From assembly GCF_004803635.1 (NCBI RefSeq), contig NZ_SSWX01000006.1, forward strand, positions 62,001 through 126,000: 64,000 nucleotides of DNA. The letters are read 5' to 3'. A model generated the notes under the pieces. It was not told the DNA's origin. It ran no database searches and saw only the letters and a list, made by a program, of their open reading frames with translations. The DNA is from Lampropedia aestuarii (lineage in GTDB: Bacteria > Pseudomonadota > Gammaproteobacteria > Burkholderiales > Burkholderiaceae_C). This document shows positions 1-64,000 of this stretch, piece after piece. A program made the position numbers and the translations under genes. Every line of letters starts with the position of its first letter. The stretch's first letter is position 1.

Positions 1-2571
1 CAGCACAGCTCTGGACGTGGCCAACTGGCTTTGCAAGTGCTCTCAGCACCCCAGCTGCTTGAGTGGTTGCGTGGTCTGCCTGTGGTCGGCAGCCAATTGC
101 CGGCGATGCGCGCCAGCGGCAAGGCCCAGCTAGAGGCCGAATGGCAAGGTGGCTGGCAGCAATGGCTGGCCGAGTTGCAAACGCCGACGGCCAACTCCAA
201 AGTGCAATTCAATGCGAATCTGACCAGCGATGGCCTGCAATTCGCGATGGCGCCGACGCCAGCTGCGCCCACCAATGCAGCGCGCAACACCAAGGCCAAA
301 GCCGATAAGAACGCCGCAGACAAAGCCGCTGCAGACAAGGCCCGTGTGGCCACTGCACAAGCGGCAAGCACAGCCACGGATATTGACGTGCGCCAGCTCG
401 CATTGCAGCTCAGCGGCAATCCGACTGCCGCACAGCTGAGCATGAAAGCCGATGTGCTGGCCAATGGCACGCAAGCCCTGTTCAACACCCAGGCGCAACT
501 GGCACAAATCACCCAGCGCAACGCTACTGGTCCGGTATGGCGCATCGTGCTCGAGCAATTGGCACTGGCTGCAACGCTGCCAGACGACAAGCAGGCTTGG
601 AGCCTGCAATTGAGCGAGCCTTTGCAAGCCACGCTGCAAACGGGCAGCAACTTGCAACTCAATGCCTCAGCTGGCCAGCTGAGCCTGACTCCGCCCCCAT
701 CGGTCTCTCCTGATGGCGCAGCCATGCGCTTGCAATGGGAGCCGATTGTGTGGAGCCAACGCGCTAATGGCGCGATGAACCTGCAAACACAAGGACAGCT
801 GCACGGTTTGGTGCTGACCTGGTTGGATGGCTTGTTGCCCAGCAACCCGCCATTGAAAACCGCTGGCATTGATACCGATTTGATTTTCAGTGGGGGCTGG
901 AATGTGCGCATGGCTGAGACCATTGAGCTGCAAGCCTTTTTGAAGCGCGACAGCGGCGACATTTGGCTGGGCGATCCGGTGGTTGAACAAATCACCACTG
1001 GCCCGGCCGACAATGAAGGCCTAGTCAAAAGCATCAAGCCCTTGCCAGGCAAAGGCCAGGCCGTTGGTATCCAGGCCTTGGAGCTGCGCGCGCAGTCGCG
1101 CGGCAATGCACTGGAGCTGAGCTTTGATTGGGACACCCAAAAAGCCGGTGTGATCAAGGCCAATGCACAAACCAACCTGAGTCAACAAGCAGGCAGCTGG
1201 ACCTTGGCGCCTGATGCGCCTTTGCGTGGCAGTGTGCAAGCCACCATGCAGGACTTGGGCATTTGGACGGGTCTAGCCCCACTGGGCTGGCGTATTTCTG
1301 GTGCCTTGGATGCCGACATCACATTAGGCGGGCAGCTCAACGCGCCGGTCTTGCGCGGCCCCATCACTGGCAATAACCTGAATCTGCGCTCCGTACTCGA
1401 TGGGGTCGAGTTGCACGAAGGCCGCTTGCGCGCGGAACTTGCGGGCAACCGGCTCAATGTCAGCGAGCTGGTCTTTCAGGGCGGCACTGGCAGCAATGCC
1501 TATGTGCGCGGCTTGAGCGGCAACCGCACGCCCGCACCAACTGCGCGTGGGCAAATGACAGCCAGCGGCTTTGTCGACTGGAGCCAGGCTGCAACTGCTG
1601 ACAACTCTGGCATTGCGATGGACTTCAAAGCCCAGCTCGATGCGATGCAAGTCTTGGTGCGCAGTGATCGGCAGATGAGCCTCAGTGGCAATTTGGATGC
1701 CACCTTGAACAATGGCCAAATGCGCGTGCGCGGCGATATCAATGTGGTGCGCGCCTCGATCACGCTGCCATCGTCTGGTGCGCCAACCCTCAGCAGTGAT
1801 GTGGTTGTCGTGCGCCATGGCGAGCCGGTCGACGAGTCGCTGTTGGCACAGGCGCAACTGCAATCGGCCAAGCCGATGGATTTGAACCTCAAGCTCAACC
1901 TGGGGCGCGATTTTGCATTAGAGGGCTATGGCATCACAACCCGCCTTGAGGGCGAGCTGACCATTCGTAACAGCACCCGTGGCAACGACCCTGTCTCTAT
2001 CGTTGGGGAGGTACGTACCGACGAAGGCCGCTACCGTGCCTGGGGCCAGGCCCTGGATGTGGAAACCGGTGAGGTGCTATTCAATGGTCCCTACGACAAC
2101 CCATCGATCAACTTGCTGGCCGTGCGGCCCAATACGCCAGTCGATATCACGGCCGGCGTGCGTGTCACCGGCACGGCGCAGTCGCCGCGCGTGCAGCTGT
2201 ACTCCAACCCGACCATGCCTGATTCGGAAACCTTGTCCTGGGTCTTGCTGGGCCGCGCGCCCAATGCCGGCAGTGGCGACAGCAACGCGATGCAGCAGGC
2301 CGCGTTAGGCTTGCTGGCCAATAGCGTGGGCAGCAGTCTGGCTGAAGGCTTTGGCTTTGACTCGGTCGGCTTGGGGCAAAACGGTCTGGAAATTGGCAAA
2401 CGCCTCTCGGACCAATTGTATGTGAGCTACCAGTCCGGCTTGGCTGGCGCTGCCACGACCTTTTATGTGTTTTATGACATCACACAGCGCCTGACCTTGC
2501 GTGGCCAGACAGGCACCGACAGTGCCGTCGATTTGATCTACACCTTCTCCTACGATGGCAAGGAGTACTGA
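1..2571 (+). CDS. tamB: TamB translocation/assembly module subunit (3' part, 5' end outside window)
   Basis: TamB is an inner-membrane-anchored periplasmic protein that spans towards the outer membrane and works with TamA in outer-membrane protein or lipid transport. The reading frame is open from the first base, so the gene starts upstream; 856 C-terminal residues are visible. The stretch is low-complexity, beta-rich and full of Gln, Ala and Leu, as expected for the repetitive beta-taco region. The last ~350 residues match the conserved TamB C-terminal domain (formerly DUF490), ending in the typical aromatic strands with YVSYQSGL and FYVFYDITQRLTLRGQTG. A short Lys/Ala-rich insert lies around residues 85-120 of the visible part. 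tamA would be expected just upstream but is not in view. The assignment is confident from the C-terminal domain. Confidence 0.9.
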   Translation, partial: QHSSGRGQLALQVLSAPQLLEWLRGLPVVGSQLPAMRASGKAQLEAEWQGGWQQWLAELQTPTANSKVQFNANLTSDGLQFAMAPTPAAPTNAARNTKAKADKNAADKAAADKARVATAQAASTATDIDVRQLALQLSGNPTAAQLSMKADVLANGTQALFNTQAQLAQITQRNATGPVWRIVLEQLALAATLPDDKQAWSLQLSEPLQATLQTGSNLQLNASAGQLSLTPPPSVSPDGAAMRLQWEPIVWSQRANGAMNLQTQGQLHGLVLTWLDGLLPSNPPLKTAGIDTDLIFSGGWNVRMAETIELQAFLKRDSGDIWLGDPVVEQITTGPADNEGLVKSIKPLPGKGQAVGIQALELRAQSRGNALELSFDWDTQKAGVIKANAQTNLSQQAGSWTLAPDAPLRGSVQATMQDLGIWTGLAPLGWRISGALDADITLGGQLNAPVLRGPITGNNLNLRSVLDGVELHEGRLRAELAGNRLNVSELVFQGGTGSNAYVRGLSGNRTPAPTARGQMTASGFVDWSQAATADNSGIAMDFKAQLDAMQVLVRSDRQMSLSGNLDATLNNGQMRVRGDINVVRASITLPSSGAPTLSSDVVVVRHGEPVDESLLAQAQLQSAKPMDLNLKLNLGRDFALEGYGITTRLEGELTIRNSTRGNDPVSIVGEVRTDEGRYRAWGQALDVETGEVLFNGPYDNPSINLLAVRPNTPVDITAGVRVTGTAQSPRVQLYSNPTMPDSETLSWVLLGRAPNAGSGDSNAMQQAALGLLANSVGSSLAEGFGFDSVGLGQNGLEIGKRLSDQLYVSYQSGLAGAATTFYVFYDITQRLTLRGQTGTDSAVDLIYTFSYDGKEY

Positions 2572-2772
2572 TAACGGACTGTTGAGCCAGCATCGCTGGC
2601 CAATGCCCGCTTGTCCGAGCAGGCACCTAGCTGCTCAGTGAATGGTCGTGGCGTGTGTTGGCACATGTTGGCCCTGTCTGCAGGCCTGTTGTCATGCACA
2701 AGATCCACACTGCTTTAACGCCTTTGCTGGTCACCATGTGAGCGGCTAGCGAAGGCCATTGAACTGGTATTT

Positions 2773-4587
2773 ATGCACATTTCTGCCGCACTGCAATTGG
2801 CCGCCTTGATCACGGCTGGTTTTTTAGCGCAATGGCTGGCTTGGCGGGTTCGCCTGCCCGCCATTGTTTTCTTATTGGTCATTGGCCTGGTGTTAGGGCC
2901 AGCGCTGGGTTGGCTGGACCCCGAAGCTGTGCTGGGCGAGCTGTTCTTCCCCATCGTGTCGCTGGGCGTGGCCATCATCTTGTTTGAGGGCGCCGCAACC
3001 TTGCGCCTGCGTGATGTGCGCGGCCTGCAAGGCACGGTAGTGCGGCTGGTCACGTTGGGCGCGCTGGTGACGATGGGATTGCTGGCGGTTGCCGCGCACT
3101 ATATTGCCGGTCTGTCCTGGGGGTTGGCCGCCTTGTTTGGCGCGCTGACCTGTGTCACTGGACCGACCGTGATCGCGCCTATCTTGCGCACTGTCAGGCC
3201 GAATGTGCGCATTGCCAATGTGCTGCGCTGGGAAGGCATCGTGATCGACCCGATTGGTGCCTTGCTGGCGGTGCTGGTCTATGAAATTGTGCGCAACGGC
3301 CAGGGCGGCCAGTCGTGGTTGGTGTTTGGCGAGACCGTCTTGGTTGGCTCGGTGGTGGGCGCGGTCAGTGCCCTGGTATTGGCGACATTGCTGCGCCGCC
3401 ATTGGATTCCTGAGTTCTTGCAAACCTATGGCACTTTGTCCTTTGTGTTGTTCACGTTTGCAGGGGCCAACCAGCTCGCCAGCGAATCGGGCTTGCTGGC
3501 GGTGACCGTGATGGGCATGATTTTGGCCAATATCAAAGGCCTGGCGATTGAGGAAATTGTCAACTTCAAAGAAAACCTCAGTACGCTGCTGATCAGTGGC
3601 CTTTTCATCATGCTGGCCGCGCGCATGCCCTGGCCGCTGCCGCCAGGTGCCTGGTGGATGGGCTTGGCGATTTTGTTGTTTGCGCAGTTCATCGTGCGCC
3701 CGGTGTCGGTGTGGTTCAGCACCGTGGGCGGCGGCCTGAGCTGGCGCGAACGCGCATTGATTGCCTGGATTGCACCACGCGGCATTGTGGCCGCAGCCGT
3801 CTCGGCCTTGTTTGCCTTGAAGCTGGAGCAGCAAAATTTGGCTGGCAGTGATTATCTGGTGCCGCTGACCTTTGCCTTGATCATTGGCACGGTGGTGCTG
3901 CAAAGCTTCACGGCCGGTCCATTGGCGCGCTATTTGAAGGTGTTGTCGCCCGAGCCACGTGGCGTCTTGATTGTGGGCGCGAATGCGCCGGCCAGAGCGG
4001 TGGCCAAAGCCTTGATTGCCCAAGGTGTGCCGGTGCGTATTGCCGATGACGACTGGTTTGATGTGCGCGCCGCGCGCATGGACAACCTGCCCACCTGGTA
4101 CGGCGACCCGGTCAGTGACCGCGCTGAGGCAGATTTGGATTTGAGTGGCCTGGGCCAGTTATTTGCCATGTCGGCGCGGCGCGAATTGAACAACCTGGCC
4201 TGTGTCCATTACCGCAGCGAATTTGGCCGCCACGCGGTCTATGAGCTGGCGATTCGTGAGCCGGGCGAGGGGGCGGCCAATAATGGCGCGGCTCAAGGCA
4301 TTCAGGCGCCTTATTTGTTTGGTGAGCAGGTCTCAATCGCCATGCTGCATGAACGCTTGCAGCAGGGCTGGCGCATCAAGACCACCCGTATCACCGAGAC
4401 CTTTGGCAAAGACGCATTCTTTGCGCTGTACGGCCAGGAGACCACGCCACTGCTCTCACTGGATGACAAAGAGCGCTTGCGGGTCGTCGCGCAAGGTAAG
4501 CCCTTGGTGCTCAAACCCGGTTGGCTGCTGGTGGCTTTGGTGCCGCCCGGCCAGCAAGATGGGGCGGTGGATTATTCGGCCAAGTAA
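2773..4587 (+). CDS. Cation:proton antiporter, CPA1 type, with C-terminal RCK-like domain
   Basis: This 604-residue inner-membrane protein should exchange Na+ or K+ for H+. About twelve hydrophobic segments fill residues 1-395, with the family's charged Asp/Glu-bearing helices (for example ALTCVTGPTVIAPIL and WEGIVIDPIGALLAVLVYE near residues 117-175). Residues ~395-510 form a nucleotide-binding-like TrkA-N/RCK module beginning VLIVGANAPARAVAKAL, and a further C-terminal domain follows, which suggests ligand or redox control of transport. The start has no strong ribosome binding site, but it places the first membrane helix immediately at the N-terminus. It stands alone, convergent with the nitroreductase gene. 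The ion specificity cannot be read from the sequence. Confidence 0.85.
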   Translation: MHISAALQLAALITAGFLAQWLAWRVRLPAIVFLLVIGLVLGPALGWLDPEAVLGELFFPIVSLGVAIILFEGAATLRLRDVRGLQGTVVRLVTLGALVTMGLLAVAAHYIAGLSWGLAALFGALTCVTGPTVIAPILRTVRPNVRIANVLRWEGIVIDPIGALLAVLVYEIVRNGQGGQSWLVFGETVLVGSVVGAVSALVLATLLRRHWIPEFLQTYGTLSFVLFTFAGANQLASESGLLAVTVMGMILANIKGLAIEEIVNFKENLSTLLISGLFIMLAARMPWPLPPGAWWMGLAILLFAQFIVRPVSVWFSTVGGGLSWRERALIAWIAPRGIVAAAVSALFALKLEQQNLAGSDYLVPLTFALIIGTVVLQSFTAGPLARYLKVLSPEPRGVLIVGANAPARAVAKALIAQGVPVRIADDDWFDVRAARMDNLPTWYGDPVSDRAEADLDLSGLGQLFAMSARRELNNLACVHYRSEFGRHAVYELAIREPGEGAANNGAAQGIQAPYLFGEQVSIAMLHERLQQGWRIKTTRITETFGKDAFFALYGQETTPLLSLDDKERLRVVAQGKPLVLKPGWLLVALVPPGQQDGAVDYSAK

Positions 4588-4618
4588 GTCGAGTTTGCTG
4601 TGGGCGCGAGTGTGTAGG

Positions 4619-4639
4619 GTGGGCAGCTTGGCTGCCCAC
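4619..4639. terminator. Hairpin between convergent genes
   Basis: A perfect 9-bp inverted repeat, GTGGGCAGC and GCTGCCCAC, with a 3-base loop lies between the antiporter stop and the nitroreductase stop. There is no clean T-run on either side, so it is only a plausible bidirectional terminator. Confidence 0.45.
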
Positions 4640-4656
4640 GCGGGGGCTTTCACCCA

Positions 4657-5316
4657 TTAAAAACCGCGCAATTGCAGCCAGTCTTGTGGCTCTACGCGGT
4701 CGGCACGCCATTGGTTAATGGGCGCATCCATGTCTGCATAACCCAAGGAGACGCCATAGGCGACCATGTACTCTTCAGGCAGATTCAAGAACGGTTTCAA
4801 ACCTGTTTGGAAGCGGCGCCAAAAGCCTTGTGGGCAGGTCGCCAGCCCGTTTTCGGTCGCCAGCAGCATCAAGGACTGCAAATAAATGCCCAAATCGGCC
4901 CACTGGGCATTGCCCATGCGCTGGTCTACGCAAACCAGCACGCCAACGGGCGCGCCAAAGAACTGGAAGTTTTTGCTGAGCTGTTCGAGTCTGGCTGGCT
5001 TGTTGTCACGGCCAATACCGATGCTGGCGTACAGGTCTTCGCCGTTTTTGTAGCGGCGGCTGCGGTAGGGCTCCCACAGTGGGGCAGGGTAGGACTGGGT
5101 TTGCGCATTCTCGTCAGCGTTGCTTTGCTGCACTGTGGCGATCAATTCTTGCAGTGGCGCACCGCGCAGGGCAATCACTTTCCAAGGCTGCAAATTGCCG
5201 CCTGAGGCTGCTTGCGCAGATAAGCGCAAAATGCGCTCTACCAAGGCTGCATCGGGTTCTTGCGGTGTAAAAGCGCGTGCGGAGAAGCGCGCTTGCAAGG
5301 CTGATTCCACGGTCAT
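4657..5316 (-). CDS. Nitroreductase family FMN oxidoreductase
   Basis: This is a 219-residue NAD(P)H-dependent flavoprotein of the nitroreductase superfamily, cytosolic and probably dimeric. The N-terminal region has the family's FMN-phosphate-binding pattern (RFSARAFTPQEPD near residue 10, then AASGGNLQPWKVIAL near residues 36-50). The C-terminal half has GLATCPQGFW and the closing YADMDAPINQWRADRV stretch. The chosen ATG at 5316 gives the usual family length; the frame remains open upstream, but the extra residues look like antisense of other sequence. It lies downstream of and in the same direction as the HAD phosphatase, with a 140-bp gap, so co-transcription is uncertain. The physiological substrate is unknown. 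Confidence 0.88.
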   Translation of the reverse strand: MTVESALQARFSARAFTPQEPDAALVERILRLSAQAASGGNLQPWKVIALRGAPLQELIATVQQSNADENAQTQSYPAPLWEPYRSRRYKNGEDLYASIGIGRDNKPARLEQLSKNFQFFGAPVGVLVCVDQRMGNAQWADLGIYLQSLMLLATENGLATCPQGFWRRFQTGLKPFLNLPEEYMVAYGVSLGYADMDAPINQWRADRVEPQDWLQLRGF

Positions 5317-5456
5317 CGGGCCATTCCTTTGTATCAAAGTCACGCGCAGGCTCGAAGCTACGCGTGTGGATGCAGAGCGACTGCGCACAGTCCGTTTGCA
5401 ACGAGACGAGCTGTGGGCTAGCCCGCCAGCCTTGCTGCTGGCAGAATGCGCCTGAA

Positions 5457-6167
5457 TTACACGCTGGCCAAGCCAGTCGCGGAAGTTAAAGCGTCGATTG
5501 TGGCAGGTAAATCGCCCATGTGCGTGATGAAGTGCCGCACGCCCAACGCACGCATGCCCGGGATGTAGCAGCCTTGCTTGTCGTAACCAATGACGGTAGC
5601 GCCTGCGGCCAAGCCTGCGGTGCTGCCTGGCAAGGAGTCCTCGACCACCAGGCATTGTTCTGCAGGCACGCCCACTGCCTGGGCGGCGGCCAAATACACA
5701 TCCGGGTGCGGTTTATTGCGCGGTGTCACCTGGCCGCTGAACACACGGCCTTCAAAGTACGGCCACAGGCCTACGCGTTTGAGCTGCAATTCGAGCTTGA
5801 GTGGGTCACCACCCGAGGCGCAGGCAATGCGGCCATCAAAGCGTTGGTGCAGGGCTTTGATCGCTTCGACCGCGCCAGGCTCGGCTTCCAGCTCGGTGGA
5901 CAAGCGGGCATTGCGTTTGGCGTAGAAATCGGCCATCCATGCTTCGGTCAGTGGCTGGCCCGTTTCTTGTTCAATGCGCTGGCGCTCGTCGCGCACGGCA
6001 ATACCATGGAAAATCGCAAAGCATTCGTCGTAAGTCAAGGCCCAACCGGCTTCGTTGAACAGTTGGCACAGCACCTGGTTGGTGATGCCTTCGCTGTCGA
6101 CCAGCACGCCGTCACAGTCAAACAAAATGGCTTGGAAATTAGATTCAATCACGGGGGAGTCCATCAT
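5457..6167 (-). CDS. HAD family phosphatase (beta-phosphoglucomutase/phosphatase-like)
   Basis: This is a 236-residue haloacid dehalogenase superfamily hydrolase, subfamily I, cytosolic and Mg2+-dependent. All four HAD motifs are visible: FDCDGVLVDSE (nucleophile Asp and acid/base Asp near residues 16-20), CASGG (motif II Ser near 117), RNKPHPD (motif III Lys near 150), and VVEDSLPG (motif IV acidic pair near 171). A four-helix cap is inserted after motif I, as in phosphoglycolate phosphatase and beta-phosphoglucomutase relatives. The substrate, probably a small sugar phosphate, cannot be told. There is no clear Shine-Dalgarno before the two adjacent ATG codons at the start. Confidence 0.85.
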   Translation of the reverse strand: MMDSPVIESNFQAILFDCDGVLVDSEGITNQVLCQLFNEAGWALTYDECFAIFHGIAVRDERQRIEQETGQPLTEAWMADFYAKRNARLSTELEAEPGAVEAIKALHQRFDGRIACASGGDPLKLELQLKRVGLWPYFEGRVFSGQVTPRNKPHPDVYLAAAQAVGVPAEQCLVVEDSLPGSTAGLAAGATVIGYDKQGCYIPGMRALGVRHFITHMGDLPATIDALTSATGLASV

Positions 6168-6620
6168 CAGGGAAATCGGAGGGTAAAAACGACCATGCGC
6201 CTGTGCAGCCCATTTTCAGCGCAAGGCAAGCCAAGAGGCAGGCAATGCAAGGGGTATAGCCGATTGTGCCTCAAGCGCTGGAATTGCTTGCGCATTGGGG
6301 CCATGGCTACAGGCTCTCAGATCGTAAACACGTTCTAACAGGCGCCGCTGGTGGTTGCTGCGCTTTGTATCAGCGGACAGTGACATTTTGATGAAGCATT
6401 GGGAGCCCCGATCCTGTTGCAGCGCACGCTTGGGCCTAGTGCAGGCCAGCGGCACTCAAGCTGCGCTCAACCGTCGAAGCGAGCGACTGCTGCCGCGCTG
6501 CTCACATGGGGGGCAGTGGTGCGTGGGATGTGCACCCACACAGGCACTGCCATCTTGGCGTGTCAAACAATGGCGTGGTCTGTGTTCAGAGTTGTTTCAG
6601 TGCCTTGTGCCATAGCCAGC
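6168..6620. other. Intergenic stretch without a recognisable gene
   Basis: Between the start of the HAD gene and the end of polA. Short open frames occur on both strands, but none shows family motifs or a convincing ribosome binding site. It probably holds the HAD promoter and the polA 3' end. Confidence 0.5.
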
Positions 6621-9473
6621 TCAATGCGCCTGCTCCCAGTTATCGCCCACACCCAACTCGGCCAGCAGTGGCACTTTGAGCTCGGCCACTTGGGCCATGG
6701 CTGTGGGGATATGTTCGCGCACCCAATCAATATCGCCCTCTGGCACTTCAAACACCAATTCATCGTGCACTTGCATGATCATTTGCACGCGCGGGTTTTC
6801 GGCGTCAATCAAGGCCTGCACAGCGACCATGGCTTTTTTGATTAGGTCGGCAGCCGTGCCTTGCATGGGTGCATTGATCGCGGCGCGCTCGGCACCGGCG
6901 CGGCGTGGACCGTTGGGTGAGTTGATCTCAGGCAGATACAGGCGGCGCCCAAACACGGTCTCCACATAGCCTTGCTCCTTGGCCTGGGCCTTGGTCTCGT
7001 CCATGTAGCGGCGCACGCCCGGATAGCGCTCGAAATAGCGGTCAATGAAGGTGCCGGCGGCGCTGTTGGTGATGCCCAGGTTTTTGGCCAAACCAAAACG
7101 GCCCATGCCGTAAATCAAACCAAAGTTGATGACTTTGGCGTAGCGGCGCTGCTCGCTGCTGACTTCTTCCAGCGCCACATTGAACACTTCAGAGGCAGTG
7201 GCTTTGTGGATGTCTTCGCCATTCCTAAAAGCATTGAGCAAGGCTGCATCATCGCTGAGGTGGGCCATGATGCGCAATTCAATTTGGCTGTAATCGGCGC
7301 TGGCAATGCGTTTGCCTGGCGCGGCAATAAAGGCCTCGCGAATGCGGCGGCCTTCGGCCGTGCGCACCGGGATGTTTTGCAGATTCGGGTCGGTGCTGGA
7401 CAAACGCCCGGTGATGGCCACCGCCTGTGAGTAATGCGTGTGCACGCGCCCTGTGGCCGGCAGGGCCAATTGGCCGAGCTTGTCGGTATAGGTGCTTTTG
7501 AGCTTGATCAGGCTGCGGTGCTCAAGAATACGTGCGGGCAGCGGGTAGTCTTCGGCCAGTTTTTCCAGCACTTCTTCGTTCGTGCTGCGCGCGCCGGTCG
7601 CGGTTTTTTTCACTACCGGCATGCCCAGCTTGTCAAAGAAAATTTCGGCCAGCTGTTTGGGGCTGCTCAGGTTGAATGGCTGGCCTGCCAGCGCATAGGC
7701 TTCTTCTTCCAGCTCCACAATGCGTGTTCCCAGCGCCTGGCTTTGCTGGGCCAGCAGTGGCGCATCGACCAGCACACCTTCGCGCTCCATGCGAAACAGC
7801 ACTTCGCTGCTGGCAATTTCCAGCTCGTAAATGCCGCGCAAGGCGGCGTTGTTTTCCAATTGCGGCCACAGCACCTGGTGCACATCAAAGGTCTGGTCGG
7901 CATCTTCGCAGGCGTAGTGGCTGGCGGTGTCGATATCGACCTGGCTGAATGGAATCTGCGACGCACCTTTGCCGCACAGCGACTCGTAGCTGGTGCCTTG
8001 GCGGCCGGTGTGGCGCTCAGCCAGGCTCTCGAGCCCATGCGGCTTGTGTGCTTCGAGCACATAGCTCTCCAGCATGGTGTCGTGCAAGTAGCCGTGCACC
8101 GCAATGCCATGGTTGGCTAACACATGGCGGTCGTATTTGATGTGCTGGCCTAATTTGGCGTGCTTGGCGTTCTCCAGCCAAGGTTTGAGGCGGGCCAGTA
8201 CTTCCTCGCGTGGCAACTGCTCGGGCGCGCCGGGGTAGTCGTGTGCCAGCGGGATATACGCGCCTTCGCCAGGGGCGGTTGAGACGCTGATGCCGACAAT
8301 CTCGGCGCGCATCTGGTCCAGCGAGGTGGTTTCGGTGTCAATGGCGACCAGCTCGGCTTGCTGCCAGCGCGCCAGTGCCGCGTCAAAATCGTCCCAGCTC
8401 AAAATCGTGGCGTATTGCACCGTGCCAGTAAAACCCTGGTAGCCACTGCCTGTCTCTCGCACAATCGATGGTGTGGCCGCAGCAGCAGCCGTGGCAGGGC
8501 CAGCCGCAGTAGATGCCGCCACAGGCGCTGCCGTTGGCGTATCAATGGCAAACAGGTCGCCATTGCCGCTGGATTGGGCAGTGATGGTCAAAGGCTGGGC
8601 CGCGCCGGTCTCACCCAGGTTGCGCAGCAAGGTTTTGAAGCCGTATTGGTCATACAGCTCGGCCAGTGCCGGTTTATTGGGCTCACGCATCGCCAAATCG
8701 GCCAGTGCCGGCAAGTCGGCCACGTCGCGCTTCATCGTCACCAGCTGAGCCGCCGTTGGCAACCATTCGCGGGCGTCGCGCAGGTTTTGCCCTGCAACGC
8801 CTTTGATCGCATCGGCGTTGGCCAGTAGATTGTCTAGGCTGCCCCATTCCTGCAACCATTTGGCGGCCGTTTTAGGGCCGACCTTGGTCACGCCTGGCAC
8901 GTTGTCAACCGTGTCGCCGACCAGGGTTTGGTAGTCGATCATCAGGCTGGGTGGTACGCCAAATTCGGCCAGCACGCCGGCTTCGTCGCGGCGTTTGCCA
9001 TTCATCGTGTCGTAGATCACGATGTTCTCTGTGACCAGTTGCGCCAAATCCTTGTCGCCGCTGGAGATCAGCACTTGCATGCCTTGCGCGGCAGCCTGGC
9101 TGGCCAGGGTCGCAATCACGTCATCGGCTTCGACGCCGGGCACGGCCAGCATGGGCCAGCCCATTGCCAGCACGACCTGGTGGATTGGTGCAATCTGGGC
9201 CCGTAAATCGTCGGGCATAGGCGCGCGGTTGGCCTTGTATTGCGGGTAAATATCGTCGCGAAAGGTCGGGCCGCTGGCGTCAAACACGCACACGGCATAG
9301 GCCGACGGTTCTTCCTTGCGCAGCGCTTGCAGCATATTGATCATGCCGCGCAAAGCGCCTGTGGCGGGGCTGTCTGGATTGCCCGGATCGGCCCGCAAAT
9401 CGGGCATGGCATGGTAGGCGCGGTAGAGGTAACTGGAGCCATCGACCAGTACCAATTTATTTTGAGCAGTCAT
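6621..9473 (-). CDS. polA: DNA polymerase I
   Basis: This 950-residue cytosolic enzyme fills gaps in Okazaki fragment maturation and excision repair. Three domains are present in order. A 5'-3' exonuclease (residues 1-~300) begins LVLVDGSSYLYRAYHAMPDL and includes the helix-hairpin-helix region DTVDNVPGVTKVGPKTAAKW. An Ala/Thr-rich linker lies around 330-350. An active-looking 3'-5' proofreading domain has the DTET motif at 379-382. The polymerase domain carries DYSQIELR from residue 727 and the C-terminal VHDEL near 902. The start at 9473 gives the classical N-terminus; the frame extends upstream without homology. The length is typical. The neighbouring divergent DUF2782-like gene is consistent with the polA neighbourhood of Burkholderiales. 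Confidence 0.97.
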   Translation of the reverse strand: MTAQNKLVLVDGSSYLYRAYHAMPDLRADPGNPDSPATGALRGMINMLQALRKEEPSAYAVCVFDASGPTFRDDIYPQYKANRAPMPDDLRAQIAPIHQVVLAMGWPMLAVPGVEADDVIATLASQAAAQGMQVLISSGDKDLAQLVTENIVIYDTMNGKRRDEAGVLAEFGVPPSLMIDYQTLVGDTVDNVPGVTKVGPKTAAKWLQEWGSLDNLLANADAIKGVAGQNLRDAREWLPTAAQLVTMKRDVADLPALADLAMREPNKPALAELYDQYGFKTLLRNLGETGAAQPLTITAQSSGNGDLFAIDTPTAAPVAASTAAGPATAAAAATPSIVRETGSGYQGFTGTVQYATILSWDDFDAALARWQQAELVAIDTETTSLDQMRAEIVGISVSTAPGEGAYIPLAHDYPGAPEQLPREEVLARLKPWLENAKHAKLGQHIKYDRHVLANHGIAVHGYLHDTMLESYVLEAHKPHGLESLAERHTGRQGTSYESLCGKGASQIPFSQVDIDTASHYACEDADQTFDVHQVLWPQLENNAALRGIYELEIASSEVLFRMEREGVLVDAPLLAQQSQALGTRIVELEEEAYALAGQPFNLSSPKQLAEIFFDKLGMPVVKKTATGARSTNEEVLEKLAEDYPLPARILEHRSLIKLKSTYTDKLGQLALPATGRVHTHYSQAVAITGRLSSTDPNLQNIPVRTAEGRRIREAFIAAPGKRIASADYSQIELRIMAHLSDDAALLNAFRNGEDIHKATASEVFNVALEEVSSEQRRYAKVINFGLIYGMGRFGLAKNLGITNSAAGTFIDRYFERYPGVRRYMDETKAQAKEQGYVETVFGRRLYLPEINSPNGPRRAGAERAAINAPMQGTAADLIKKAMVAVQALIDAENPRVQMIMQVHDELVFEVPEGDIDWVREHIPTAMAQVAELKVPLLAELGVGDNWEQAH

Positions 9474-9619
9474 GGGCCGTATTGTGCACGTGCTGCAGTG
9501 CTGTTGCTGTAGTGGTACGCAAATGATCTGCTTGTATGAGCAGGGTCTTGCAATCTGAGACAATGCTGCCAAAGCGCCGTAAAACGATGGTTTATCGCTC
9601 GGCGACGGAGGACACTGCT

Positions 9620-10063
9620 ATGGCTTCTACTACAACGCCTGTCATTTTTAAAAATTCTGCTCCTGGCTCAGCCGCAAAGACTGTGGCTAGTTTGTTGCTG
9701 GCCGTTTTGGTCACAGGGCCGTTGATCGCACAAACCCAGGTGGTGTCTGAGCGCCTCGTTTCCGACCCCCAGGTCAATGCGGCCAACACCAGCAATGTGG
9801 GCCAGGTTCAAGGTGCTGAGGTACTGCCTGAAGGTGAGCCTGCAACTGCGCGCAGCGCTGTGCGTTCGTACCAGCAAGACGCTGGCTCGCGCATTGAAGA
9901 GCTGCGCGTGCGCGGCCAAACGCGTGAGATCACTGTCACCCCTTCTGGCACCATGCCTTCGTATGAAGTGGTGCCTGGCAATAGCCAGACCAATCCGATC
10001 AGCTCAGGCCGCAGCCAAGAGGGCACCAATGGCCCACGCCGCTGGAAGATTGGCGAATTCTAA
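9620..10063 (+). CDS. DUF2782-like secreted or membrane-anchored protein
   Basis: This 147-residue protein has an N-terminal hydrophobic segment (residues ~18-35, TVASLLLAVLVTGPLIAQ) that looks like a signal peptide or anchor. The conserved-looking part, IEELRVRGQTREITVTPSG followed by a short Tyr-containing end, resembles the DUF2782 pattern of small proteins found near polA and thrB in Burkholderiales. That link is from memory and was not searched. The start at 9620 follows a GGAGG at 9607-9611; earlier in-frame ATGs lack such a site. It is transcribed divergently from polA and is followed by a strong terminator, so it is probably a single-gene unit. The function is unknown. Confidence 0.7.
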   Translation: MASTTTPVIFKNSAPGSAAKTVASLLLAVLVTGPLIAQTQVVSERLVSDPQVNAANTSNVGQVQGAEVLPEGEPATARSAVRSYQQDAGSRIEELRVRGQTREITVTPSGTMPSYEVVPGNSQTNPISSGRSQEGTNGPRRWKIGEF

Positions 10064-10131
10064 GCAAATGGCCCTGGTGGGCAAACGCTGTCGTTTGCAG
10101 CGAACGTTCAGCGTCACAAAGGTCATCTCAC

Positions 10132-10169
10132 AAAAACCGCACACAGCTTTGGCTGTGTGCGGTTTTTTG
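10132..10169 (+). terminator. Rho-independent terminator
   Basis: A perfect stem AACCGCACACAGC / GCTGTGTGCGGTT with a four-base loop is followed by a run of T. It terminates the DUF2782-like gene and insulates it from the operon that follows. Confidence 0.92.
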
Positions 10170-10287
10170 TTTGCGTTTGGCTTTTAGAGTCTTTGCATCA
10201 TCTGCGCGCCGCCAGGTTGAAGCCCAACAGCGTCGTGCTTTGCTAAAAATTCTTGCTTGGCAGAGCGTTCGACTGCGGCTTTATCTG

Positions 10288-10306
10288 TAATTCACCAATT
10301 GGTGAA
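10288..10306. promoter_or_regulatory. Operator-like palindrome, upstream copy
   Basis: TTCACCAATTGGTGAA at 10291-10306 is a perfect 16-bp palindrome. The 12-base string TAATTCACCAAT that leads into it (10288-10299) recurs exactly 61 bp downstream. The pair precedes the operon that ends in a TetR-family regulator, so these are probable TetR or autoregulatory sites. This is inference; the binding protein is not proven. Confidence 0.6.
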
Positions 10307-10348
10307 AACCCGCTGATCAAAAAGCGACTGTTGGGTTGTAATAGCCAT

Positions 10349-10370
10349 TAATTCACCAATGAGTGAATTA
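10349..10370. promoter_or_regulatory. Operator-like inverted repeat, downstream copy
   Basis: The arms TAATTCAC and GTGAATTA are separated by six bases. The left half repeats the upstream palindrome's TAATTCACCAAT. It lies about 30 bp before the start codon of the binding-protein gene, a position suited to repression. Confidence 0.6.
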
Positions 10371-10400
10371 GCCGACGGCCAACAACGACAGGAGACATGC

Positions 10401-11375
10401 ATGAAACTCGCTTTGATCGCCACCTGGGCAGTGGCGCTGCTTGCAGCCAGCGCGACGGCGCAGGCCCAGAACACAGCCAATTACCCCAATAAACCCATTC
10501 GCGTGGTCGTGCCGTTTGCGGCCGGCAGCACGACCGATTTGATTGCCCGTGCGATTGGCGACAAGATGGGCCAAAGCCTGGGTCAAACGATGGTGATTGA
10601 AAACCGTGGCGGTGCCAGCGGCACGATTGGTCAGATGGCGGTTGCCACAGCTGCACCCGATGGCTACACCGTCATGATCCACAGCTCCTCGCACACGGTC
10701 AGCCCATCGACCTTTACCAAGCTGCCGTTCAAAACGGAAGAAGATTTCATTGGCATCACGCCGATCGTCACCTCGCCCAATGTGCTGGTGATTGCGCCTG
10801 AAAAAGGCATGAAAACGCTGCAGGAGCTGGTCGATTTTGGCAAGGCCAATCCAGGCAAACTCAATTTTGCGTCCGCTGGCCAAGGCAGCGCCACGCATTT
10901 GAATGCCGAGAAATTCAAATTGGCAGCTGGCCTTGATGCCTTGAATATCCCATTCAAAGGCTCGGCCGAAGCAGTGGGCGAAGTCATGACGGGCCGCGTC
11001 GACTATTACTTCTCGCCAATTGCACCGGTGCTCAGCCAAATCAAGGATGGCCGCTTGCTGGCTCTGGCAGTGGGCTCGCCAACCCGCTCACCCGCTTTGC
11101 CTGATGTGCCAACGACTGGCGAAGCCGGTGTGCCAGGCTCTGAGCTGGTGTTCTGGATTGGCATGCTGGCCCCAGCGGGCACGCCCGAACCCATTGTGCA
11201 GCGCCTGCACGACGAAGTGGTCAAGGCGGTTGCAAGTCCGGAAGTCATAGCCCGCTTTGACGCCTTAGGCGTCTCGCCCTGGACGATGGAGCCCCAAGCC
11301 TTCAACGCCTATATCCACGACGAAATCGGCAGTTACTCCGAGCTGGTCAAAGCCGCCGGCATCGAACCCAACTGA
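10401..11375 (+). CDS. Tripartite tricarboxylate transporter (Bug family) substrate-binding protein
   Basis: This is a 324-residue periplasmic binding protein. Residues 1-~22 are a signal peptide ending ATAQAQ. The mature protein starts with the Bug hallmark YPNKPIRVVVPFAAGSTTD and continues with VIENRGGASGTIG (ligand-binding loop), the PSTFTKLPFKTEEDF region and PDVPTTGEAG. The start at 10401 has an AGGAGA 5-10 bases upstream; an earlier in-frame ATG would run through the operator repeats. It is the first gene of the operon with the dehydrogenase, DUF993 and isomerase genes. No TctA/TctB membrane components are nearby, as is common for the many orphan Bug proteins of Burkholderiales. The ligand is unknown; carboxylated or sugar-acid compounds are typical. 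Confidence 0.92.
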   Translation: MKLALIATWAVALLAASATAQAQNTANYPNKPIRVVVPFAAGSTTDLIARAIGDKMGQSLGQTMVIENRGGASGTIGQMAVATAAPDGYTVMIHSSSHTVSPSTFTKLPFKTEEDFIGITPIVTSPNVLVIAPEKGMKTLQELVDFGKANPGKLNFASAGQGSATHLNAEKFKLAAGLDALNIPFKGSAEAVGEVMTGRVDYYFSPIAPVLSQIKDGRLLALAVGSPTRSPALPDVPTTGEAGVPGSELVFWIGMLAPAGTPEPIVQRLHDEVVKAVASPEVIARFDALGVSPWTMEPQAFNAYIHDEIGSYSELVKAAGIEPN

Positions 11376-11428
11376 GTGGGCATCAAAGCCACTCCTTCTC
11401 CTCTCCCTTCACCTAGACAAGCATCACT

Positions 11429-12604
11429 ATGAGTACACAAAGACTTGGCATCATCATGCACGGTGTTACCGGCCGCATGGGCATGAATCAACACCTGATC
11501 CGTTCGATTGTCGCCATCCGTGCGCAGGGCGGCGTGCTGCTGGCCAATGGCGACCGTGTCATGCCCGACCCGATTTTGGTGGGCCGCAATGCCGAGAAAA
11601 TGGAAAAACTGGCCGCAGCCCATGGCATTGCCCGCTGGGGCACGGATTTGGACGCGGCCCTGGCCAACCCTGATGACACGGTGTTCTTTGATGCCGGCAC
11701 GACGCAAATGCGCCCACAGCTGCTGGCCAAGGCGATTCGCGCTGGCAAGCACGTGTACTGCGAGAAGCCGATCGCCACCAACCTGAATGAAGCCGTTGAA
11801 ATCGCCCGCTTGGCCGAAGAAGCCCGTGCCGAGAAAGGCCTTAAAAGCGGCGCCGTGCAAGACAAGCTGTTTTTGCCCGGTTTGCGCAAGCTGGACATGC
11901 TGCGCCGCGCAGGTTTCTTTGGCGAAATGCTCAGCGTGCGCCTGGAGTTTGGCTACTGGGTGTTTGAGGGCGATTTGCAGCCGATTCAGCGCCCCAGCTG
12001 GAACTACCGCACAGAAGATGGCGGCGGCATGATTCTGGACATGATGTGCCACTGGCGCTATGTGCTGGACAACCTGTTTGGTGAAGTGCAGTCGATCTCC
12101 TGTCTGGGGGCAACGCACATTCCCAAGCGCTGGGACGAGTCTGGCAAGGAATACGTGGCGACCGCTGACGACGCCGCTTACGCCACAGCCGAGCTCAAAG
12201 GCCATAACGGCGAGCATGTGATTGCGCAAATGAACATGAGCTGGGCGACCCGCGTGCGCCGTGACGACCTGGTGACCTTCCACGTCGATGGCACGCATGG
12301 CTCTGCGGTAGCCGGTCTGCAAGAGTGCCGAGCCCAATCGCGCGTGGCCACGCCACGCCCGGTCTGGAATCCGGATGTCAAGCAAACCATGAACTTCAAC
12401 GACCAGTGGCAAGAAATCCCGGACACCGAGTTCTACGACAACGGTTTCAAAATCCAGTGGGAGCACTTTATCCGCCATGTCGTCGAAGACGCGCCATACC
12501 GCTGGACTCTGCCAGAAGGCGCCAAAGGCGTGCAACTGGTCGAAGCTGCGCTGCAATCCTGGAAAGAGCGCCGCTGGATTGATGTGCCTGAATTGAAAGT
12601 CTAA
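11429..12604 (+). CDS. Gfo/Idh/MocA family oxidoreductase
   Basis: This is a 391-residue NAD(P)-dependent dehydrogenase, cytosolic. The N-terminal Rossmann part begins RLGIIMHGVTGRMGMNQHL (a GxxGxxG-like loop near residue 12). The family's EKP motif is seen as KHVYCEKPIATN near residues 107-118. The C-terminal alpha/beta domain contains WNYRTEDGGGMILDMMCHWRY, where the catalytic-region His and Asp are expected. It sits 53 bp after the binding protein and 9 bp before the DUF993 gene, in one operon. Family members oxidise sugars, inositols or their acids; a sugar-derived substrate entering through the binding protein is a reasonable inference. Confidence 0.88.
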   Translation: MSTQRLGIIMHGVTGRMGMNQHLIRSIVAIRAQGGVLLANGDRVMPDPILVGRNAEKMEKLAAAHGIARWGTDLDAALANPDDTVFFDAGTTQMRPQLLAKAIRAGKHVYCEKPIATNLNEAVEIARLAEEARAEKGLKSGAVQDKLFLPGLRKLDMLRRAGFFGEMLSVRLEFGYWVFEGDLQPIQRPSWNYRTEDGGGMILDMMCHWRYVLDNLFGEVQSISCLGATHIPKRWDESGKEYVATADDAAYATAELKGHNGEHVIAQMNMSWATRVRRDDLVTFHVDGTHGSAVAGLQECRAQSRVATPRPVWNPDVKQTMNFNDQWQEIPDTEFYDNGFKIQWEHFIRHVVEDAPYRWTLPEGAKGVQLVEAALQSWKERRWIDVPELKV

Positions 12605-12613
12605 GAGAGTGCC

Positions 12614-13804
12614 ATGACCCATCGCATCGTTTTACCCACCGCTGATCGCAGCCTGCAAACCTACACCTTGCGCGCTACGCCAGTGCCCGCCCAGCCAGCT
12701 GCCGGGGCTTTTAACCGCATCGCCTATTCGGCCGCGCACGTGGTGGCCGACCCGCTGGCTGACAACGACCCGTGGCTGAGCTGCGCCGTGGACTGGGACA
12801 AGACCATTGCCTACCGGCAATACCTGTGGTCGCTGGGCCTGGGGGTGGCCGAGGCGATGGACACCGCCCAGCGCGGCATGGGCCTTGACTGGCCGACCTC
12901 GTTGGAACTGATTCGCCGCAGCTTGGATGCGGCCAAGGACGTGCCTGGCGCGATCGTGGCGTCGGGCTGCGGCACCGACCACCTCGATTTGGATTCGGTC
13001 AAAAGCGTGGACGATGTGATCCGCGCCTACGACACCCAAATGGAGGCGATTGAAGCCCTGGGCGGCAAACTGATCGTGATGGCCAGCCGTGCACTGGCGC
13101 GCGTGGCCAAAGGCCCTGAAGATTACGAGCGCGTTTACGGCCACATCCTGAGTCAGTCAGCACAACCGGTGGTACTGCACTGGCTGGGCGAGATGTTTGA
13201 CCCGGCGCTGGCAGGCTACTGGGGCACGTCCAATGTGGACGCTGCGATGAACACGGCCTTGGATGTGATTGCGGCGCACCCGCACAAGGTCGATGGCATC
13301 AAGATTTCGCTGCTTGACAAGGACAAGGAAATCGCGATGCGCCGCCGCCTGCCCGCAGGTGTGCGCATGTACACCGGTGACGATTTCAACTACGCCGAGC
13401 TGATTGCAGGCGATGGCTATGGCAACGAGATCACCCATGGGCAAAGCGATGCCTTGCTGGGCATTTTTGATGCCATAGCACCGGCTGCGAGCACCGCGCT
13501 GCAAGCGCTGGCGCAGGGTGATGAAGCGCGCTTTCATGCGATTTTGGCACCCACAGTGCCGCTGTCACGCCACATCTTCAAAGCGCCAACGCGCTTCTAC
13601 AAAACTGGCGTGGTGTTCATGGCCTGGCTCAACGGCCACCAGGACCATTTCACGATGGTAGGCGGCCAGCAAAGCACCCGCTCCTTGCAGCATTTGGCGC
13701 AATTGTTCCGCCTGGCCGATGCGGCCAATGTGCTGGTCAAGCCCGAGCTGGCAGTCGCGCGCATGCGCACGCTGACCGCTATGTATGGCATTGAGCAAGC
13801 GTAA
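12614..13804 (+). CDS. DUF993 protein (dihydrodipicolinate synthase-like TIM barrel)
   Basis: This 396-residue protein matches my recollection of the DUF993 family, which is distantly related to the DapA/N-acetylneuraminate lyase aldolases. Recognisable stretches are AHVVADPLADNDPWLSCAVD near residues 38-57 and HPHKVDGIKISLLDKDKE near 219-236, where a Schiff-base Lys (GIKISLLD) is plausible. HFTMVGGQQSTRSLQHL lies near 339. In the operon it lies between a dehydrogenase and an isomerase/epimerase, so a retro-aldol or dehydration step on a ketoacid made from a sugar is a fair guess. The reaction has not been shown for the family to my knowledge. Confidence 0.8.
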   Translation: MTHRIVLPTADRSLQTYTLRATPVPAQPAAGAFNRIAYSAAHVVADPLADNDPWLSCAVDWDKTIAYRQYLWSLGLGVAEAMDTAQRGMGLDWPTSLELIRRSLDAAKDVPGAIVASGCGTDHLDLDSVKSVDDVIRAYDTQMEAIEALGGKLIVMASRALARVAKGPEDYERVYGHILSQSAQPVVLHWLGEMFDPALAGYWGTSNVDAAMNTALDVIAAHPHKVDGIKISLLDKDKEIAMRRRLPAGVRMYTGDDFNYAELIAGDGYGNEITHGQSDALLGIFDAIAPAASTALQALAQGDEARFHAILAPTVPLSRHIFKAPTRFYKTGVVFMAWLNGHQDHFTMVGGQQSTRSLQHLAQLFRLADAANVLVKPELAVARMRTLTAMYGIEQA

Positions 13805-13815
13805 AGGGCGGCACC

Positions 13816-14694
13816 ATGCGTGACTTTTCACAGAACATTGATTGGCTCTCGATCAACACCGCGACGATTCGCAAACAGCACGGCCAGGAAGTCGCGCTGA
13901 ACACCTTGCTCGACCAGTGCGCCGCTGCAGGCATTCGCGCGGTCAGCCCGTGGCGCGACCAGGTTGCCGCTATCGGCTTGCAAGCCACGGCTGCGCAACT
14001 GCGTGCCCATGGCATGTCCTTGTCCGGCTACTGCCGTGGCGGCTTTTATCCGGCTGCTGACAAAGTGGGTCTGCAAGCGGCGCTGGACGACAACCGCCGT
14101 GCGATTGATGAGGCCAAAACCTTGAATTCTGCCTGCCTGGTGATGGTCGTCGGTGCCTTGCCCGGCGCGCTGGAAGGCAAGCCGCACTACAAAGACATTG
14201 GCAGGGCGCGGCAGGAAGTGGTTGATGGCCTGGCCGCTTCGCTGGAATACGCCCGTGAGGTTGGCATGCCGCTGGCGATTGAGCCCCTGCACCCGATGCA
14301 AGCGGCCGACCGCGCCTGCATCAACACGCTAGAACACGCGCTCGACATTTGCGATGCGCTGGACCCCGAAGCCACTGGCGCATTGGGCGTGGCGCTTGAT
14401 GTCTACCATGTTTGGTGGGACCCAAAGCTGGCGCAGCAAATCGCCCGCGCCGGCGCCAAGCGCCTGCTGGCCTACCATGTCTGCGACTGGCTGACCCCGA
14501 CAGCCGACCTGCTGCAAGACAGAGGTATGATGGGCGAGGGCGTGATCGAGCTGAAAAAGATCCGCCAATGGGTCGAAGCAGCCGGCTTTGCAGGCTACAG
14601 CGAAGTGGAGATTTTCTCGCAGCGCAACTGGTGGCAACGCAGTGGCGATGACACCTTGCAAGCCTGCAAGCAAGCCCACCAGGCGGTGGTGTAG
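13816..14694 (+). CDS. Sugar phosphate isomerase/epimerase (AP endonuclease family 2 TIM barrel)
   Basis: This 292-residue protein has the xylose-isomerase-like TIM barrel fold. Likely metal ligands appear at the ends of strands: Glu in LAIEPLHP (~residue 155), Asp in GVALDVYHVWWD (~195), His in LLAYHVCDW (~220) and Glu in YSEVEIFSQ (~255). It begins 11 bp after the DUF993 stop and has a GGCGG ahead of its ATG, so it is co-translated with the operon. With a dehydrogenase and an aldolase-like partner it probably isomerises or epimerises a keto-sugar intermediate. The substrate is not identifiable. Confidence 0.87.
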   Translation: MRDFSQNIDWLSINTATIRKQHGQEVALNTLLDQCAAAGIRAVSPWRDQVAAIGLQATAAQLRAHGMSLSGYCRGGFYPAADKVGLQAALDDNRRAIDEAKTLNSACLVMVVGALPGALEGKPHYKDIGRARQEVVDGLAASLEYAREVGMPLAIEPLHPMQAADRACINTLEHALDICDALDPEATGALGVALDVYHVWWDPKLAQQIARAGAKRLLAYHVCDWLTPTADLLQDRGMMGEGVIELKKIRQWVEAAGFAGYSEVEIFSQRNWWQRSGDDTLQACKQAHQAVV

Positions 14695-14729
14695 CGCCCA
14701 ATTTATACAAATCTGAACAAGCGAGCGGC

Positions 14730-15381
14730 ATGGTGAGCAAGCCCAAAAAAAAACACTGCGGAAGACAAACTGCGTGACGCCGAGCGTTCACGCAAGACCA
14801 TCTTGGTCGCGGCCAAGCAGGAGTTTTCCGAGGCGGGCTTTGATGGTGCGCGCATCGACCGCATCGCGGAGCGGGCCGAGCTCAACAAGCGCCTGATTTA
14901 TTACTACTTTACTGATAAAGAGGCGCTGTTTCAGGCGGTGCTGGAGGAGGCCTATGCCGACATCCGCCAGGCCGAGCAATCGCTGGCGCTGGCCAGCATG
15001 CAGCCAGCGCAGGCCATTGCGAAATTGGTCGAATTCACCTGGAACTACTACCTGCAAAACCCGGAATTCCTCAGCATCCTCAACAGCGCCAACCTGCACA
15101 AAGGCCGGCACTTGGAAGAAGAGGGCCGGGTGCAGCGCCTGAACTCGCCGCTGATGCAATTGCTGCGCGAAGTGCTGCACAAAGGCCAGCAGCAAGGCGA
15201 CTTTCGCGCTGATGCCGATCCGGTGCAGCTCTACATCACGATTGCCGGTATGTCGTATTTTTATCTCTCGAACAACTACACGCTGTCGGCGGTTTTCGGC
15301 ACCGATTTGGCGACGCAGACGGCTTATGCAGAGCGGCTGGCGCATATGTGTGATGTGGTGCTGGGCTACCTGAAGGCTTGA
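14730..15381 (+). CDS. TetR/AcrR family regulator with apparent frameshift at an A9 tract
   Basis: The protein is a TetR-type repressor of about 210 residues: an N-terminal helix-turn-helix (IDRIAERAELNKRLIYYYF, then DKEALFQAVLEEAY) and a C-terminal ligand domain ending LAHMCDVVLGYLKA. The ATG at 14730 reads MVSKPKK and then hits a stop after the run of nine A at 14745-14753. The HTH frame is one base off. With eight A the frame would join smoothly (KNTAEDKLRDAERSRKT), giving a normal N-terminus. The only in-frame alternative start, TTG at 14803, would cut into helix 1 and has no ribosome binding site. It follows the isomerase by 35 bp and probably controls the operon through the palindromes near 10300 and 10360. 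Either a sequencing error, a recent mutation or slippage explains the tract. Confidence 0.8.
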
Positions 15382-15825
15382 AGCCCATAGCCTCCTTGAC
15401 AGGTGATCGAGCCTACGACACAAAAAGCACTGATGCGTGCTGCCATGACCGCAATATCATGCCAATCATTTCCCTACGCAAGCGGACTCAGATACGCAAA
15501 GGAATTGCCTTTGCAGAACGAAACGCCGCCATCGATGCATGTCGCCGTTTCTGACGTGCCTTTGGAAAGATTGGCGCGGTTATCACCGTGGATCGCTGGT
15601 TGAGGCCGCAATGAATTGCTTCAAAAAAGCTTGGTGAAAAAGTCAAGGCCAAGACCTTGGAGAGGCAAGTGTGGAGCTCAATGTGCGAGCAACCGTCTTG
15701 AAAGGGTTCACTCAATTGGGTTGTCAAAAAACGCTCGCCGTGGGATAACTTCGCCTGGGGTTGGGGCAGCGCGGCCATCGCTTTCTTTATGCAACAAAGC
15801 CGCTGAGCGTGCCATTGGGTGGTGC
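15382..15825. other. Intergenic region with broken open frames, no intact gene
   Basis: Short coding-like pieces appear in different frames on the plus strand (for example SVELNVRATVLKGFTQLG near 15675-15730, and MPIISLRKRTQIRKG from about 15460), each ended by stops. They look like remnants of a decayed gene, but I could not assign a family. This stretch forms the left border of the oxygenase island. Confidence 0.4.
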
Positions 15826-16083
15826 TCACCTTTCCACTCGGTATTTGAGCATGATGACGAGAATCGCCAGTAGCAGCACGATGGCATTGTTCAGCACGAT
15901 TGGCAGGGCGCCGATCAGCAGCCCGTAGCACAGCCATAGCGCCACACCGCTGATGAAGCACGTGTACATGCCGTAGGATATATCGCGTGCAGAGCGCGTG
16001 CGCCAGATTTTCAGGACTTGGGGGATGAAGGAGATGGTGGTCAGCATGCCTGCTAATGCGCCGATGAAATCGATCAGGTTCAT
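15826..16083 (-). CDS. SemiSWEET family transporter (PQ-loop)
   Basis: This 85-residue membrane protein has three predicted helices and the half-transporter architecture of SemiSWEETs. The PQ motif lies in TTISFIPQVLKIWRTRSARD (residues ~15-34), followed by ISYGMYTCFISGVALWLCYG and a third helix. SemiSWEETs act as dimers moving small sugars down a gradient. It starts 12 bp after the reductase gene, in the same operon as the ferredoxin and reductase, which is unusual company for a sugar facilitator. It may instead move a small product or substrate of the oxygenase pathway. The length and motif make the family call firm; the substrate is unknown. Confidence 0.85.
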   Translation of the reverse strand: MNLIDFIGALAGMLTTISFIPQVLKIWRTRSARDISYGMYTCFISGVALWLCYGLLIGALPIVLNNAIVLLLAILVIMLKYRVER

Positions 16084-16095
16084 GGGGCCGCAGTC

Positions 16096-17112
16096 TCAGA
16101 AAAATCGGTCGAAGTAGATCTGCGACTTGTCCACGTTGTGGCGTGTCTGCAGGGTGTCTAGCACCGCTTGAATCATGGGCGTGGGGCCTGCCATGTAGTA
16201 GTCGTGGCCGTACAGATCAGCACCCAAGACTTCTTCAAGGTATTCATGGATGAAACCGATGCGGCCGTTCCAATTGCTGGCTTCGTGCTCATGCACGGAC
16301 GAGATGGCAGGGTAGAAGCGGATGCGGTCGCCAAAGCCGGGTAGGGCCTCTAGCAGTGCTTCTCCGCACACGTCCCGTTGCGTTCTTGCGCCGTAGAAGA
16401 AATGCAGGCGGCGCGTTGCCAGTTGACCGGCATTGGCCATGGCGCGGGCGATCGAGACCATCGGAGCCAGGCCCGAACCGCCCGCGATGCAGACCACGTC
16501 ACGTACCGAGTCTTCGCGCAGATAAGCCATGCCAAAGGGGCCGTCCAGCGTGATCTGGTCGCCTGTGTGCAGATGGTCGAACAAGGTGTTGGAGCCGTTG
16601 CCGCCCTGAACCCGACGTACTTGGAAATGCCATTCCCCTTCGCTGTTGGGCAGGTTGGACATGGAGTAGGCACGGGTGCCGTTCACGCCCGGCAGTTGTA
16701 GCGTAGCAAATTGGCCAGGACGGAAGGCGGCTGCGGTGTCCGTTGCGAAGCGGAATTCGCGTATGTCATGTGTGATCTCGTTGGTGGCAATCAGCGTGGC
16801 AGTCTGCTTGCGTGGGTTCACTTGCGGCACGCAGGCATCGTCCAGACGCATTTTGATGCGGCAATCGGTGAGTGGACGGCACTGGCAGGCCAGCTTGCGG
16901 TTCTTGGCGTGGTCGCGTGCAGACAGGCCCGGCGCGTTGTCCCAGAGGACCTCCAGGTGGCCTTCCAGCAGCTCGAACTTGCAGGTGCCGCAAGCACCGG
17001 CCGTGCATTCATACGGCATGCCAAGACCGGCGCGCAGGCCGCCTGCAAGCAGGGTGTCGTTGGGGGCGCAGGCGAATGTCTGGCCGCTGCCTTCAATGTG
17101 GATGGTTGTCAT
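16096..17112 (-). CDS. Oxygenase reductase: [2Fe-2S] ferredoxin-FAD-NAD(P)H oxidoreductase
   Basis: This 338-residue protein passes electrons from NAD(P)H to the Rieske ferredoxin. Residues 1-~95 form a plant-type [2Fe-2S] domain with the cysteines in PYECTAGACGTCKFE and the fourth in KLACQCRP. Residues ~100-205 are an FAD domain with RAYSMSNLP (the RxYS flavin motif). Residues ~205-338 bind NAD(P)H, with VCIAGGSGLAPMVSIAR and the C-terminal YYMAGPTPMIQAVL. The end YFDRFF fits class IB oxygenase reductases of the BenC/XylZ type. It sits between the ferredoxin gene (12 bp upstream) and the SemiSWEET gene, and should serve the oxygenase alpha subunit encoded divergently at 20758. Confidence 0.92.
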   Translation of the reverse strand: MTTIHIEGSGQTFACAPNDTLLAGGLRAGLGMPYECTAGACGTCKFELLEGHLEVLWDNAPGLSARDHAKNRKLACQCRPLTDCRIKMRLDDACVPQVNPRKQTATLIATNEITHDIREFRFATDTAAAFRPGQFATLQLPGVNGTRAYSMSNLPNSEGEWHFQVRRVQGGNGSNTLFDHLHTGDQITLDGPFGMAYLREDSVRDVVCIAGGSGLAPMVSIARAMANAGQLATRRLHFFYGARTQRDVCGEALLEALPGFGDRIRFYPAISSVHEHEASNWNGRIGFIHEYLEEVLGADLYGHDYYMAGPTPMIQAVLDTLQTRHNVDKSQIYFDRFF

Positions 17113-17124
17113 GTGGAGCCTCCT

Positions 17125-17454
17125 TCACTGATCGAAACGAACGCCCACCACGCCGTTTTCGATCACGACGGGGTAGGTTTTCAGATTCACCACGCAGGGT
17201 GCACCAACAGCCTCTCCTGTTCGGATATCGAATGCGCCTTGGTGGAAAGGGCACTCGACTACGTCGCCGTCGATCTCGCCATCGCACAGCGAGGCTTCGC
17301 CGTGGGTGCAGGTGTCGTCGGTGATGTGGAATTCTCCATTCAGATTGAAGATGGCCAATGGTGGGCGACCTGCGAGCTCAATGCGCTTGGGGCAACCCGG
17401 TGTTACTTCGGAGGCTGGACAAAGGAATTGGATGGTTTTTTCGGCGATTGCCAT
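17125..17454 (-). CDS. Rieske-type [2Fe-2S] ferredoxin of aromatic oxygenase
   Basis: This is a 109-residue Rieske ferredoxin. The cluster ligands are Cys and His in CTHGEASLCDG and Cys and His in VECPFHQGAFDIRTG, with the usual spacing. The ATG at 17454 follows an AGGGGA; longer in-frame starts read into sequence without homology. It is first in a minus-strand operon with the reductase and SemiSWEET and would shuttle electrons to the oxygenase. Together with the alpha subunit this indicates a three-component ring-hydroxylating system with a separate ferredoxin. Confidence 0.93.
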   Translation of the reverse strand: MAIAEKTIQFLCPASEVTPGCPKRIELAGRPPLAIFNLNGEFHITDDTCTHGEASLCDGEIDGDVVECPFHQGAFDIRTGEAVGAPCVVNLKTYPVVIENGVVGVRFDQ

Positions 17455-17538
17455 GAAATTGTCCCCTGTTGGATTCGTCAACGAATCATGGTGCCATCGG
17501 CAGCGGGTTGATCCACAACAGCTGCCAAGCGGCACTAC

Positions 17539-17556
17539 TACGATGCGTTGATCGTA
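17539..17556. promoter_or_regulatory. Inverted repeat upstream of ferredoxin operon
   Basis: TACGAT and ATCGTA flank six bases about 85 bp upstream of the ferredoxin start. A second short repeat, GATTCG-TCAA-CGAATC, lies at about 17470-17485. These could be regulator sites for the operon; no protein is assigned. Confidence 0.3.
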
Positions 17557-17636
17557 TGTATTTCGCTTCGCTGCAGCTATTGGATTGATTGCTTAGCCAC
17601 TACAGGTTTTTGCTTATGCACGGTTGGTCCCTGCAC

Positions 17637-19136
17637 TCAGGAGCAGCGCGGCAACATGACGTGAAAGTTTGTGCCGGAGTTGTTGGCCGGACGCGTGAAC
17701 CACAGGCGACCGCCATGTGTATCGACGATAGACTGGCACAGCGATAGCCCGATGCCGAGGCCTGAGTTCTTGGTGGAAAAGAACGAGGTGAAGATCTGAT
17801 CCTGACTAACCTGGGGTAGCCCCGGACCTGTGTCCGCCACGGTGATCTGCACGCCTTTGTCTGTATGGCTGGCAATGCTGATGTGCAGCTTGCGCTGATT
17901 GATGGGTACGCTGGTCATGGCCTCGATGCTGTTAACAGCCAGATTGATGATGACCTGCTGGATGAGCACTTCATCGCACTCGACTTCACAACTCGCATCG
18001 CCGAGCGCGTAGCCAATCGAAACTGAGTGATCGCGCGCGCGCATTTCAATCAGATCACGGATGTCACCGATAAGTGCTCGCAGGTCGATCATTTGCCGCT
18101 GGAAGCTGCGGTTGCAGGTGAATTCACGCACCTTGTGGATGATGCGCCCGGCGCGCTCGGCCTCGTTCTGCGTCAGCTCCAGAACGCGGAGCAACTCTTC
18201 GTTGGTGAAGTTGCCTGAGCGAATGCGCCTGCGGCATCCGGCAACGAAGTTGACGATGGCAAAGAACGGCTGATTCAGCTCGTGCGCCAGCGCCGTGGCC
18301 ATCTCGCCGGTGGTGGAGATGCGGGCGATGCGGCTAAGTTCCAGTGCTCGAGAGCGGGCCTTTTCTTCGGCCGCGATGCGTTCAGTAATGTCGCGGAAGT
18401 TGATGAGAATGCCTTTGATCGCAGGATCTTCCTGCAAGTTGCTGCACACGGCCTCGTGGATCCTCCATTCGCCACTGCGGTGACGCACCCGGTAGCTCAG
18501 CTGCACACTGTATTTGGCCTTGAGGCCGTTAAGTTCATTGAACGCGTTCCGCACATCTTCCACATCTTCCGGTTCGATGAAGGCGTATACCGAGCGGCCG
18601 ATGAGCGAGCGAGCGGTGGCGCCGAGCAGCGAGTTGATGGAGGGGCCCACGAACTGTATTGCGCCGTCGATGGAGACGATGGCGATACCGTCTGACGAAC
18701 GCTCAATAAGCTTGCGGTAGTAGCGCTCCCGCTCCTTGAGTATGGCGTGCGCCTCCTTGCGCTCGGAGATGTCGCGAGCCATGGCGATCACGCGCCCGAT
18801 ACCGTTGATGGTAATGCGTTTGAGGCTCACCTCCACGGGCGTTTCCTTGCCCTGCGAGTTGCAGATGACCCATTCGAAGATCACCGTCTCGCCGCTGTCG
18901 CGGGCGCTCCTGACGCGCTGCAGGCCGATCTCTGTATTGAACGGGGGATGGTTGCGCGTGAGCTCGCCGATGGACATGCCGCGCAGTTCTTCGATCGAGT
19001 GGCCATACAGCTCGCACGCCTTGCGGTTGGCGTCCAGGATCTCACCGGTGTCCATGTCATGGATCACCATGATGTCGGTGGCGAATTCAAAGACGTCCTG
19101 GTAACTGGTGCTGTTCAGCGGGCTGATGGCGTTCAT
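17637..19136 (-). CDS. PAS domain sensor histidine kinase (FixL-like, soluble)
   Basis: This 499-residue kinase has no membrane segments. Two PAS domains occupy residues ~10-130 and ~140-265 (FATDIMVIHDMDTGEILDAN; LIERSSDGIAIVSIDGAIQF), each followed by a PAC-like DISER or DITER boundary. The dimerisation box has the phospho-acceptor His in ATALAHELNQPFFAI near residue 290. The ATPase domain shows the N-box INLAVNSIEAM, the G1 box VADTGPGLP and the G2 box GLGIGLSLCQSIVDTHGG. It sits between the two oxygenase operons and has no adjacent regulator; the FixJ-type response regulator at 25789-26433 closes the island and is the natural partner. It probably senses the substrate or redox state, by analogy with other PAS kinases of aromatic degradation clusters. 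Confidence 0.9.
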   Translation of the reverse strand: MNAISPLNSTSYQDVFEFATDIMVIHDMDTGEILDANRKACELYGHSIEELRGMSIGELTRNHPPFNTEIGLQRVRSARDSGETVIFEWVICNSQGKETPVEVSLKRITINGIGRVIAMARDISERKEAHAILKERERYYRKLIERSSDGIAIVSIDGAIQFVGPSINSLLGATARSLIGRSVYAFIEPEDVEDVRNAFNELNGLKAKYSVQLSYRVRHRSGEWRIHEAVCSNLQEDPAIKGILINFRDITERIAAEEKARSRALELSRIARISTTGEMATALAHELNQPFFAIVNFVAGCRRRIRSGNFTNEELLRVLELTQNEAERAGRIIHKVREFTCNRSFQRQMIDLRALIGDIRDLIEMRARDHSVSIGYALGDASCEVECDEVLIQQVIINLAVNSIEAMTSVPINQRKLHISIASHTDKGVQITVADTGPGLPQVSQDQIFTSFFSTKNSGLGIGLSLCQSIVDTHGGRLWFTRPANNSGTNFHVMLPRCS

Positions 19137-19208
19137 GGTGCGCGCTTTCGAGTTCGGAGGGCATTGGTCAGCTTAGCACTGGGCGTGCCGCAGAGGCACT
19201 GAGGATAT

Positions 19209-19299
19209 GCCCGTTAAGTGTTAGCACTTAACACGTTAGTGATCCGACCGGATAACGGGCACAGCCGCATTTTCTTACATTATGAGAACTGCACTAACG
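19209..19299. promoter_or_regulatory. Nested inverted repeats in the kinase/amidase divergent promoter
   Basis: GTTAAGTG-TTAG-CACTTAAC at 19213-19232 is a perfect 8-bp inverted repeat. GCCCGTTA (19209) pairs with TAACGGGC (19253), and CGTTAGTG (19234) with CACTAACG (19292). These related half-sites sit between the divergent kinase and amidase starts and are good candidates for binding by the FixJ-type regulator. Confidence 0.5.
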
Positions 19300-19355
19300 G
19301 ATGTTTAACTGCAAGCCGAATTCCCACGTTTCGCACGCACTACAAGGAGACTTTG

Positions 19356-20684
19356 ATGAACCCAACCACAGCCATGGCACCCGAGGACGTCGTCCGAGTG
19401 ACCTCATTTACGCGGGGTGTCATTGGCCCCAGCCTGACCTTGCTGGGGCCTGTCAAGGATGGGGGGCGTATCGTGACCGGAACGCCGCCCGGATGCTGGG
19501 GCCCGATGATCACGCCGATCTTCCAGGGCGGCCATGAGGTCTCGCAACCTGTGGCTGTGGAAAATGCTGAAGTGGGCGATGCGGTAGCGCTGAAGATCGA
19601 GCGCTGCGCGGTCACGTCGCTTGCCACTTCGTCGGGTGTGATGGAATTCGTGGAAGGCCGTTACCTGGGCGACCCATTCGTTGCCAAGCGCTGCACCACG
19701 TGCGGCACTGAGAGCCCGCCAAGCCACGTGGAAGGCACAGGTGACGACGCCATTCGCTGCAACGTCTGCGGCGCGGAAGTGAATGCGTTCCGCTTTAGCC
19801 ACGGCTACGTGATCGTGCTGGACAGCGAGAACCGCGTATCGCTCACCGTGGACAAGGATGCGGCGCAGCGCATCGCAGGCATGCCCGACCAACTGGCGCG
19901 GCTGCCTGAACTTTCCGAGCAGCACTCCATTCTCTCGCTCGCACGTTCGGATTTGAGCGGTCTGGCCGCGCACATGCAGCCTTTCCTTGGCAATATCGGC
20001 ACCATTCCTTCGGTGGACATGCCCGACTCGCATAACGCCGGTGACTTTGGCTCGTTCCTGGTTGATGCGCCGCACGCCTTTGGCATGAGCCGCGAAACGC
20101 TTGAGGCCAATAAGACTGATGGCCACATGGACACCAACAGCGTGCGCGAAGGAGCCATTCTGATTTGTCCCGTGAAGGTGCCCGGCGCTGGTGTGTACAT
20201 GGGTGATATGCACGCTCAGCAGGGCAATGGTGAGATCGCGGGTCACGCGACCGACGTGGCGGGCGAGGTAGAGCTGAATGTGCAGGTAATCAAGGGCCTG
20301 AAGATCGACGGCCCCATCCTGCTGCAACGCCCGGATGACCTGCCACCAATGGCTCGCCCGATGACCGCAGCACAGCGCGCACATGTGAAGGCACTGGGTG
20401 CGCGCTACGGTCAGCATCAGATCGAAGAGAACGCGCCGATCACGTTCATTGGATCGGCAGCCAACCTCAACGACGCCACCAAGAACGGCCTGCAGCGAGC
20501 TGCGGATGTTACGGGGCTGCCATACGACGAGATCCTGAATCGGGCAACGATTGCGGGCTCCATCGAAATCAGCCGTCTGCCTGGTGTAGTACGTGTCACG
20601 TTCTTGTGTCCCATGCCCATTCTGGAGCGTCTTGGCATTGCGCAATTGGCTCGCGCGCAATATGGACTCGATCACCAGGCCTGA
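19356..20684 (+). CDS. Acetamidase/formamidase family hydrolase with zinc-ribbon-like insertion
   Basis: This is a 442-residue cytosolic amide hydrolase of the FmdA/AmdA family. Family features are GPMITPIFQGGHEVSQPVAV near residues 47-65, the glycine-rich NAGDFGSFLVDAPHAFGMS and the metal/active-site region GAGVYMGDMHAQQGNGEIAGH near residues 280-305. An insertion at about residues 108-135 carries CTTCG and CNVCG, a four-cysteine pattern suggesting a structural zinc site, which I do not recall from typical acetamidases. The start at 19356 has AAGGAG 9 bases upstream. It is the first gene of the plus-strand operon with the oxygenase. It likely cleaves an amide substrate or a formyl/amide ring-opening product, releasing ammonia or formate. 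Confidence 0.85.
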   Translation: MNPTTAMAPEDVVRVTSFTRGVIGPSLTLLGPVKDGGRIVTGTPPGCWGPMITPIFQGGHEVSQPVAVENAEVGDAVALKIERCAVTSLATSSGVMEFVEGRYLGDPFVAKRCTTCGTESPPSHVEGTGDDAIRCNVCGAEVNAFRFSHGYVIVLDSENRVSLTVDKDAAQRIAGMPDQLARLPELSEQHSILSLARSDLSGLAAHMQPFLGNIGTIPSVDMPDSHNAGDFGSFLVDAPHAFGMSRETLEANKTDGHMDTNSVREGAILICPVKVPGAGVYMGDMHAQQGNGEIAGHATDVAGEVELNVQVIKGLKIDGPILLQRPDDLPPMARPMTAAQRAHVKALGARYGQHQIEENAPITFIGSAANLNDATKNGLQRAADVTGLPYDEILNRATIAGSIEISRLPGVVRVTFLCPMPILERLGIAQLARAQYGLDHQA

Positions 20685-20757
20685 GCCTGAAGAAGCATTA
20701 CCAACCACCCCCCCCCTGGCCATTTGAGCCATTCCCATTTCTTGAAGAGGTATCGTC

Positions 20758-21960
20758 ATGGAGACTAACAATTCAACCCTACGGTGGGCCAACAAGTTCC
20801 CTGATCTGGGCACCGACCCCATTCCGGTGGAGCCCTGCATCGCACCGGAATTCTATGACCGCGAAAAGGAGCGCGTGTTCGCACGGACTTGGCTGAAGGT
20901 CGGCCGTGTGGAAGAGATTTCCAACGTGGGCGACTACAAGGTCAAGAAGATTCACTTCGCCAAGACCTCGGTGATCCTCATCCACGGCAAGGACGGCGTG
21001 ATACGCGGTTTTCACAATACCTGCTCGCACCGCGGAAACAAGGTGATCGTGGAGCACGGTGAAGAAACCTTTGGCCGTAACAAGGCCGCTGTTGTCACGT
21101 GCCGCTTTCACGGCTGGGTATATGACGCCAAAGGCGCGCTGGTACAGGTGCCCGAAGAAGAGCGCTTCCCACCGTGCTTCGAGAAGTCGCAGGGCAGTCT
21201 GACGCCTGTAAACACTGATGTCTGGGAAGGCTTCATCTTCATCAACCTGGCGGAAAAGCCAGATCGCTCGCTCAAGGAATATCTGGGCGGCATGGGTACG
21301 CACCTGGCTGGCTATCCGTTCGCCGAAATGAGCCAAGTGTTCAGTTACAACACCATGCTCGACTGTAACTGGAAGATCGCGCTGGACGCGTTCTCGGAGG
21401 CCTACCACGTCTCCACCATCCATGCGGGCTCGTTCCCCAACGTGTTCTCCAGCGGCTTGTCCGATGTGGAACTGTTCGGCGAACACCGCACGACCGGCAT
21501 CTGCCTGTCACTGAACGCCAAGCCCACGCCAGTAGCAGGCATTGCCAATAGCATCACCGGCGCATCGCTGGTGTCGCAACGAGGCTCGTCGATGTTGCCC
21601 CCGGGTGTGAATCCAGGCCGCCAGAACGACTTCTCGTTCGAACTGAGCGTAGTGTTTCCCAGCATCCTGATCCACATCTCCGAAGGCATTTGGTTCACGC
21701 ACCAGTTCTGGCCTGTTGCGCACAACAAGACGATGTGGGAGGGCAAGTACTACGTGAAACCCGCCAAGACCAACAGCGAGCGCTGGGCCACCGAGTTCGC
21801 TCAGGTGCTGCAGCGCAATGCGTGGTTGGAAGACACTGCGACGATGGAAGATACCCACGCGGCGCTCGAATCCGGTGCCAAGCAGCACATGTTCCTGCAG
21901 GATGAGGAAATCTTGCTGCGTCATGGCTACAAGGTGCTCAAACAGTACATCGAACAATGA
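20758..21960 (+). CDS. Rieske non-heme iron aromatic ring-hydroxylating oxygenase, alpha subunit
   Basis: This is the 400-residue catalytic subunit. The Rieske cluster ligands lie in NTCSHRGNKV and VVTCRFHGWVYDAKG (residues ~88-130). The mononuclear iron site is seen in DAFSEAYHVSTIHAG (residues ~210-224), with the bridging Asp and two His, and a C-terminal Asp/Glu ligand is expected in LEDTATMEDTHAALESG. The start at 20758 follows GAAGAGG. It is co-directional with the amidase and overlaps the region of the next small gene. Almost every Lys codon is AAG, unlike the flanking chromosome. The substrate cannot be read; the amidase and NCS1 permease point to a nitrogenous aromatic or heterocycle. 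Confidence 0.93.
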   Translation: METNNSTLRWANKFPDLGTDPIPVEPCIAPEFYDREKERVFARTWLKVGRVEEISNVGDYKVKKIHFAKTSVILIHGKDGVIRGFHNTCSHRGNKVIVEHGEETFGRNKAAVVTCRFHGWVYDAKGALVQVPEEERFPPCFEKSQGSLTPVNTDVWEGFIFINLAEKPDRSLKEYLGGMGTHLAGYPFAEMSQVFSYNTMLDCNWKIALDAFSEAYHVSTIHAGSFPNVFSSGLSDVELFGEHRTTGICLSLNAKPTPVAGIANSITGASLVSQRGSSMLPPGVNPGRQNDFSFELSVVFPSILIHISEGIWFTHQFWPVAHNKTMWEGKYYVKPAKTNSERWATEFAQVLQRNAWLEDTATMEDTHAALESGAKQHMFLQDEEILLRHGYKVLKQYIEQ

Positions 21961-21974
21961 TGGAGACAATGGAA

Positions 21975-22322
21975 ATGACTACACAGAATCTGCTTCCCGA
22001 AGGATTTGCGAGCCTGGAGCCACTGGTTGTCGCGTGGGCACTGCCTACGCAGAACGAGCGCCAGCGGCAACGCATCACCTCCACACGCTCACAGCTCAAG
22101 AGCTTCTACGACAGCATGCTGCCGCAACTGCCTGCTATTCTCAAGAAAGTGGACGAGTTCCCACTCGGTCAACTGCCGGAGAAGGAGGCCCGCCTGATGG
22201 CACTGGCACTGTCGCTCGCGGAGGTTGCACCACACATCGAACTGTATGGTGGTGACCCCAAGGTGCCATATGCGTTCGATGAGGCCCGCTTCGTGGCCGA
22301 GCACGGTGAGCTCGCTTACTGA
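21975..22322 (+). CDS. Small conserved-looking protein next to the oxygenase, unknown function
   Basis: This is a 115-residue soluble, mostly helical protein. Visible features are a Trp-containing N-terminal segment (LEPLVVAWALPTQNERQRQR), a central LKSFYDSMLPQLPAILKKVD and an acidic C-terminal part with LALSLAEVAPHIELYGGDPK. It begins a few bases after the alpha-subunit stop. The ATG at 21975 has GGAG at a 9-base spacing; an earlier in-frame ATG at 21957 overlaps the alpha-subunit stop. Placement and tight spacing suggest an accessory or assembly role for the oxygenase. I recall similar unnamed small proteins beside such oxygenases but cannot name a family. Confidence 0.75.
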   Translation: MTTQNLLPEGFASLEPLVVAWALPTQNERQRQRITSTRSQLKSFYDSMLPQLPAILKKVDEFPLGQLPEKEARLMALALSLAEVAPHIELYGGDPKVPYAFDEARFVAEHGELAY

Positions 22323-22388
22323 TCGCAGTCCTTGCGCGATCCGCTGCGCCATTGCGGAGCGGTGGATCACTCATCCGGAGACTTATTG

Positions 22389-22874
22389 ATGGTCACCAGA
22401 ACACTCAGTCAGCGCATCGCCCGCCTGGAGGCGATCACTGATATTCAGCAACTCGTGGGGCGTTATGCCCACGGCGCAGATCGCCACAACAATGCTGCCT
22501 TGATGGGGCCGTTGTTCAGCCACAAGGCTGAGTGGTCGGCCAGGGGCTTTGGTCGACATCAGGGTAGGGACGAAATCGCTGCAGAACTCGCACGCATCGG
22601 TCAGGAAGAGATCGTGTGGAGTATGCATTACATGACGGTCCCGATCATCGAGGTGGATGACGATCTGCGTAAGGCACGATGTCGCTGGCATCTGTGGGAA
22701 CTCGCACAAATCAAGGATCCTTCCGACGGGAAAGCGCCCGCTGTTGCGCACTGGATCGGTGGCGAGTACGACAGCCAGGTCATCGTCGAAAAGGGGCGTT
22801 GGTGCTTCGAACGCGTTGAGCTCAACCTGCGACTGGTCCATCGCCACGATGCCGCGTGGTTGCCGCTTGGCTAA
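22389..22874 (+). CDS. NTF2-like / SnoaL-like protein (possible oxygenase beta-type subunit)
   Basis: This 161-residue protein is of the nuclear transport factor 2-like superfamily. An N-terminal helix (RIARLEAITDIQQLVGRYAHGADRH would be split: RIARLEAITDIQQLVGRY then AHGADRHN) leads into the cone-shaped fold, with SMHYMTVPIIEVDDD, a strand-rich middle and a C-terminal WCFERVELNLRLVHRHDA. Ring-hydroxylating oxygenase beta subunits share this fold, but this sequence looks more like the SnoaL group of hydrolases and isomerases. The ATG at 22389 has GGAG upstream. It is in the operon directly after the small unknown gene. It could be a structural beta partner or a separate enzyme acting on the oxygenase product. 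Confidence 0.8.
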   Translation: MVTRTLSQRIARLEAITDIQQLVGRYAHGADRHNNAALMGPLFSHKAEWSARGFGRHQGRDEIAAELARIGQEEIVWSMHYMTVPIIEVDDDLRKARCRWHLWELAQIKDPSDGKAPAVAHWIGGEYDSQVIVEKGRWCFERVELNLRLVHRHDAAWLPLG

Positions 22875-23033
22875 AGCAGCACACAAAGAGCAGACATAGA
22901 CGCGCAGATCCGACCTGCGCATACCGCGAAATGACACTTGCCCGATATGCGCCGAAGGATGCGCAGGACATGCTGCACCCAAAAAACGATCTCACAAACG
23001 ATCTGTACGAATTACAACCAAGGAGACAGAGAG

Positions 23034-24107
23034 ATGAAAAACGCCAAATGGATTTTAATGATAGCCATTGGGGTGCCGTTAGCGGCGGCTGCGCAGAGCA
23101 ACGTCACCATTTATGGCACGCTGGACGCGGGCATTACCTCCATCAGCAATCAGAATGGCTCGCGCAACACCATTTTTGCGACAGGCATGCAGATCCCGAA
23201 TCTGCTCGGTTTCAAAGGCAGTGAGGATCTGGGCAGAGGCATAAAGGCCATCTTCAAGCTCGAGAGTCAGTTCGGTCTCGAGGAGGGCCAAATGATCGGC
23301 GGCACCGGCTTCACGCGCCAGACTTACGTGGGTTTGGCCAGTTCCGTGGGCACGCTCACCATGGGGTACCAGTATGAATTCATGTTCGAGTCACTGTCCG
23401 CCGCACGCCTTGCCGGATCGCTGCCTTACGTGAGTCTCTACAACCTGCAGCAGGGCCCATTCCAAGTACTCGGAACTCCTTATGGTGGGCTGGACTTCAA
23501 CCGCGTTGCGGGCGCATTCCGCGTGCGCAACTCGGTCAAGTTCGTCACGAACGACTTCAACGGTTTCAACGCGGGCGTGCTGTACGGAATGGGCGAGAAG
23601 GTCGGATCGCTCGACACCAAGAGCACGGTCAGCGCAGCGATCAACTATGCACGCGGACCGTGGGGCGCAAACGCCGCATACACATATGCCAAGGATGCGT
23701 CCATCAATGATGGCAAGGACGGGATTCGCAACTGGGGTGTCGGTGGTCGCTACACGGCGCCTACGTGGCAGGTGGATGCGATCTACACCAACACTCGGAA
23801 CACCTTCACCAACGCGCGCGTCGGTGTCTATCAGGTGGGGGCTGACTGGAAGATCACCCCCGCGACTATTCTGCGCGGCGACTATCAGCTCATGAAGGGC
23901 AATGCGCAGGTGGCGGACAACAAAGCACATCAGTTCGGTGTGACGCTGGATTACTGGTTCTCCAAGCGTACCGACATCTACACCAACGTGGTGTACCAGC
24001 GCACCAGCGGCAACGGCCAGACCCATGCCTGGATTGCCGGTCTGCCAGGTGCTTCCGACGGACGCAGCCAAACCGCATTGCGCATCGGTATGCGCCACTT
24101 CTTCTGA
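23034..24107 (+). CDS. Outer-membrane porin, Gram-negative general porin type
   Basis: This is a 357-residue outer-membrane beta-barrel. A signal peptide ends at AAAAQS (residue ~20), and the mature protein begins NVTIYGTLDAGITS, the typical Burkholderiales porin N-terminus. The domain pattern FKGSEDLGRGIKAIFKLESQ (first extracellular loop region) and GFTRQTYVGLASSVGTLTMG follows. The protein ends GRSQTALRIGMRHFF, with the C-terminal Phe required for barrel assembly. An AGGAGACAGAG precedes the ATG. As part of the operon it probably admits the pathway substrate through the outer membrane. Confidence 0.93.
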   Translation: MKNAKWILMIAIGVPLAAAAQSNVTIYGTLDAGITSISNQNGSRNTIFATGMQIPNLLGFKGSEDLGRGIKAIFKLESQFGLEEGQMIGGTGFTRQTYVGLASSVGTLTMGYQYEFMFESLSAARLAGSLPYVSLYNLQQGPFQVLGTPYGGLDFNRVAGAFRVRNSVKFVTNDFNGFNAGVLYGMGEKVGSLDTKSTVSAAINYARGPWGANAAYTYAKDASINDGKDGIRNWGVGGRYTAPTWQVDAIYTNTRNTFTNARVGVYQVGADWKITPATILRGDYQLMKGNAQVADNKAHQFGVTLDYWFSKRTDIYTNVVYQRTSGNGQTHAWIAGLPGASDGRSQTALRIGMRHFF

Positions 24108-24125
24108 TGGAAAAGGGGATTCATC

Positions 24126-25541
24126 ATGCACAATGAAACGCAACTCAACTCCCGCACCGACGACCACGCGCTGGAAGCTGTGCCCGATAGCGAACGCCAG
24201 AACTGGCTCCAATTGTCTTGGAGCACAGCGGGCATCGTCACCACGCTGATCCAGTTGTTCGTCGGCGCGCTCGTGACATTCGTCGCGGGCATCAAGATCG
24301 GCATGTTAGCTGGCGTTTTCGTCGCCATAGTCGGCGCGCTGCTGGGCTGGGGAGCAGGACACATCGCGTACAAGACGGGGTTGGCCAGTACGGTGTTGTC
24401 GCGCGAACATGGCTTTGGCTACCGCGGATCGGCGTTGATGGCGCTGGTGTTCGGCTTCATGATCACTGGCTTCATCGCCTTGGAAAATGCGCTGCTATAC
24501 AAGGGCTTTCTGTTCTATCTGAATCAGCCCGATACGGTGTCCATGCGCTTGCTGATCTATGGCATCTTGACGTTGGCATGGATTCTGCTCACGGCCTTCG
24601 GCTTCAAGCTGGTGGCGCGCGTATCGTCGATCACGCTGGTGGCCTTTCTCGCTGTGCTGGTGTACATGATGGTGGAAGTCATCACCTCTTCGGGGCAGAG
24701 TTGGGCATCCGTCACGCAGTTCGGCGCTCAGATGCCTGAAGAGATGCTGCGTGCAATGGGGGCGGATACTGACTTAGGCAAGTTCAGCTTTTGTGTGAAC
24801 GTGATGATCGGTTCGGCGGGGGCGCTTGCATTGATCGATGCTGACCTGGGGCGCTATGCCAAGTCATCGCGCGACATCGCCATTGCTGCCGTCATCGGCA
24901 ACGTGTTTATGGACATTGTGATGGTGGCGATTGGCGGCATCGTGATGTATGCGGGCATGGACCAGATCATCCAACACCATGTCAATATTGGGGGGCTGAC
25001 CGAAGCCGCAGCACGTGCACTGGCTCTGCAAAGCCCTGATAGCGTGGCCGTGGCCTTCATCATCTTCGGTGGTGCGCTGGGTACCTTGCTGATGGTGTTT
25101 GCACAGTCGAAGGCGCAAGTGCTCAATACCTACAGCGCATCGTTGTCGCTCACCAATCTCGCCGACGTGCTGTTTAATTGGCGTCCCGGTCGTTTCACGT
25201 TCGTGATTCTCACCAATGTGTTTGCGTGCCTGATGCTGGTCGGGTCGATTCTGGATTGGTTCAACTCCTTCATCACTGTGTTGGGTGTGCTGACCACATG
25301 TTTCGCGGGAATCATCATTGCTGACTACCTGTTCGTCAAACCACGTCTAGGATATTCGGCGCCAGTGGGTGAAGATATCAACTGGGCAGGTGTGATCACT
25401 GTGGTGCTCGGGTTTGTGCTGGCGCACTATGTGTTGCAATCGTATGTGCCGATTGAGTTCTTTACTTCGCTTGTAACATCCTTTGTGCTCTATCCATTGC
25501 TCAGAATTTCCATGTTGCGCAAGATGAAAACCGCAGTCTGA
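24126..25541 (+). CDS. NCS1-type cytosine/purine permease-like transporter
   Basis: This 471-residue inner-membrane protein has about twelve helices, related to CodB and other nucleobase:cation symporters. Family-like parts are LSWSTAGIVTTLIQLFVGAL in helix 1, AGHIAYKTGLASTVLSREHG in the loop after helix 2, and FGYRGSALMALVFGFMITG. It begins 18 bp after the porin stop behind AAAAGGGGATTC and is followed by a terminator, so it is the last gene of the operon. NCS1 carriers take up nucleobases, hydantoins and related heterocycles. This is the best clue that the island degrades an N-heterocyclic or amide compound. Confidence 0.87.
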   Translation: MHNETQLNSRTDDHALEAVPDSERQNWLQLSWSTAGIVTTLIQLFVGALVTFVAGIKIGMLAGVFVAIVGALLGWGAGHIAYKTGLASTVLSREHGFGYRGSALMALVFGFMITGFIALENALLYKGFLFYLNQPDTVSMRLLIYGILTLAWILLTAFGFKLVARVSSITLVAFLAVLVYMMVEVITSSGQSWASVTQFGAQMPEEMLRAMGADTDLGKFSFCVNVMIGSAGALALIDADLGRYAKSSRDIAIAAVIGNVFMDIVMVAIGGIVMYAGMDQIIQHHVNIGGLTEAAARALALQSPDSVAVAFIIFGGALGTLLMVFAQSKAQVLNTYSASLSLTNLADVLFNWRPGRFTFVILTNVFACLMLVGSILDWFNSFITVLGVLTTCFAGIIIADYLFVKPRLGYSAPVGEDINWAGVITVVLGFVLAHYVLQSYVPIEFFTSLVTSFVLYPLLRISMLRKMKTAV

Positions 25542-25656
25542 TTGCCTGATTGGCATGCGGGCCTCCACCTGAATCGACCAGGATTTCCGAGACAGTATTG
25601 AGCCTCATGGAGGGGTTTGCACCCTCAGGTGTGCGCCTATGCTGGGCACACAATTG

Positions 25657-25698
25657 AAAAACCCGGCCGCGTTTAAGGATCGGGTTTTTGTTTTTTTT
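25657..25698. terminator. Terminator between permease and response regulator
   Basis: AAAAACCCG pairs with CGGGTTTTT across a 15-base loop, followed by a long T-run on the plus strand and a matching A-run on the left. It can end the plus-strand operon and perhaps also the convergent regulator gene. Confidence 0.8.
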
Positions 25699-25788
25699 CT
25701 GTGATGGTGATGCCAGCACTATGCCTATTGCCTGGGTTGTCGCTTTGGCCCCTGATTTCTTCAGTCCGCGCATCCACGACCAATGTTT

Positions 25789-26433
25789 TCAAGACTGCGC
25801 CGAGCTGCGCATACCTAGCCTTATCAACTCCGCCAAAGACGTGGCACCCAGCTTTTCGCGGATATGTGCACGGTGCACTTCCACGGTTTTGTAACTGATG
25901 TTCAGCCGAATAGCGATGACCTTGGAGGCGAGGCCTTCTACCAGCAGATCGAACACTTCGCGTTCGCGCGCTGAAAGCTGGCTGAGCAAGTCCGTGGTTT
26001 GGTCGTTGGCTCTGGCCTTGTAATACTCGTTCAGCCCCACTTTGATGGCACCTGCCACTTTGTCGAGCAGGTTCTGATCATTGAAGGGCTTCTCGATAAA
26101 GTCATACGCTCCGTCCTTCATGGCGCGCACGGTCATCGGAATGTCGCCGTGTGCGGTCAGGAAGATGATGGGCAAAGTGAAGCCCGATGTGCGCATGGTC
26201 TGCTGCAGCTCGAAACCGCCCATGTAGGGCATGCGCAGGTCCAGTAACATGCATCCTGGCTTCGTTGGATTGGCAGCGGCGAGGAACTCGCGACCGTTGG
26301 CGAATACCTCCACCTTATGACATACCGACTCCAGCAGCCAGCGCAGGGATTCGCGCACAGATTCATCGTCATCGACGACATAGACCCTAGGCTCGTGTTC
26401 GCGGTCGTTGCCAGTGTGGCAAGTTGGGTTCAT
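25789..26433 (-). CDS. FixJ/TodT-type response regulator
   Basis: This is a 214-residue two-component regulator. The receiver domain occupies residues ~15-130 (RVYVVDDDESVRESL with the acidic pair, phospho-acceptor Asp in CMLLDLRMPYMGGFEL, LTAHGD and the Lys in DFIEKPF). A LuxR-type helix-turn-helix follows at ~150-210 (LSAREREVFDLLVEGLASKV, ISYKTVEVHRAHIREKLG). The ATG at 26433 has AGGA 7 bases upstream; an in-frame ATG 39 bp earlier lacks one. It is the likely partner of the PAS kinase at 17637-19136 and would activate the oxygenase operons, as TodT and StyR do. Confidence 0.92.
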   Translation of the reverse strand: MNPTCHTGNDREHEPRVYVVDDDESVRESLRWLLESVCHKVEVFANGREFLAAANPTKPGCMLLDLRMPYMGGFELQQTMRTSGFTLPIIFLTAHGDIPMTVRAMKDGAYDFIEKPFNDQNLLDKVAGAIKVGLNEYYKARANDQTTDLLSQLSAREREVFDLLVEGLASKVIAIRLNISYKTVEVHRAHIREKLGATSLAELIRLGMRSSAQS

Positions 26434-26794
26434 GCAGCTGTCCTGATGGTTCTGTGTTGTTGGGTGAGCCATGTGAACACGTTCCCAGACCCGTGAGAGT
26501 GCTGTGCGCGGATTGGGATTGCCGAATTCATTGTGCTTCTTTCGTGGGGGCTGATCGTTCAGCGTTGTGCGAAAAATTCTAGTCTTGCTCGCGCTGCAAC
26601 AACAATCGGGAAATTCCGGCCCCCCATGTTTTCTGAGTGCTGGAACCCCGTGGAATCGGCTCTGTACAAGGACAAACTGCGGGCGTACAGAATCCGAATA
26701 AGTGCTTTCATCTATCAGATTAGGTAGTCGATCGCATTTACCGCCTCGTCTTCCGCTCCTACGCTATACCCGTTCCATGCAGAGGACAGCCATC

Positions 26795-26943
26795 GTGACG
26801 AAAGTAGCAGTTATCGGTGGCGGATAGAGCGGCTTTCATCAGGCATTCTGACTGCTGGATAGAGGCTTTGACGTCACGCTGACATCTCTGGTTTGGGCAA
26901 GGACAACCAGATCGTCAATCGCCTGCGCGCTGAATTGGCGTGA
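26795..26943 (+). pseudogene. Remnant of FAD-dependent (styrene/indole monooxygenase-like) flavoprotein
   Basis: From GTG at 26795 the frame reads VTKVAVIGGG, a stop (TAG at 26825), SGFHQAF, a second stop (TGA at 26849), then LLDRGFDVTLTS. This is a Rossmann FAD-binding N-terminus of the StyA-like kind. About 30 bases later another frame gives ISGLGKDNQIVNRLRAEL and a stop at 26941, resembling a C-terminal tail. The pattern suggests a gene that lost its middle and gained stops. The family assignment is from motif reading only. Confidence 0.6.
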
Positions 26944-26983
26944 CGTGATTTAAAGTCAAGCGGGAGGGCGATGCAGCACTGCG

Positions 26984-27014
26984 ACAAAACAAAATCACCC
27001 GCATTGTGCGGGTG
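26984..27014 (-). terminator. Terminator-like hairpin
   Basis: CACCCGC and GCGGGTG flank a five-base loop. On the minus strand the stem is followed by a T-rich stretch. No intact gene now reads into it; it may be left over from a lost gene. Confidence 0.45.
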
Positions 27015-27425
27015 TTGTCGTTTGGGAAGTGAGCAAACTGATTCAGTGTGGATCTCGCACAGCATGTGCTGCAAGTCAACGCGGTTGATGCCCAAGGTAA
27101 ACCCAGCCATTGAGCGCAGCAAGTTCTTGCTATGGTGCACTCTATTATCAGCCAGGTGCTTGATTGTCATGGAAGATTGCGGCAGTGCACACCACTGGTG
27201 CAGGCAATTGCTGCGCATGCGGTTAGATGACTGGATGATTGCCGCAGCATTGGCTAGGCCATATTGCATGTGGGCAGTACTCGCTGGGAAGGAGGTAAGC
27301 TGAGGAGTCTATACTGTGCGCGCCGCAGTAGCGGATATGGGGCGGCGGCGCTGCCCTCATGCTGCAACGATCATTTCGCAGTTTTTAGATGCGTTTGGCT
27401 TTAGTAGATGATAAGTACTTGAAAA

Positions 27426-27447
27426 TTTGTTGGTATTTTTGTTGGCA
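27426..27447. repeat. Direct repeat TTTGTTGG(T/C)A, 12-bp spacing
   Basis: TTTGTTGGTA and TTTGTTGGCA are spaced 12 bp apart. Repeats of this kind are known to me from arm-type sites next to tyrosine integrases of genomic islands, but no integrase gene is present here. The reading as an integration scar is speculative. Confidence 0.3.
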
Positions 27448-27662
27448 TCTTTTTATAGCCTGGCATCAAGATCCTTTGTTTGTGAGGATTTGAGTGATTT
27501 TTCGATCCCCACCAGCCGGATCGAACAACTCCCTTCGCAGCCAGCAAACGACTAGGCATGGGCTTGCGCGCTGTATTGCGGCGGTGCAAGACGTGCTGAT
27601 CAGGCGTATTTGAGGCGCCGAGTTTGTAGCCAACTTCTTTATTATTTTTTGAGGCAGATCAG

Positions 27663-28514
27663 ATGACTACTCTTGATCCAACAACACCATCCCCTCTCAG
27701 CGCCGAAGCGCTCGCTGCTGCACGCCAACCCCAGCGCGTGCGCCATACCTTGCACATGCGCCGTGTGCAAGTCACGCAGGTCGAGCGTATTACCCCGCAT
27801 TTGATTCGCATTGCTCTGGGCGGCGAGGCCTTGGCTGGATTTACCAGCCCCGGCTTTGATGACCATGCCAAGCTGATTTTTCCTGACCCCCAGACTGGCC
27901 AGTTGACGCTGCCGGTGGTGCGAGAGGACGGCAAAATCGATTGGGGTGATGCCGCGCAACGCCCGAATGCACGCGACTACACGCCGCGCCACTTTGATGC
28001 GCAGAGTCAGACTTTGACAATTGATTTTGCCTTGCACGAAGCAGGCCCGGCCACTGCCTGGGCTGAGCGCGCCAAGCCCGGTGATGAGCTGGGCGTGGGC
28101 GGGCCACGTGGCTCATTTCTGATACCGACCGAATATGACTGGCATTTGCTGGTGGGGGATGACACGGCATTGCCGGCCATTTGGCGCCGCTTGCAAGAGC
28201 TGCCAGCCAGTGCCACAGCGCTTGTCATTGCTGAGGTCGATTCGCCTGAAGACCGGGTTGAGCTGCCCAGTGCTGCGCAAGTGGAAATCGTTTGGGCATA
28301 CCGCCAAAACGGCAGCGCCAATGCGCTGTTGGATGCACTGCGCGCCCAAACCTTCCCTGCTGGTGATTGTTATGCCTGGGTCGCTTGTGAGTCACTGGCA
28401 GCCAAGGCGGTTCGTGAGCATCTGGTTACTGAACGCCAGGCCAATCCGCGCTGGGTGCGTGCCTCGGGCTACTGGCGCAAAGGCTCGGCTGCGACGCACG
28501 AGACGCATGAGTGA
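27663..28514 (+). CDS. Siderophore-interacting protein (FAD-dependent ferric-siderophore reductase)
   Basis: This is a 283-residue cytosolic flavoprotein of the ViuB/SIP family that reduces iron(III)-siderophores to release iron. The FAD-binding barrel (residues ~30-150) includes RVQVTQVERITPHLIRIALG and DYTPRHFDAQSQTLTIDFAL, close to the family RxYTxR motif. LGVGGPRGSFLIP is followed by the C-terminal SIP domain with HLLVGDDTALPAIWRRLQEL and YAWVACESLAAKAVREHL, ending GYWRKG. The ATG at 27663 has GAGG upstream. No siderophore synthesis or receptor genes are nearby. Confidence 0.92.
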   Translation: MTTLDPTTPSPLSAEALAAARQPQRVRHTLHMRRVQVTQVERITPHLIRIALGGEALAGFTSPGFDDHAKLIFPDPQTGQLTLPVVREDGKIDWGDAAQRPNARDYTPRHFDAQSQTLTIDFALHEAGPATAWAERAKPGDELGVGGPRGSFLIPTEYDWHLLVGDDTALPAIWRRLQELPASATALVIAEVDSPEDRVELPSAAQVEIVWAYRQNGSANALLDALRAQTFPAGDCYAWVACESLAAKAVREHLVTERQANPRWVRASGYWRKGSAATHETHE

Positions 28515-28534
28515 CCGCGTCTGCACGTAGGCTA

Positions 28535-29296
28535 TCAGTGGCCCGAGTCAGCCGCTTGTGAATCGTCTTGATTGACCCAATGGCGCACTATGAGTCCCAG
28601 ACCCAAGCCGATGGCAATGACCAGCCAGAACAGCACGGGCGAGGCCGCTTCCCAGCTTGAATGCAGGTTCATGCCCCAGGCCGCACCCAAGGCCATGATC
28701 GGGAAAGTGAGCGCGGCAATCGTGTTGAGTTTGCGCTGCGCGCGCGTGACCGCTTCAGTGGCGCGGGTTTGGTGCTCTGCGGCCTGCGCCAGCCGGTAGT
28801 CCAGCTCTAAGCGGGCATCGGCCAGCAATAGCTCGAAATTGCGCGCGAGTTCTACGACTTTGTCGCGCTGGTCGATCAGCCACAAATCGTCCTTGACCGC
28901 ATCACGCCCGGCTTCAATGGCTTTTTGTAAGTTGGCAGCCGCGCGAGTGAGCGGAATGCAGTCGCCGATGATGGCAAACAAGGCCGCAGAGGTCTCGGCT
29001 TCGTCCAGCGCATCGCTGAGGCGGTCGTAGGCGCTCTGGTAGCGCGCGAGCAAATCGGCCATTGCTGCTTGCCCGCCTTTGCGGCCTTTATAGAGCCAGA
29101 CACCACGGGGTTCATCGTCTGGCAGGCGCAAAAAGATCTCATGCTGGCGCGGTTGGCCGGTTTGGGGTGGTGCATGCAGGATCAGCAGCAATTGCTGGTC
29201 TTCAAAAATTGCACGCTGCGCACCGAAGCTGGCCGTGCCGATACGGCGCGTGATTGCTTCGGAAACAGGCCATTGATAACGTTCACGACTGGTCAT
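28535..29296 (-). CDS. CorA-like Mg2+ transporter family protein
   Basis: This 253-residue protein has a long soluble alpha-rich N-terminal part and two C-terminal membrane helices. The GMN signature of the CorA/Mrs2 superfamily is seen in ALGAAWGMNLHSSW near residue 210, between the helices TIAALTFPIMALG and PVLFWLVIAIGLGLGLIV. It is shorter than classical CorA (about 316 residues) because the beta-rich N-terminal portion is reduced. Divalent cation transport is likely, but the ion is not proven. It is convergent with the siderophore-interacting protein gene. Confidence 0.75.
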   Translation of the reverse strand: MTSRERYQWPVSEAITRRIGTASFGAQRAIFEDQQLLLILHAPPQTGQPRQHEIFLRLPDDEPRGVWLYKGRKGGQAAMADLLARYQSAYDRLSDALDEAETSAALFAIIGDCIPLTRAAANLQKAIEAGRDAVKDDLWLIDQRDKVVELARNFELLLADARLELDYRLAQAAEHQTRATEAVTRAQRKLNTIAALTFPIMALGAAWGMNLHSSWEAASPVLFWLVIAIGLGLGLIVRHWVNQDDSQAADSGH

Positions 29297-29458
29297 GGCA
29301 ATAGCTCGCAGAACAGGTTAGGGAGTGTGGCCAGCGCCACTTTTGAGATGATGAAATGGCTCTTGGTGCAGACTGTGAGCGCAAGAATTGTCGTTTCAAT
29401 CATAAAACATGAATGGCTGCGTTTATTGCGCCTTTGTGGGGGGCCGAAGCACCAGCGG

Positions 29459-29571
29459 ATGCATCTGGACATCATCTTGACAGGCCGACTCGTCGACATT
29501 GTTGACGAGGGCTTTGATGTGGCTGTGCGTGCCACCTCCAGCATGCCTGACTCCGATTGGGTCGCTCGCAA
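29459..29571 (+). pseudogene. Fragment of LysR-type regulator (substrate-binding domain)
   Basis: The translation LDIILTGRLVDIVDEGFDVAVR, read as LDIILTGRLVDIV then DEGFDVAVRATSSMPDSDW, matches the start of the LysR inducer-binding domain, where most family members have a VDLVxEGFDVAIR pattern followed by a SSLVAR-like stretch. No HTH precedes it and the frame ends soon after 29571. It is a broken fragment lying tail-to-tail with the DJ-1-like fragment. Confidence 0.7.
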
Positions 29572-29770
29572 GCGCGCCAGGTGGATGGCAAACTAAACGC
29601 AAACCAAACGGCTTGCCGGCGCGGTTGAACGCTTCGCTCAAGCGAATCGAGTCTTGCGATGCAGCCAAGACCCACAGTGGGCTTTGGCCGCCTGGGTAGA
29701 GCGCGGTGTCAAAGTGGTTTGTGCATACTTTGGACAGCGCCGCGGTGTTGGGCAAGTCCTGTTGTACCGT
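29570..29770 (-). pseudogene. Fragment of DJ-1/PfpI-type amidotransferase-like protein
   Basis: On the minus strand the translation contains HFDTALYPGGQSPLWVLA, then QDSIRLSEAFNRAGKPFGL and VCHPPGAL. This matches the DJ-1/PfpI pattern (YPGGHGPMWDLA ... AFYxAGKPVAAVCHAPG), with the nucleophile Cys of the elbow retained. The N-terminal ~60 residues and everything after the Cys elbow are missing. It abuts the LysR fragment at about 29570. Confidence 0.7.
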
Positions 29771-29917
29771 AGCGCATTGCTAGAAACGCGGCGTGTATTT
29801 TCATATTAAGAAAATTACTCAAAGAGTGAGAAATCACACAGACCTGTGGCGCTGGTATAAACGACAATTGCCTCCGTTATGAAAAAGTGCTTGTCGCACT
29901 CATGAAGGAGTTTTTTT

Positions 29918-30220
29918 ATGCGTAAAGTCTTGCTCGCAATTGCTTGTGTTGCCACTGTCATGGGCGCTGCAAACGCAGCCAATGCCGCTGAGCCATTAGC
30001 CGTTCAAAACAGCCAATCAACCACCCGCGCTGAGGTTCTGGCTGATTTGGAAATGTGGGACCGTGCAGGCATGAACCGTTACCCTAGCGAAGTTGGCTAC
30101 ACAGACGTCAAGCTCAATGCCGACTACCAAGCCAGTCTGAGCGAATACCACCGCCTGCGCAGCGGCCCTGAGTTCCAGCAGGCCGTGCAGAGGCTGCAGA
30201 CAAAGCTGGGCAACCAGTAA
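29918..30220 (+). CDS. DUF4148 domain-containing secreted protein
   Basis: This is a 100-residue protein with a clear signal peptide (MRKVLLAIACVATVMGAANA). The mature part has the DUF4148 pattern TRAEVLADLEMWDRAGMNRY followed by a short C-terminal helix. The family is small, periplasmic or secreted, abundant in Burkholderiales and of unknown function. A GAAGGAG lies 8-10 bases before the ATG. It is monocistronic, and convergent with the Crp/Fnr gene. Confidence 0.88.
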   Translation: MRKVLLAIACVATVMGAANAANAAEPLAVQNSQSTTRAEVLADLEMWDRAGMNRYPSEVGYTDVKLNADYQASLSEYHRLRSGPEFQQAVQRLQTKLGNQ

Positions 30221-30271
30221 TGCAGGCGTGGCTTGGGCGCCCAACCCAAGCCAGAGTTTAAGCGCTTGTAC

Positions 30272-30985
30272 TTATTGCTGCTGCAGCCGCTCTTTCAAGC
30301 CAGCTACATCCAGCAGTACCAGTGCATGTCGGCTGGAGCTGATCAGGCCTTGCTTGCGCAAGCGGGCCAATTCCCGGCTGACCTCTTCGCGCGATGCTGC
30401 AATGCGCGCGCCTAATTCCATATGCAATGGGGCAGGGCGGATCGTCGCTTGGTTGTTCACAATGCCGGCGCGTTCTGCAAGCTGCAGTAAACAGCTGTAC
30501 AGGCGCCCTGAGATTTTCAAGGTGCCCAGCTCGATCAAGCGTTTGACCAAACGCTCGGTCACGCACTGCTGGGTTTGCAGCAGGCCTTCTCTGAATACGG
30601 TATCGTCACGAATGATCAGGGCAAGGTCTTCACGTGTGAGGCTGGCCAGCAAAGTAGGCTCCAGGGCCTGAACTTGCAAAGCTGCAGAGTCCGTATCCAT
30701 GCGCGTGATCACACCAAAGTGCTCGCCCACGTCAAAGTCGGTCAAGATGATTTCACGGCCATTGGCTGACAGCGCTGATACCCGCAGCTTGCCGTGGCAA
30801 ATGATAAAGAAGGTTTCGTCGGGACGGCCTTCTGCCATTTGTTCCGCCTCGAGTTTGTGCCACGTGCACAAGCGCGCGACTTCTGCCAGGCGGACATCGT
30901 CCATGCCATCAAACAGCTGACAGTTACGCAATCTCCGGATGGAGACATCCAATTGGCCATCTCTGGTCAAAAGCGTAGAGTGCAT
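30272..30985 (-). CDS. Crp/Fnr family transcriptional regulator
   Basis: This 237-residue regulator has a cyclic-nucleotide-binding-type beta-roll (residues ~20-135, CQLFDGMDDVRLAEVARL, FFIICHGKLRVSALSANGRE, VGEHFGVI) and a C-terminal winged helix. The recognition region is MELGARIAASREEVSRELARL (residues ~188-208), typical of Crp-type HTH. No FNR-style N-terminal cysteine set is present, so it is not an obvious Fe-S oxygen sensor. The ligand is unknown. It is convergent with DUF4148; a MITE-like element lies upstream. Confidence 0.9.
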   Translation of the reverse strand: MHSTLLTRDGQLDVSIRRLRNCQLFDGMDDVRLAEVARLCTWHKLEAEQMAEGRPDETFFIICHGKLRVSALSANGREIILTDFDVGEHFGVITRMDTDSAALQVQALEPTLLASLTREDLALIIRDDTVFREGLLQTQQCVTERLVKRLIELGTLKISGRLYSCLLQLAERAGIVNNQATIRPAPLHMELGARIAASREEVSRELARLRKQGLISSSRHALVLLDVAGLKERLQQQ

Positions 30986-31306
30986 GATTGTGCATTAAAG
31001 GTTGACTGGGGGGTGACGCCATTCTATTTGAGCGGCTCAAACGGCTCCGTGCGCGGCAGGCAGAAGCCGTTGTGTCAGCCATGGTTTTGCTGTAACTGAC
31101 TCAGTGAAGTGTTCCCTGATTTTTGGCGTGTTAAGTGGCTTGCTCTCGGGCTGTGAATTGCCTGCCGTGGACACATGCCGTCACACTTGCATTTGAGCAT
31201 GACCGCTGTGTATCAAGCGCACTGCTTCCAATCTGCGCCAGCTCCAAAAAACTGCTCTCAGATAATGGCATACTCGCAGCCCTTTAGCCTCTTTGAACAG
31301 GCTCTC

Positions 31307-31572
31307 AGAGCCTATTCATAATCTCCACCCAGCCGCGTTGAAACCCAAAAGGATGCAATGCGCGGCAAAAACCGCAGTCGGGCTCTCTGCCCGGCGAGGC
31401 TTTTAAACAAAGCAGTGCGTCTTTTGGGCTTCAACCCCAAGGGCAAGGCACAAAAAAGCGCATTGCGGCGTTGCCTGTTGCAGCTCATACAGACGTATGA
31501 GCTGCAACAGGCGCCTTGCACTGCCTCTTTTTTGTGCCTTGCGCGGCTGCGCGGAGATTGAGAACAGGCTCT
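31307..31572. repeat. MITE-like element, copy A (266 bp)
   Basis: The ends AGAGCCTATTCATAATCTCC (31307-31326) and, inverted, 31553-31572 match at 17 of 20 positions. Inside, GCAAGGCACAAAAAAG (31443) pairs with its exact complement at 31527, and an 18-bp perfect stem with an AGAC loop lies at 31473-31512. No transposase is encoded. A further GAACAGGCTCT end abuts the left terminus at 31294-31304, so two elements may once have touched. Related copies occur at 32991-33160 and 39415-39558. Confidence 0.75.
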
Positions 31573-31598
31573 AAGGCTTCGGGGTTGGCAAGCAGTAC

Positions 31599-32582
31599 AT
31601 GGCATCAGGCAGTCGGAAAAATCGTTTGGTCACACGCAAGCGCAGCATGCTGCGACAAACCACAGGCTGGCTCGTAGGGGGCTTTTGGCGGGCTCTGGTG
31701 TTGTCGGTGCTGGTGTCATTTGTGGCTGTGAGTTGGGCGCTCAAGCTGCCATGGGTGGCCTCAGTTGAACAGCGCCTGGAGCCGCAGATAGCGCAACTCC
31801 GTGCGTATTGGCCTGCGGAACTGCCATTGGGCCAATGGCTGGATACTGTGCTGGCTGGCTACGAGGTCAGATCCGCAGGCACAAGTGGTGTGCCCGCACC
31901 AGCACCAGCACCCGCTGCGACAGCGGACTTTGCGCAATGCCGCCATTTTTTCCCAGACGGCGTGCCTCCAGTTGTGCATCGCGTCAAAGCAGTCAGCTAT
32001 GCCTTGTGCTTTGATGCTTTTGCCATTCTTTATAACGCCGACACCAAAACCCCCGTGTATGTGGTGGAGCGGCTCAATCGCAACAGCTTGACGGCGGCCA
32101 AGGCAATCAGCCGCAGCGACCGCTTCTACCCAGAGGCGCGGCTGCCCAGCAGTGCGCGTGCCTTGCTCGAAGACTACCGCGGCTCGGGCTTTTCGCGTGG
32201 CCATATGGCGCCAGCTGCTGACATGCCCAGTAATGCGGCGATGGCGCAAAGCTTTAGTCTGGCCAATATGGTGCCGCAAAACCAAAGCCATAACAGTGGC
32301 CCATGGAGCAAGATCGAGCAAGACACCCGCCAATACGTGATGCGTGCCAGGGGCGATGTATTTGTGTTCACCGGCCCAGCATATGAGGCCAACCGGGTGG
32401 CACGCATTGGCCCTTCAGGCGTGGCTGTGCCCAGCCATTTGTTCAAGTTGGTTTATGACGCCAATACCCAGCGCTCATGGGCGCATTGGCAGCAGAACGC
32501 AGCCGGTGAACAATCAATGCGGCCCATTTCCTACCGCGAACTGTCACAGCGCATGCAGATTGATTTTTTGCCCAATCGCTAA
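31599..32582 (+). CDS. DNA/RNA non-specific endonuclease (NUC1 / beta-beta-alpha metal type), membrane-anchored or exported
   Basis: This is a 327-residue nuclease. An N-terminal hydrophobic segment at residues ~30-50 (FWRALVLSVLVSFVAVSWAL) acts as an anchor or uncleaved signal, so the enzyme likely works in the periplasm or outside. The catalytic beta-beta-alpha-Me region is GSGFSRGHMAPAADMPSN near residues 197-214, with the RGH His as general base, followed by SLANMVPQNQSHNSGPWSK, which supplies the metal-binding Asn. A Pro/Ala-rich linker (PAPAPAPAAT) precedes the domain. No immunity gene is evident. It starts 27 bp after the MITE-like copy A, which may carry its promoter. Confidence 0.88.
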   Translation: MASGSRKNRLVTRKRSMLRQTTGWLVGGFWRALVLSVLVSFVAVSWALKLPWVASVEQRLEPQIAQLRAYWPAELPLGQWLDTVLAGYEVRSAGTSGVPAPAPAPAATADFAQCRHFFPDGVPPVVHRVKAVSYALCFDAFAILYNADTKTPVYVVERLNRNSLTAAKAISRSDRFYPEARLPSSARALLEDYRGSGFSRGHMAPAADMPSNAAMAQSFSLANMVPQNQSHNSGPWSKIEQDTRQYVMRARGDVFVFTGPAYEANRVARIGPSGVAVPSHLFKLVYDANTQRSWAHWQQNAAGEQSMRPISYRELSQRMQIDFLPNR

Positions 32583-32990
32583 GGAATGGCTCTGCAACAA
32601 CCATGTTGCTCGGGCAGCAATTGGCATTGTGTGTAGTGCCACTCATGTGTTGCAGAGTCTTGTTTTTCTGAGAATAAATGTTAAATATTATTTATTAGCA
32701 GCCATTATTAGGGTTAATGCGGATTTGGCTGCATGGCCGTTGGAAGGGTTTGTTGCCTAGAATGGTGGCTTTTAAAATTGATTTAAATATGAGGTCGCTG
32801 AAATCCCATTGGGATAGATTTTGTATTTTAAATGTTAATTAATCATTAATTAATATTTTTTAACTTGTACCGATGTTTGGTCTTGAAGCCAAACGCAGTG
32901 CTTGAGTTGCCGCACACGAAGATAGGCTTGTTTTTCAGGGCAAGGAACTATTCGCACGCTACCTGCGTTGCAATGGTGCATAGGGCTAAA
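32583..32990. other. AT-rich intergenic stretch
   Basis: From about 32650 to 32875 the sequence is markedly AT-rich, with ATTAATTAAT strings and no gene. It separates the nuclease gene from MITE-like copy B and the CitMHS transporter. Confidence 0.5.
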
Positions 32991-33160
32991 AGCCTGTTCA
33001 TCACTTCCATGCAGCCGCGTTGAAGTGCCAAAAGGCAAGGCACAAAAAGCGCACTACTGGATTGCCTGTTGCAGCTTATACAGACGTATGGGCTGCAACA
33101 GGCGTCTTGTACTGCTGCTTTTCGTGCCTTGCGCGTTTGCGGGTGATTGTGAACAGTCTC
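32991..33160. repeat. MITE-like element, copy B (about 170 bp, internally deleted)
   Basis: The left end AGCCTGTTCATCACTTCC and the right end GAACAGTCTC are related to copy A, as is the internal stem GCCTGTTGCAGC ... GCTGCAACAGGC around an AGAC loop. Two base changes relative to copy A leave G-T pairs, so the hairpin is kept. The left module present in copies A and C (about 95 bp with AAAAACCGCAGTCGG) is missing. It lies 130 bp before the CitMHS gene. Confidence 0.7.
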
Positions 33161-33289
33161 TTGAAGGCTTGCGGCCTTTTAAAAATTTAATTCAATTTGA
33201 TTTATTCGTAATTGCTGCACAGCAGGCCACGGCACTGCGTGCAGTGCATGCCCAGCCTGATGGCTTGGCATGATTAATAGGAGTGCGCG

Positions 33290-34603
33290 GTGTTAACCTT
33301 GATAGGTGTGTTGATTATTGTGGTGATTGTGGCATTGCTGATGGCTGGGAAAACCAGTCCCATCATTGCAATGGCGGTTGTTCCATTACTGGGCGCATTA
33401 TTGGCAGGATTCAGCCTGGCAGAAATATCCCAATTTTTTGAGGCCGGACTGACCCGGGTCGCCAAAGTGGCGGCGATGTTTTTGTTTGCCATTTTGTTTT
33501 TCAGTATTTTGAAGGAGCTCCATGTCTTTGATCCGATGATCCAGGGCATGGTCACCATGACACGGGGCAATGTCGTGGTGGTGGCAATGATGACAACGCT
33601 CATTGCAGCAGCCGTGCATTTGGATGGTTCAGGGGCAACCACATTTTTGATTCTCATTCCCGCATTGCTGCCGCTTTACAAGCGTTTGGGCATGAGCCCG
33701 TATTTGCTGCTGCTGCTGATGGCTGGCAGCATGGGGGTGATGAATATGGTGCCCTGGGGAGGGCCGTTGGGGCGTGCTGCTGCCGTGACAGGCATTGATG
33801 CTTCGGTGTTGTGGCAAAGCCTGATTCCGGTTCAGATCTTTGGGGTCGCTTGTATGGTCGCTGTTGCGGCGGTGTTCGGGCTGCGTGAAAAGCGCCGCAT
33901 TGCGGCAGCCCAATTGGCTGGCACTACGCCTTTTGAGCAAGACTGCATGTTGCCAGAGGTGCAAGAACAAGAGCGCCAGGCGCAGCAAGCCAGGCCCAAA
34001 CACTTTTTTTATAACATCGCCGTCGTCATTGTGACTGTGGCCTGTTTGGCCATGGGGTGGCTGTCGGCACCTTACGTGTTTATGCTGGCGCTGTCGCTGA
34101 CCTTGATTGTGAATTTCCCCAAACCCAAGGACCAGATGGCGGTCATTGGCCGCCACGCCCCACAGGCGTTGAGCATGGTGGCGATCATTTTTGCTGCGGG
34201 CGCTTTTTTAGGCGTCTTGTCCGAGTCCGGCATGCTGCAGTCGATTGCGCTGGACTTGATCACCGTCTTGCCTGCTGCATGGATTGGCAGTGTGCACATT
34301 GTGGTGGGGATGTTGGGCGTGCCACTGGACATTTTTACCAGCACCGATGCGTACTACTTTGCACTGTTGCCCGTGATTATGGAGGTGACGGCAACTGCCG
34401 GTGTCTCGCCTGAGGCTGTGGTGTATGCCATGGCTATTGGCAATAATGCGGGCACCTTTATCAGCCCCTTCTCGCCTGCGACTTGGCTGGCGATGGGGCT
34501 GGCGGGCATCGATATGGGCAAGCACCTGCGTTATTCGTTTGGTTGGATTTGGCTTTTTAGCTTTGCCTTGCTCGGTTGTGGTTATGTGCTGGGCCTGTTT
34601 TGA
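33290..34603 (+). CDS. CitMHS family transporter (citrate:metal/H+ symporter type)
   Basis: This 437-residue inner-membrane carrier has about twelve helices. Family-like parts are LAEISQFFEAGLTRVAKVAA, AAVHLDGSGATTFLILIPAL and GVMNMVPWGGPLGRAAAV in the first half, and the repeat VGMLGVPLDIFTSTDAYYFA with GNNAGTFISPFSPATWLAMG in the second. CitMHS proteins import citrate complexed with Mg2+ or another divalent ion. The GTG start at 33290 has AGGAG 6 bases upstream. It stands alone, with a hairpin and an RND pump remnant downstream. Confidence 0.88.
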   Translation: MLTLIGVLIIVVIVALLMAGKTSPIIAMAVVPLLGALLAGFSLAEISQFFEAGLTRVAKVAAMFLFAILFFSILKELHVFDPMIQGMVTMTRGNVVVVAMMTTLIAAAVHLDGSGATTFLILIPALLPLYKRLGMSPYLLLLLMAGSMGVMNMVPWGGPLGRAAAVTGIDASVLWQSLIPVQIFGVACMVAVAAVFGLREKRRIAAAQLAGTTPFEQDCMLPEVQEQERQAQQARPKHFFYNIAVVIVTVACLAMGWLSAPYVFMLALSLTLIVNFPKPKDQMAVIGRHAPQALSMVAIIFAAGAFLGVLSESGMLQSIALDLITVLPAAWIGSVHIVVGMLGVPLDIFTSTDAYYFALLPVIMEVTATAGVSPEAVVYAMAIGNNAGTFISPFSPATWLAMGLAGIDMGKHLRYSFGWIWLFSFALLGCGYVLGLF

Positions 34604-34628
34604 TTAGCGCCTTGTGCTAATTGGCTGT

Positions 34629-34681
34629 GCGCAATGGCTTAAGCACCTGTTGGCGGCAAAACCGCCACAGGCCCATTGCGC
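34629..34681. repeat. Long imperfect inverted repeat downstream of CitMHS gene
   Basis: GCGCAATGG (34629) pairs with CCATTGCGC (34673), and inside them TGGCGG pairs with CCGCCA around a CAAAA loop. It has no T-run, so it may be a REP-like or mRNA-stabilising element rather than a classical terminator. Confidence 0.45.
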
Positions 34682-34940
34682 CCGCCAACCGTGTTTGTTG
34701 TCGCATCAGGCATGTAGAACACAAGAAAAAAAAGTCCTGGCTGCCCGCAGCAGTTGGCTGTGGGTCTTTTACCGTTACCGTGGCCAGGCAAATCGCTTGG
34801 CTTTTTGCCATCGTAAAACCAGGCGCGGGGCGCGGGCACAGAGCCTGCACGACATGGCGGGCTTGCTCAGTCTGCGCACCCGCATGCGCTGAACAGCCAT
34901 AGCTGTATCACGCTCGACGGGCCGTGCGGCCTCCATCACG

Positions 34941-35072
34941 TGGCTTCCTGGAGCGCAGCTGGCCTCGGTCGCGCCGCCGATGATCAATGTGACGGCAACT
35001 TTTCCAGGCGCTATCTCGCAAACCACGTCGGAGTCGGTGCTGCATTTGATGGAGCGCGAAATCGGCAGCGGC
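34941..35072 (+). pseudogene. Fragment of RND (HAE1/AcrB-type) efflux pump N-terminus
   Basis: In one frame the sequence reads LPGAQLASVAPPMINVTATF, then PGAISQTTSESVLHLMEREI. This fits the conserved N-terminal AcrB/MexB pattern (LPVAQYPSVAPPxIxVxATYPGASAQT ... IEREM). Weaker similarity to the first membrane helix (RQIAWLFAIV) lies near 34785-34815 in another frame. The rest of the ~1,040-residue pump is absent. It is debris in the 600-bp gap between the CitMHS gene and leuA. Confidence 0.65.
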
Positions 35073-35215
35073 GTGCGAGGGGTTCTTGGTGCTGGTGTTT
35101 TGAGTTGCCGTGTTCAACCTGCTCAACACGCGCTCAGAACAAGCCGGTTCCGCGTCGAATGATCTTGGGCCGATGCACCATCTCAACGCGGCTGCGTAAA
35201 GATCGTAAAGAGGCT

Positions 35216-36895
35216 CTACGCCACTATGGTTGCGGCCATGCCCTCAAACCGGGCGGCGGCATTGAGCACTGCCAGCACCGCGGCTGTGATGGCATTGGCG
35301 TCTTGGCCCGCACCAAATTTCGAGCCCGCCACACCGGGCCAGACCACCTCGACAATCGCCAGTGCCTCATTGTCTGCACCTGTGCCCAGGCTGCGCTCTT
35401 CAAAGCTGTCGATGCGCAGCGGCAAGCCCAGCGCGTTGACGCAGGCGGCAATCGGGCCATTGCCCACACCTTGGCGCTGTACAGCCTGGCCTTGCGCATC
35501 GCGCCACTGCAGCACAATCCCCTGGCCTTGTGCCGCATCAAACAAACGGTAGCCGGTGAACTGCAGCGGCTGGCCCTGGCGGTGTGCCTGCAGGTACGTG
35601 GCCTCAAACAGGCTCCAGATCTGTGCGCTGCTCAACTCGGTTTCGCTGGCATCGGCCAGCGCCTGCACGATCGCGCTGAACTCGATTTGCATACGCCTTG
35701 GCATCACAATGCCCCGGTCTTGCTGCAGCAAAAACGCAATGCCGCCTTTGCCTGACTGGCTGTTGACGCGCACGATGCTGTCGTAGGTGCGGCCCAGGTC
35801 CTTGGGATCAATCGGCAAATACGGCACGCGCCAAGGCGCGCCGTCTTGCTGCGCGGCAAAGCCTTTGGCAATCGCATCCTGGTGCGAGCCTGAGAAGGCT
35901 GTGAACACCAGGTCGCCCACATACGGGTGGCGTGGGTGGATCGGCAAGGCCGTGCATGCCTCGGCAATGCGGGCAATGCCCGCGATGTCCGAGAAGTCCA
36001 GACCCGGCGCAATGCCTTGGGTGTAGAGGTTCAAGGCCAGAGTCACCACATCCAGATTGCCGCTGCGCTCGCCGTTGCCAAACAAACAGCCCTCGACCCG
36101 CTGTGCGCCAGCGAGCATCGCTTGTTCGGCGCAGGCCACGCCAGTGCCGCGGTCGTTGTGCGGGTGCACCGACAGCACGATGTGTTCACGCCGATGCAGG
36201 CGCGCATCCATCCACTCGATCTGGTCGGCAAACACATTGGCGGTGCTGACCTCTACGGTGGTGGGCAGGTTGATCACCATCGCGCGCTCAGGTCCTGCAT
36301 CCCAGGCAGCGATGGCCGCGTTGCAGACGGCCAGCGAGACTTCCAGCTCGGCCATACAAAAAGTCTCGGGTGAGTACTGCAACACCCATTCGGTTTCGGG
36401 ATGCAGTTCGCACTGGCTTTTGAGGAAGCGCACATGGTGCTCGACCATCGCGATAATCTCGGGCACGTCTTTTTGAAACACGATCTGCCTAAACGCAGGC
36501 GCAATCGCGTTGTACAAATGCACGATCACGCGCCGCGCGCCAGCTGCGCTTTGCACCGTGGTGGCAATCAAGTCCTCGCGCAATTGGGTGATGACCATTG
36601 GTGTGACATCGGGCGGGATCAGGCTGCCATCGATCAGGTGGCGCACGATGTCGTAGTCGGTCTGCGAGGCTGACGGAAAGCCCACTTCAATCTCCTTGAA
36701 GCCGATGCGCACCAGCTCGTCAAACAGGCGCAGCTTGCGCTCGCGATTCATCGGCTCGAACAAGGCCTGGTTGCCGTCGCGCAAATCGGTGGAGAGCCAA
36801 ATCGGCGCTTGTGTTAACCGGCGCGATGGCCATTGGCGCTGGGGCAAGTCGACGACAGGGTAGGCAGGGTATTTGGTAGCTGGGTGAGTCAACAT
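35216..36895 (-). CDS. leuA: 2-isopropylmalate synthase
   Basis: This is a 559-residue cytosolic enzyme that condenses acetyl-CoA with 2-ketoisovalerate, the first committed step of leucine synthesis. The catalytic barrel begins WLSTDLRDGNQALFEPMNRE, with HPHNDRGTGVACAEQAMLAG containing the metal-binding His pair, and FGNGERSGNLDVVTLALNLY. The C-terminal ~130 residues are the LeuA allosteric dimer domain that binds leucine. The length and DLRDGNQ motif fit the longer, Corynebacterium-type LeuA. The ATG at 36895 has GAGG and aligns with the family N-terminus; the ATG at 36925 is possible. A leucine-containing small ORF and a hairpin precede it. Confidence 0.95.
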   Translation of the reverse strand: MLTHPATKYPAYPVVDLPQRQWPSRRLTQAPIWLSTDLRDGNQALFEPMNRERKLRLFDELVRIGFKEIEVGFPSASQTDYDIVRHLIDGSLIPPDVTPMVITQLREDLIATTVQSAAGARRVIVHLYNAIAPAFRQIVFQKDVPEIIAMVEHHVRFLKSQCELHPETEWVLQYSPETFCMAELEVSLAVCNAAIAAWDAGPERAMVINLPTTVEVSTANVFADQIEWMDARLHRREHIVLSVHPHNDRGTGVACAEQAMLAGAQRVEGCLFGNGERSGNLDVVTLALNLYTQGIAPGLDFSDIAGIARIAEACTALPIHPRHPYVGDLVFTAFSGSHQDAIAKGFAAQQDGAPWRVPYLPIDPKDLGRTYDSIVRVNSQSGKGGIAFLLQQDRGIVMPRRMQIEFSAIVQALADASETELSSAQIWSLFEATYLQAHRQGQPLQFTGYRLFDAAQGQGIVLQWRDAQGQAVQRQGVGNGPIAACVNALGLPLRIDSFEERSLGTGADNEALAIVEVVWPGVAGSKFGAGQDANAITAAVLAVLNAAARFEGMAATIVA

Positions 36896-36930
36896 GGAAA
36901 CCTCGGAGATGATGAACACGTTCATGAAAT

Positions 36931-36989
36931 CTCTGGTTTCCCTGCTCCGGGCAGTGGGCTAGTGCAGTCGGGGTCTGGGGAAACCAGAG
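36931..36989 (-). promoter_or_regulatory. Hairpin in the leuA leader
   Basis: A perfect 12-bp inverted repeat CTCTGGTTTCCC / GGGAAACCAGAG spans the stop codon of the upstream small ORF and ends just before leuA. It lacks a T-run, so it would act by RNA folding or translation coupling rather than as a simple terminator. Confidence 0.5.
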
Positions 36990-37075
36990 TGGAACAGATC
37001 GCACACGCATGCGAACGGACCCCGACGAATGGTCAGAGTGCATAGGCATAGCGCAAGCTGGTGCGAGAAGTTCAT
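36959..37075 (-). CDS. Putative leucine leader peptide upstream of leuA
   Basis: This 38-codon ORF begins MNFSHQLALCLCTLT, with four Leu codons among codons 7-14, two of them the CTA codon expected to be rare in a GC-rich genome. Its end overlaps one arm of the leuA leader hairpin. This layout suggests ribosome-mediated attenuation by charged leucyl-tRNA. The ribosome binding site is weak, and there is no comparative evidence here. Confidence 0.45.
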   Translation of the reverse strand: MNFSHQLALCLCTLTIRRGPFACVCDLFHSGFPRPRLH

Positions 37076-37175
37076 GGTCAAGGTCTCAAAAAGGCAATAC
37101 AGGCACTTTAAGCGGATGGTGCATGGTTGATCTTTCTAAAATATCCCATTGGTTTTATCTTTTTGGACATTGATC

Positions 37176-38021
37176 ATGGGTTTTGCATCTCCAGCGCATG
37201 GCGGCAATGCGCTGCCCTTGGAGCAGGCACAGTGCTCGGCATTGCCGGTCACTGGCGTGCTGGAGCACTATCCGCAAGGTTTTGTCGTGCCCAGGCACGC
37301 CCATGCCCGAGGCCACCTGATTTACACCTCCACCGGGGTCTTGCTGGTGCAGGCGGATTCGGGCCAGTGGCTGGTGCCACCCACCACGGCCGTGTGGCTG
37401 CGCCCCGGTGTGCCGCACCAACTGCAGGCGGTGACGGCTGTCAGCGCGCATGGCCTGCTGATTGATGAGGCGCTGTGCCAGCCATTGCCTGCTGCCGATT
37501 GCGTTGTGCATGTCTCGCCCCTGGTGCGCGAGCTGATTGCTGAGCTGGTGCAACTGCCGCACCAGGGACAGTCGCAAGCGCGTGAGCGCTTATTGGGGCT
37601 GTTGCTGGTGGAGGAGGTCGCAAGCGCAGCCCCTTTGCCGCTGTACTTGCCTTGGCCCGAGGAGCCGCTGCTGCGCGAGATCTGTGCGGCCTTGATGCAA
37701 GAGCCTGCGCAATCGTGGAGTGCCGAGCAACTGGCCGGCCATTACGCACTGACGGCCAAGACCCTGCAGCGCCGGTTTGTCAAAAGTACCGGCCTGACGC
37801 TGGGCAAATGGCGCCAAAGCATGCGCTTGATGCGCTCCATCCAATCGCTGCTGCAGGGCAGGTCGATGACACACGCCGCGTTTGAGAGCGGCTACGACAG
37901 CCTCAGCGCCTATTCGGTCGCGTTTAAAAAACAATTTGGCTATCCACCATCGCAGTTTGACAAGTCTTTAAAAAACAAGCTTGATGTGGCAGATCCCATG
38001 TCGCTGCGCCAGCCACTGTAA
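37176..38021 (+). CDS. AraC family transcriptional regulator (cupin N-terminal domain)
   Basis: This is a 281-residue regulator. The N-terminal cupin-like sensor (residues ~20-100) shows HYPQGFVVPRHAHARGHLIY and WLVPPTTAVWLRPGVPHQL, typical of the AraC_binding_2-like family. The C-terminal HTH pair occupies ~185-275 (WSAEQLAGHYALTAKTLQRR and THAAFESGYDSLSAYSVAF, then FGYPPSQF). The ATG at 37176 is preferred because an upstream TTG has no ribosome binding site. It is divergent from leuA. The target and ligand are unknown; the type often controls neighbouring efflux genes, and only an RND pump remnant is nearby. Confidence 0.88.
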   Translation: MGFASPAHGGNALPLEQAQCSALPVTGVLEHYPQGFVVPRHAHARGHLIYTSTGVLLVQADSGQWLVPPTTAVWLRPGVPHQLQAVTAVSAHGLLIDEALCQPLPAADCVVHVSPLVRELIAELVQLPHQGQSQARERLLGLLLVEEVASAAPLPLYLPWPEEPLLREICAALMQEPAQSWSAEQLAGHYALTAKTLQRRFVKSTGLTLGKWRQSMRLMRSIQSLLQGRSMTHAAFESGYDSLSAYSVAFKKQFGYPPSQFDKSLKNKLDVADPMSLRQPL

Positions 38022-38143
38022 ACAGTGTTGCGTTGGAGCAGTGGCAGGGTGGCCGTTTGCAATGGCTCTCACCATGCCCGCTTTGGCGGGCCATCCAACC
38101 ACTGTGCTGCGGCCCGCGTTGGCCGCATGCGCAACCAGCGTGT

Positions 38144-39397
38144 TTAGCCGATGCGTCGTGTCGCCATGGCCTGCACCTGGCGCTTGGCGAGGGCCAGCTC
38201 AAACAGCTGCATGTAGCGCGGCGCAATTTTGGAGATGTGAAACGCCTCGCCAGTGCGGCGTGCAGCAGCACTGTAGCGTGCGCGCCGTGTTGGGTCCGCC
38301 TGCAACTGGCGAATCGCAGCCAGCCAGGCTTCGTCCGAATCGGGCGCCAGCATGCCATTGACATCGTGCTCAATCAGCTCGGGCACAAAGCCCCAGTTTG
38401 CGCCAATGATGCAGCCGCCACGCGCCAGAATCTCCATCAGACCCCAGTTGGCCACGCCCCAGCGCAGCGGGTAGAGAAACACATCAATGGAGCCCAGCAT
38501 GGCCGAGAACTCTTCGTAGGGTAGCTTGCCATACAGCTCAATGGCTTTGGCCGCACGCGGGTAGATGCTGAACAAGTAGTCCAGAAAGCTCTTGATGGCC
38601 GGGTTGCGCAGCCGCTCGACCCATTGCTGTTCGTAGCCATAGGTCGATGCCTGCGGATCGCCAATCGCGACAAAGCGCATCGCCTGACCGTCGCCGTCTT
38701 GCACCAGCTTGTCTACCAGCCGCACAAAAGTCTCCAGTCCTTTGGCGCTGGAGAGGTCACGCGCGGCAAAGCCCACGGTAAAGCGGGTATCGACTCGATC
38801 GGCAGGTCTGGGCTGGGGCTGGATGTCAAAGCCTTCAAACTGCACGGCAATATGGGGCTTGAGGCTGTCAGGAAACAGGCTGCGAGCGTGTTGGCTGGGC
38901 ACAATCGTCAAGTCACTGTTGAGCACCTGGTGAAAGTGCAGCATTTCCATATTGCGGTCGCCCATGCGCTGGGCCAGATCGGGCGGGTAGGCCGCATCCC
39001 AGCCGTGTGCCTTGTAACTGGGAAATTCGATATAGCTGACGATGGCGGCATTGGTCTCGCCGTATAAGAAATGCGGCGCACCCCATAGCGAGTGGGCAAC
39101 GATCAGATCAATCGGCTGTTTTTTCTCAAACTCCTGGATGGCTTTGAGCACGCCACGGCCAATGCGCGCTGAGCGTTCGAGCTTGTCGGTGTAGTAGTAG
39201 CTTTGCGCCGCAACAATATTGCCATCGGGCTGAAAGCCCAGCAGGTTGCGGTAGGTGTCTGCGTATTTTTGTGCATGGCCGGGCGTGGTCAAATACCAGC
39301 TGTTGGCCAGGCCGGTCTCGTTCAAGTGCTGGCACAGCAGGCTGTGCTGTGCGGGGCACACGGCGCTGACGAAAACAATAGTTGGCTTTTTATTCAC
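38144..39397 (-). CDS. Glycosyltransferase, family 4 type
   Basis: This 417-residue protein has a GT-B fold and should transfer a sugar from a nucleotide donor. The N-terminal half (KPTIVFVSAVCPAQHSLLCQ) binds the acceptor. The C-terminal Rossmann part contains FTVGFAARDLSSAKGLETFV and the donor-site GLMEILARGGCIIGANWGFV, where the family Glu motif is expected, then PELIEHDVNGMLAPDSDE. The acceptor is unknown. It is preceded on its promoter side by MITE-like copy C and is not in an evident polysaccharide cluster. Confidence 0.88.
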   Translation of the reverse strand: MNKKPTIVFVSAVCPAQHSLLCQHLNETGLANSWYLTTPGHAQKYADTYRNLLGFQPDGNIVAAQSYYYTDKLERSARIGRGVLKAIQEFEKKQPIDLIVAHSLWGAPHFLYGETNAAIVSYIEFPSYKAHGWDAAYPPDLAQRMGDRNMEMLHFHQVLNSDLTIVPSQHARSLFPDSLKPHIAVQFEGFDIQPQPRPADRVDTRFTVGFAARDLSSAKGLETFVRLVDKLVQDGDGQAMRFVAIGDPQASTYGYEQQWVERLRNPAIKSFLDYLFSIYPRAAKAIELYGKLPYEEFSAMLGSIDVFLYPLRWGVANWGLMEILARGGCIIGANWGFVPELIEHDVNGMLAPDSDEAWLAAIRQLQADPTRRARYSAAARRTGEAFHISKIAPRYMQLFELALAKRQVQAMATRRIG

Positions 39398-39414
39398 GGT
39401 GTTGTTCTGGTAGG

Positions 39415-39558
39415 TGTCTTGCCCTTCGGGGTGAAGCCCAAAGCGCGCACTGCTGTGTTGAAAAGCCTCGCCGGGCAGCCAGCGCGACTGTGGTTTTTGC
39501 CGCGCATGGCATCCTTTTATGTTTCAACGCGGCAGCATGGAGATGATGAACAGGCTCT
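39415..39558 (-). repeat. MITE-like element, copy C (left half only, inverted)
   Basis: Read on the minus strand it starts AGAGCCTGTTCATCATCTCC and follows copy A closely through GTTGAAAC, AAAAGGATG, GCGCGGCAAAAACC and GCCCGGCGAGGCTTTT before ending near GAAGGGCAAGAC. The hairpin half and the other terminus are missing. Its outer end coincides with the stop codon of the sigma-54 activator gene. Confidence 0.7.
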
Positions 39559-40973
39559 TAAAGCTGCGCTGGAAAGTCCAGCGGTTGGCGCTCAGTCATG
39601 GGGACTTCTGGCTCACCATCGGTGATTTGGTATTTGCGCATCTTCTCCCACAGCACTTTGCGGCTGATACCCAAGTAGGCGGCCGTGTGCTGGCGCTTCC
39701 AGTCATTGAGATCCAGTGCGGCGATGATGCGGTTGCGCTCGTCTTGGTCCCAGTTGCGCCGATCGGCCAGCACAGGCTGCTCTATCGGAGCCGAAGGGTG
39801 CGTTGCCAGGTTTTGCGCCTGGTCCAGAATGCGTTGCACCGCGCCATGGCCTTCCCATTGGCCCAGCTGGCGCACGGTCACGCCAATGCGCTCGGCCAGA
39901 TTGCGCAGCTCGCGCACATTGCCAGGGAAATACATTTGCGCGACCGCATCCAGGATGAAAAAGGGCGTGTCGCCCAGTTGCGCCAGTAGCTCGTCGCCAA
40001 TGACTTGCTGCAGGATGCTTTGGAAAATGGCCAGCTTGTCGGCTTCGCCGCGCTCTTCCAGACTGGGAATATTCAGCTCAATCACCGCCAGTCGGAAAAA
40101 CAAGTCGGCCCTGAATTGCCCAGCTTGCACCAATTGCCGCAGTGATTTGTTGGTGGCAGCTACCAGGCGGAAGTCCAGGCGCACCGCGGCAGCGGAACCC
40201 AGGCGGCAGATGGTGCGCTCTTCCAGCACGCGCAGCAGCTTGACCTGCTGGTAGAGCGGCAAATCAGCGATTTCATCCAAAAACAAGGTACCGCCGTTGG
40301 CTTGCTCAAAAAAACCTTTGTGCGCAGCGACTGCACCGGTGAACGAGCCCTTGGCGTGGCCAAAGAACAGCGATTCAAACAAACCATCTGGAATCGCGCC
40401 GCAGTTCACCACAATAAACGGGCCGCGCCCGTAATGGCTGTTGCGTTCGTGCAGGCGCTCGGCAATGCGTTCCTTGCCCACTCCCGTCTCGCCCATGATC
40501 AGCACACTGTGCTCGCAGTCGGCAAAGGTCTCTACGTCGCTGAGCAGGCTTTTCATGCACTCGGCATGCGCGATGATGTCGCCCGAGCGCTGCACCGGCG
40601 TCTGGTTGCTGTGCAGTCTTTGCAAAATGCGCACCAGCATCGCCCGCAGCTCCGCGCCGGTGAAGTCAAATGGCAGCACATGCGAGTACTCCATTGCATA
40701 GCTGCCGGGGCTGGTATCACGCTGCTTGGCACTGACCCAGAGCACTGGCATGCCAAATTTGCCTTCAATCCCCTGACGGGTAAAGCGCGCGCCTTCCAGC
40801 ACCGTGACACTGATTATGGCAATCGCATTGCCGAATTCACCCGTCTCGGCTGACAGGTTCAAGCCATCGGCCCGAATCACATCCACGCCCAGGTTCATCA
40901 CGCAGCGGTCGATCCGGTCGGCGATGTCTGCTTGTCCTTCCCAGACAAATATGACCAGTTCGTCAAGATTCAT
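39558..40973 (-). CDS. Sigma-54 dependent transcriptional activator (GSFTGA variant)
   Basis: This is a 471-residue activator. The N-terminal ~125 residues look like a receiver-related domain without a clear phospho-acceptor Asp. The AAA+ domain (residues ~130-360) has Walker [16 protein letters not shown], the sigma-54 contact loop as GSFTGA instead of GAFTGA, Walker [14 protein letters not shown] and the arginine region [14 protein letters not shown]. The C-terminal Fis-type HTH is [20 protein letters not shown]. It lies next to and in the same direction as the Tad cluster, so control of the pilus genes is likely. A Ser at that loop position occurs in some activators. Confidence 0.9.
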
Positions 40974-41029
40974 TGGGGGCTTTCTCTTTCTGTCTCATCG
41001 TTGCATGCATATGAATGCATATGGAGGAT

Positions 41030-43330
41030 TTAATAAACAATTTCAGCCACATCGCATTGAATACCTAAGGCCTCTACATCTGAACGCCCCAGCTCAATGC
41101 CTAGCACATGCTCTAGCGTCAATGAAACAAGCTGACCTACGCCATTCAGGATTGGTTTTAGCAGACTTAAGACAGGTTTAAGCAGCATGCATAAAGCGCC
41201 ATTGCACTGAACCGTATCAGTTTTTGGATTCATAATCTGATTAACGATGTTATTCAGCGTTGAGGAGTCCATGCCAACTTGGTTTTTGTGCTGGCGCAAA
41301 AGCTCCTTCAAATTATGTTTTATACAGTTGTTTCTGTTGATTAGTGAGGACAAGAGGCCTGCGCAACTTTGAAAGTTATTGCCAAGTGTTGGAATGCCTA
41401 CAACATCCAATAGGCTGTAAGGCGTGTTTGAGTACGCATTGAATGCCTCACTGAATGTGCCTTGTGTCCACAAATTAGGTGGGCAAACAAATAAAACACA
41501 GGTAGTAGGGATGGCATGCTCAAAAGAAAAGTTACTCACGAGAGGATCAATTCTGATGGTCTCGCCTGCGCTCACAATGGTGGCCCCATTGAGCATCAGG
41601 TTTGTAATTCCCGCTACATTGTAGAAACCTGCATTTGTTTTTACGATGGAGGAAAGTTCAGGCATGCTTAGGTAGGTTTCAATTAATTGGTCAATAACGA
41701 CGCTGTTGTCAAAGCTACCTTCAAAATTGGGGGTAGGCTCAGGCTTTCGAAATAAACCGCTTAAAAGATTAAGAAGCTCGATCACCAGATTTTCGGTGGT
41801 GTTTCCAAGTTGGATTTTGTTGGCGCGGCTGGAGCGAATATCCCCAACTTTCATTTCTAAACCTGAATCCATATCCGTGTATTGCAAACCTGGAACATGG
41901 AGCTTTCCTGCAAGTACAGGTGCGTGAAACAGCTTGATCAGTTGCACTTGCCCAAGACCTACTTCACAGCCATGGCGTTCAGACATGGCACTGCTGGCGG
42001 GAATATCGCCGACACAGGCATTCAGAATGCGTGAGTCGATTGATAGGTCTATGGTGGGGGGCATTGCTTTGCATTGAATGGCCTCCAACTCTGCTTGAGC
42101 TGTTGTGACATCAAGGGCAATAGGTAAATAGACGCGCGTGCCAAGCAGCCCTTCAATGAGAAAATTGACCACACCTCCTAGCAAGGAACGCGTATCTATA
42201 TCAAGCAATACCCGTATTTGAGCACTGTAAGCGGTTGTGCCAACTGGCCCCACTGCAATTGTTGGAGGTTCAACAATACTGGCCTTGGCTTTGATTAATC
42301 CGCCAACATCGAGCCCAGGCACAGACAATGCATTGCGCCCTGAGCCAATTGCAATAGCAGTTTTAAGCAGCTCTCCCAAACCAATCTCCACATCCATTGC
42401 GTTGCCCAGCGGATCATCGCGGCCTGTGGCCAAAAAGGCAAATAAGCCGCCCGAATTGGTATTGCTGCCCAGTGGAATTTCCACATGGCCAAGCCCTAAA
42501 TTGACGAGGCGTGCGCGCATCGCATTGAGGCTAACAGCCAGCGTCGAGTCGGTCACGGCACTGATCGAGGCGTCGATGATATTGAGCAAGCTGATATTGC
42601 GAATATTGGCCACACCATCAGGAGTGAGCAGACCCAGATCGCTGATGCCTAAATCGACACCCAGCAAGTTCAGCAGTCCTGCTGGTGTGATTTTGGCGCT
42701 GGCCAGGCCATCGCTGTCGAGCAGCCTGAGGTCATCGACGTTGAGCCCGACCAAACCCAAAATACTGCCCAACGGGGCATCTGGGTTAAACCGCAGCAGC
42801 TGCGCGCCGACTGAGAAAGCCGCGACCGGCTCGCCATTTTTGGCTGCAATGGCGTGTGCCTCAATCTCACGGTTGCCGGTAAAGGGCAGCAATTGAAGGG
42901 TTTGTCCGCGCAATGTCACTTGTACCGCATTGAGCGGGTTGGCCACGCGCGTGCCGTAGTTGCTGTTAAAGCGCTGCGCATCGGTTTTGCTTGCGTCCCA
43001 GTGGCCGCAGTCAAAATGGTTGTCGGTCGCCTCCAGCCCCACGCGCAATTGCTGTGTGACACTCAATTGCCCAGCCGTTTGTCCTGATGAGCAGGTCGAG
43101 GGAAGGCCGTAAGTCAGTGCATTGACGGCCTCAATGGCGGCAATGTCAGCCACGCGCTGTAAATCGCGTTTGGCGTAGTACATATAGCCAATTTGCACTG
43201 TGCCCAAAATACTGATGAGCACAAAGGCCAGCAAGGCAAACTGGACCAGGATGGCGCCGCGCTGCGCTGGTGGCATGGCGCGCGGCTGTGGATAGGCTGG
43301 AGTGGCTTGGGGCAGGGCGAGCGATGACAC
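41030..43330 (-). CDS. tadG: TadG-like pilus assembly protein
   Basis: This is a 766-residue protein with one N-terminal membrane helix in the pseudopilin-like Tad_G segment (RGAILVQFALLAFVLISILG, then YMYYAKRDLQRVADIAAIEA). The rest is predicted periplasmic, rich in beta structure and Leu/Gly repeats such as LLNLLGVDLGISDLGLL. The GTG start has AAGGAG 6 bases upstream. The 3' half of the gene (about 41040-42000) is visibly more AT-rich than the 5' half. It is the last Tad structural gene, 12 bp after the preceding TadE/F-like gene. TadG-like proteins are needed for pilus biogenesis; the mechanism is unclear. Confidence 0.85.
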   Translation of the reverse strand: MSSLALPQATPAYPQPRAMPPAQRGAILVQFALLAFVLISILGTVQIGYMYYAKRDLQRVADIAAIEAVNALTYGLPSTCSSGQTAGQLSVTQQLRVGLEATDNHFDCGHWDASKTDAQRFNSNYGTRVANPLNAVQVTLRGQTLQLLPFTGNREIEAHAIAAKNGEPVAAFSVGAQLLRFNPDAPLGSILGLVGLNVDDLRLLDSDGLASAKITPAGLLNLLGVDLGISDLGLLTPDGVANIRNISLLNIIDASISAVTDSTLAVSLNAMRARLVNLGLGHVEIPLGSNTNSGGLFAFLATGRDDPLGNAMDVEIGLGELLKTAIAIGSGRNALSVPGLDVGGLIKAKASIVEPPTIAVGPVGTTAYSAQIRVLLDIDTRSLLGGVVNFLIEGLLGTRVYLPIALDVTTAQAELEAIQCKAMPPTIDLSIDSRILNACVGDIPASSAMSERHGCEVGLGQVQLIKLFHAPVLAGKLHVPGLQYTDMDSGLEMKVGDIRSSRANKIQLGNTTENLVIELLNLLSGLFRKPEPTPNFEGSFDNSVVIDQLIETYLSMPELSSIVKTNAGFYNVAGITNLMLNGATIVSAGETIRIDPLVSNFSFEHAIPTTCVLFVCPPNLWTQGTFSEAFNAYSNTPYSLLDVVGIPTLGNNFQSCAGLLSSLINRNNCIKHNLKELLRQHKNQVGMDSSTLNNIVNQIMNPKTDTVQCNGALCMLLKPVLSLLKPILNGVGQLVSLTLEHVLGIELGRSDVEALGIQCDVAEIVY

Positions 43331-43342
43331 GGCAAGCTCCTT

Positions 43343-43828
43343 TCAAATGAGGGGTGCGAAATGCACCACGCTTTTTTCCGTCAGTTGCGCGGGCTCGAAT
43401 TCCAGTGTGCCCTCACCCATCAAGGGCGGCAGTGTGTACCTGACCTGGAACGAAAACTGTCCGGTGCTGCATGACCAGCTTGGGGGGTCAAAGTGCAGAT
43501 TGCTGCTGACCTGGCCTGGCATATCGCTGAGCTCCAGGCTGGTTTGCACCAGGCTTTGGATTGCCGACAGAATGTATTGCTGGTTGGTCGGTGCTTCTGT
43601 GACTCCGCACGGGTAGTACTTGCCTGCGGCAATCAGGCTGTGCGCCATACGCGCGCCATCACCGACGGCCCGCGTGAGCGACTGCTGGGCCTGGAAGGCG
43701 CGCCAAAATACAAACAAGCCCATCAGCATCACCAACATCACCGTGGCAATCAGCGCAAATTCGATCGCAGCCAGGCCTTGCTGCGCGTGCGGCGTTGACT
43801 GGCGTGGTCCTACAGTTGTGCGTGTCAT
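43343..43828 (-). CDS. TadE/TadF-like minor pseudopilin
   Basis: This is a 161-residue TadE-like protein. Its N-terminal segment (QQGLAAIEFALIATVMLVML) has the pseudopilin Gly-Leu...Glu pattern processed by the prepilin peptidase, and the rest is periplasmic. The ATG overlaps the stop of the preceding TadE-like gene (ATGA), showing translational coupling. By position it corresponds to tadF. Confidence 0.87.
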   Translation of the reverse strand: MTRTTVGPRQSTPHAQQGLAAIEFALIATVMLVMLMGLFVFWRAFQAQQSLTRAVGDGARMAHSLIAAGKYYPCGVTEAPTNQQYILSAIQSLVQTSLELSDMPGQVSSNLHFDPPSWSCSTGQFSFQVRYTLPPLMGEGTLEFEPAQLTEKSVVHFAPLI

Positions 43829-44397
43829 AGCACACCTCGGTCGACCATGATGCTGGCATTCGCTTGCAGCGATGCCGGCAACACCAAGCCCAGGCCAGGC
43901 AATGCCGGCGCAATCGCATGGCTGCGGTAGTCGGCCACGCCATAACCAACCACGACCATGCACGGTGTAGCGGTGTTGCACACAATATTGGGGTTGAAGC
44001 TACTGCTGCTGCAGTTGGCTGTGCCCAGGTGGCAGACATTGAAGCGGATGTCAGCGGGTGCTGGGCGCAAATTGGCAGGCAGCCAGGCCAGCGCATTGGC
44101 CGTGGCGTTTTGCGCTTGCGTGCGGCGGTGCTCCCAGGGCGGGCTGGATGGGGCTGCCGCTTGCACACTGGAGCTGGGGTAACGCAAGGCCGCGCGTGCA
44201 CCTTCTTCGACTGCATATTGCATCGATTCACGCACCAGAAAAGTCAGGCCGTAGCTGATGATCGCATATAGCAGTGCAAAAAATACCGGAAAGATAATCG
44301 CCCACTCCACCGCATACACACCGCGTTGCAAGCGGGCGTAGCGGCGGCTTGCCGGGCGCGCTTGGCAAGCAGACATTGCAGTGTGGTTGGTGGCCAT
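43825..44397 (-). CDS. TadE-like minor pseudopilin
   Basis: This is a 190-residue TadE-family protein with the N-terminal pseudopilin helix QRGVYAVEWAIIFPVFFALL (Glu at position +5-like) and a periplasmic C-terminal part containing two Cys. The ATG at 44397 has AGGAG upstream. It is coupled to the following gene by a four-base overlap. By order in the cluster it corresponds to tadE. Confidence 0.87.
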   Translation of the reverse strand: MATNHTAMSACQARPASRRYARLQRGVYAVEWAIIFPVFFALLYAIISYGLTFLVRESMQYAVEEGARAALRYPSSSVQAAAPSSPPWEHRRTQAQNATANALAWLPANLRPAPADIRFNVCHLGTANCSSSSFNPNIVCNTATPCMVVVGYGVADYRSHAIAPALPGLGLVLPASLQANASIMVDRGVL

Positions 44398-44450
44398 GGT
44401 GGCTCTCCTTCGGGGTGCTGGCATGCGCTGAGAACGCATGCACCAGAGGA

Positions 44451-44843
44451 TTACTTATTGCTAATATCGGTTTTCACGCCTGTTTCATATTTTTCGGGAA
44501 TTTCTCGCTCAAAACTCTTCAAATAGCGTGCGTAGCTGCGGCTGGCTTGGTCGCCATCGATCCAGCGCGGTGTGTGTGCTGGGGCCTGGCGTTGCATCGC
44601 CAGCAGGCTTTGCGTGGCACGGCCAATGTCGGTGCGCTCGGAGGCGGGGCGAAAGCGCAGCGGCGCAGCCGCCGCCGAAGAATGGTCGGCGTCGCCCACA
44701 TGCGGGTAGTGCGTCAGCGCCGCTTCGGCAGGTGTGGTGGACATTTCTGCCGGGTCTTCAACTTGCGCAAAGGCCAGTGCGCCTTGGCTCAGGCACACAC
44801 CGATGGCAAGCCAGCGCAGTGGGGTCATTACAAGTGCGGTCAT
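44451..44843 (-). CDS. DUF3613 domain-containing protein
   Basis: This is a 130-residue exported protein. Residues 1-27 form a signal peptide ending LAFAQ. The C-terminal conserved part IGRATQSLLAMQRQA, then SRSYARYLKSFEREIPEKYE fits DUF3613, a family found almost only inside Burkholderiales Tad clusters. The ATG at 44843 has a perfect AAGGAGG. The function is unknown; it is probably an accessory periplasmic factor for pilus assembly. Confidence 0.82.
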   Translation of the reverse strand: MTALVMTPLRWLAIGVCLSQGALAFAQVEDPAEMSTTPAEAALTHYPHVGDADHSSAAAAPLRFRPASERTDIGRATQSLLAMQRQAPAHTPRWIDGDQASRSYARYLKSFEREIPEKYETGVKTDISNK

Positions 44844-44853
44844 GGTGGCCTCC

Positions 44854-45843
44854 TTAGTTCTCAAAAGTGTTCGGCTGGGCTGCTGCCGTAACAGGGTTGG
44901 TGGTGACTGCATCGTCCGGCTCTGGTGCGATGGCCTGTGCACCGGGTACTTCGAATAACACGACGGTGCTCGTCTTGGCCTGTGGGCTGGATGCCGGATT
45001 GGCGCTGCGCTCCTGCGCGGCTTGCAACACCTGGTCCAGCTGGCTGCGCAACATCTGCGTGGATTGCTGGTCAATCAGTGGCGCCGCTCCTTTGGCTTGT
45101 GGCTGCGAGAGTCGCTGCAGCAGGCGCTGCGCGTCGTCTTGCTGGCCATTGGCCAGCCAATACAGCGCCAAATTGAGTTGCACCCTGGCATTGCCTGGGG
45201 CCAATTGCGCTGCTTGCAAGGCGGGAACGCGCGCCGCAGGCAAATTGCCGTCCAGCATCTGGGCGTAAGCGATGTCGCTCAGCAGGCTGGCATCAATCGG
45301 GTTGAGTTGCCTGGCCTGCTCCAGCTGTGCAATCGCTTCGCCGTACTGGCCTTGGCTGGCATACAGCAGGCCTAGCCCGCGCAGCGCCCGGCCTTTGCTG
45401 CTGGTCTCCAGCAGGCTCTGGTAGTCTCTTTGGGCAGCCTCGAGTTGACCGGTGTTGCGCAGTGCGTCGGCGCGCAGCAGGGTGGATTCGGGCCTGGCAC
45501 CGTGCTGTTTCTCAAACGCATCGGCGTGAGCCAGCGACGCATACCACTGGCCCGCTTGCTGCATTTGGTTGATCAGGTCCAGATAGGTTTGCACCGTATC
45601 TGGCTGGTTGGCCTGCTCAGCTGCAGCCAGTTGTTCCTGGGCTTGGGCGGCCGTGCTTTGCGAGCCCATCAGGCCGTAGCCGGATGGGGCTTTGCCAGCG
45701 CAACCGACCAATAGCAGGCTCAGTGCCAGGCTGCCAAGCACACGGGTACGCACGTTCTTGCTTCGAACTGCTGCGGTTGGTATTGCTGCGGTTGGTATTG
45801 CTGCGGTGGGGACTGCCATGGTCTGGTGGCGAGGTGAGTACAT
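44854..45843 (-). CDS. tadD: TadD-like tetratricopeptide lipoprotein
   Basis: This is a 329-residue lipoprotein with a lipobox (LLLVGCAG, Cys near residue 48) preceded by an unusually long N-terminal region made of a 5-residue repeat. The mature part contains TPR helices (ALRGLGLLYASQGQYGEAIA, AYAQMLDGNLPAARVPALQA, NLALYWLANGQQDDAQRLLQ). TadD is the outer-membrane-associated pilotin-like factor that helps the secretin. It is in line with tadC upstream (2 bp) and DUF3613 downstream (10 bp). Confidence 0.88.
   Translation of the reverse strand: MYSPRHQTMAVPTAAIPTAAIPTAAVRSKNVRTRVLGSLALSLLLVGCAGKAPSGYGLMGSQSTAAQAQEQLAAAEQANQPDTVQTYLDLINQMQQAGQWYASLAHADAFEKQHGARPESTLLRADALRNTGQLEAAQRDYQSLLETSSKGRALRGLGLLYASQGQYGEAIAQLEQARQLNPIDASLLSDIAYAQMLDGNLPAARVPALQAAQLAPGNARVQLNLALYWLANGQQDDAQRLLQRLSQPQAKGAAPLIDQQSTQMLRSQLDQVLQAAQERSANPASSPQAKTSTVVLFEVPGAQAIAPEPDDAVTTNPVTAAAQPNTFEN
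45771..45815 (-). repeat. 15-bp tandem repeat in 5' end of tadD
   Basis: Two exact copies and one near copy of CTGCGGTTGGTATTG (plus-strand reading) encode Ala-Ala-Ile-Pro-Thr units just after the start codon. The unit length keeps the frame, so copy-number change would only lengthen the region before the signal peptide. Confidence 0.85.
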
Positions 45844-45845
45844 GC

Positions 45846-46865
45846 TTATTGCCCTCCCATGCTGGACAGTGATCGGATCACGGCCATGAAGCCGGGGCCT
45901 GCGGTGATGACAATCAGCGCAGGCAACAAGGTCAGCACCATCACGCCGGTCATCTTGACGGTGATGTGGCCAATTTTTTCCTTGAACGAAGCCTGGCGTT
46001 TCTCGCGCAAACGGATGCCAAACTGGTTCAGCGGCTCTTGCACGGCGCCGCCGTGGCGATCGACTTGCACCAGCAGACCGACCACGGCCAGCATGTCGTC
46101 GTCTGCACTGAGGTTTGCGAGCCGTTGGAACGATTGCTCGCGCGTGCGGCCATTCGCATAGAGCTGGTTGGCAATGCGCAACTCGCCACTGAGCACGCGC
46201 AGCACGCTGCCAAATTCAGTGGCCAGAATTTGCAGGCTTTGGTCTATGCTCAGGCCCACGCCTTGCAGCAGGCGCAACAAGTCGACAAACAAGGGCAGCT
46301 CCTCAACCACCTGGGCGCGGCGCTTGCTGGCTTTGATACGCACATACCATTTGGGCAGCATCATCCCCAAAGCCAGGCCAAAGAAGGCCGCAAAAAGGGT
46401 TGTTGTGCCACTGGTGTTGAGCAGCAAGACCAGCAGCACGGGCAAGGCCAGTGCCAATACGAAGCGGCTGAGCACATACCAGGTGCTGCCATCACGCAGC
46501 GAGATGCCGGCCTGGTCGAGCAATTTGCGGTCCTCATCGGCCAGCAAGGCTTTGGCAAGGCCTGAGCTGAGCCAGGCTGGTGCTTGCAGTTGCGCGCCAG
46601 CGTCTGGCTCGTTGGTATTGGCAGATGGCTGTGCCAGCGGGTTCAGCAGGAATTGGTCGCGGCCATTGTGGGCTGCTGGCGCGCTGCCAGGCAGGCCAAC
46701 CGGCTCTGCATGGGCCGTTGACAATTGGGCCTGTTGCAGTACATGCTGAATTTGGCTGCTGGCCTGGGCCTGGCGGCGCAAGCGCCACAGCAAGCTGCCA
46801 GCCCATAGCAGCAGCCCCAGGGCAGCCAGCGCCAGGCTGAGAATGAGGAGGCGATCAGGGGTCAT
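45846..46865 (-). CDS. tadC: TadC, type II secretion F-type inner-membrane protein
   Basis: This 339-residue polytopic membrane protein is of the GspF/TadC family. Membrane segments lie near residues 7-28, 130-175 and 305-335. The conserved cytosolic T2SSF stretch contains FVDLLRLLQGVGLSIDQSLQ and RTREQSFQRLANLSADDDML, then LLVQVDRHGGAVQEPLNQFG. It forms the platform with TadB and is driven by TadA. It ends directly before tadD. Confidence 0.92.
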   Translation of the reverse strand: MTPDRLLILSLALAALGLLLWAGSLLWRLRRQAQASSQIQHVLQQAQLSTAHAEPVGLPGSAPAAHNGRDQFLLNPLAQPSANTNEPDAGAQLQAPAWLSSGLAKALLADEDRKLLDQAGISLRDGSTWYVLSRFVLALALPVLLVLLLNTSGTTTLFAAFFGLALGMMLPKWYVRIKASKRRAQVVEELPLFVDLLRLLQGVGLSIDQSLQILATEFGSVLRVLSGELRIANQLYANGRTREQSFQRLANLSADDDMLAVVGLLVQVDRHGGAVQEPLNQFGIRLREKRQASFKEKIGHITVKMTGVMVLTLLPALIVITAGPGFMAVIRSLSSMGGQ

Positions 46866-46926
46866 CGGGTCTCTCCTTGGTGCGAGAGCCGGTCAGCGTG
46901 GGCCAGCGTGGGCAAGCGTTGCTGCG

Positions 46927-47898
46927 TCATTTGAGCCTCGCAAGCCGGTAGAGTAAAAATGAGCCAATCACCTCGAGTGCAGCGGCCAGCAAAATCATGT
47001 TCTGGCCCGATGGGTCTTGCCACATGCGCAGAAAATAACTGGCATTGAGTACCATGATCAGGCCGCCGACAACAATAGGCAGCAGCGCCAGTACCCAGGC
47101 CGAGAGGCGAATTTCAGCCGACAAGGCGTGCAATTCACGCTCAGCGGCCTGTCGGTCGCGGATGTAGGCACTGACACGCTCCAGTACCAGGTCGGTGCGC
47201 CCGCCATAGCGCACGCTCATGCGAAATACCGCAGCCAGCAAGCCAAATTCGGGCAGGCGCCAGGTCCGCTCCAGTTGCGCCATCGCCAGGCCCAGATCGG
47301 GGTTGGCGCCGAGCATCGCGCTGGCTTGTTGCAAGGCGTCGCCCAAAGGGGCTGGCACATTCGGCACGGCCATTTGGAAGGCTGCATGCGGCGAGTTGCC
47401 AATCGTGATCAGGCGCACCATATTGTCCAGAAAGCCCGGCAATTGCTGCAGCAAAGCGCGGCGGCGTTTGCTGATGCGCTGCCAGATGCCAAAGGTGGCA
47501 AACAAGCCGTAGCAGGCCAGCAACAACGCGCCCAGGCCCAAGCCTGCCTGGGTGCTGGCGAGCAGGAAAATCCCAAAAGCCAGGCCAAACAGCAGGTAGA
47601 GCTGGCGCATCGACAGGCCCCAGGCCGAGATGCCCAGCTTGTCGTCGAGCTTGCGCAGCAGCGGGTGGCTGAACACGCTGGAGAAGACGGTTTTGTCCTC
47701 TGTGCTGCGGCCAAGCAAGGCTTGCATCTGGTCGGTGGGCGCGGCCGCTCTGCCGCGTTGCAGGCTATGCTGCAAATGGCGTGCGGTCGACTCCTGCTGC
47801 TGTTTCTGGTGCGCCCGGCCGAGCAGCCACAACGCCAGCGCCAGCAGCACATTGGCCAGCGCAACGATGAGCAGTACAGCAGGCACCAAATTCGACAT
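46927..47898 (-). CDS. tadB: TadB, type II secretion F-type inner-membrane protein
   Basis: This 323-residue paralogue of TadC has membrane helices near residues 5-25, 90-130 and 265-310. The T2SSF domain shows LPGFLDNMVRLITIGNSPHA and FRMSVRYGGRTDLVLERVSA. It is the second platform subunit, located between tadA and tadC in the operon. Confidence 0.92.
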   Translation of the reverse strand: MSNLVPAVLLIVALANVLLALALWLLGRAHQKQQQESTARHLQHSLQRGRAAAPTDQMQALLGRSTEDKTVFSSVFSHPLLRKLDDKLGISAWGLSMRQLYLLFGLAFGIFLLASTQAGLGLGALLLACYGLFATFGIWQRISKRRRALLQQLPGFLDNMVRLITIGNSPHAAFQMAVPNVPAPLGDALQQASAMLGANPDLGLAMAQLERTWRLPEFGLLAAVFRMSVRYGGRTDLVLERVSAYIRDRQAAERELHALSAEIRLSAWVLALLPIVVGGLIMVLNASYFLRMWQDPSGQNMILLAAALEVIGSFLLYRLARLK

Positions 47899-47947
47899 GG
47901 GTGTTAATCCTTTGCGTTATGAAAAAGAGGCAGTGGCATCATGGTGT

Positions 47948-49264
47948 TCACGCATTCCTATGGGTTTGTTGTTGCATGCGCCACCAGTTTTGCAGCTTGC
48001 TCGAATGCGGCGAGATGCCCAGCGAGACCCAGTGGTCCTGCTCCTGGCCATTAGGCCCGATGCTGGGCTCGTAGCGGTAGAGCTCTTGCATCGAAATCAT
48101 GTTGTCGGTCATGCCAGTGACCTCGGTCAGTGACAAGAGGCGCCGGCGGCCATTGGAGAGGCGGCCAATTTGCACGATGAAGTCGACCGCGTTGGCAATT
48201 TGGCGGCGCAGGCTGACTTCGCTGCCTTGAAAGCCGGCAAAACCAGCCAGCATTTCGGCGCGGTACAGGCATTCGCGTGGCGAGCTGGCATGGATCGTGC
48301 CCATTGAGCCATCATGGCCGGTGTTCATCGCCTGCAACAAGTCCAGCACTTCGCCGCTGCGCACCTCGCCAACGATGATGCGGTCTGGCCGCATCCGCAG
48401 GCTGTTGCGCAGCAGGTCGCGGATGTTGACCATGCCTGTGCCATCAAAGCCGCCCGGGCGGCTTTCCAGCCGCACGACGTGGTTGTGGTTGAGCGAGAGT
48501 TCGGCCGTGTCTTCAATCGTCACAATGCGCTCGCTCTCGGGGATGAAGTTGGCCAGCGCATTGAGCAGTGAGGTCTTGCCCGAGCTGGTGCCGCCACTGA
48601 CCAGAATGTTGCAGCGCGACTGCACAGCCATCTCCAGAATGCGGCATATGTCTTCATTGAAGGTGCCCAGCTGCACCAGCTCGCTGGGGGTCAGCGGGTC
48701 TTTGCGGAATTTGCGAATCGACACCGACGGCCCGTCAATGGCCAGTGGCTCAATGATCACATTGATGCGCCCGCCATCGGGCAGGCGGGCATCGACCATC
48801 GGGCTGGATTCGTCCAGGCGCCGGCCAATGGGCGCCAGAATGCGCCGCACAATGCGCAGCACATGCTCGTCGTCCTTGAAGCGCACCGATACGCGCTGCA
48901 GCATCCCGCCGCGTGAGACATAAATATTCTCATGGCCGTTGATCAAGATGTCTTCGACCTGCGGGTCTTCCAACAGGTCTTGCAGCGGCCCCAAGCCAGT
49001 CAGCTCCCTGGTCAAGGCGCGTGCGACGATCAAGGCTTCTTGCTCGTTCACCGCAATCGAGTGCAGGCGAATGAAGCTGTCGAGTTCAAGCAAAACGAAC
49101 TGGGCAATCGAGGCTTGTGACCAACGGCCAAACTCCGCTCCCAGCTCCTCGATGCGGCTGAGCAAATGCTCATGCGCCCGGTACTTCAAGTCGGCAAACA
49201 GCGCCCCGCGTTCAAAATCGGACGCTTGCTGCTCTGTGGTCGGTAGGACTCCAATTGTGGACAT
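47948..49264 (-). CDS. tadA: TadA/CpaF secretion ATPase
   Basis: This is a 438-residue GspE-family hexameric ATPase that powers Flp pilus assembly and retraction-like cycles. The catalytic core contains Walker A SGGTSSGKTSLLNAL near residue 228, the Asp box region IVTIEDTAELSLNHNHVVRL, Walker B LRMRPDRIIVGEVRSGEVLD and the His box MNTGHDGSMGTIHA. The N-terminal ~100 residues are the usual helical domain. It is coupled to tadZ (4 bp apart) upstream. Confidence 0.95.
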   Translation of the reverse strand: MSTIGVLPTTEQQASDFERGALFADLKYRAHEHLLSRIEELGAEFGRWSQASIAQFVLLELDSFIRLHSIAVNEQEALIVARALTRELTGLGPLQDLLEDPQVEDILINGHENIYVSRGGMLQRVSVRFKDDEHVLRIVRRILAPIGRRLDESSPMVDARLPDGGRINVIIEPLAIDGPSVSIRKFRKDPLTPSELVQLGTFNEDICRILEMAVQSRCNILVSGGTSSGKTSLLNALANFIPESERIVTIEDTAELSLNHNHVVRLESRPGGFDGTGMVNIRDLLRNSLRMRPDRIIVGEVRSGEVLDLLQAMNTGHDGSMGTIHASSPRECLYRAEMLAGFAGFQGSEVSLRRQIANAVDFIVQIGRLSNGRRRLLSLTEVTGMTDNMISMQELYRYEPSIGPNGQEQDHWVSLGISPHSSKLQNWWRMQQQTHRNA

Positions 49265-49268
49265 GGGC

Positions 49269-50822
49269 TTAGGCGCTTGGGTGGCGGTTAAATAGTCGGC
49301 TCAGGCCACTTGGGGCTTTGAGGGCAGGTTGTAGTTGGTGCAGTTTGGCCAGGTGGTCGGTGAGCCGGTTGAGCTCTTGCACATAGGGCTCGCGGTGCTG
49401 GGTGGTGGGCAAAAGCGCACCCTGGTTGATCGCTTGCGTCAGTGGGATGCGGCGCTCAGGCACCTGGGCCAGCAATGGGATGTGCAGCTGTTTGGCGATG
49501 TGCTCGGGCTCCAGCTCCAGGCGTGCGTCGTAGCGGTTGACAATCAACTGGATGCGCCCCTGGTCGACTTTGTGGGCCACCAACTGTTCGAGCAATTGCG
49601 TGGTACTGACCACGCTGGCGACGGTTTGCTCGCACACCACCCAGATTTGGCTGGCGCGCACCGCCACGCGCAGGCCCAGGTCGCTGGGCTGCACTGCGCC
49701 CAGGTCGGCAATCACATGCCGAAAGTACTGGCGCAGGCGCAGCACGATCAGATCGGTGTCTGCAGGGGCTGGCTCGTGCTGGCTGTGCTGTTTGGGCAGC
49801 GCCAGCAAGCGCAGCCCTTGGGCCTGTCTGGCCAGTGCCGAGGCTGTCAGTTTGCGGTCAAAACGGCGCAGGTTCTGCACGGCGGCGAGAAAATCAAATT
49901 CACCAAAGCAGTTCAGGTACATCGCGCAGTCGCTGGCTGGCTGGCCCAGGTCAATCAGCAAGGTGTCCAAGGCGGCGTCGCTGGGATCTTGGCCTGGCAC
50001 CGCCGCAGCGGCGCTGTGCGCATGCATACGTTGCTGCAGGTACAGTGCCAAATGGCTGGCCAGCAAGCTGCAGCCAGTGCCTGCGCGCGCTGCGACCAGT
50101 GCCGTCAGTGGGGCAGTGTGGCTCGTGTCGGCGATGGTAGCGGGGCTGCTGGCCATCAGCCCGCGCACGGTGTTTTGCACGCTTTGGCTCTGCTCGTCGA
50201 GATCCAGAAACTCTTTGACACCAGCGCGCAAGGCCGCCAGCGTGGACTGCGGGTTGCGCATGCGGCCCAGAGCGACAATGGCCAGTTGCGGATGGTTGCT
50301 GCGCAACTGCTCGACCAGGCGGGCTGCCAGATCCAGCACTGGCACATCAAAATGGACCAGTACCAGCTGGGGGTGCAGCAGCAGCACGTGCTCGCTGATA
50401 TTGTCCTGAAAGCGCGCGCTGTGCAGGCTGGCGCCGTCGAGGACCTGGCGTATCCAGTGCGAGGCCTGCATGCCTTCTTCGGTGCCGGCATGCACCAGCA
50501 GCAGCTCGCCCTCCAAATCTGCGCAGGAGGTGGTGCGTACGGCTTGTGCCTGCAGCACCTCCAAGGCGCGAGCAGGTTTGTTGGGCATGCTGGCAGGCGG
50601 CTGGGGCGGTCTGGACAGCATCGCATCCAGGCTCACTGGGTTGGTGTCCATCTTGCTGCTGTCAGAAGGCGCACTGGCTTCTAGGGGGGGGCTACTGGAT
50701 GCCTGGTCTGGGCGTGCGCCAGCCATCGCCAGAATGGGCGATGGGCCGGTGTCCAGCACCGGCTCTGTGCCGCGCTCTGACAAGGACAGGTGGGCGTTGT
50801 GGAGATAGGGTTGGGATGGCAT
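49269..50822 (-). CDS. tadZ: TadZ/CpaE localisation ATPase-like protein
   Basis: This 517-residue protein directs the Tad machine to its position in the cell. A Pro/Ser-rich N-terminal ~90 residues precede an atypical receiver domain (residues ~115-220, LVLVHFDVPVLDLAARLVEQ, IVALGRMRNP) and a MinD/ParA-like domain. In the latter the P-loop reads AARAGTGCSLLASHLAL and lacks the usual Lys, so ATP hydrolysis may be impaired, as reported for some TadZ proteins. The ATG at 50822 sits 22 bp after the secretin stop; the frame continues upstream but only through the secretin gene. A run of eight C lies in the N-terminal part (50684-50691). Confidence 0.88.
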   Translation of the reverse strand: MPSQPYLHNAHLSLSERGTEPVLDTGPSPILAMAGARPDQASSSPPLEASAPSDSSKMDTNPVSLDAMLSRPPQPPASMPNKPARALEVLQAQAVRTTSCADLEGELLLVHAGTEEGMQASHWIRQVLDGASLHSARFQDNISEHVLLLHPQLVLVHFDVPVLDLAARLVEQLRSNHPQLAIVALGRMRNPQSTLAALRAGVKEFLDLDEQSQSVQNTVRGLMASSPATIADTSHTAPLTALVAARAGTGCSLLASHLALYLQQRMHAHSAAAAVPGQDPSDAALDTLLIDLGQPASDCAMYLNCFGEFDFLAAVQNLRRFDRKLTASALARQAQGLRLLALPKQHSQHEPAPADTDLIVLRLRQYFRHVIADLGAVQPSDLGLRVAVRASQIWVVCEQTVASVVSTTQLLEQLVAHKVDQGRIQLIVNRYDARLELEPEHIAKQLHIPLLAQVPERRIPLTQAINQGALLPTTQHREPYVQELNRLTDHLAKLHQLQPALKAPSGLSRLFNRHPSA

Positions 50823-50844
50823 GGCGGGCCTCTTGCTGCATCTC

Positions 50845-52260
50845 TCAGTACGAAAAGCCCGGCAGCGCGGCGTCAGGTTTGAGACCTCCGGCCAAGAACG
50901 GCTCCCACACCTGGGCGGCATTGCGGCGCTCGGATTGCGCGCCGGGCAGCAGCGGCTGAAAGTCCGTGCCAGGCGGCAGTGGGTTGACCAGGGTCGGCGT
51001 GACGATGATGACCAGCTCGGTTTCTTCCTGTGAGTAACTGAGGTTTTTGAAAAACGCGCCCAAAATGGGCAAGTCGCCCAGCAGCGGCACTTTGTTGACG
51101 TTGGAGGCGGTGCTGCGGCTGACCAGGCCACCAATCACAAAGCTTTCGCCATCGGCCAGCTCGACCATGGTGTCGGCACGGCGGGTGCGAATGGCAGGCA
51201 CGGACACGCCACCGACCGAAACCGAGTTGGTGAAGTCCAGGTCACTGGCCTCTGGCGCGACCTTCAAGGCGATGCGCTCGTCAGACAGAATGGTTGGCGT
51301 CAGCTGCAGGCGCACACCGAATTCCTTGTACTCAATGGTGATATTGCCGTCTTTTGCTGCGACCGGGATGGGCAGCTCACCGCCGGCCAGGAAGCTGGCA
51401 CTTTGGCCCGAATGGGCCAGCAAGGTCGGCTTGGCCAATATGCGTGCCAGGCCATTGCCTTCGAGCACGCTCAGGCGTACATCCAGGCCGGCACCGCTGA
51501 ACGCATTGCCAAAGCCCATGACCAGGTTCATCGCGTCGGCAATCGGCGACTGGCCTGTGCCGGTGCTGGGGTTGTAGAGTCCAAAGTTGAAGCCGTGGTC
51601 GTTCGCACCCAGACTGGCGATATTGATGCCAGCACGCTTGAGTGCGGTTTTCTTGAACTCGACCACCTGCACATCGACTTGCACGGTGTTGCTTTTGACT
51701 GCGATGCGCGAGCGATCCTGCAGCGGTGTTCCTTCTGCAGCTTGTGTGCGCAAGCTGGCTGTGGCCTGGGCGTGCTCACTCAGGCTGGTGAGTTTGCGCT
51801 CCAGGATCAGGTTCTGCGCCAGCACCTGCACTTGCCAGTACTGTGGGGCGCCTTTGCCGCGTGGCCAGACGGTCAAGCTCGTGCGGCCCGGACTTTTGGC
51901 GGTCACCAAGAGCTCGGCGATGTCGGAGTTGCTCCCTGGTGTCTGGCGCAGCACCTGCACATCCAGTAGCTCTGGGTTGCCGACTGCGATGCGGCTGACG
52001 CCGTAGCCTGGTCTGAGCACCTGCTGGCTGCCGCTGTGCAGTTGCAATGCTTGGCTGCCTTCTGCAAAGGGGGGGCTGGGCGTATCCTGTGGTGCAGCAA
52101 TGCTGTCTGAAGCCGCAACCGGGAAGCTGGTGGTTTGGGCCTGCACTGGCAGGCTGCTGGCGGCCACGCCGATCAGCGTGCCCATCAGCGACAGTGCCAG
52201 GCACTGGCGTGGCGAGCGTGCGCGACCTTGCGCGGCTGGCAGTAAGAGGGAGTGGTTCAT
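50845..52260 (-). CDS. rcpA: RcpA/CpaC secretin of the Tad system
   Basis: This 471-residue outer-membrane secretin has a signal peptide (residues 1-~35), then the BON/N-domain region (LRPGYGVSRIAVGNPELLDV). The secretin domain starts around residue 240, with LARILAKPTLLAHSGQSASF, GGELPIPV and VELADGESFVIGGLVSRSTA, ending with ETELVIIVTPTLVNPLPPG. It forms the pilus exit pore. The ATG at 52260 gives the signal peptide at the right position. It is in line between cpaB and tadZ. Confidence 0.93.
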   Translation of the reverse strand: MNHSLLLPAAQGRARSPRQCLALSLMGTLIGVAASSLPVQAQTTSFPVAASDSIAAPQDTPSPPFAEGSQALQLHSGSQQVLRPGYGVSRIAVGNPELLDVQVLRQTPGSNSDIAELLVTAKSPGRTSLTVWPRGKGAPQYWQVQVLAQNLILERKLTSLSEHAQATASLRTQAAEGTPLQDRSRIAVKSNTVQVDVQVVEFKKTALKRAGINIASLGANDHGFNFGLYNPSTGTGQSPIADAMNLVMGFGNAFSGAGLDVRLSVLEGNGLARILAKPTLLAHSGQSASFLAGGELPIPVAAKDGNITIEYKEFGVRLQLTPTILSDERIALKVAPEASDLDFTNSVSVGGVSVPAIRTRRADTMVELADGESFVIGGLVSRSTASNVNKVPLLGDLPILGAFFKNLSYSQEETELVIIVTPTLVNPLPPGTDFQPLLPGAQSERRNAAQVWEPFLAGGLKPDAALPGFSY

Positions 52261-52280
52261 AGGGGCCTTTCCTGCTCGCA

Positions 52281-53342
52281 TCAGTAATGCACGGTTTGCA
52301 CGTTGGCGCCGTTGTAGATCTGTACCGGGCGCTGTTTCGGGCCTTGCTGGCTGCTGGAGATGGGCGCGGGCAACGGCGGGGCGGCGGCGCGCTTGCGGTT
52401 TTTGTCATCGCCGCCGGTGGCCAAATCATGCAGGCGCATGCCGGCAAACGCCCGGTCAGCGCCTTGCAGCTCTTGGTCCTTGGCGAGCGCGCCGGTTTTG
52501 GGGCGCAGCACGGCTGGCAGCGCGGTGAACAGTGCGGCATCGGGCACGGCCAGGTCGTCGGGGTGGCGCAGCGCCAAGGTCAGTTGGCCGTATTTTTCTG
52601 CCAGACTCAGGCGCTGCACATCGTCCAGCGGCACGGCCAGCACGGCGGTTTTGGCGTTTTCCGGGCGTTGGTTGTGTTCGTCACGGCCGGGCTGGTTGCC
52701 CGTGCGGCGGTTTTGGTTGGCTGGGTCTTGCTCGGCTCTTTGTTGCTGGGCCAGCGTTGGCGGTGGGTTTTCTACTGTGGCACCCCCATAGGCCAGCACG
52801 CGTGAGCGCGCCATCAGCAAGCGGTTTTGTGTGTCGACTGGGCTTTGGTCATTGGACTCGGCATCCAGGGTCACAAACACATCAACAAAATCGCCTGGGC
52901 GCACGCGGTGGCCGGCGGCCATGGCCTCATTGACAGCAATCGCAACTGCTCGCTGGCCAGGCTCCAATTGCAGCGCCAGGCCACTGATCACATTCTGCTC
53001 AAACAAAGGCGCATCGCTGGCCATGGCCAGTGTGGTGGTCTGGCCCACAGCCTGGCTGGTGCTGGCAAAGCTATTGGCCACTGGCATAGGCAATTGGGCA
53101 ATTTTCAGGTCTTCAGCACTGAGCTTGTGGCCCGCTGGTACATCTTTGGCCAATACCACCAGGTCATACAACACCGGTGGTGGAGCGGGTGCGGCTTGGC
53201 TGGGACTGCTGGATTCGGCCAGCATTGCGGCTGGCGCAGGGGCGACTTGCCGCTGGGGCTGGCGCATCAGCTGCCAGGCCAGCAGAGCCAGGGCCAGGGC
53301 CAGCACAATCAATATGCCGGCAATGATTTTGGTCAGTCTCAT
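52281..53342 (-). CDS. cpaB: RcpC/CpaB Flp pilus assembly protein
   Basis: This 353-residue protein has an N-terminal membrane helix (IAGILIVLALALALLAWQLM) and a SAF domain at residues ~60-125 (VVLAKDVPAGHKLSAEDLKI), typical of CpaB. A second conserved stretch follows (LEPGQRAVAIAVNEAMAAGH, VRPGDFVDVFVTLDAES). An Asn/Arg-rich insertion lies near residues 200-230. RcpC/CpaB binds or stabilises the secretin from the periplasm. Confidence 0.92.
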   Translation of the reverse strand: MRLTKIIAGILIVLALALALLAWQLMRQPQRQVAPAPAAMLAESSSPSQAAPAPPPVLYDLVVLAKDVPAGHKLSAEDLKIAQLPMPVANSFASTSQAVGQTTTLAMASDAPLFEQNVISGLALQLEPGQRAVAIAVNEAMAAGHRVRPGDFVDVFVTLDAESNDQSPVDTQNRLLMARSRVLAYGGATVENPPPTLAQQQRAEQDPANQNRRTGNQPGRDEHNQRPENAKTAVLAVPLDDVQRLSLAEKYGQLTLALRHPDDLAVPDAALFTALPAVLRPKTGALAKDQELQGADRAFAGMRLHDLATGGDDKNRKRAAAPPLPAPISSSQQGPKQRPVQIYNGANVQTVHY

Positions 53343-53599
53343 GGCGTGGCCTCCTGCGGGGTGACAGTGTGTCTGGGTAGTGCGAGATGCATGGCGAATC
53401 TAAAAAAGTATCGGTGCGAGCCAAGATGCGGATACTTTTCTTTCAGTGCCAAGCGGCAGCATGGCTGCAGCAGTCGCCTTGAGAGAAAAATACCTGCGGT
53501 ACATAGCGGTGGAGCAGCAATGACTCCATCAGGGATAGGAGGTTGGTCAATGGTGCTTCTGCATCGTTTGCGGCTCCGGTTGGTTGACCTGGTTGGTGT

Positions 53600-54142
53600 T
53601 CATGCGCGACTCCAAAGCATCAGCCCAATGGCAGCAATCGCCATATAACCGGCATAAGGAATGGAACGCGTGCGATTGCGGGCGACAAAATTCAGCTGCA
53701 GCTCCAGCGGTTTGGCAGGTGCCCCCACTGAACCCAGCTGTGTTTGTAGCCACACGCCCAATGGACGGTGTTGCAGTGCAGACCAGGCCAGCACAATGAG
53801 GCCGTGCAGACCGGCGAGCACACTGCCACCCACCCAAATGGCGAGTAACGCTGGGCTTGGGCCCAGCCACAGACCGATGACGGCAGCGAACTTCACGTCA
53901 CCAGCCCCCATCCAGCCCAATGCGTAAAACGGCAACAGCGCAATGGACGCCACCAGCATGCCAAGCACGCCGTTCAACGGCGTGACTTGGAAGGGGTGTG
54001 CGCCACTGAATAGCGCCACAGTGCCTATCGCTAGGCCCAGCAGCACCATCCAGTTGCGCACTTTGCGAATACGCAAGTCCATCACTGCTATGACGAGGAG
54101 CCATAGCAGTGAAAAGACTGCTAAGAGTACCGTTGCAGCCAT
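53600..54142 (-). CDS. tadV: TadV/CpaA prepilin peptidase
   Basis: This is a 180-residue A24-family aspartyl peptidase with four to five membrane helices. The two catalytic Asp residues are in AVMDLRIRKVRN near residue 22 and in GWMGAGDVKFAA near residue 80. It removes the leader from Flp and the TadE/F pseudopilins. It is shorter than PilD because it lacks the methyltransferase domain, as normal for TadV. It sits 18 bp after flp. Confidence 0.93.
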   Translation of the reverse strand: MAATVLLAVFSLLWLLVIAVMDLRIRKVRNWMVLLGLAIGTVALFSGAHPFQVTPLNGVLGMLVASIALLPFYALGWMGAGDVKFAAVIGLWLGPSPALLAIWVGGSVLAGLHGLIVLAWSALQHRPLGVWLQTQLGSVGAPAKPLELQLNFVARNRTRSIPYAGYMAIAAIGLMLWSRA

Positions 54143-54160
54143 GCTGGTTAGTACCGCTTT

Positions 54161-54340
54161 TTAAGGGGTTCCAGGTGTTTGTAGTCCTTCGCTGATTTTT
54201 TCAAAAATTACTTTCAAATATGTACCAATGTCAGTTACCGCAGCGAGAATCCCTACTGCAATCAAACCAGCAATCAGCCCGTACTCAATAGCTGTTGCGC
54301 CTTCTTCGTCTTTCCAGAACTTTTTGATGATGTTGGTCAT
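54161..54340 (-). CDS. flp: Flp family type IVb pilin
   Basis: This is a 59-residue major pilin. The leader is MTNIIKKFWKDEEG, with cleavage expected after Gly 14. The mature protein starts ATAIEYGLIAGLIAVGILAA, carrying the Glu5-Tyr6 pair of the Flp family. The C-terminal part is short (ISEGLQTPGTP). The ATG at 54340 has AAGGAAG upstream. It is the first gene of the Tad cluster, so the promoter lies at 54341-54436. Confidence 0.96.
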   Translation of the reverse strand: MTNIIKKFWKDEEGATAIEYGLIAGLIAVGILAAVTDIGTYLKVIFEKISEGLQTPGTP

Positions 54341-54436
54341 GGCATCTTCCTTTTGACTTAAAACGCCCATCTGTTGAAGGAGTGCAATGGCTGGCGATGG
54401 GTGAACCGGCTATTGCTTGTGAAGACTGTGTTGTGG

Positions 54437-56008
54437 CTACCACCAGCTCGCTGCTGTGGTGTGTGGGTAGGTGTCGATGTGCCGTGCAAAGCGCAGCTGC
54501 AGTGCAGGGCGCTCGGTCAGCAAGGCCAATGGCTGGCTGTGCTGCGGTGAACGGGCCATGCTCTCGGTCCTGTCAGGCACCTGGGCGTGCAGAAACAATT
54601 GGTGCATGCGCAACGCCGAGCTGCCTTCAGGCAACAAGCTGCCGGTTGTGCGCACCAGCTGCAGCTCGTTGATGCGTTGGTCGTGCTGTGCATCGGCCAG
54701 CTCCAGCATCAGGTTTTGCATGTCCAGCTGCGCATCCAGCACTTGGGATAAGCTGCCGCGGCCTGCTTCGAGCAAACGGCGCCGGCCGTCGAAAGCGCCG
54801 CCGGCCTCTGCCACGGCCGCTTGCAGCTCGCTGACGCGCGCGCGTCCTGCTTGCACACGGCCCCAGGATGAAGCGGCAGTCTCGCGCACCTGGCGCAGCA
54901 CGGCCTCTTGCTGGGCCTGCTGGCTTTGCAGCTCGTTCATCGCCTTGCGAATGCGGTCACGCACTTCAAAGCCGTTGCCAAAATTCCAGTTCAGCTCCAA
55001 GCCCATGCGTGTGCCGTCGTTGAACAGTACGCCTTTGGGGTCGTAAGTGTGGCTGGCAACGGCTTCGAGCGTAGGGAAGCGCTCGGCCTCGCTGCGTTCG
55101 ACCTCGGCCTGGGCTTTGGCGATTTGCTGGGCGATTTCTTGCAGCTCGGGACTGCTGGCTTCCGATTGCTGCAGTGCCTGTGCCTGGCTGTTTGGCAGCC
55201 ACTGGGCAGGCACGCTCAAATGGGGCAGGTGGCCTGTTGCGGGGCTGAAGCTGTAGTAGCGCGTAAAGCGCGCCAGCGCCACTGCGCGCTGCGACTCGAG
55301 TGACAGCTGCTGCGCGCGCGCGCTGGATTGGCGTGAGGCGGCTTGGCGCAAGTCGTTGCGGCCCACTGCACCCAGCTCGGCGCGGCGCTCTTCAATCTTG
55401 GCCAGTTGCGCGATGATGTTGGCCGACTCGGCCGCAATCGCGGCTTTTTGCTCGTAGCGCGACAGCTCCAGCAGTGCGGTCAGGGCTTCGAGTAAGGTAT
55501 TTTGGCGCGTGCCCTGCAGGATGCTGGCCTGCGCGGCTTGTTGGTACTCGGCCGAGCGCACATTGGCACTGATGGCGCCGCCGTCCAGCAAGCTCATGCG
55601 CACTTCTGCATTGATGGCGTTGTAATTTTCTTTGCCACTGCTGCGGTTGACGCTGCCTGAATTGGTGCCGACTTTGAAGTTCGGCCAGCGCGCATGTTCT
55701 GCGGTATTGAGGTCTTGGCCGGCGGCGGCAAGGGCTGCCTTGGCCCTGAGGATTTCAGGGTAGTTGTCGACCATGGTTTGCAAGGCCTCCAGCAGGCGTT
55801 GCTGGCTGCTGTTGCCAGCCAGGCTGTTGGTTGAGAGCCGTTGGGCCAATTGCAAAGAGGGCGGCGGCGGCGCACTGGGGGTTTGGGCAAGAGCAGGCAG
55901 GCAGCCCAGCACCAAAGCGGCAGCAACGGTCCATGTCAGGCCGGCAGGTTGCATGCTGGCACAGCCTGGGCGTGATGGAGTGGGGCACAAGCGCGTTAAC
56001 CTGGACAT
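54437..56008 (-). CDS. TolC family outer-membrane channel of type I secretion system
   Basis: This is a 523-residue outer-membrane efflux protein with a signal peptide ending LPALAQ (residue ~42). The mature part has the TolC repeat organisation of long helices and short strands (LLEALQTMVDNYPEILRAKA, LLDGGAISANVRSAEYQQAA, then LNWNFGNGFEVRDRIRKA in the second half). The C-terminal tail is longer than usual. It starts 1 bp after the adaptor gene and closes the three-gene exporter operon. The passenger is probably the glycine-rich repeat protein at 63336 onward. Confidence 0.9.
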   Translation of the reverse strand: MSRLTRLCPTPSRPGCASMQPAGLTWTVAAALVLGCLPALAQTPSAPPPPSLQLAQRLSTNSLAGNSSQQRLLEALQTMVDNYPEILRAKAALAAAGQDLNTAEHARWPNFKVGTNSGSVNRSSGKENYNAINAEVRMSLLDGGAISANVRSAEYQQAAQASILQGTRQNTLLEALTALLELSRYEQKAAIAAESANIIAQLAKIEERRAELGAVGRNDLRQAASRQSSARAQQLSLESQRAVALARFTRYYSFSPATGHLPHLSVPAQWLPNSQAQALQQSEASSPELQEIAQQIAKAQAEVERSEAERFPTLEAVASHTYDPKGVLFNDGTRMGLELNWNFGNGFEVRDRIRKAMNELQSQQAQQEAVLRQVRETAASSWGRVQAGRARVSELQAAVAEAGGAFDGRRRLLEAGRGSLSQVLDAQLDMQNLMLELADAQHDQRINELQLVRTTGSLLPEGSSALRMHQLFLHAQVPDRTESMARSPQHSQPLALLTERPALQLRFARHIDTYPHTTAASWW

Positions 56009-56009
56009 G

Positions 56010-57362
56010 TCATGGCTCCCGGAACGCTTCACTCTGGATGCGCAGCACCGGTCTGAGCAAATACCAGATGAATGGCTCATGGCCCAGCAGCAAGTCGACC
56101 TCGGCTTGCATGCCGGTGGTGATGCGGTTGTCTGTGCGGCCCACCCAGGGCTGCTCGACGCTGGCCAGAATGCGGAAATACGACGGTGCATCAGGCACAT
56201 CTTGGTCTCGGTCGGCATCAGCGGCCACCAGAGTGACTTTGCCGGGGACTGAGCCGTAACGCAAAAAGTCGTAGGCACTGACTTTGACCTTCACTTCCTG
56301 GCCGCTGCGCACATAACCGCGGTCAGACGGATTCAGGCGTGCTTCGACCAGAATTTCCTCTTTGTCGGGCACGATCTCCATGATGGGCTCGCCCGGTTTG
56401 ACAACCCAACCTGTGCCACTGCTGCGCAAGCCCTTGATGATGCCATCGGTGGGGGCCAGCACGACTGTGCGGGTGCGCTGGGTGCGTGCGCGGCTCAGGT
56501 CCTGGGTCAGGCTGTGCAAGTCGCGCTCAACACTGGCCAGTTCTTGCGAGGCGCGGCTGCGAAAGCTGCCTTGGGTTTCTTGCTGTTTGGCTTGTGCTAG
56601 CGCGACCTTGGCGTTGGCGCTCAGCAGGCTCTTTTGGGCGGCAGCCAGTTCGCTGCGCACTTGCTCCAGCGCGCGTTGTCTATCCAGCACTTCAAGCTGG
56701 CCAATCAACTGCTCTTGTGCCAGCTGCTGGGCGATATTGGCCTCTTGCTGGAACAGGTCCAGGCGTGTTTGCAAGCCTGTGATGCGTGTCTGGGTTTCGG
56801 CCACTTCGGCACGCGCTTGCTGCAAACTGGCCTGTGCGGCCGCGAGGCTGCCTTGGTGTTCCAAAGCGCGTGCTTCAAACGCGCCCAGCTCGGCGCTCAC
56901 CACCTGGCTGTCGAGTTCTTTGGAGAAGTCGCTGGCCTGTAGTGTTTTGCCCATGCTCTCGGCACTCAGGCGCACTTTCATGGCCTGCGTGGCCGCGTGT
57001 CTGGCAGTCAGTTGCTCCAAGTTGAGGCTGGTGCTGCCCAGATCGATTTCCAGCAAGGGCTGGTCCCGCTCGACAGCCTGGCCTTCGCGCACATGCACGG
57101 CGCTGACAATGCCGCCTTCCAGATGCTGCACGGTTTGCACACGGTCCGAAGGAATCACCTTGCCTGGCGCGACGACTGCATTCTCAACGGGATAAAACAG
57201 GCCGGTCAGTGTCAGCGCTGCTAGCAGCAGCAAGCCCCATTTGTGTTTGCCGCTCCAGCGTTTGGTGGCGGTGGCCAGCGTGGCCTGGTCAACGCCTGCC
57301 TTGCCCTGGGCTTGGCGCAGTACCTGCGGCAGCTGATGGTATGGGGGCAGCTTGTGTGTCAT
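56010..57362 (-). CDS. HlyD family membrane fusion protein of type I secretion system
   Basis: This 450-residue inner-membrane adaptor has one membrane helix (residues ~35-55, WGLLLLAALTLTGLFYPVEN). A barrel-sandwich domain starts ENAVVAPGKVIPSDRVQTVQ and HLEGGIVSAVHVREGQAVER. Long coiled coils fill residues ~120-270, and the C-terminal HlyD_D23-like part has VLAPTDGIIKGLRSSGTGWV, then VKPGEPIMEIVPDKEE. It overlaps the ABC gene by four bases (ATGA), so it is translationally coupled. Confidence 0.93.
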   Translation of the reverse strand: MTHKLPPYHQLPQVLRQAQGKAGVDQATLATATKRWSGKHKWGLLLLAALTLTGLFYPVENAVVAPGKVIPSDRVQTVQHLEGGIVSAVHVREGQAVERDQPLLEIDLGSTSLNLEQLTARHAATQAMKVRLSAESMGKTLQASDFSKELDSQVVSAELGAFEARALEHQGSLAAAQASLQQARAEVAETQTRITGLQTRLDLFQQEANIAQQLAQEQLIGQLEVLDRQRALEQVRSELAAAQKSLLSANAKVALAQAKQQETQGSFRSRASQELASVERDLHSLTQDLSRARTQRTRTVVLAPTDGIIKGLRSSGTGWVVKPGEPIMEIVPDKEEILVEARLNPSDRGYVRSGQEVKVKVSAYDFLRYGSVPGKVTLVAADADRDQDVPDAPSYFRILASVEQPWVGRTDNRITTGMQAEVDLLLGHEPFIWYLLRPVLRIQSEAFREP

Positions 57363-59176
57363 GCGGCCTCCTGCTGGGCTGGGCCGTGTCCGGCGGCACT
57401 GGCGTGCTCAGTGGCTGGAGCCACACCAAAGAGTTTGGGCAAGAGCTCGGTGGCGGTGCCTTGCTCGATCTGGCCATCGCCACAGACATGGTAGATGCGC
57501 TGGGCAATCGAGGCCACCCGCACTGAATGGGTGATGACAATGACCGTGTGCTTTTGGGCGATTTTGTGCAGCGTGTGCAGCAGTGTGGTTTCGCTCTCAA
57601 AATCCAAATCACTGCTTGGCTCATCCAAAATCAGCACAGTGGGGTTGCGCAAGAACAATTGCGCCAATGCCAGTTTGCGCAGCTCACCGGCCGATACACC
57701 GGTGCCCCCTTCGCCCAGCACAGTTTGGTAGCCCTGTGGCAGGCGTGAGATGAACTGGTGCGCGCCAGCAACCTGGCAGGCTGCGACAACCTGTGCATCG
57801 CTGGCCTGGCCGTTGACCATGCGCAAGCTGTCGATGATTGGGCCGCTGAACCAGTAAATTTGCTGGCCTAAACAGCCAATCCATTCGCCAATGTCGCCGC
57901 GCGAGAATTGCGCCAGATCGTACTCGTCAATGAATACATGGCCATCTGTGGGCGCATACAGTCCCGCCAGCAGTTTGCCCAGGGTCGATTTGCCTGCGCC
58001 GTTGCGGCCCACGATGGCATGCAGACCGCCTGGGCCCATCGACAGGCTCACCGCGTCCAAGGTGTGGTGGCCATTGGCATACTGGAAGCTGGCTTGTTTG
58101 AGCTGCATATGCCCCTTGGGGCGTGGTAGTGACAGGTTTTGCGAGGCCGGCTCGACCGGCTCTTGCAGCACCGCCTGCAGGCGTTGGGTGGCTTCGTTGG
58201 CACGTGCCAGCGAGCGCCAGTTGCCCGCCAGCTGGGCAATCGGGCCCAGCGCTTTGCTGGCCAGCAGGTTGACGGCCATCAGACTGCCGATGCTCATCCA
58301 TTGCGAATTGATGGCTACGGCACCGACAGTAATCACCGCGATGGTGAAGAAGGACAGCAATATGGTGTTGGCTTCACGTGTGTTTTCCAACTCACCGTTT
58401 TTGCTAAAGCTCTCACTGAGCCAGGTGTCGTAATCGTTTTGCCAAGTTTGGCGCACCGCCTCATCATGGCCCAAGAGCTTGAGGGTGGCGCGTGCATTGC
58501 AGACCTCGGTGGTTTGGCGATCGAGTGATCTGGCTTGCGCCAGCTCTTCGACACGGCCGCTGCGCACCTCATCGGCCCACCACCAGGCCAGCACACCTAG
58601 GATCACCATGGCCACCAAGATCACAGGCAATACGGGCAAGGCCACGATGCCAATCACAATCAAGGCCAGAATGACCATGGGCAAGTCCATCAAGGCACTG
58701 GCCAGACCGCCTGAGATGCTGGAGCGCATGGCTGGAACATCACGGAATAACTGCAGCCATTGGCTGGTGGGGCGTTGCTCCAGGTCTTGCAAAGGCCGTT
58801 GCAGCATCGAGGCCATCAAGGCCCTGGAGACGCGGTAGTCGATCTCCGCGCCCGCTTCACGCAGCGCTTTGGCGCGCTTGCGGCGCAGCCACCATTCAAT
58901 GCACAGAAAGCACAGCACACCTGCAACCATGGCGATCAAGGTGGAGTTACCGCCGCGCGCAATTACCCGGTTGTAGACCTGTAAGACAAAGATGGAGGGC
59001 AGCAAACCCAGTAAGCCAATCGGCACAGACAACCATGCGGCCGCGCGCACATGCTGCCAAGCGCCAGTGCACGCGTCGGCAATGGCCGCTGCATAAGGGC
59101 TTGTTGTGCTTGCGTGGTGTTTCCCTTCAGGCGGACTGAGGGGCTGCAAGCGGCTTGGCATCAGGTACTTAAGCAT
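57359..59176 (-). CDS. Type I secretion ABC transporter, permease-ATPase fusion
   Basis: This 605-residue exporter subunit has six membrane helices in residues ~45-330 and no C39 peptidase domain. The ATPase part has Walker A IVGRNGAGKSTLGKLLAG near residue 390, a signature GVSAGELRKLALAQ (degenerate LSGGQ), Walker B VLILDEPSSDLDFE and the H-loop VIVITHSVR. The helix-rich N-terminus and motif set fit RTX/LapB-like exporters. The ATG has AAAGG 7 bases upstream. It follows an AT-rich promoter region and leads the ABC-HlyD-TolC operon. Confidence 0.93.
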   Translation of the reverse strand: MLKYLMPSRLQPLSPPEGKHHASTTSPYAAAIADACTGAWQHVRAAAWLSVPIGLLGLLPSIFVLQVYNRVIARGGNSTLIAMVAGVLCFLCIEWWLRRKRAKALREAGAEIDYRVSRALMASMLQRPLQDLEQRPTSQWLQLFRDVPAMRSSISGGLASALMDLPMVILALIVIGIVALPVLPVILVAMVILGVLAWWWADEVRSGRVEELAQARSLDRQTTEVCNARATLKLLGHDEAVRQTWQNDYDTWLSESFSKNGELENTREANTILLSFFTIAVITVGAVAINSQWMSIGSLMAVNLLASKALGPIAQLAGNWRSLARANEATQRLQAVLQEPVEPASQNLSLPRPKGHMQLKQASFQYANGHHTLDAVSLSMGPGGLHAIVGRNGAGKSTLGKLLAGLYAPTDGHVFIDEYDLAQFSRGDIGEWIGCLGQQIYWFSGPIIDSLRMVNGQASDAQVVAACQVAGAHQFISRLPQGYQTVLGEGGTGVSAGELRKLALAQLFLRNPTVLILDEPSSDLDFESETTLLHTLHKIAQKHTVIVITHSVRVASIAQRIYHVCGDGQIEQGTATELLPKLFGVAPATEHASAAGHGPAQQEAA

Positions 59177-59542
59177 TGGGTACCTTTCGGTTGTTCTCGC
59201 ACATCAGGTTTGCAACCGGTGTCGAGGGGCGTAGCACGGAACCATTAAAGTTGTTACAAACTGAGCTAATCAAAATGTAAGTAATGTCAACTAAATCATA
59301 GTTTATGACATTTTTCTGATCTCTGAGAGCGGTCGAATTCATCCATTTCACAATCTGATATTTTATGTGATTGTTTTTAAAAGAAGTTAACAATGTTTTG
59401 AATATTGGACTTCCGTTGAGCGATTAACAGTTATTTGTAGGGAAATGAAAGTTTTTTGTTGAAAAATGGCAGGTAAATGTCTTTTTTTAGATACGTTTAA
59501 TGGCATATCCATTTATTTTTTGCGGCTATTTGTATGTGTATT
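59177..59542. other. AT-rich promoter region of the exporter operon
   Basis: This 366-bp gap is clearly AT-rich (for example repeated TTT and AAA tracts at 59340-59520), in contrast with its GC-rich flanks, and has no coding frame with family motifs. It probably carries the exporter promoter and may be a target of a xenogeneic silencer. Confidence 0.55.
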
Positions 59543-62536
59543 TCAGGCTGCGAGCTCGCGAATTGCAACTGCAACAAGGTTGAGATTGACTATTGCCCGA
59601 CCAAACAGCAATACCGTGTCATGCGGCTGCAATGTGCGCAACAGCGAGTCAATCAGCTGGTTCAAGTCCTGGTACCAGCTCACCTGATGCAGTCCATGGA
59701 GCTGCTGCGCCAGGTCGGCCATCGCTTGGCCGTAGAGCAGGATGCGCCGTGCGGGGGTGCTTTGTAGCAGTGGTGCAAGCAGCATCTGCGCCTCTACTAA
59801 GCTGCCCGTTTGCTCAGCGCAAGCCTTGATGCCACCCAGGACGATCAAGCGCTGGCTCGGATCGGGGGCATGGCTGAGCAGCTGGGCAAATGCCGCGTGC
59901 GCTGCCAGGAGTTCGCTGGTGTTGCTGTGGTCGAGCATGACACGGTTGCCCGGCAGGTACTCTGACTGTCCGGCCCCTGGCAGTGGGCTCCAGTGGCGCA
60001 ATGCGCTGGCGTGGGTGGCCAGTGGCAGCTGCATGGCCTGCAACGCAGCCAAGGCTGCCTGGGCATTGAGCGCCATGTGGTGCCCGTTGGCTTGCAGCTC
60101 AACGCGCATGACAGGGGCTGAGCTGGATGTGTCTGTATTGGCGCAGGGCTGTAACTGGATATGCAAATGACCGCTGTTTTCCCAGCCATATTCATACACG
60201 GTGGCGCCAGGCTGCGGGCCAAAAGTGCTGAGCCTTATGTGTGCACGGGCGGCCAGCGCCTGCAAGGTCTCCGGTGGCAGCAAGCAGGCATTCAGAATGA
60301 GTAGACTGCCTGGGCGCATGGCGGACATCAGTTCCTGCAGGGCTTGCTCAATCTGACTGGCCAGTGGCGGACCAGCATCGCCCGTGGGGGCGGGCGGCAG
60401 ATTGGTCACAACCAGGATATCGGGGGCAAGCATTTGCAATTGTTCAGGCACGCTTTGCCAGGGCAGCTCGGCCAAAAGCCAGGGGGCGGTCTCGCTCCAG
60501 TGGAGCATTTGCAGGGCGGGGGCGTGTTGCACGATGGCATCTTGCTGCGCTGAGCTGCTGCCAAACAGGCACTGGGCCAGCATGCGCAGAGTCGATGTTT
60601 TGCCAGTGCAGCCGGTCACGCCAATGACTTGGCCTTGTACGCGTTGCCGAGCATGCCCGGCCAGGCGCTGCAAGGCTTCATGCAGCCCCGCTACCTCCAG
60701 TACTGGCAAGTCCGGGGGGATTGGGTGGCCAGTCACTTGGATCAAGGCGCTGGGCTGCAACGATGCAGCAACTGCGGCCGGAACGCCGAGTGCATCGCCT
60801 GTGTGGCGCACCAGCACCGCTGCGCCTTGCGAGTGGCTTTGGCGCGTCACGCTCAAGCCGGTAAGCGCAGCTGGCACAGACATGCCTTGCGGCAGATGCC
60901 ACTGTCCGGCCATCAACGAGGCCATGCTCTGGCCACTCCAGGGCATTGGCGCAGCGGGGCTGGCAGTATGCGCTGTATCGGAGTTGCGCGCAGCGTTGGG
61001 GGCCGGCGCTGTGGGCGCCAGGCCGTGTAGCAGCGCCACACAGGCACTGGCCTGGTTGAGCCAAAGCGCTTGCTGTGCCAGGCCTGGTTGCGACTGCTCA
61101 GCCTCTGACGGCCAAGGGGCTGTTGTGAACAGCATGTGCATTTGCTGGCGCTGCTGCATGTACATCGCCGTCTCAGGCCAGGCAAAGTGTTGGTGCAACG
61201 CATCGAGTTGCTCCAGCGTGCGCTTGCGCTCCAGCGGGCAAAGTGGGCTGGCAGAATTGCGTGTGGCCGGGTCCTGGCAGGCTTCTACCAACGCACAGCT
61301 CAGCCATGGTGGACTGTGGCGGTGGGCGTTCACAAATGGCTGGGCCAGCAGGTGCAGCCAGTTCTCGGGCCAGTCCAAGTGTGGCAGAGCGCTGGCAGAG
61401 CTGGCGCGCGTCGTGCAGGCGCTGCTGCTCGCATAGGCACGCAGTGCCAGTCGTTGCAGCAGAGCCAGTGCAGTGGGGCTGTGCTGGCTGGGGGCAGGCG
61501 ATTGGGGGGGCGTGCTGGCCAATGCCTGTTCGGTGTGCTGGGCCAGCTTGTGCAGCGCCGCTGCCACTGGTGGCTGCGCTGCTGCGTTGTGCTCAAGTAC
61601 GGTGGTGCTCAAACTCAGCACCAGCAATGCCCAGGCTTGCTCTTGTGCATCTTGGGGCACGGCATTGGCTGCGTAATTGCTGGCACGCGCGAGTGCCGAC
61701 ACCAAGGGAGCGAAGGTGCTGGCGTTGCGTGGTGCTGGCCCGGTGCGTAGTAATTGCAGCAGGCTGTACTGAACCTGCAAGTGTTCGGCCAGGGTACTGC
61801 TTTGCGGCCAGTGGCCTGCAGGCATTTGCTGGGCAATCAGGCCCACAAAGGCCGCTTGCCCCGCGTGGTGCAGCTGCATATCCATGCCTGCAGGGGCCGT
61901 GGTGCCTTGCAGTGGCGCTAATGGGTTTCTGGGCAGATGGATAGGGGCCGTGCTGTAGGGGTCTAGAAAAATGCCGCGCATGCGCAGCACCAGCCAAGAC
62001 TCACGTGCGGCATGGCCAGCCAGGATGGCGCCAGCCCAAGCCGGCAAGTCTGCAGCAGGTGCCAACAGTGCTTGTTGCAAGAGCAGCGTGTGCTCACAGC
62101 CCAGATCCGCGATAGCGCTGTTGCTGCGTCGCAGTTGTTCTACGTCATTGGCACTGAGCTGGTGGCCGGCTGGGTAGACCAGGACTTCTTCAGCCCAGTC
62201 AATGCGCAGGGCGGCGCTATCGAGTCGTCTGGCCCAGGCCCACTGCCGCACACGGATGGAGCCTTCGCGCCAAGCCGATTTAAAGGTATGGGCCTTGATA
62301 GGAAATACGGTGGCCAATTCGTTGGCATGGGCCACCGAAAAAACCAGCACGCAGCCTGGCCATGGCTCGGGCAGGCCTTGTAGCCTGAGTGCCAGGTGCT
62401 GGCGGGCGTGCTCCAGGATTTGGTCCAGCACCACCGGGCCTTGGGCCAAGGCCGCAGACGCGCTCCAATGCGCCCTGGGCACTTCTGTGCGAACTGGCGG
62501 GCTGTTGGAGTGAAAGGATGGAACCGGTAGGCTCAT
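59543..62536 (-). CDS. Large protein with Mur-ligase-like C-terminal part, unknown N-terminal half
   Basis: This 997-residue protein has a C-terminal ~440 residues that follow the MurF layout. They comprise a substrate domain (ALTGLSVTRQSHSQGAAVLV), an ATP domain with the P-loop GVTGCTGKTSTL at residues 639-650 and the acidic strand WLLAELPW, then LAPDILVVTNLPPA. A C-terminal domain has LDHSNTSELLAAHAA at about 868 in the place of MurF's DSYNANP. The first ~550 residues are Ala/Gln/Leu-rich and helical and match nothing I know. The ATG at 62536 has AAAGG upstream. The gene sits between the exporter and the OmpA-like gene, all in one direction. It cannot be the housekeeping MurF judging by its architecture; ligation of an amino acid or peptide to a cell-surface component is inference. 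Confidence 0.75.
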   Translation of the reverse strand: MSLPVPSFHSNSPPVRTEVPRAHWSASAALAQGPVVLDQILEHARQHLALRLQGLPEPWPGCVLVFSVAHANELATVFPIKAHTFKSAWREGSIRVRQWAWARRLDSAALRIDWAEEVLVYPAGHQLSANDVEQLRRSNSAIADLGCEHTLLLQQALLAPAADLPAWAGAILAGHAARESWLVLRMRGIFLDPYSTAPIHLPRNPLAPLQGTTAPAGMDMQLHHAGQAAFVGLIAQQMPAGHWPQSSTLAEHLQVQYSLLQLLRTGPAPRNASTFAPLVSALARASNYAANAVPQDAQEQAWALLVLSLSTTVLEHNAAAQPPVAAALHKLAQHTEQALASTPPQSPAPSQHSPTALALLQRLALRAYASSSACTTRASSASALPHLDWPENWLHLLAQPFVNAHRHSPPWLSCALVEACQDPATRNSASPLCPLERKRTLEQLDALHQHFAWPETAMYMQQRQQMHMLFTTAPWPSEAEQSQPGLAQQALWLNQASACVALLHGLAPTAPAPNAARNSDTAHTASPAAPMPWSGQSMASLMAGQWHLPQGMSVPAALTGLSVTRQSHSQGAAVLVRHTGDALGVPAAVAASLQPSALIQVTGHPIPPDLPVLEVAGLHEALQRLAGHARQRVQGQVIGVTGCTGKTSTLRMLAQCLFGSSSAQQDAIVQHAPALQMLHWSETAPWLLAELPWQSVPEQLQMLAPDILVVTNLPPAPTGDAGPPLASQIEQALQELMSAMRPGSLLILNACLLPPETLQALAARAHIRLSTFGPQPGATVYEYGWENSGHLHIQLQPCANTDTSSSAPVMRVELQANGHHMALNAQAALAALQAMQLPLATHASALRHWSPLPGAGQSEYLPGNRVMLDHSNTSELLAAHAAFAQLLSHAPDPSQRLIVLGGIKACAEQTGSLVEAQMLLAPLLQSTPARRILLYGQAMADLAQQLHGLHQVSWYQDLNQLIDSLLRTLQPHDTVLLFGRAIVNLNLVAVAIRELAA

Positions 62537-62759
62537 GGCTAAACCTTTGCAGACAATCAATGCGCAGGTGCTACAACGCACGCTCACGGCTTTGGCATAG
62601 ACCAGCTCTGCACAAAGCCCTGTGGTGGCTGAGCACGACCTCAGACGGTCTGGCGTGCACGTTTTTTTCGTCCATATCGATGGCTATGGCGTTCAAAAGA
62701 GCGCCTGGAGCGCACCGTGGGGCTATACGCATTTCAGCAGCGGGGGCAATAGCAGCGGT

Positions 62760-63275
62760 CTAGCGATAGTCGAATTCCACCCGGCGGTTGCGCTGGTGGG
62801 CGGCCTCATTGCTGCCGACATCGGCCAGTTGTTCTTTGCCGTAGCTCACCGCTTCCAGTTGTTTGGCATCTACGCCCAGGATCTGCAGCGTTTGTTTGAC
62901 GGTTTGTGCACGTCGCTGGCCCAGCGCCAGGTTGTACTCCGAGCCACCACGGGCATCGGTATGGCCGCGCAAGACGACTGCCCGCTCAGGGTGCTGTCGC
63001 AGCCATTGCGCATGGGCCTCGACCACGCTGCGGTCGCTGGGGCGAAGTGCATCGGAGTCAAAATCAAAATACACCAAGGTGGCGACATTTTCGGGGCCCC
63101 GGCCTGCCGGGGCAGTTTGAGCGACGACCGAGGCGACGCTGTTGGTGGCGCGCGGTTTGCCAAACGCATAGGTATGCGATGACTTTTCGGAGCTGCTGGC
63201 GCCTGTGTTGGCACAAGCCGATAAGGCCAGCGCCAACAACGCGCAGACTGGTAAGGTGATTCGAAGCATGGACAT
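62760..63275 (-). CDS. OmpA/Pal-like lipoprotein
   Basis: This is a 171-residue lipoprotein: a lipobox ALALSACAN (Cys near residue 20) and a C-terminal OmpA peptidoglycan-binding domain at residues ~65-171. The domain shows VYFDFDSDALRPSDRSVVEA, GHTDARGGSEYNLALGQRRA and VSYGKEQLADVGSNEAAHQR with the closing NRRVEFDYR. These residues bind diaminopimelate in peptidoglycan. In this locus it could anchor the exporter channel or the secreted repeat protein to the wall. The frame begins earlier, but the ATG at 63275 gives the lipoprotein signal. Confidence 0.92.
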   Translation of the reverse strand: MSMLRITLPVCALLALALSACANTGASSSEKSSHTYAFGKPRATNSVASVVAQTAPAGRGPENVATLVYFDFDSDALRPSDRSVVEAHAQWLRQHPERAVVLRGHTDARGGSEYNLALGQRRAQTVKQTLQILGVDAKQLEAVSYGKEQLADVGSNEAAHQRNRRVEFDYR

Positions 63276-63335
63276 AAGGCTCTCTCGATAAGGTTGCCAC
63301 TGCGTTGCAGTGGCAACCAAGGGGCTTGCGCGTGT

Positions 63336-64000
63336 TTAGGCGACTTGGTGGTGCTGCAGTTGCTGCGCCAAAGACAGACCGGTGTCGCTGTCGGCAATGC
63401 TGCTGATCGGCGCTGTGATGGACTCCAGTCCATCATTGCTTGCTGTGGCCAGTGGCGCGATTTGGGCCTTGCCCAGCAAACCGCCGAGCAAGCCGCCGCC
63501 GCCCAGCAAGCCGCCGAGCAAACCGCCGTTGCTGCTGCCACCCAACAGGCCGCCATCACCACCGGTGATGCCGCCCACCAAGCCGCTGACCAGGCCGTTG
63601 TTGCCCAGTAGTCCATCGAGCAAGCCTGCGTTGCCTCCGGCAACTCCACCGAGCAAACCGCCGACCGGACCGTTTTCGCCCAGCACGGTGCCGACCACGC
63701 CGCTGACCAGACCGGTTTCACCGACCAGGCCATTGAGCAGGCCACCGTCGCTTCCGGTCACGCCGCCAAGCAAACCGCCGACCAGACCGTTTTCGCCCAG
63801 CACGGTGTCGACCACACCACTGACCAGACCGGTTTCACCGACCAGGCCATTGAGCAGGCCACCGTCGCCACCAGTGACGCCGCCGAGCAGGCCACCGACC
63901 AGACCGTTTTCGCCCAGCACAGTGTCGACTACGCCACCGACCAGACCGTTTTCACCGACCAGGCCACCGAGCAGGCCGCTGTCACCACCGGTGATACCGC
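63336..64000 (-). CDS. Glycine-rich repeat surface protein (C-terminal part, gene continues beyond window)
   Basis: The visible ~220 residues are almost entirely Gly, Leu, Val, Asn and Asp repeats of the form GENGLVGGLLGGVTGGDGG and LLNGLVGETGLVSGVVDTVL, 39 residues per unit. The last 45 residues are non-repetitive (from GKAQIAPLATASNDGLESIT to the end QQLQHHQVA) and could carry a type I secretion signal, although no RTX nonapeptides are visible. The frame is open to the end of the window, so the gene starts upstream. It is followed by the OmpA-like, Mur-ligase-like and exporter genes in the same direction, making it the likely exported passenger. Similar proteins are sometimes labelled collagen-like, but the Gly spacing here is not a strict Gly-X-Y. 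Confidence 0.8.
   Translation of the reverse strand, partial: GITGGDSGLLGGLVGENGLVGGVVDTVLGENGLVGGLLGGVTGGDGGLLNGLVGETGLVSGVVDTVLGENGLVGGLLGGVTGSDGGLLNGLVGETGLVSGVVGTVLGENGPVGGLLGGVAGGNAGLLDGLLGNNGLVSGLVGGITGGDGGLLGGSSNGGLLGGLLGGGGLLGGLLGKAQIAPLATASNDGLESITAPISSIADSDTGLSLAQQLQHHQVA
63661..64000 (-). repeat. 117-bp tandem repeats encoding 39-residue units
   Basis: The plus-strand string CCGACCGGACCGTTTTCGCC or near-identical forms recurs at 63661, 63778 and 63895, exactly 117 bp apart, and the third unit runs out of the window. A diverged shorter unit (about 75 bp) precedes it at 63586. The copies differ mainly at synonymous positions and a few Ser/Gly or Asp/Gly exchanges. Confidence 0.92.

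Follow-up and report, generated by a model that had tools for sequence, protein, structure and literature searches.

A Mur ligase-like protein with a conserved, unnamed N-terminal half, apparently catalytically degenerate, beside type I secretion genes in Lampropedia aestuarii

What is the role of a protein that carries a Mur ligase fold behind some 560 residues that resemble no named family? The protein is encoded in a 64,000-nt stretch of the Lampropedia aestuarii genome (contig NZ_SSWX01000006.1, positions 62,001–126,000; hereafter the window). Its open reading frame lies on the minus strand, runs from an ATG at 62536 to 59543 and encodes 997 residues; a GTG at 62587 is an alternative upstream start that gives 1014 residues. 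The plus-strand reading across 59543–62536 contains many stops. Intact frames of similar length and 32–42% identity are present in three further Lampropedia genomes, so the gene is not a chance open reading frame. These full-length orthologs (G002, about 40–42% identity; G004, 36%; G001, 32%) each adjoin the same secretion genes, and an ortholog is absent from most other genus genomes searched. Other relatives match the protein partially, at residues 43–120 (a larger protein of G032) or residues 531–993 (MurF-like proteins). The gene is called Ndom-Mur here, Ndom being a conserved half of about 560 residues that relatives with differing C-terminal domains share.

The window gene order is repeat protein, OmpA lipoprotein, Ndom-Mur, ABC transporter, HlyD and TolC, all on the minus strand. 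Downstream of Ndom-Mur are the type I secretion system (T1SS) genes. They encode a 605-residue ABC transporter (57359–59176; TIGR03375/TIGR01842, 80% identical in G002 and placed in a tree), an HlyD-type periplasmic adaptor (56010–57362; TIGR01843, 312 bits, above the cut-off) and a TolC-type outer membrane protein (listed frame 54437–56278, with the true start probably further downstream; OEP 168.9 bits, TIGR01844 123.6 bits). Upstream are a Pal/OmpA-like lipoprotein (62760–63320; TIGR02802, 127.2 bits) and a 1217-residue repeat protein, of which the C-terminal end, with LLGG/LVGE repeats and a PT[DEN] tract, occupies 63336–64000 and the rest extends past the window edge. The order repeat protein, Ndom-Mur, ABC transporter, HlyD and TolC is identical in Variovorax. 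The gap from Ndom-Mur to the ABC gene is 367 nt in the window and about 366–418 nt in most Variovorax loci with the same transporter type (type A, below). Candidate Flp/Tad pilus frames (secretin-like, CpaB-like and prepilin peptidase-like) lie directly 3′ of the T1SS genes, at 50845–54142.

A preliminary description of the sequence had claimed a C-terminal Mur ligase fold, and profile searches bore this out. Pfam Mur_ligase_M matches residues 640–831 (E 3.6e-6) and Mur_ligase_C matches residues 881–980 (E 3.7e-5; 25 bits, slightly below the Pfam cut-off of 28.4). The top NCBIfam match is murF (TIGR01143), at residues 599–988 (59573–60742); its 84.6 bits fall far short of the cut-off, 288.6. 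MurFs are also the top PDB sequence matches, at residues 524–906. No Pfam ATP-grasp match was found in the protein, which separates it from cyanophycin synthetase CphA1, another large protein of several domains, one of them Mur-like; the cyanophycin synthetase model TIGR02068 scores 9.0 bits, where its cut-off is 850. PgsB/CapB is not among the NCBIfam matches, an absence of match and nothing further. The architecture is unlike MurC–F and cyanophycin synthetase and appears unlike PgsB/CapB, as the preliminary description held.

The catalytic state of the Mur-like half was read from an alignment of 50 Ndom-MurF proteins, the four Lampropedia orthologs and MurFs of related genomes. Six active-site positions were scored: the P-loop Lys, the Mg-binding Glu, a His, the carbamylated Lys, an Asn and an Arg, whose roles are established for Mur ligases. 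The window protein resembles MurF in its middle and C-terminal Mur domains, its P-loop and its motif order. The P-loop GVTGCTGKTST (residues 639–649; 60590–60622) is retained, as are the Glu and the Asn. Among the Lampropedia orthologs, the P-loop Lys and Glu are present in 4/4 and the adenine-site Asn in 3/4. With its P-loop and Glu in place, the window protein may still bind ATP. Unlike MurF, the window copy has an extra 560-residue N-terminal half and lacks the catalytic His, the carbamylated Lys, the ATP-site Arg and DSYNANP, which is replaced by DHSNTSE (residues 869–875; 59912–59932); the C-terminal K.S is also lost. Both motifs are where the preliminary description has them: the P-loop starts at residue 639, and DHSNTSE, from residue 869, lies in the C-terminal domain. 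Its proposal that the altered DSYNANP changes adenine and active-site contacts holds in that the motif is altered, but this is one loss among several. Together these losses point to a catalytically degenerate member. A separate MurF frame in the same genome (L002) has its main motifs intact, so peptidoglycan synthesis need not depend on Ndom-Mur.

Loss of catalytic residues follows the transporter type. A transporter tree separates type A, the window's type, from the distant type B with full support. All six residues are kept at 16/16 type-B loci versus 1/24 type-A loci, a count from which the type-A Xylophilus locus L059 (an Ndom+PGA_cap+Mur protein) was left out. A related type-A protein, from G032 (L024), retains all six. 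The Variovorax Mur domain lacks the P-loop Lys, His and carbamylated Lys but keeps DANP. This set overlaps only in part with that of the window copy, so lineages differ in what they have lost.

The N-terminal half had been described as unrecognised, and residues 1 to about 560 indeed match no family in Pfam, NCBIfam or the PDB. A scan of genome contigs with the window protein alone returned zero relatives; an Ndom alignment was needed. With hhalign, the four Lampropedia N-terminal halves aligned to 63 canonical Ndoms over residues 37–271 (probability 99.2%, E 2.4e-19), and the A2 profile matches the N-terminal half of the window protein at E 8.3e-9. The half is, on these profile comparisons, a member of a widespread family and not a one-off: searched with the Ndom profile, named genomes from across Proteobacteria yield at least 527 loci, and Ndom is commonly fused to Mur domains in proteins of about 1030 residues. 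Residues 37–125 (LPEPWPGCVLVFSVA...SAWREG...LRIDW; 62162–62428) are the best-conserved part by hhalign, model and identity to G002. The window copy has 33/150 conserved Ndom residues, no better than shuffled controls (26–47), so this count was dropped as evidence in favor of the profile-profile comparison. The motifs YDGEA, HDHWL and RHHxFRxRIDD occur in 80/80, 80/80 and 78/80 canonical members, and none occurs in the window protein or its three genus orthologs. The protein was therefore filed as a degenerate relative, not an intact member. With the T1SS-linked Ndom-Mur family defined here it shares Ndom homology, a MurF-like domain in the same frame, and adjacent T1SS genes with a giant repeat protein.

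Ndom fusion partners are MurF-like domains (L024), GT4 glycosyltransferases of the SdgB type (L025), GT2 glycosyltransferases (L027) and PGA_cap+Mur. Ndom+MurF, about 1030–1060 residues, is the commonest architecture among the loci kept. At L025:6901-10158, the GT4 domain matches NF047881 SdgB and takes the place of the Mur ligase; at L027:9694-12483, a GT2 domain does so. L. hyalina encodes a 2391-residue frame with Ndom, PGA_cap, Mur ligase, acylphosphatase, VanY and MurF domains (L022:5239-12414, the same as L034:10001-17176). In G026 (L023) and G013 (L026), two overlapping reading frames encode Ndom and Mur separately, through a frameshift, a sequencing error or a split gene. Two Variovorax loci (L055 and L056) encode 572-residue Ndom-only proteins at the Ndom-Mur position before the ABC gene, with the Mur half missing.

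Predicted structures give the canonical Ndom a fold. The AF2 model of a canonical L. cohaerens Ndom has a pLDDT of 94.5, and Ndom in intact relatives is predicted to be a small domain followed by an (alpha/alpha)6 barrel. The best match of residues 221–570 is cellobiose 2-epimerase 5zhb (Z 27.8, rmsd 2.7, 317 residues aligned), followed by D-mannose isomerase, GH76 and others; weak Pfam matches to GH88, GH76 and GH127 agree with the barrel fold. Identity to N-acylglucosamine/cellobiose 2-epimerases is about 10–16%, and the window copy differs from them in lacking the barrel motifs. The model of the window N-terminal half has a mean pLDDT of 56 and is confident only at residues 40–130 (about 90) and 181–195. 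Residues of about 220–530 (60947–61879) are helical with low confidence and are presumed to be an eroded counterpart of the barrel; barrel homology was not found beyond residue 271, where the hhalign alignment stops. Foldseek with the model of the window N-terminal half gave no match at E ≤ 0.001. VIA matches of that model reach a Z of about 8 at most, within noise. Residues 42–208 have three weak VIA matches (Z about 5–7) to the small archaeal proteins 1vaj, 1zq7 and 1wsc, which we take to be AMMECR1-type, and a profile of the first 200 or so Ndom residues has zero PDB sequence matches. A weak match of Ndom to YceG/MltG and a weak 2r1f match were taken for chance.

Ndom genes are repeatedly linked to T1SS genes and acidic-repeat proteins. 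Among 79 named Ndom loci, a sample into which contig breaks and the sampling of Variovorax bring bias, a T1SS ABC transporter is present in 45 and HlyD in 48, and many loci with no detected partner end at contig ends. A frame with at least eight consecutive acidic dipeptides lies near Ndom in 51/79; the dipeptides are mostly Asp-Ala or Asp-Ser, and some tracts are hundreds long. Across 301 genomes of the host's family, the repeat pattern occurs in 8/10 genomes with a strong Ndom match versus 22/291 others (Fisher 1.5e-7, with related genomes that are not independent). One scanned repeat protein adjoining Ndom, at L070, contains BapA_N. In the window repeat protein the tract is of a mixed PT[DEN] type and not DA/DS, which makes a shared substrate less clear there. 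On an Agrobacterium large plasmid (L144), an Ndom-Mur gene adjoins T1SS genes; on a Sulfitobacter large plasmid (L145), one adjoins a gene for a protein annotated as BapA prefix-like, together with condensation-domain and polyketide synthase genes. Both plasmid copies are annotated merely as "Mur ligase family protein". L. cohaerens has a degenerate Ndom-Mur gene (L029, 15101-18160) next to a repeat protein that contains a long run of Ser-Asp, and also carries a canonical Ndom+GT2 gene elsewhere in the genome (L027).

In Paracoccus denitrificans, biofilm requires BapA, a predicted T1SS substrate that contains 891 repeats of Asp-Ala (PMC5588039). A T1SS next to a giant repeat protein is common to that system and the window, but the window repeat protein lacks the DA tract. 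A word search of PMC5588039 returned no mention of a Mur-type gene, and no description of a Mur ligase linked to T1SS adhesins was found in the open-access papers searched.

Selection on the gene is uneven. In nine Variovorax genomes, median dN/dS is 0.086 for the broken Mur domain, 0.149 for Ndom and 0.119 for the ABC transporter; the Mur domain is under strong purifying selection although it is apparently inactive. Synonymous sites in Lampropedia are close to saturated. Ndom-Mur is about 40–42% identical to its nearest ortholog, versus 80% for the ABC transporter, 87% for HlyD and 66% for TolC. Along the protein, identity to G002 is 63% at residues 30–125, 34% at residues 125–540 and 48% in the Mur part. 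The Lampropedia gene evolves fast with both ends constrained; constraint is local, not absent.

We propose, as an explanation about evenly balanced between right and wrong, that the window protein is a catalytically degenerate Ndom-Mur member kept as a non-catalytic partner for export of the T1SS repeat adhesin, and that intact members ligate onto the repeats. In intact members, Ndom, with its small domain and epimerase-like barrel, would bind the adhesin while it is unfolded and still cytoplasmic. Before export, and at the cost of ATP, the MurF-like half would couple an amino acid or a short peptide to the side-chain carboxylates in the Asp-Ala or Asp-Ser tracts. Such a ligation would resemble the addition of Arg to Asp side chains by the Mur-like domain of CphA1 (PMC9262961). 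The Lampropedia copy would have lost the ligase chemistry. It probably works as a non-enzymatic helper, and could assist export of the neighboring 1217-residue repeat protein by binding it or as a scaffold, in the manner of a substrate holder, a chaperone or an assembly factor. A more specific form of the proposal, tentative and somewhat unlikely in full, is that intact members act on a ribosomally made protein and form isopeptide bonds between amino acids or peptides and the Asp side chains in (Asp-Ala)n/(Asp-Ser)n tracts of the adhesin. The product, made ahead of type I secretion, would be a genetically encoded, cyanophycin-like protein with decorated side chains, and the Lampropedia gene would be a pseudo-enzyme offshoot kept as a partner in secretion. 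Decoration of dipeptide-repeat adhesins has a precedent in SdgA/SdgB, which glycosylate Ser-Asp repeats (PMC3794999). The Ndom relative L025 bears an SdgB-type GT4, and the window protein differs in having a Mur-like domain instead of a glycosyltransferase. The association of Ndom with adhesin genes may also reflect shared regulation instead of an enzyme and its substrate.

Retention of the P-loop Lys and Glu in all four orthologs and of the Asn in three, together with a long frame intact across four genomes, would also suit a still-active ATP-dependent ligase with altered specificity and a changed acceptor pocket. We regard such a ligase as unlikely, given the five catalytic features lost from the window copy. 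In CphA1, the Mur-like domain becomes inactive when the D585/H586 pair is mutated (PMC9262961), and this pair may be equivalent to the lost His. It is quite unlikely that the family makes a cell-envelope polymer, such as a poly-amino acid or a modified peptidoglycan peptide (compare PgsB/CapB and MurF), and merely shares the adhesin locus. PGA_cap+Mur fusions do resemble CapA+CapB, and the giant L. hyalina protein includes VanY and acylphosphatase domains. The repeated linkage with T1SS genes and acidic-repeat proteins argues against a polymer, as does fusion of Ndom to an SdgB-like glycosyltransferase, which suggests a protein acceptor.

Fast divergence relative to the operon neighbors also fits decay. 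The Lampropedia copy could be a functionless relic whose frame is open since the loss was recent or slow; motifs are lost in both halves, most other genus genomes searched have no ortholog, and the Mur half is absent at some related type-A loci (L055 and L056). Yet a frame of about 1000 codons stays open in four species, the two ends are better conserved than the middle, and purifying selection acts strongly on the Variovorax counterpart, which leaves decay without function improbable as well. The degenerate, non-catalytic export partner remains the reading we prefer.

The findings bear on a widespread "Mur ligase family protein" whose conserved, unnamed module is linked to giant T1SS adhesins with acidic repeats; the catalytic domain beside the module is a Mur ligase in some members and a glycosyltransferase in others. 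A natural case of Mur ligases that have become apparent pseudo-enzymes is provided by the copies in Lampropedia and Variovorax. Should intact members indeed modify the repeats, biofilm adhesins would have a protein modification of a new kind, and the purpose of the Asp-Ala tracts would be partly explained.
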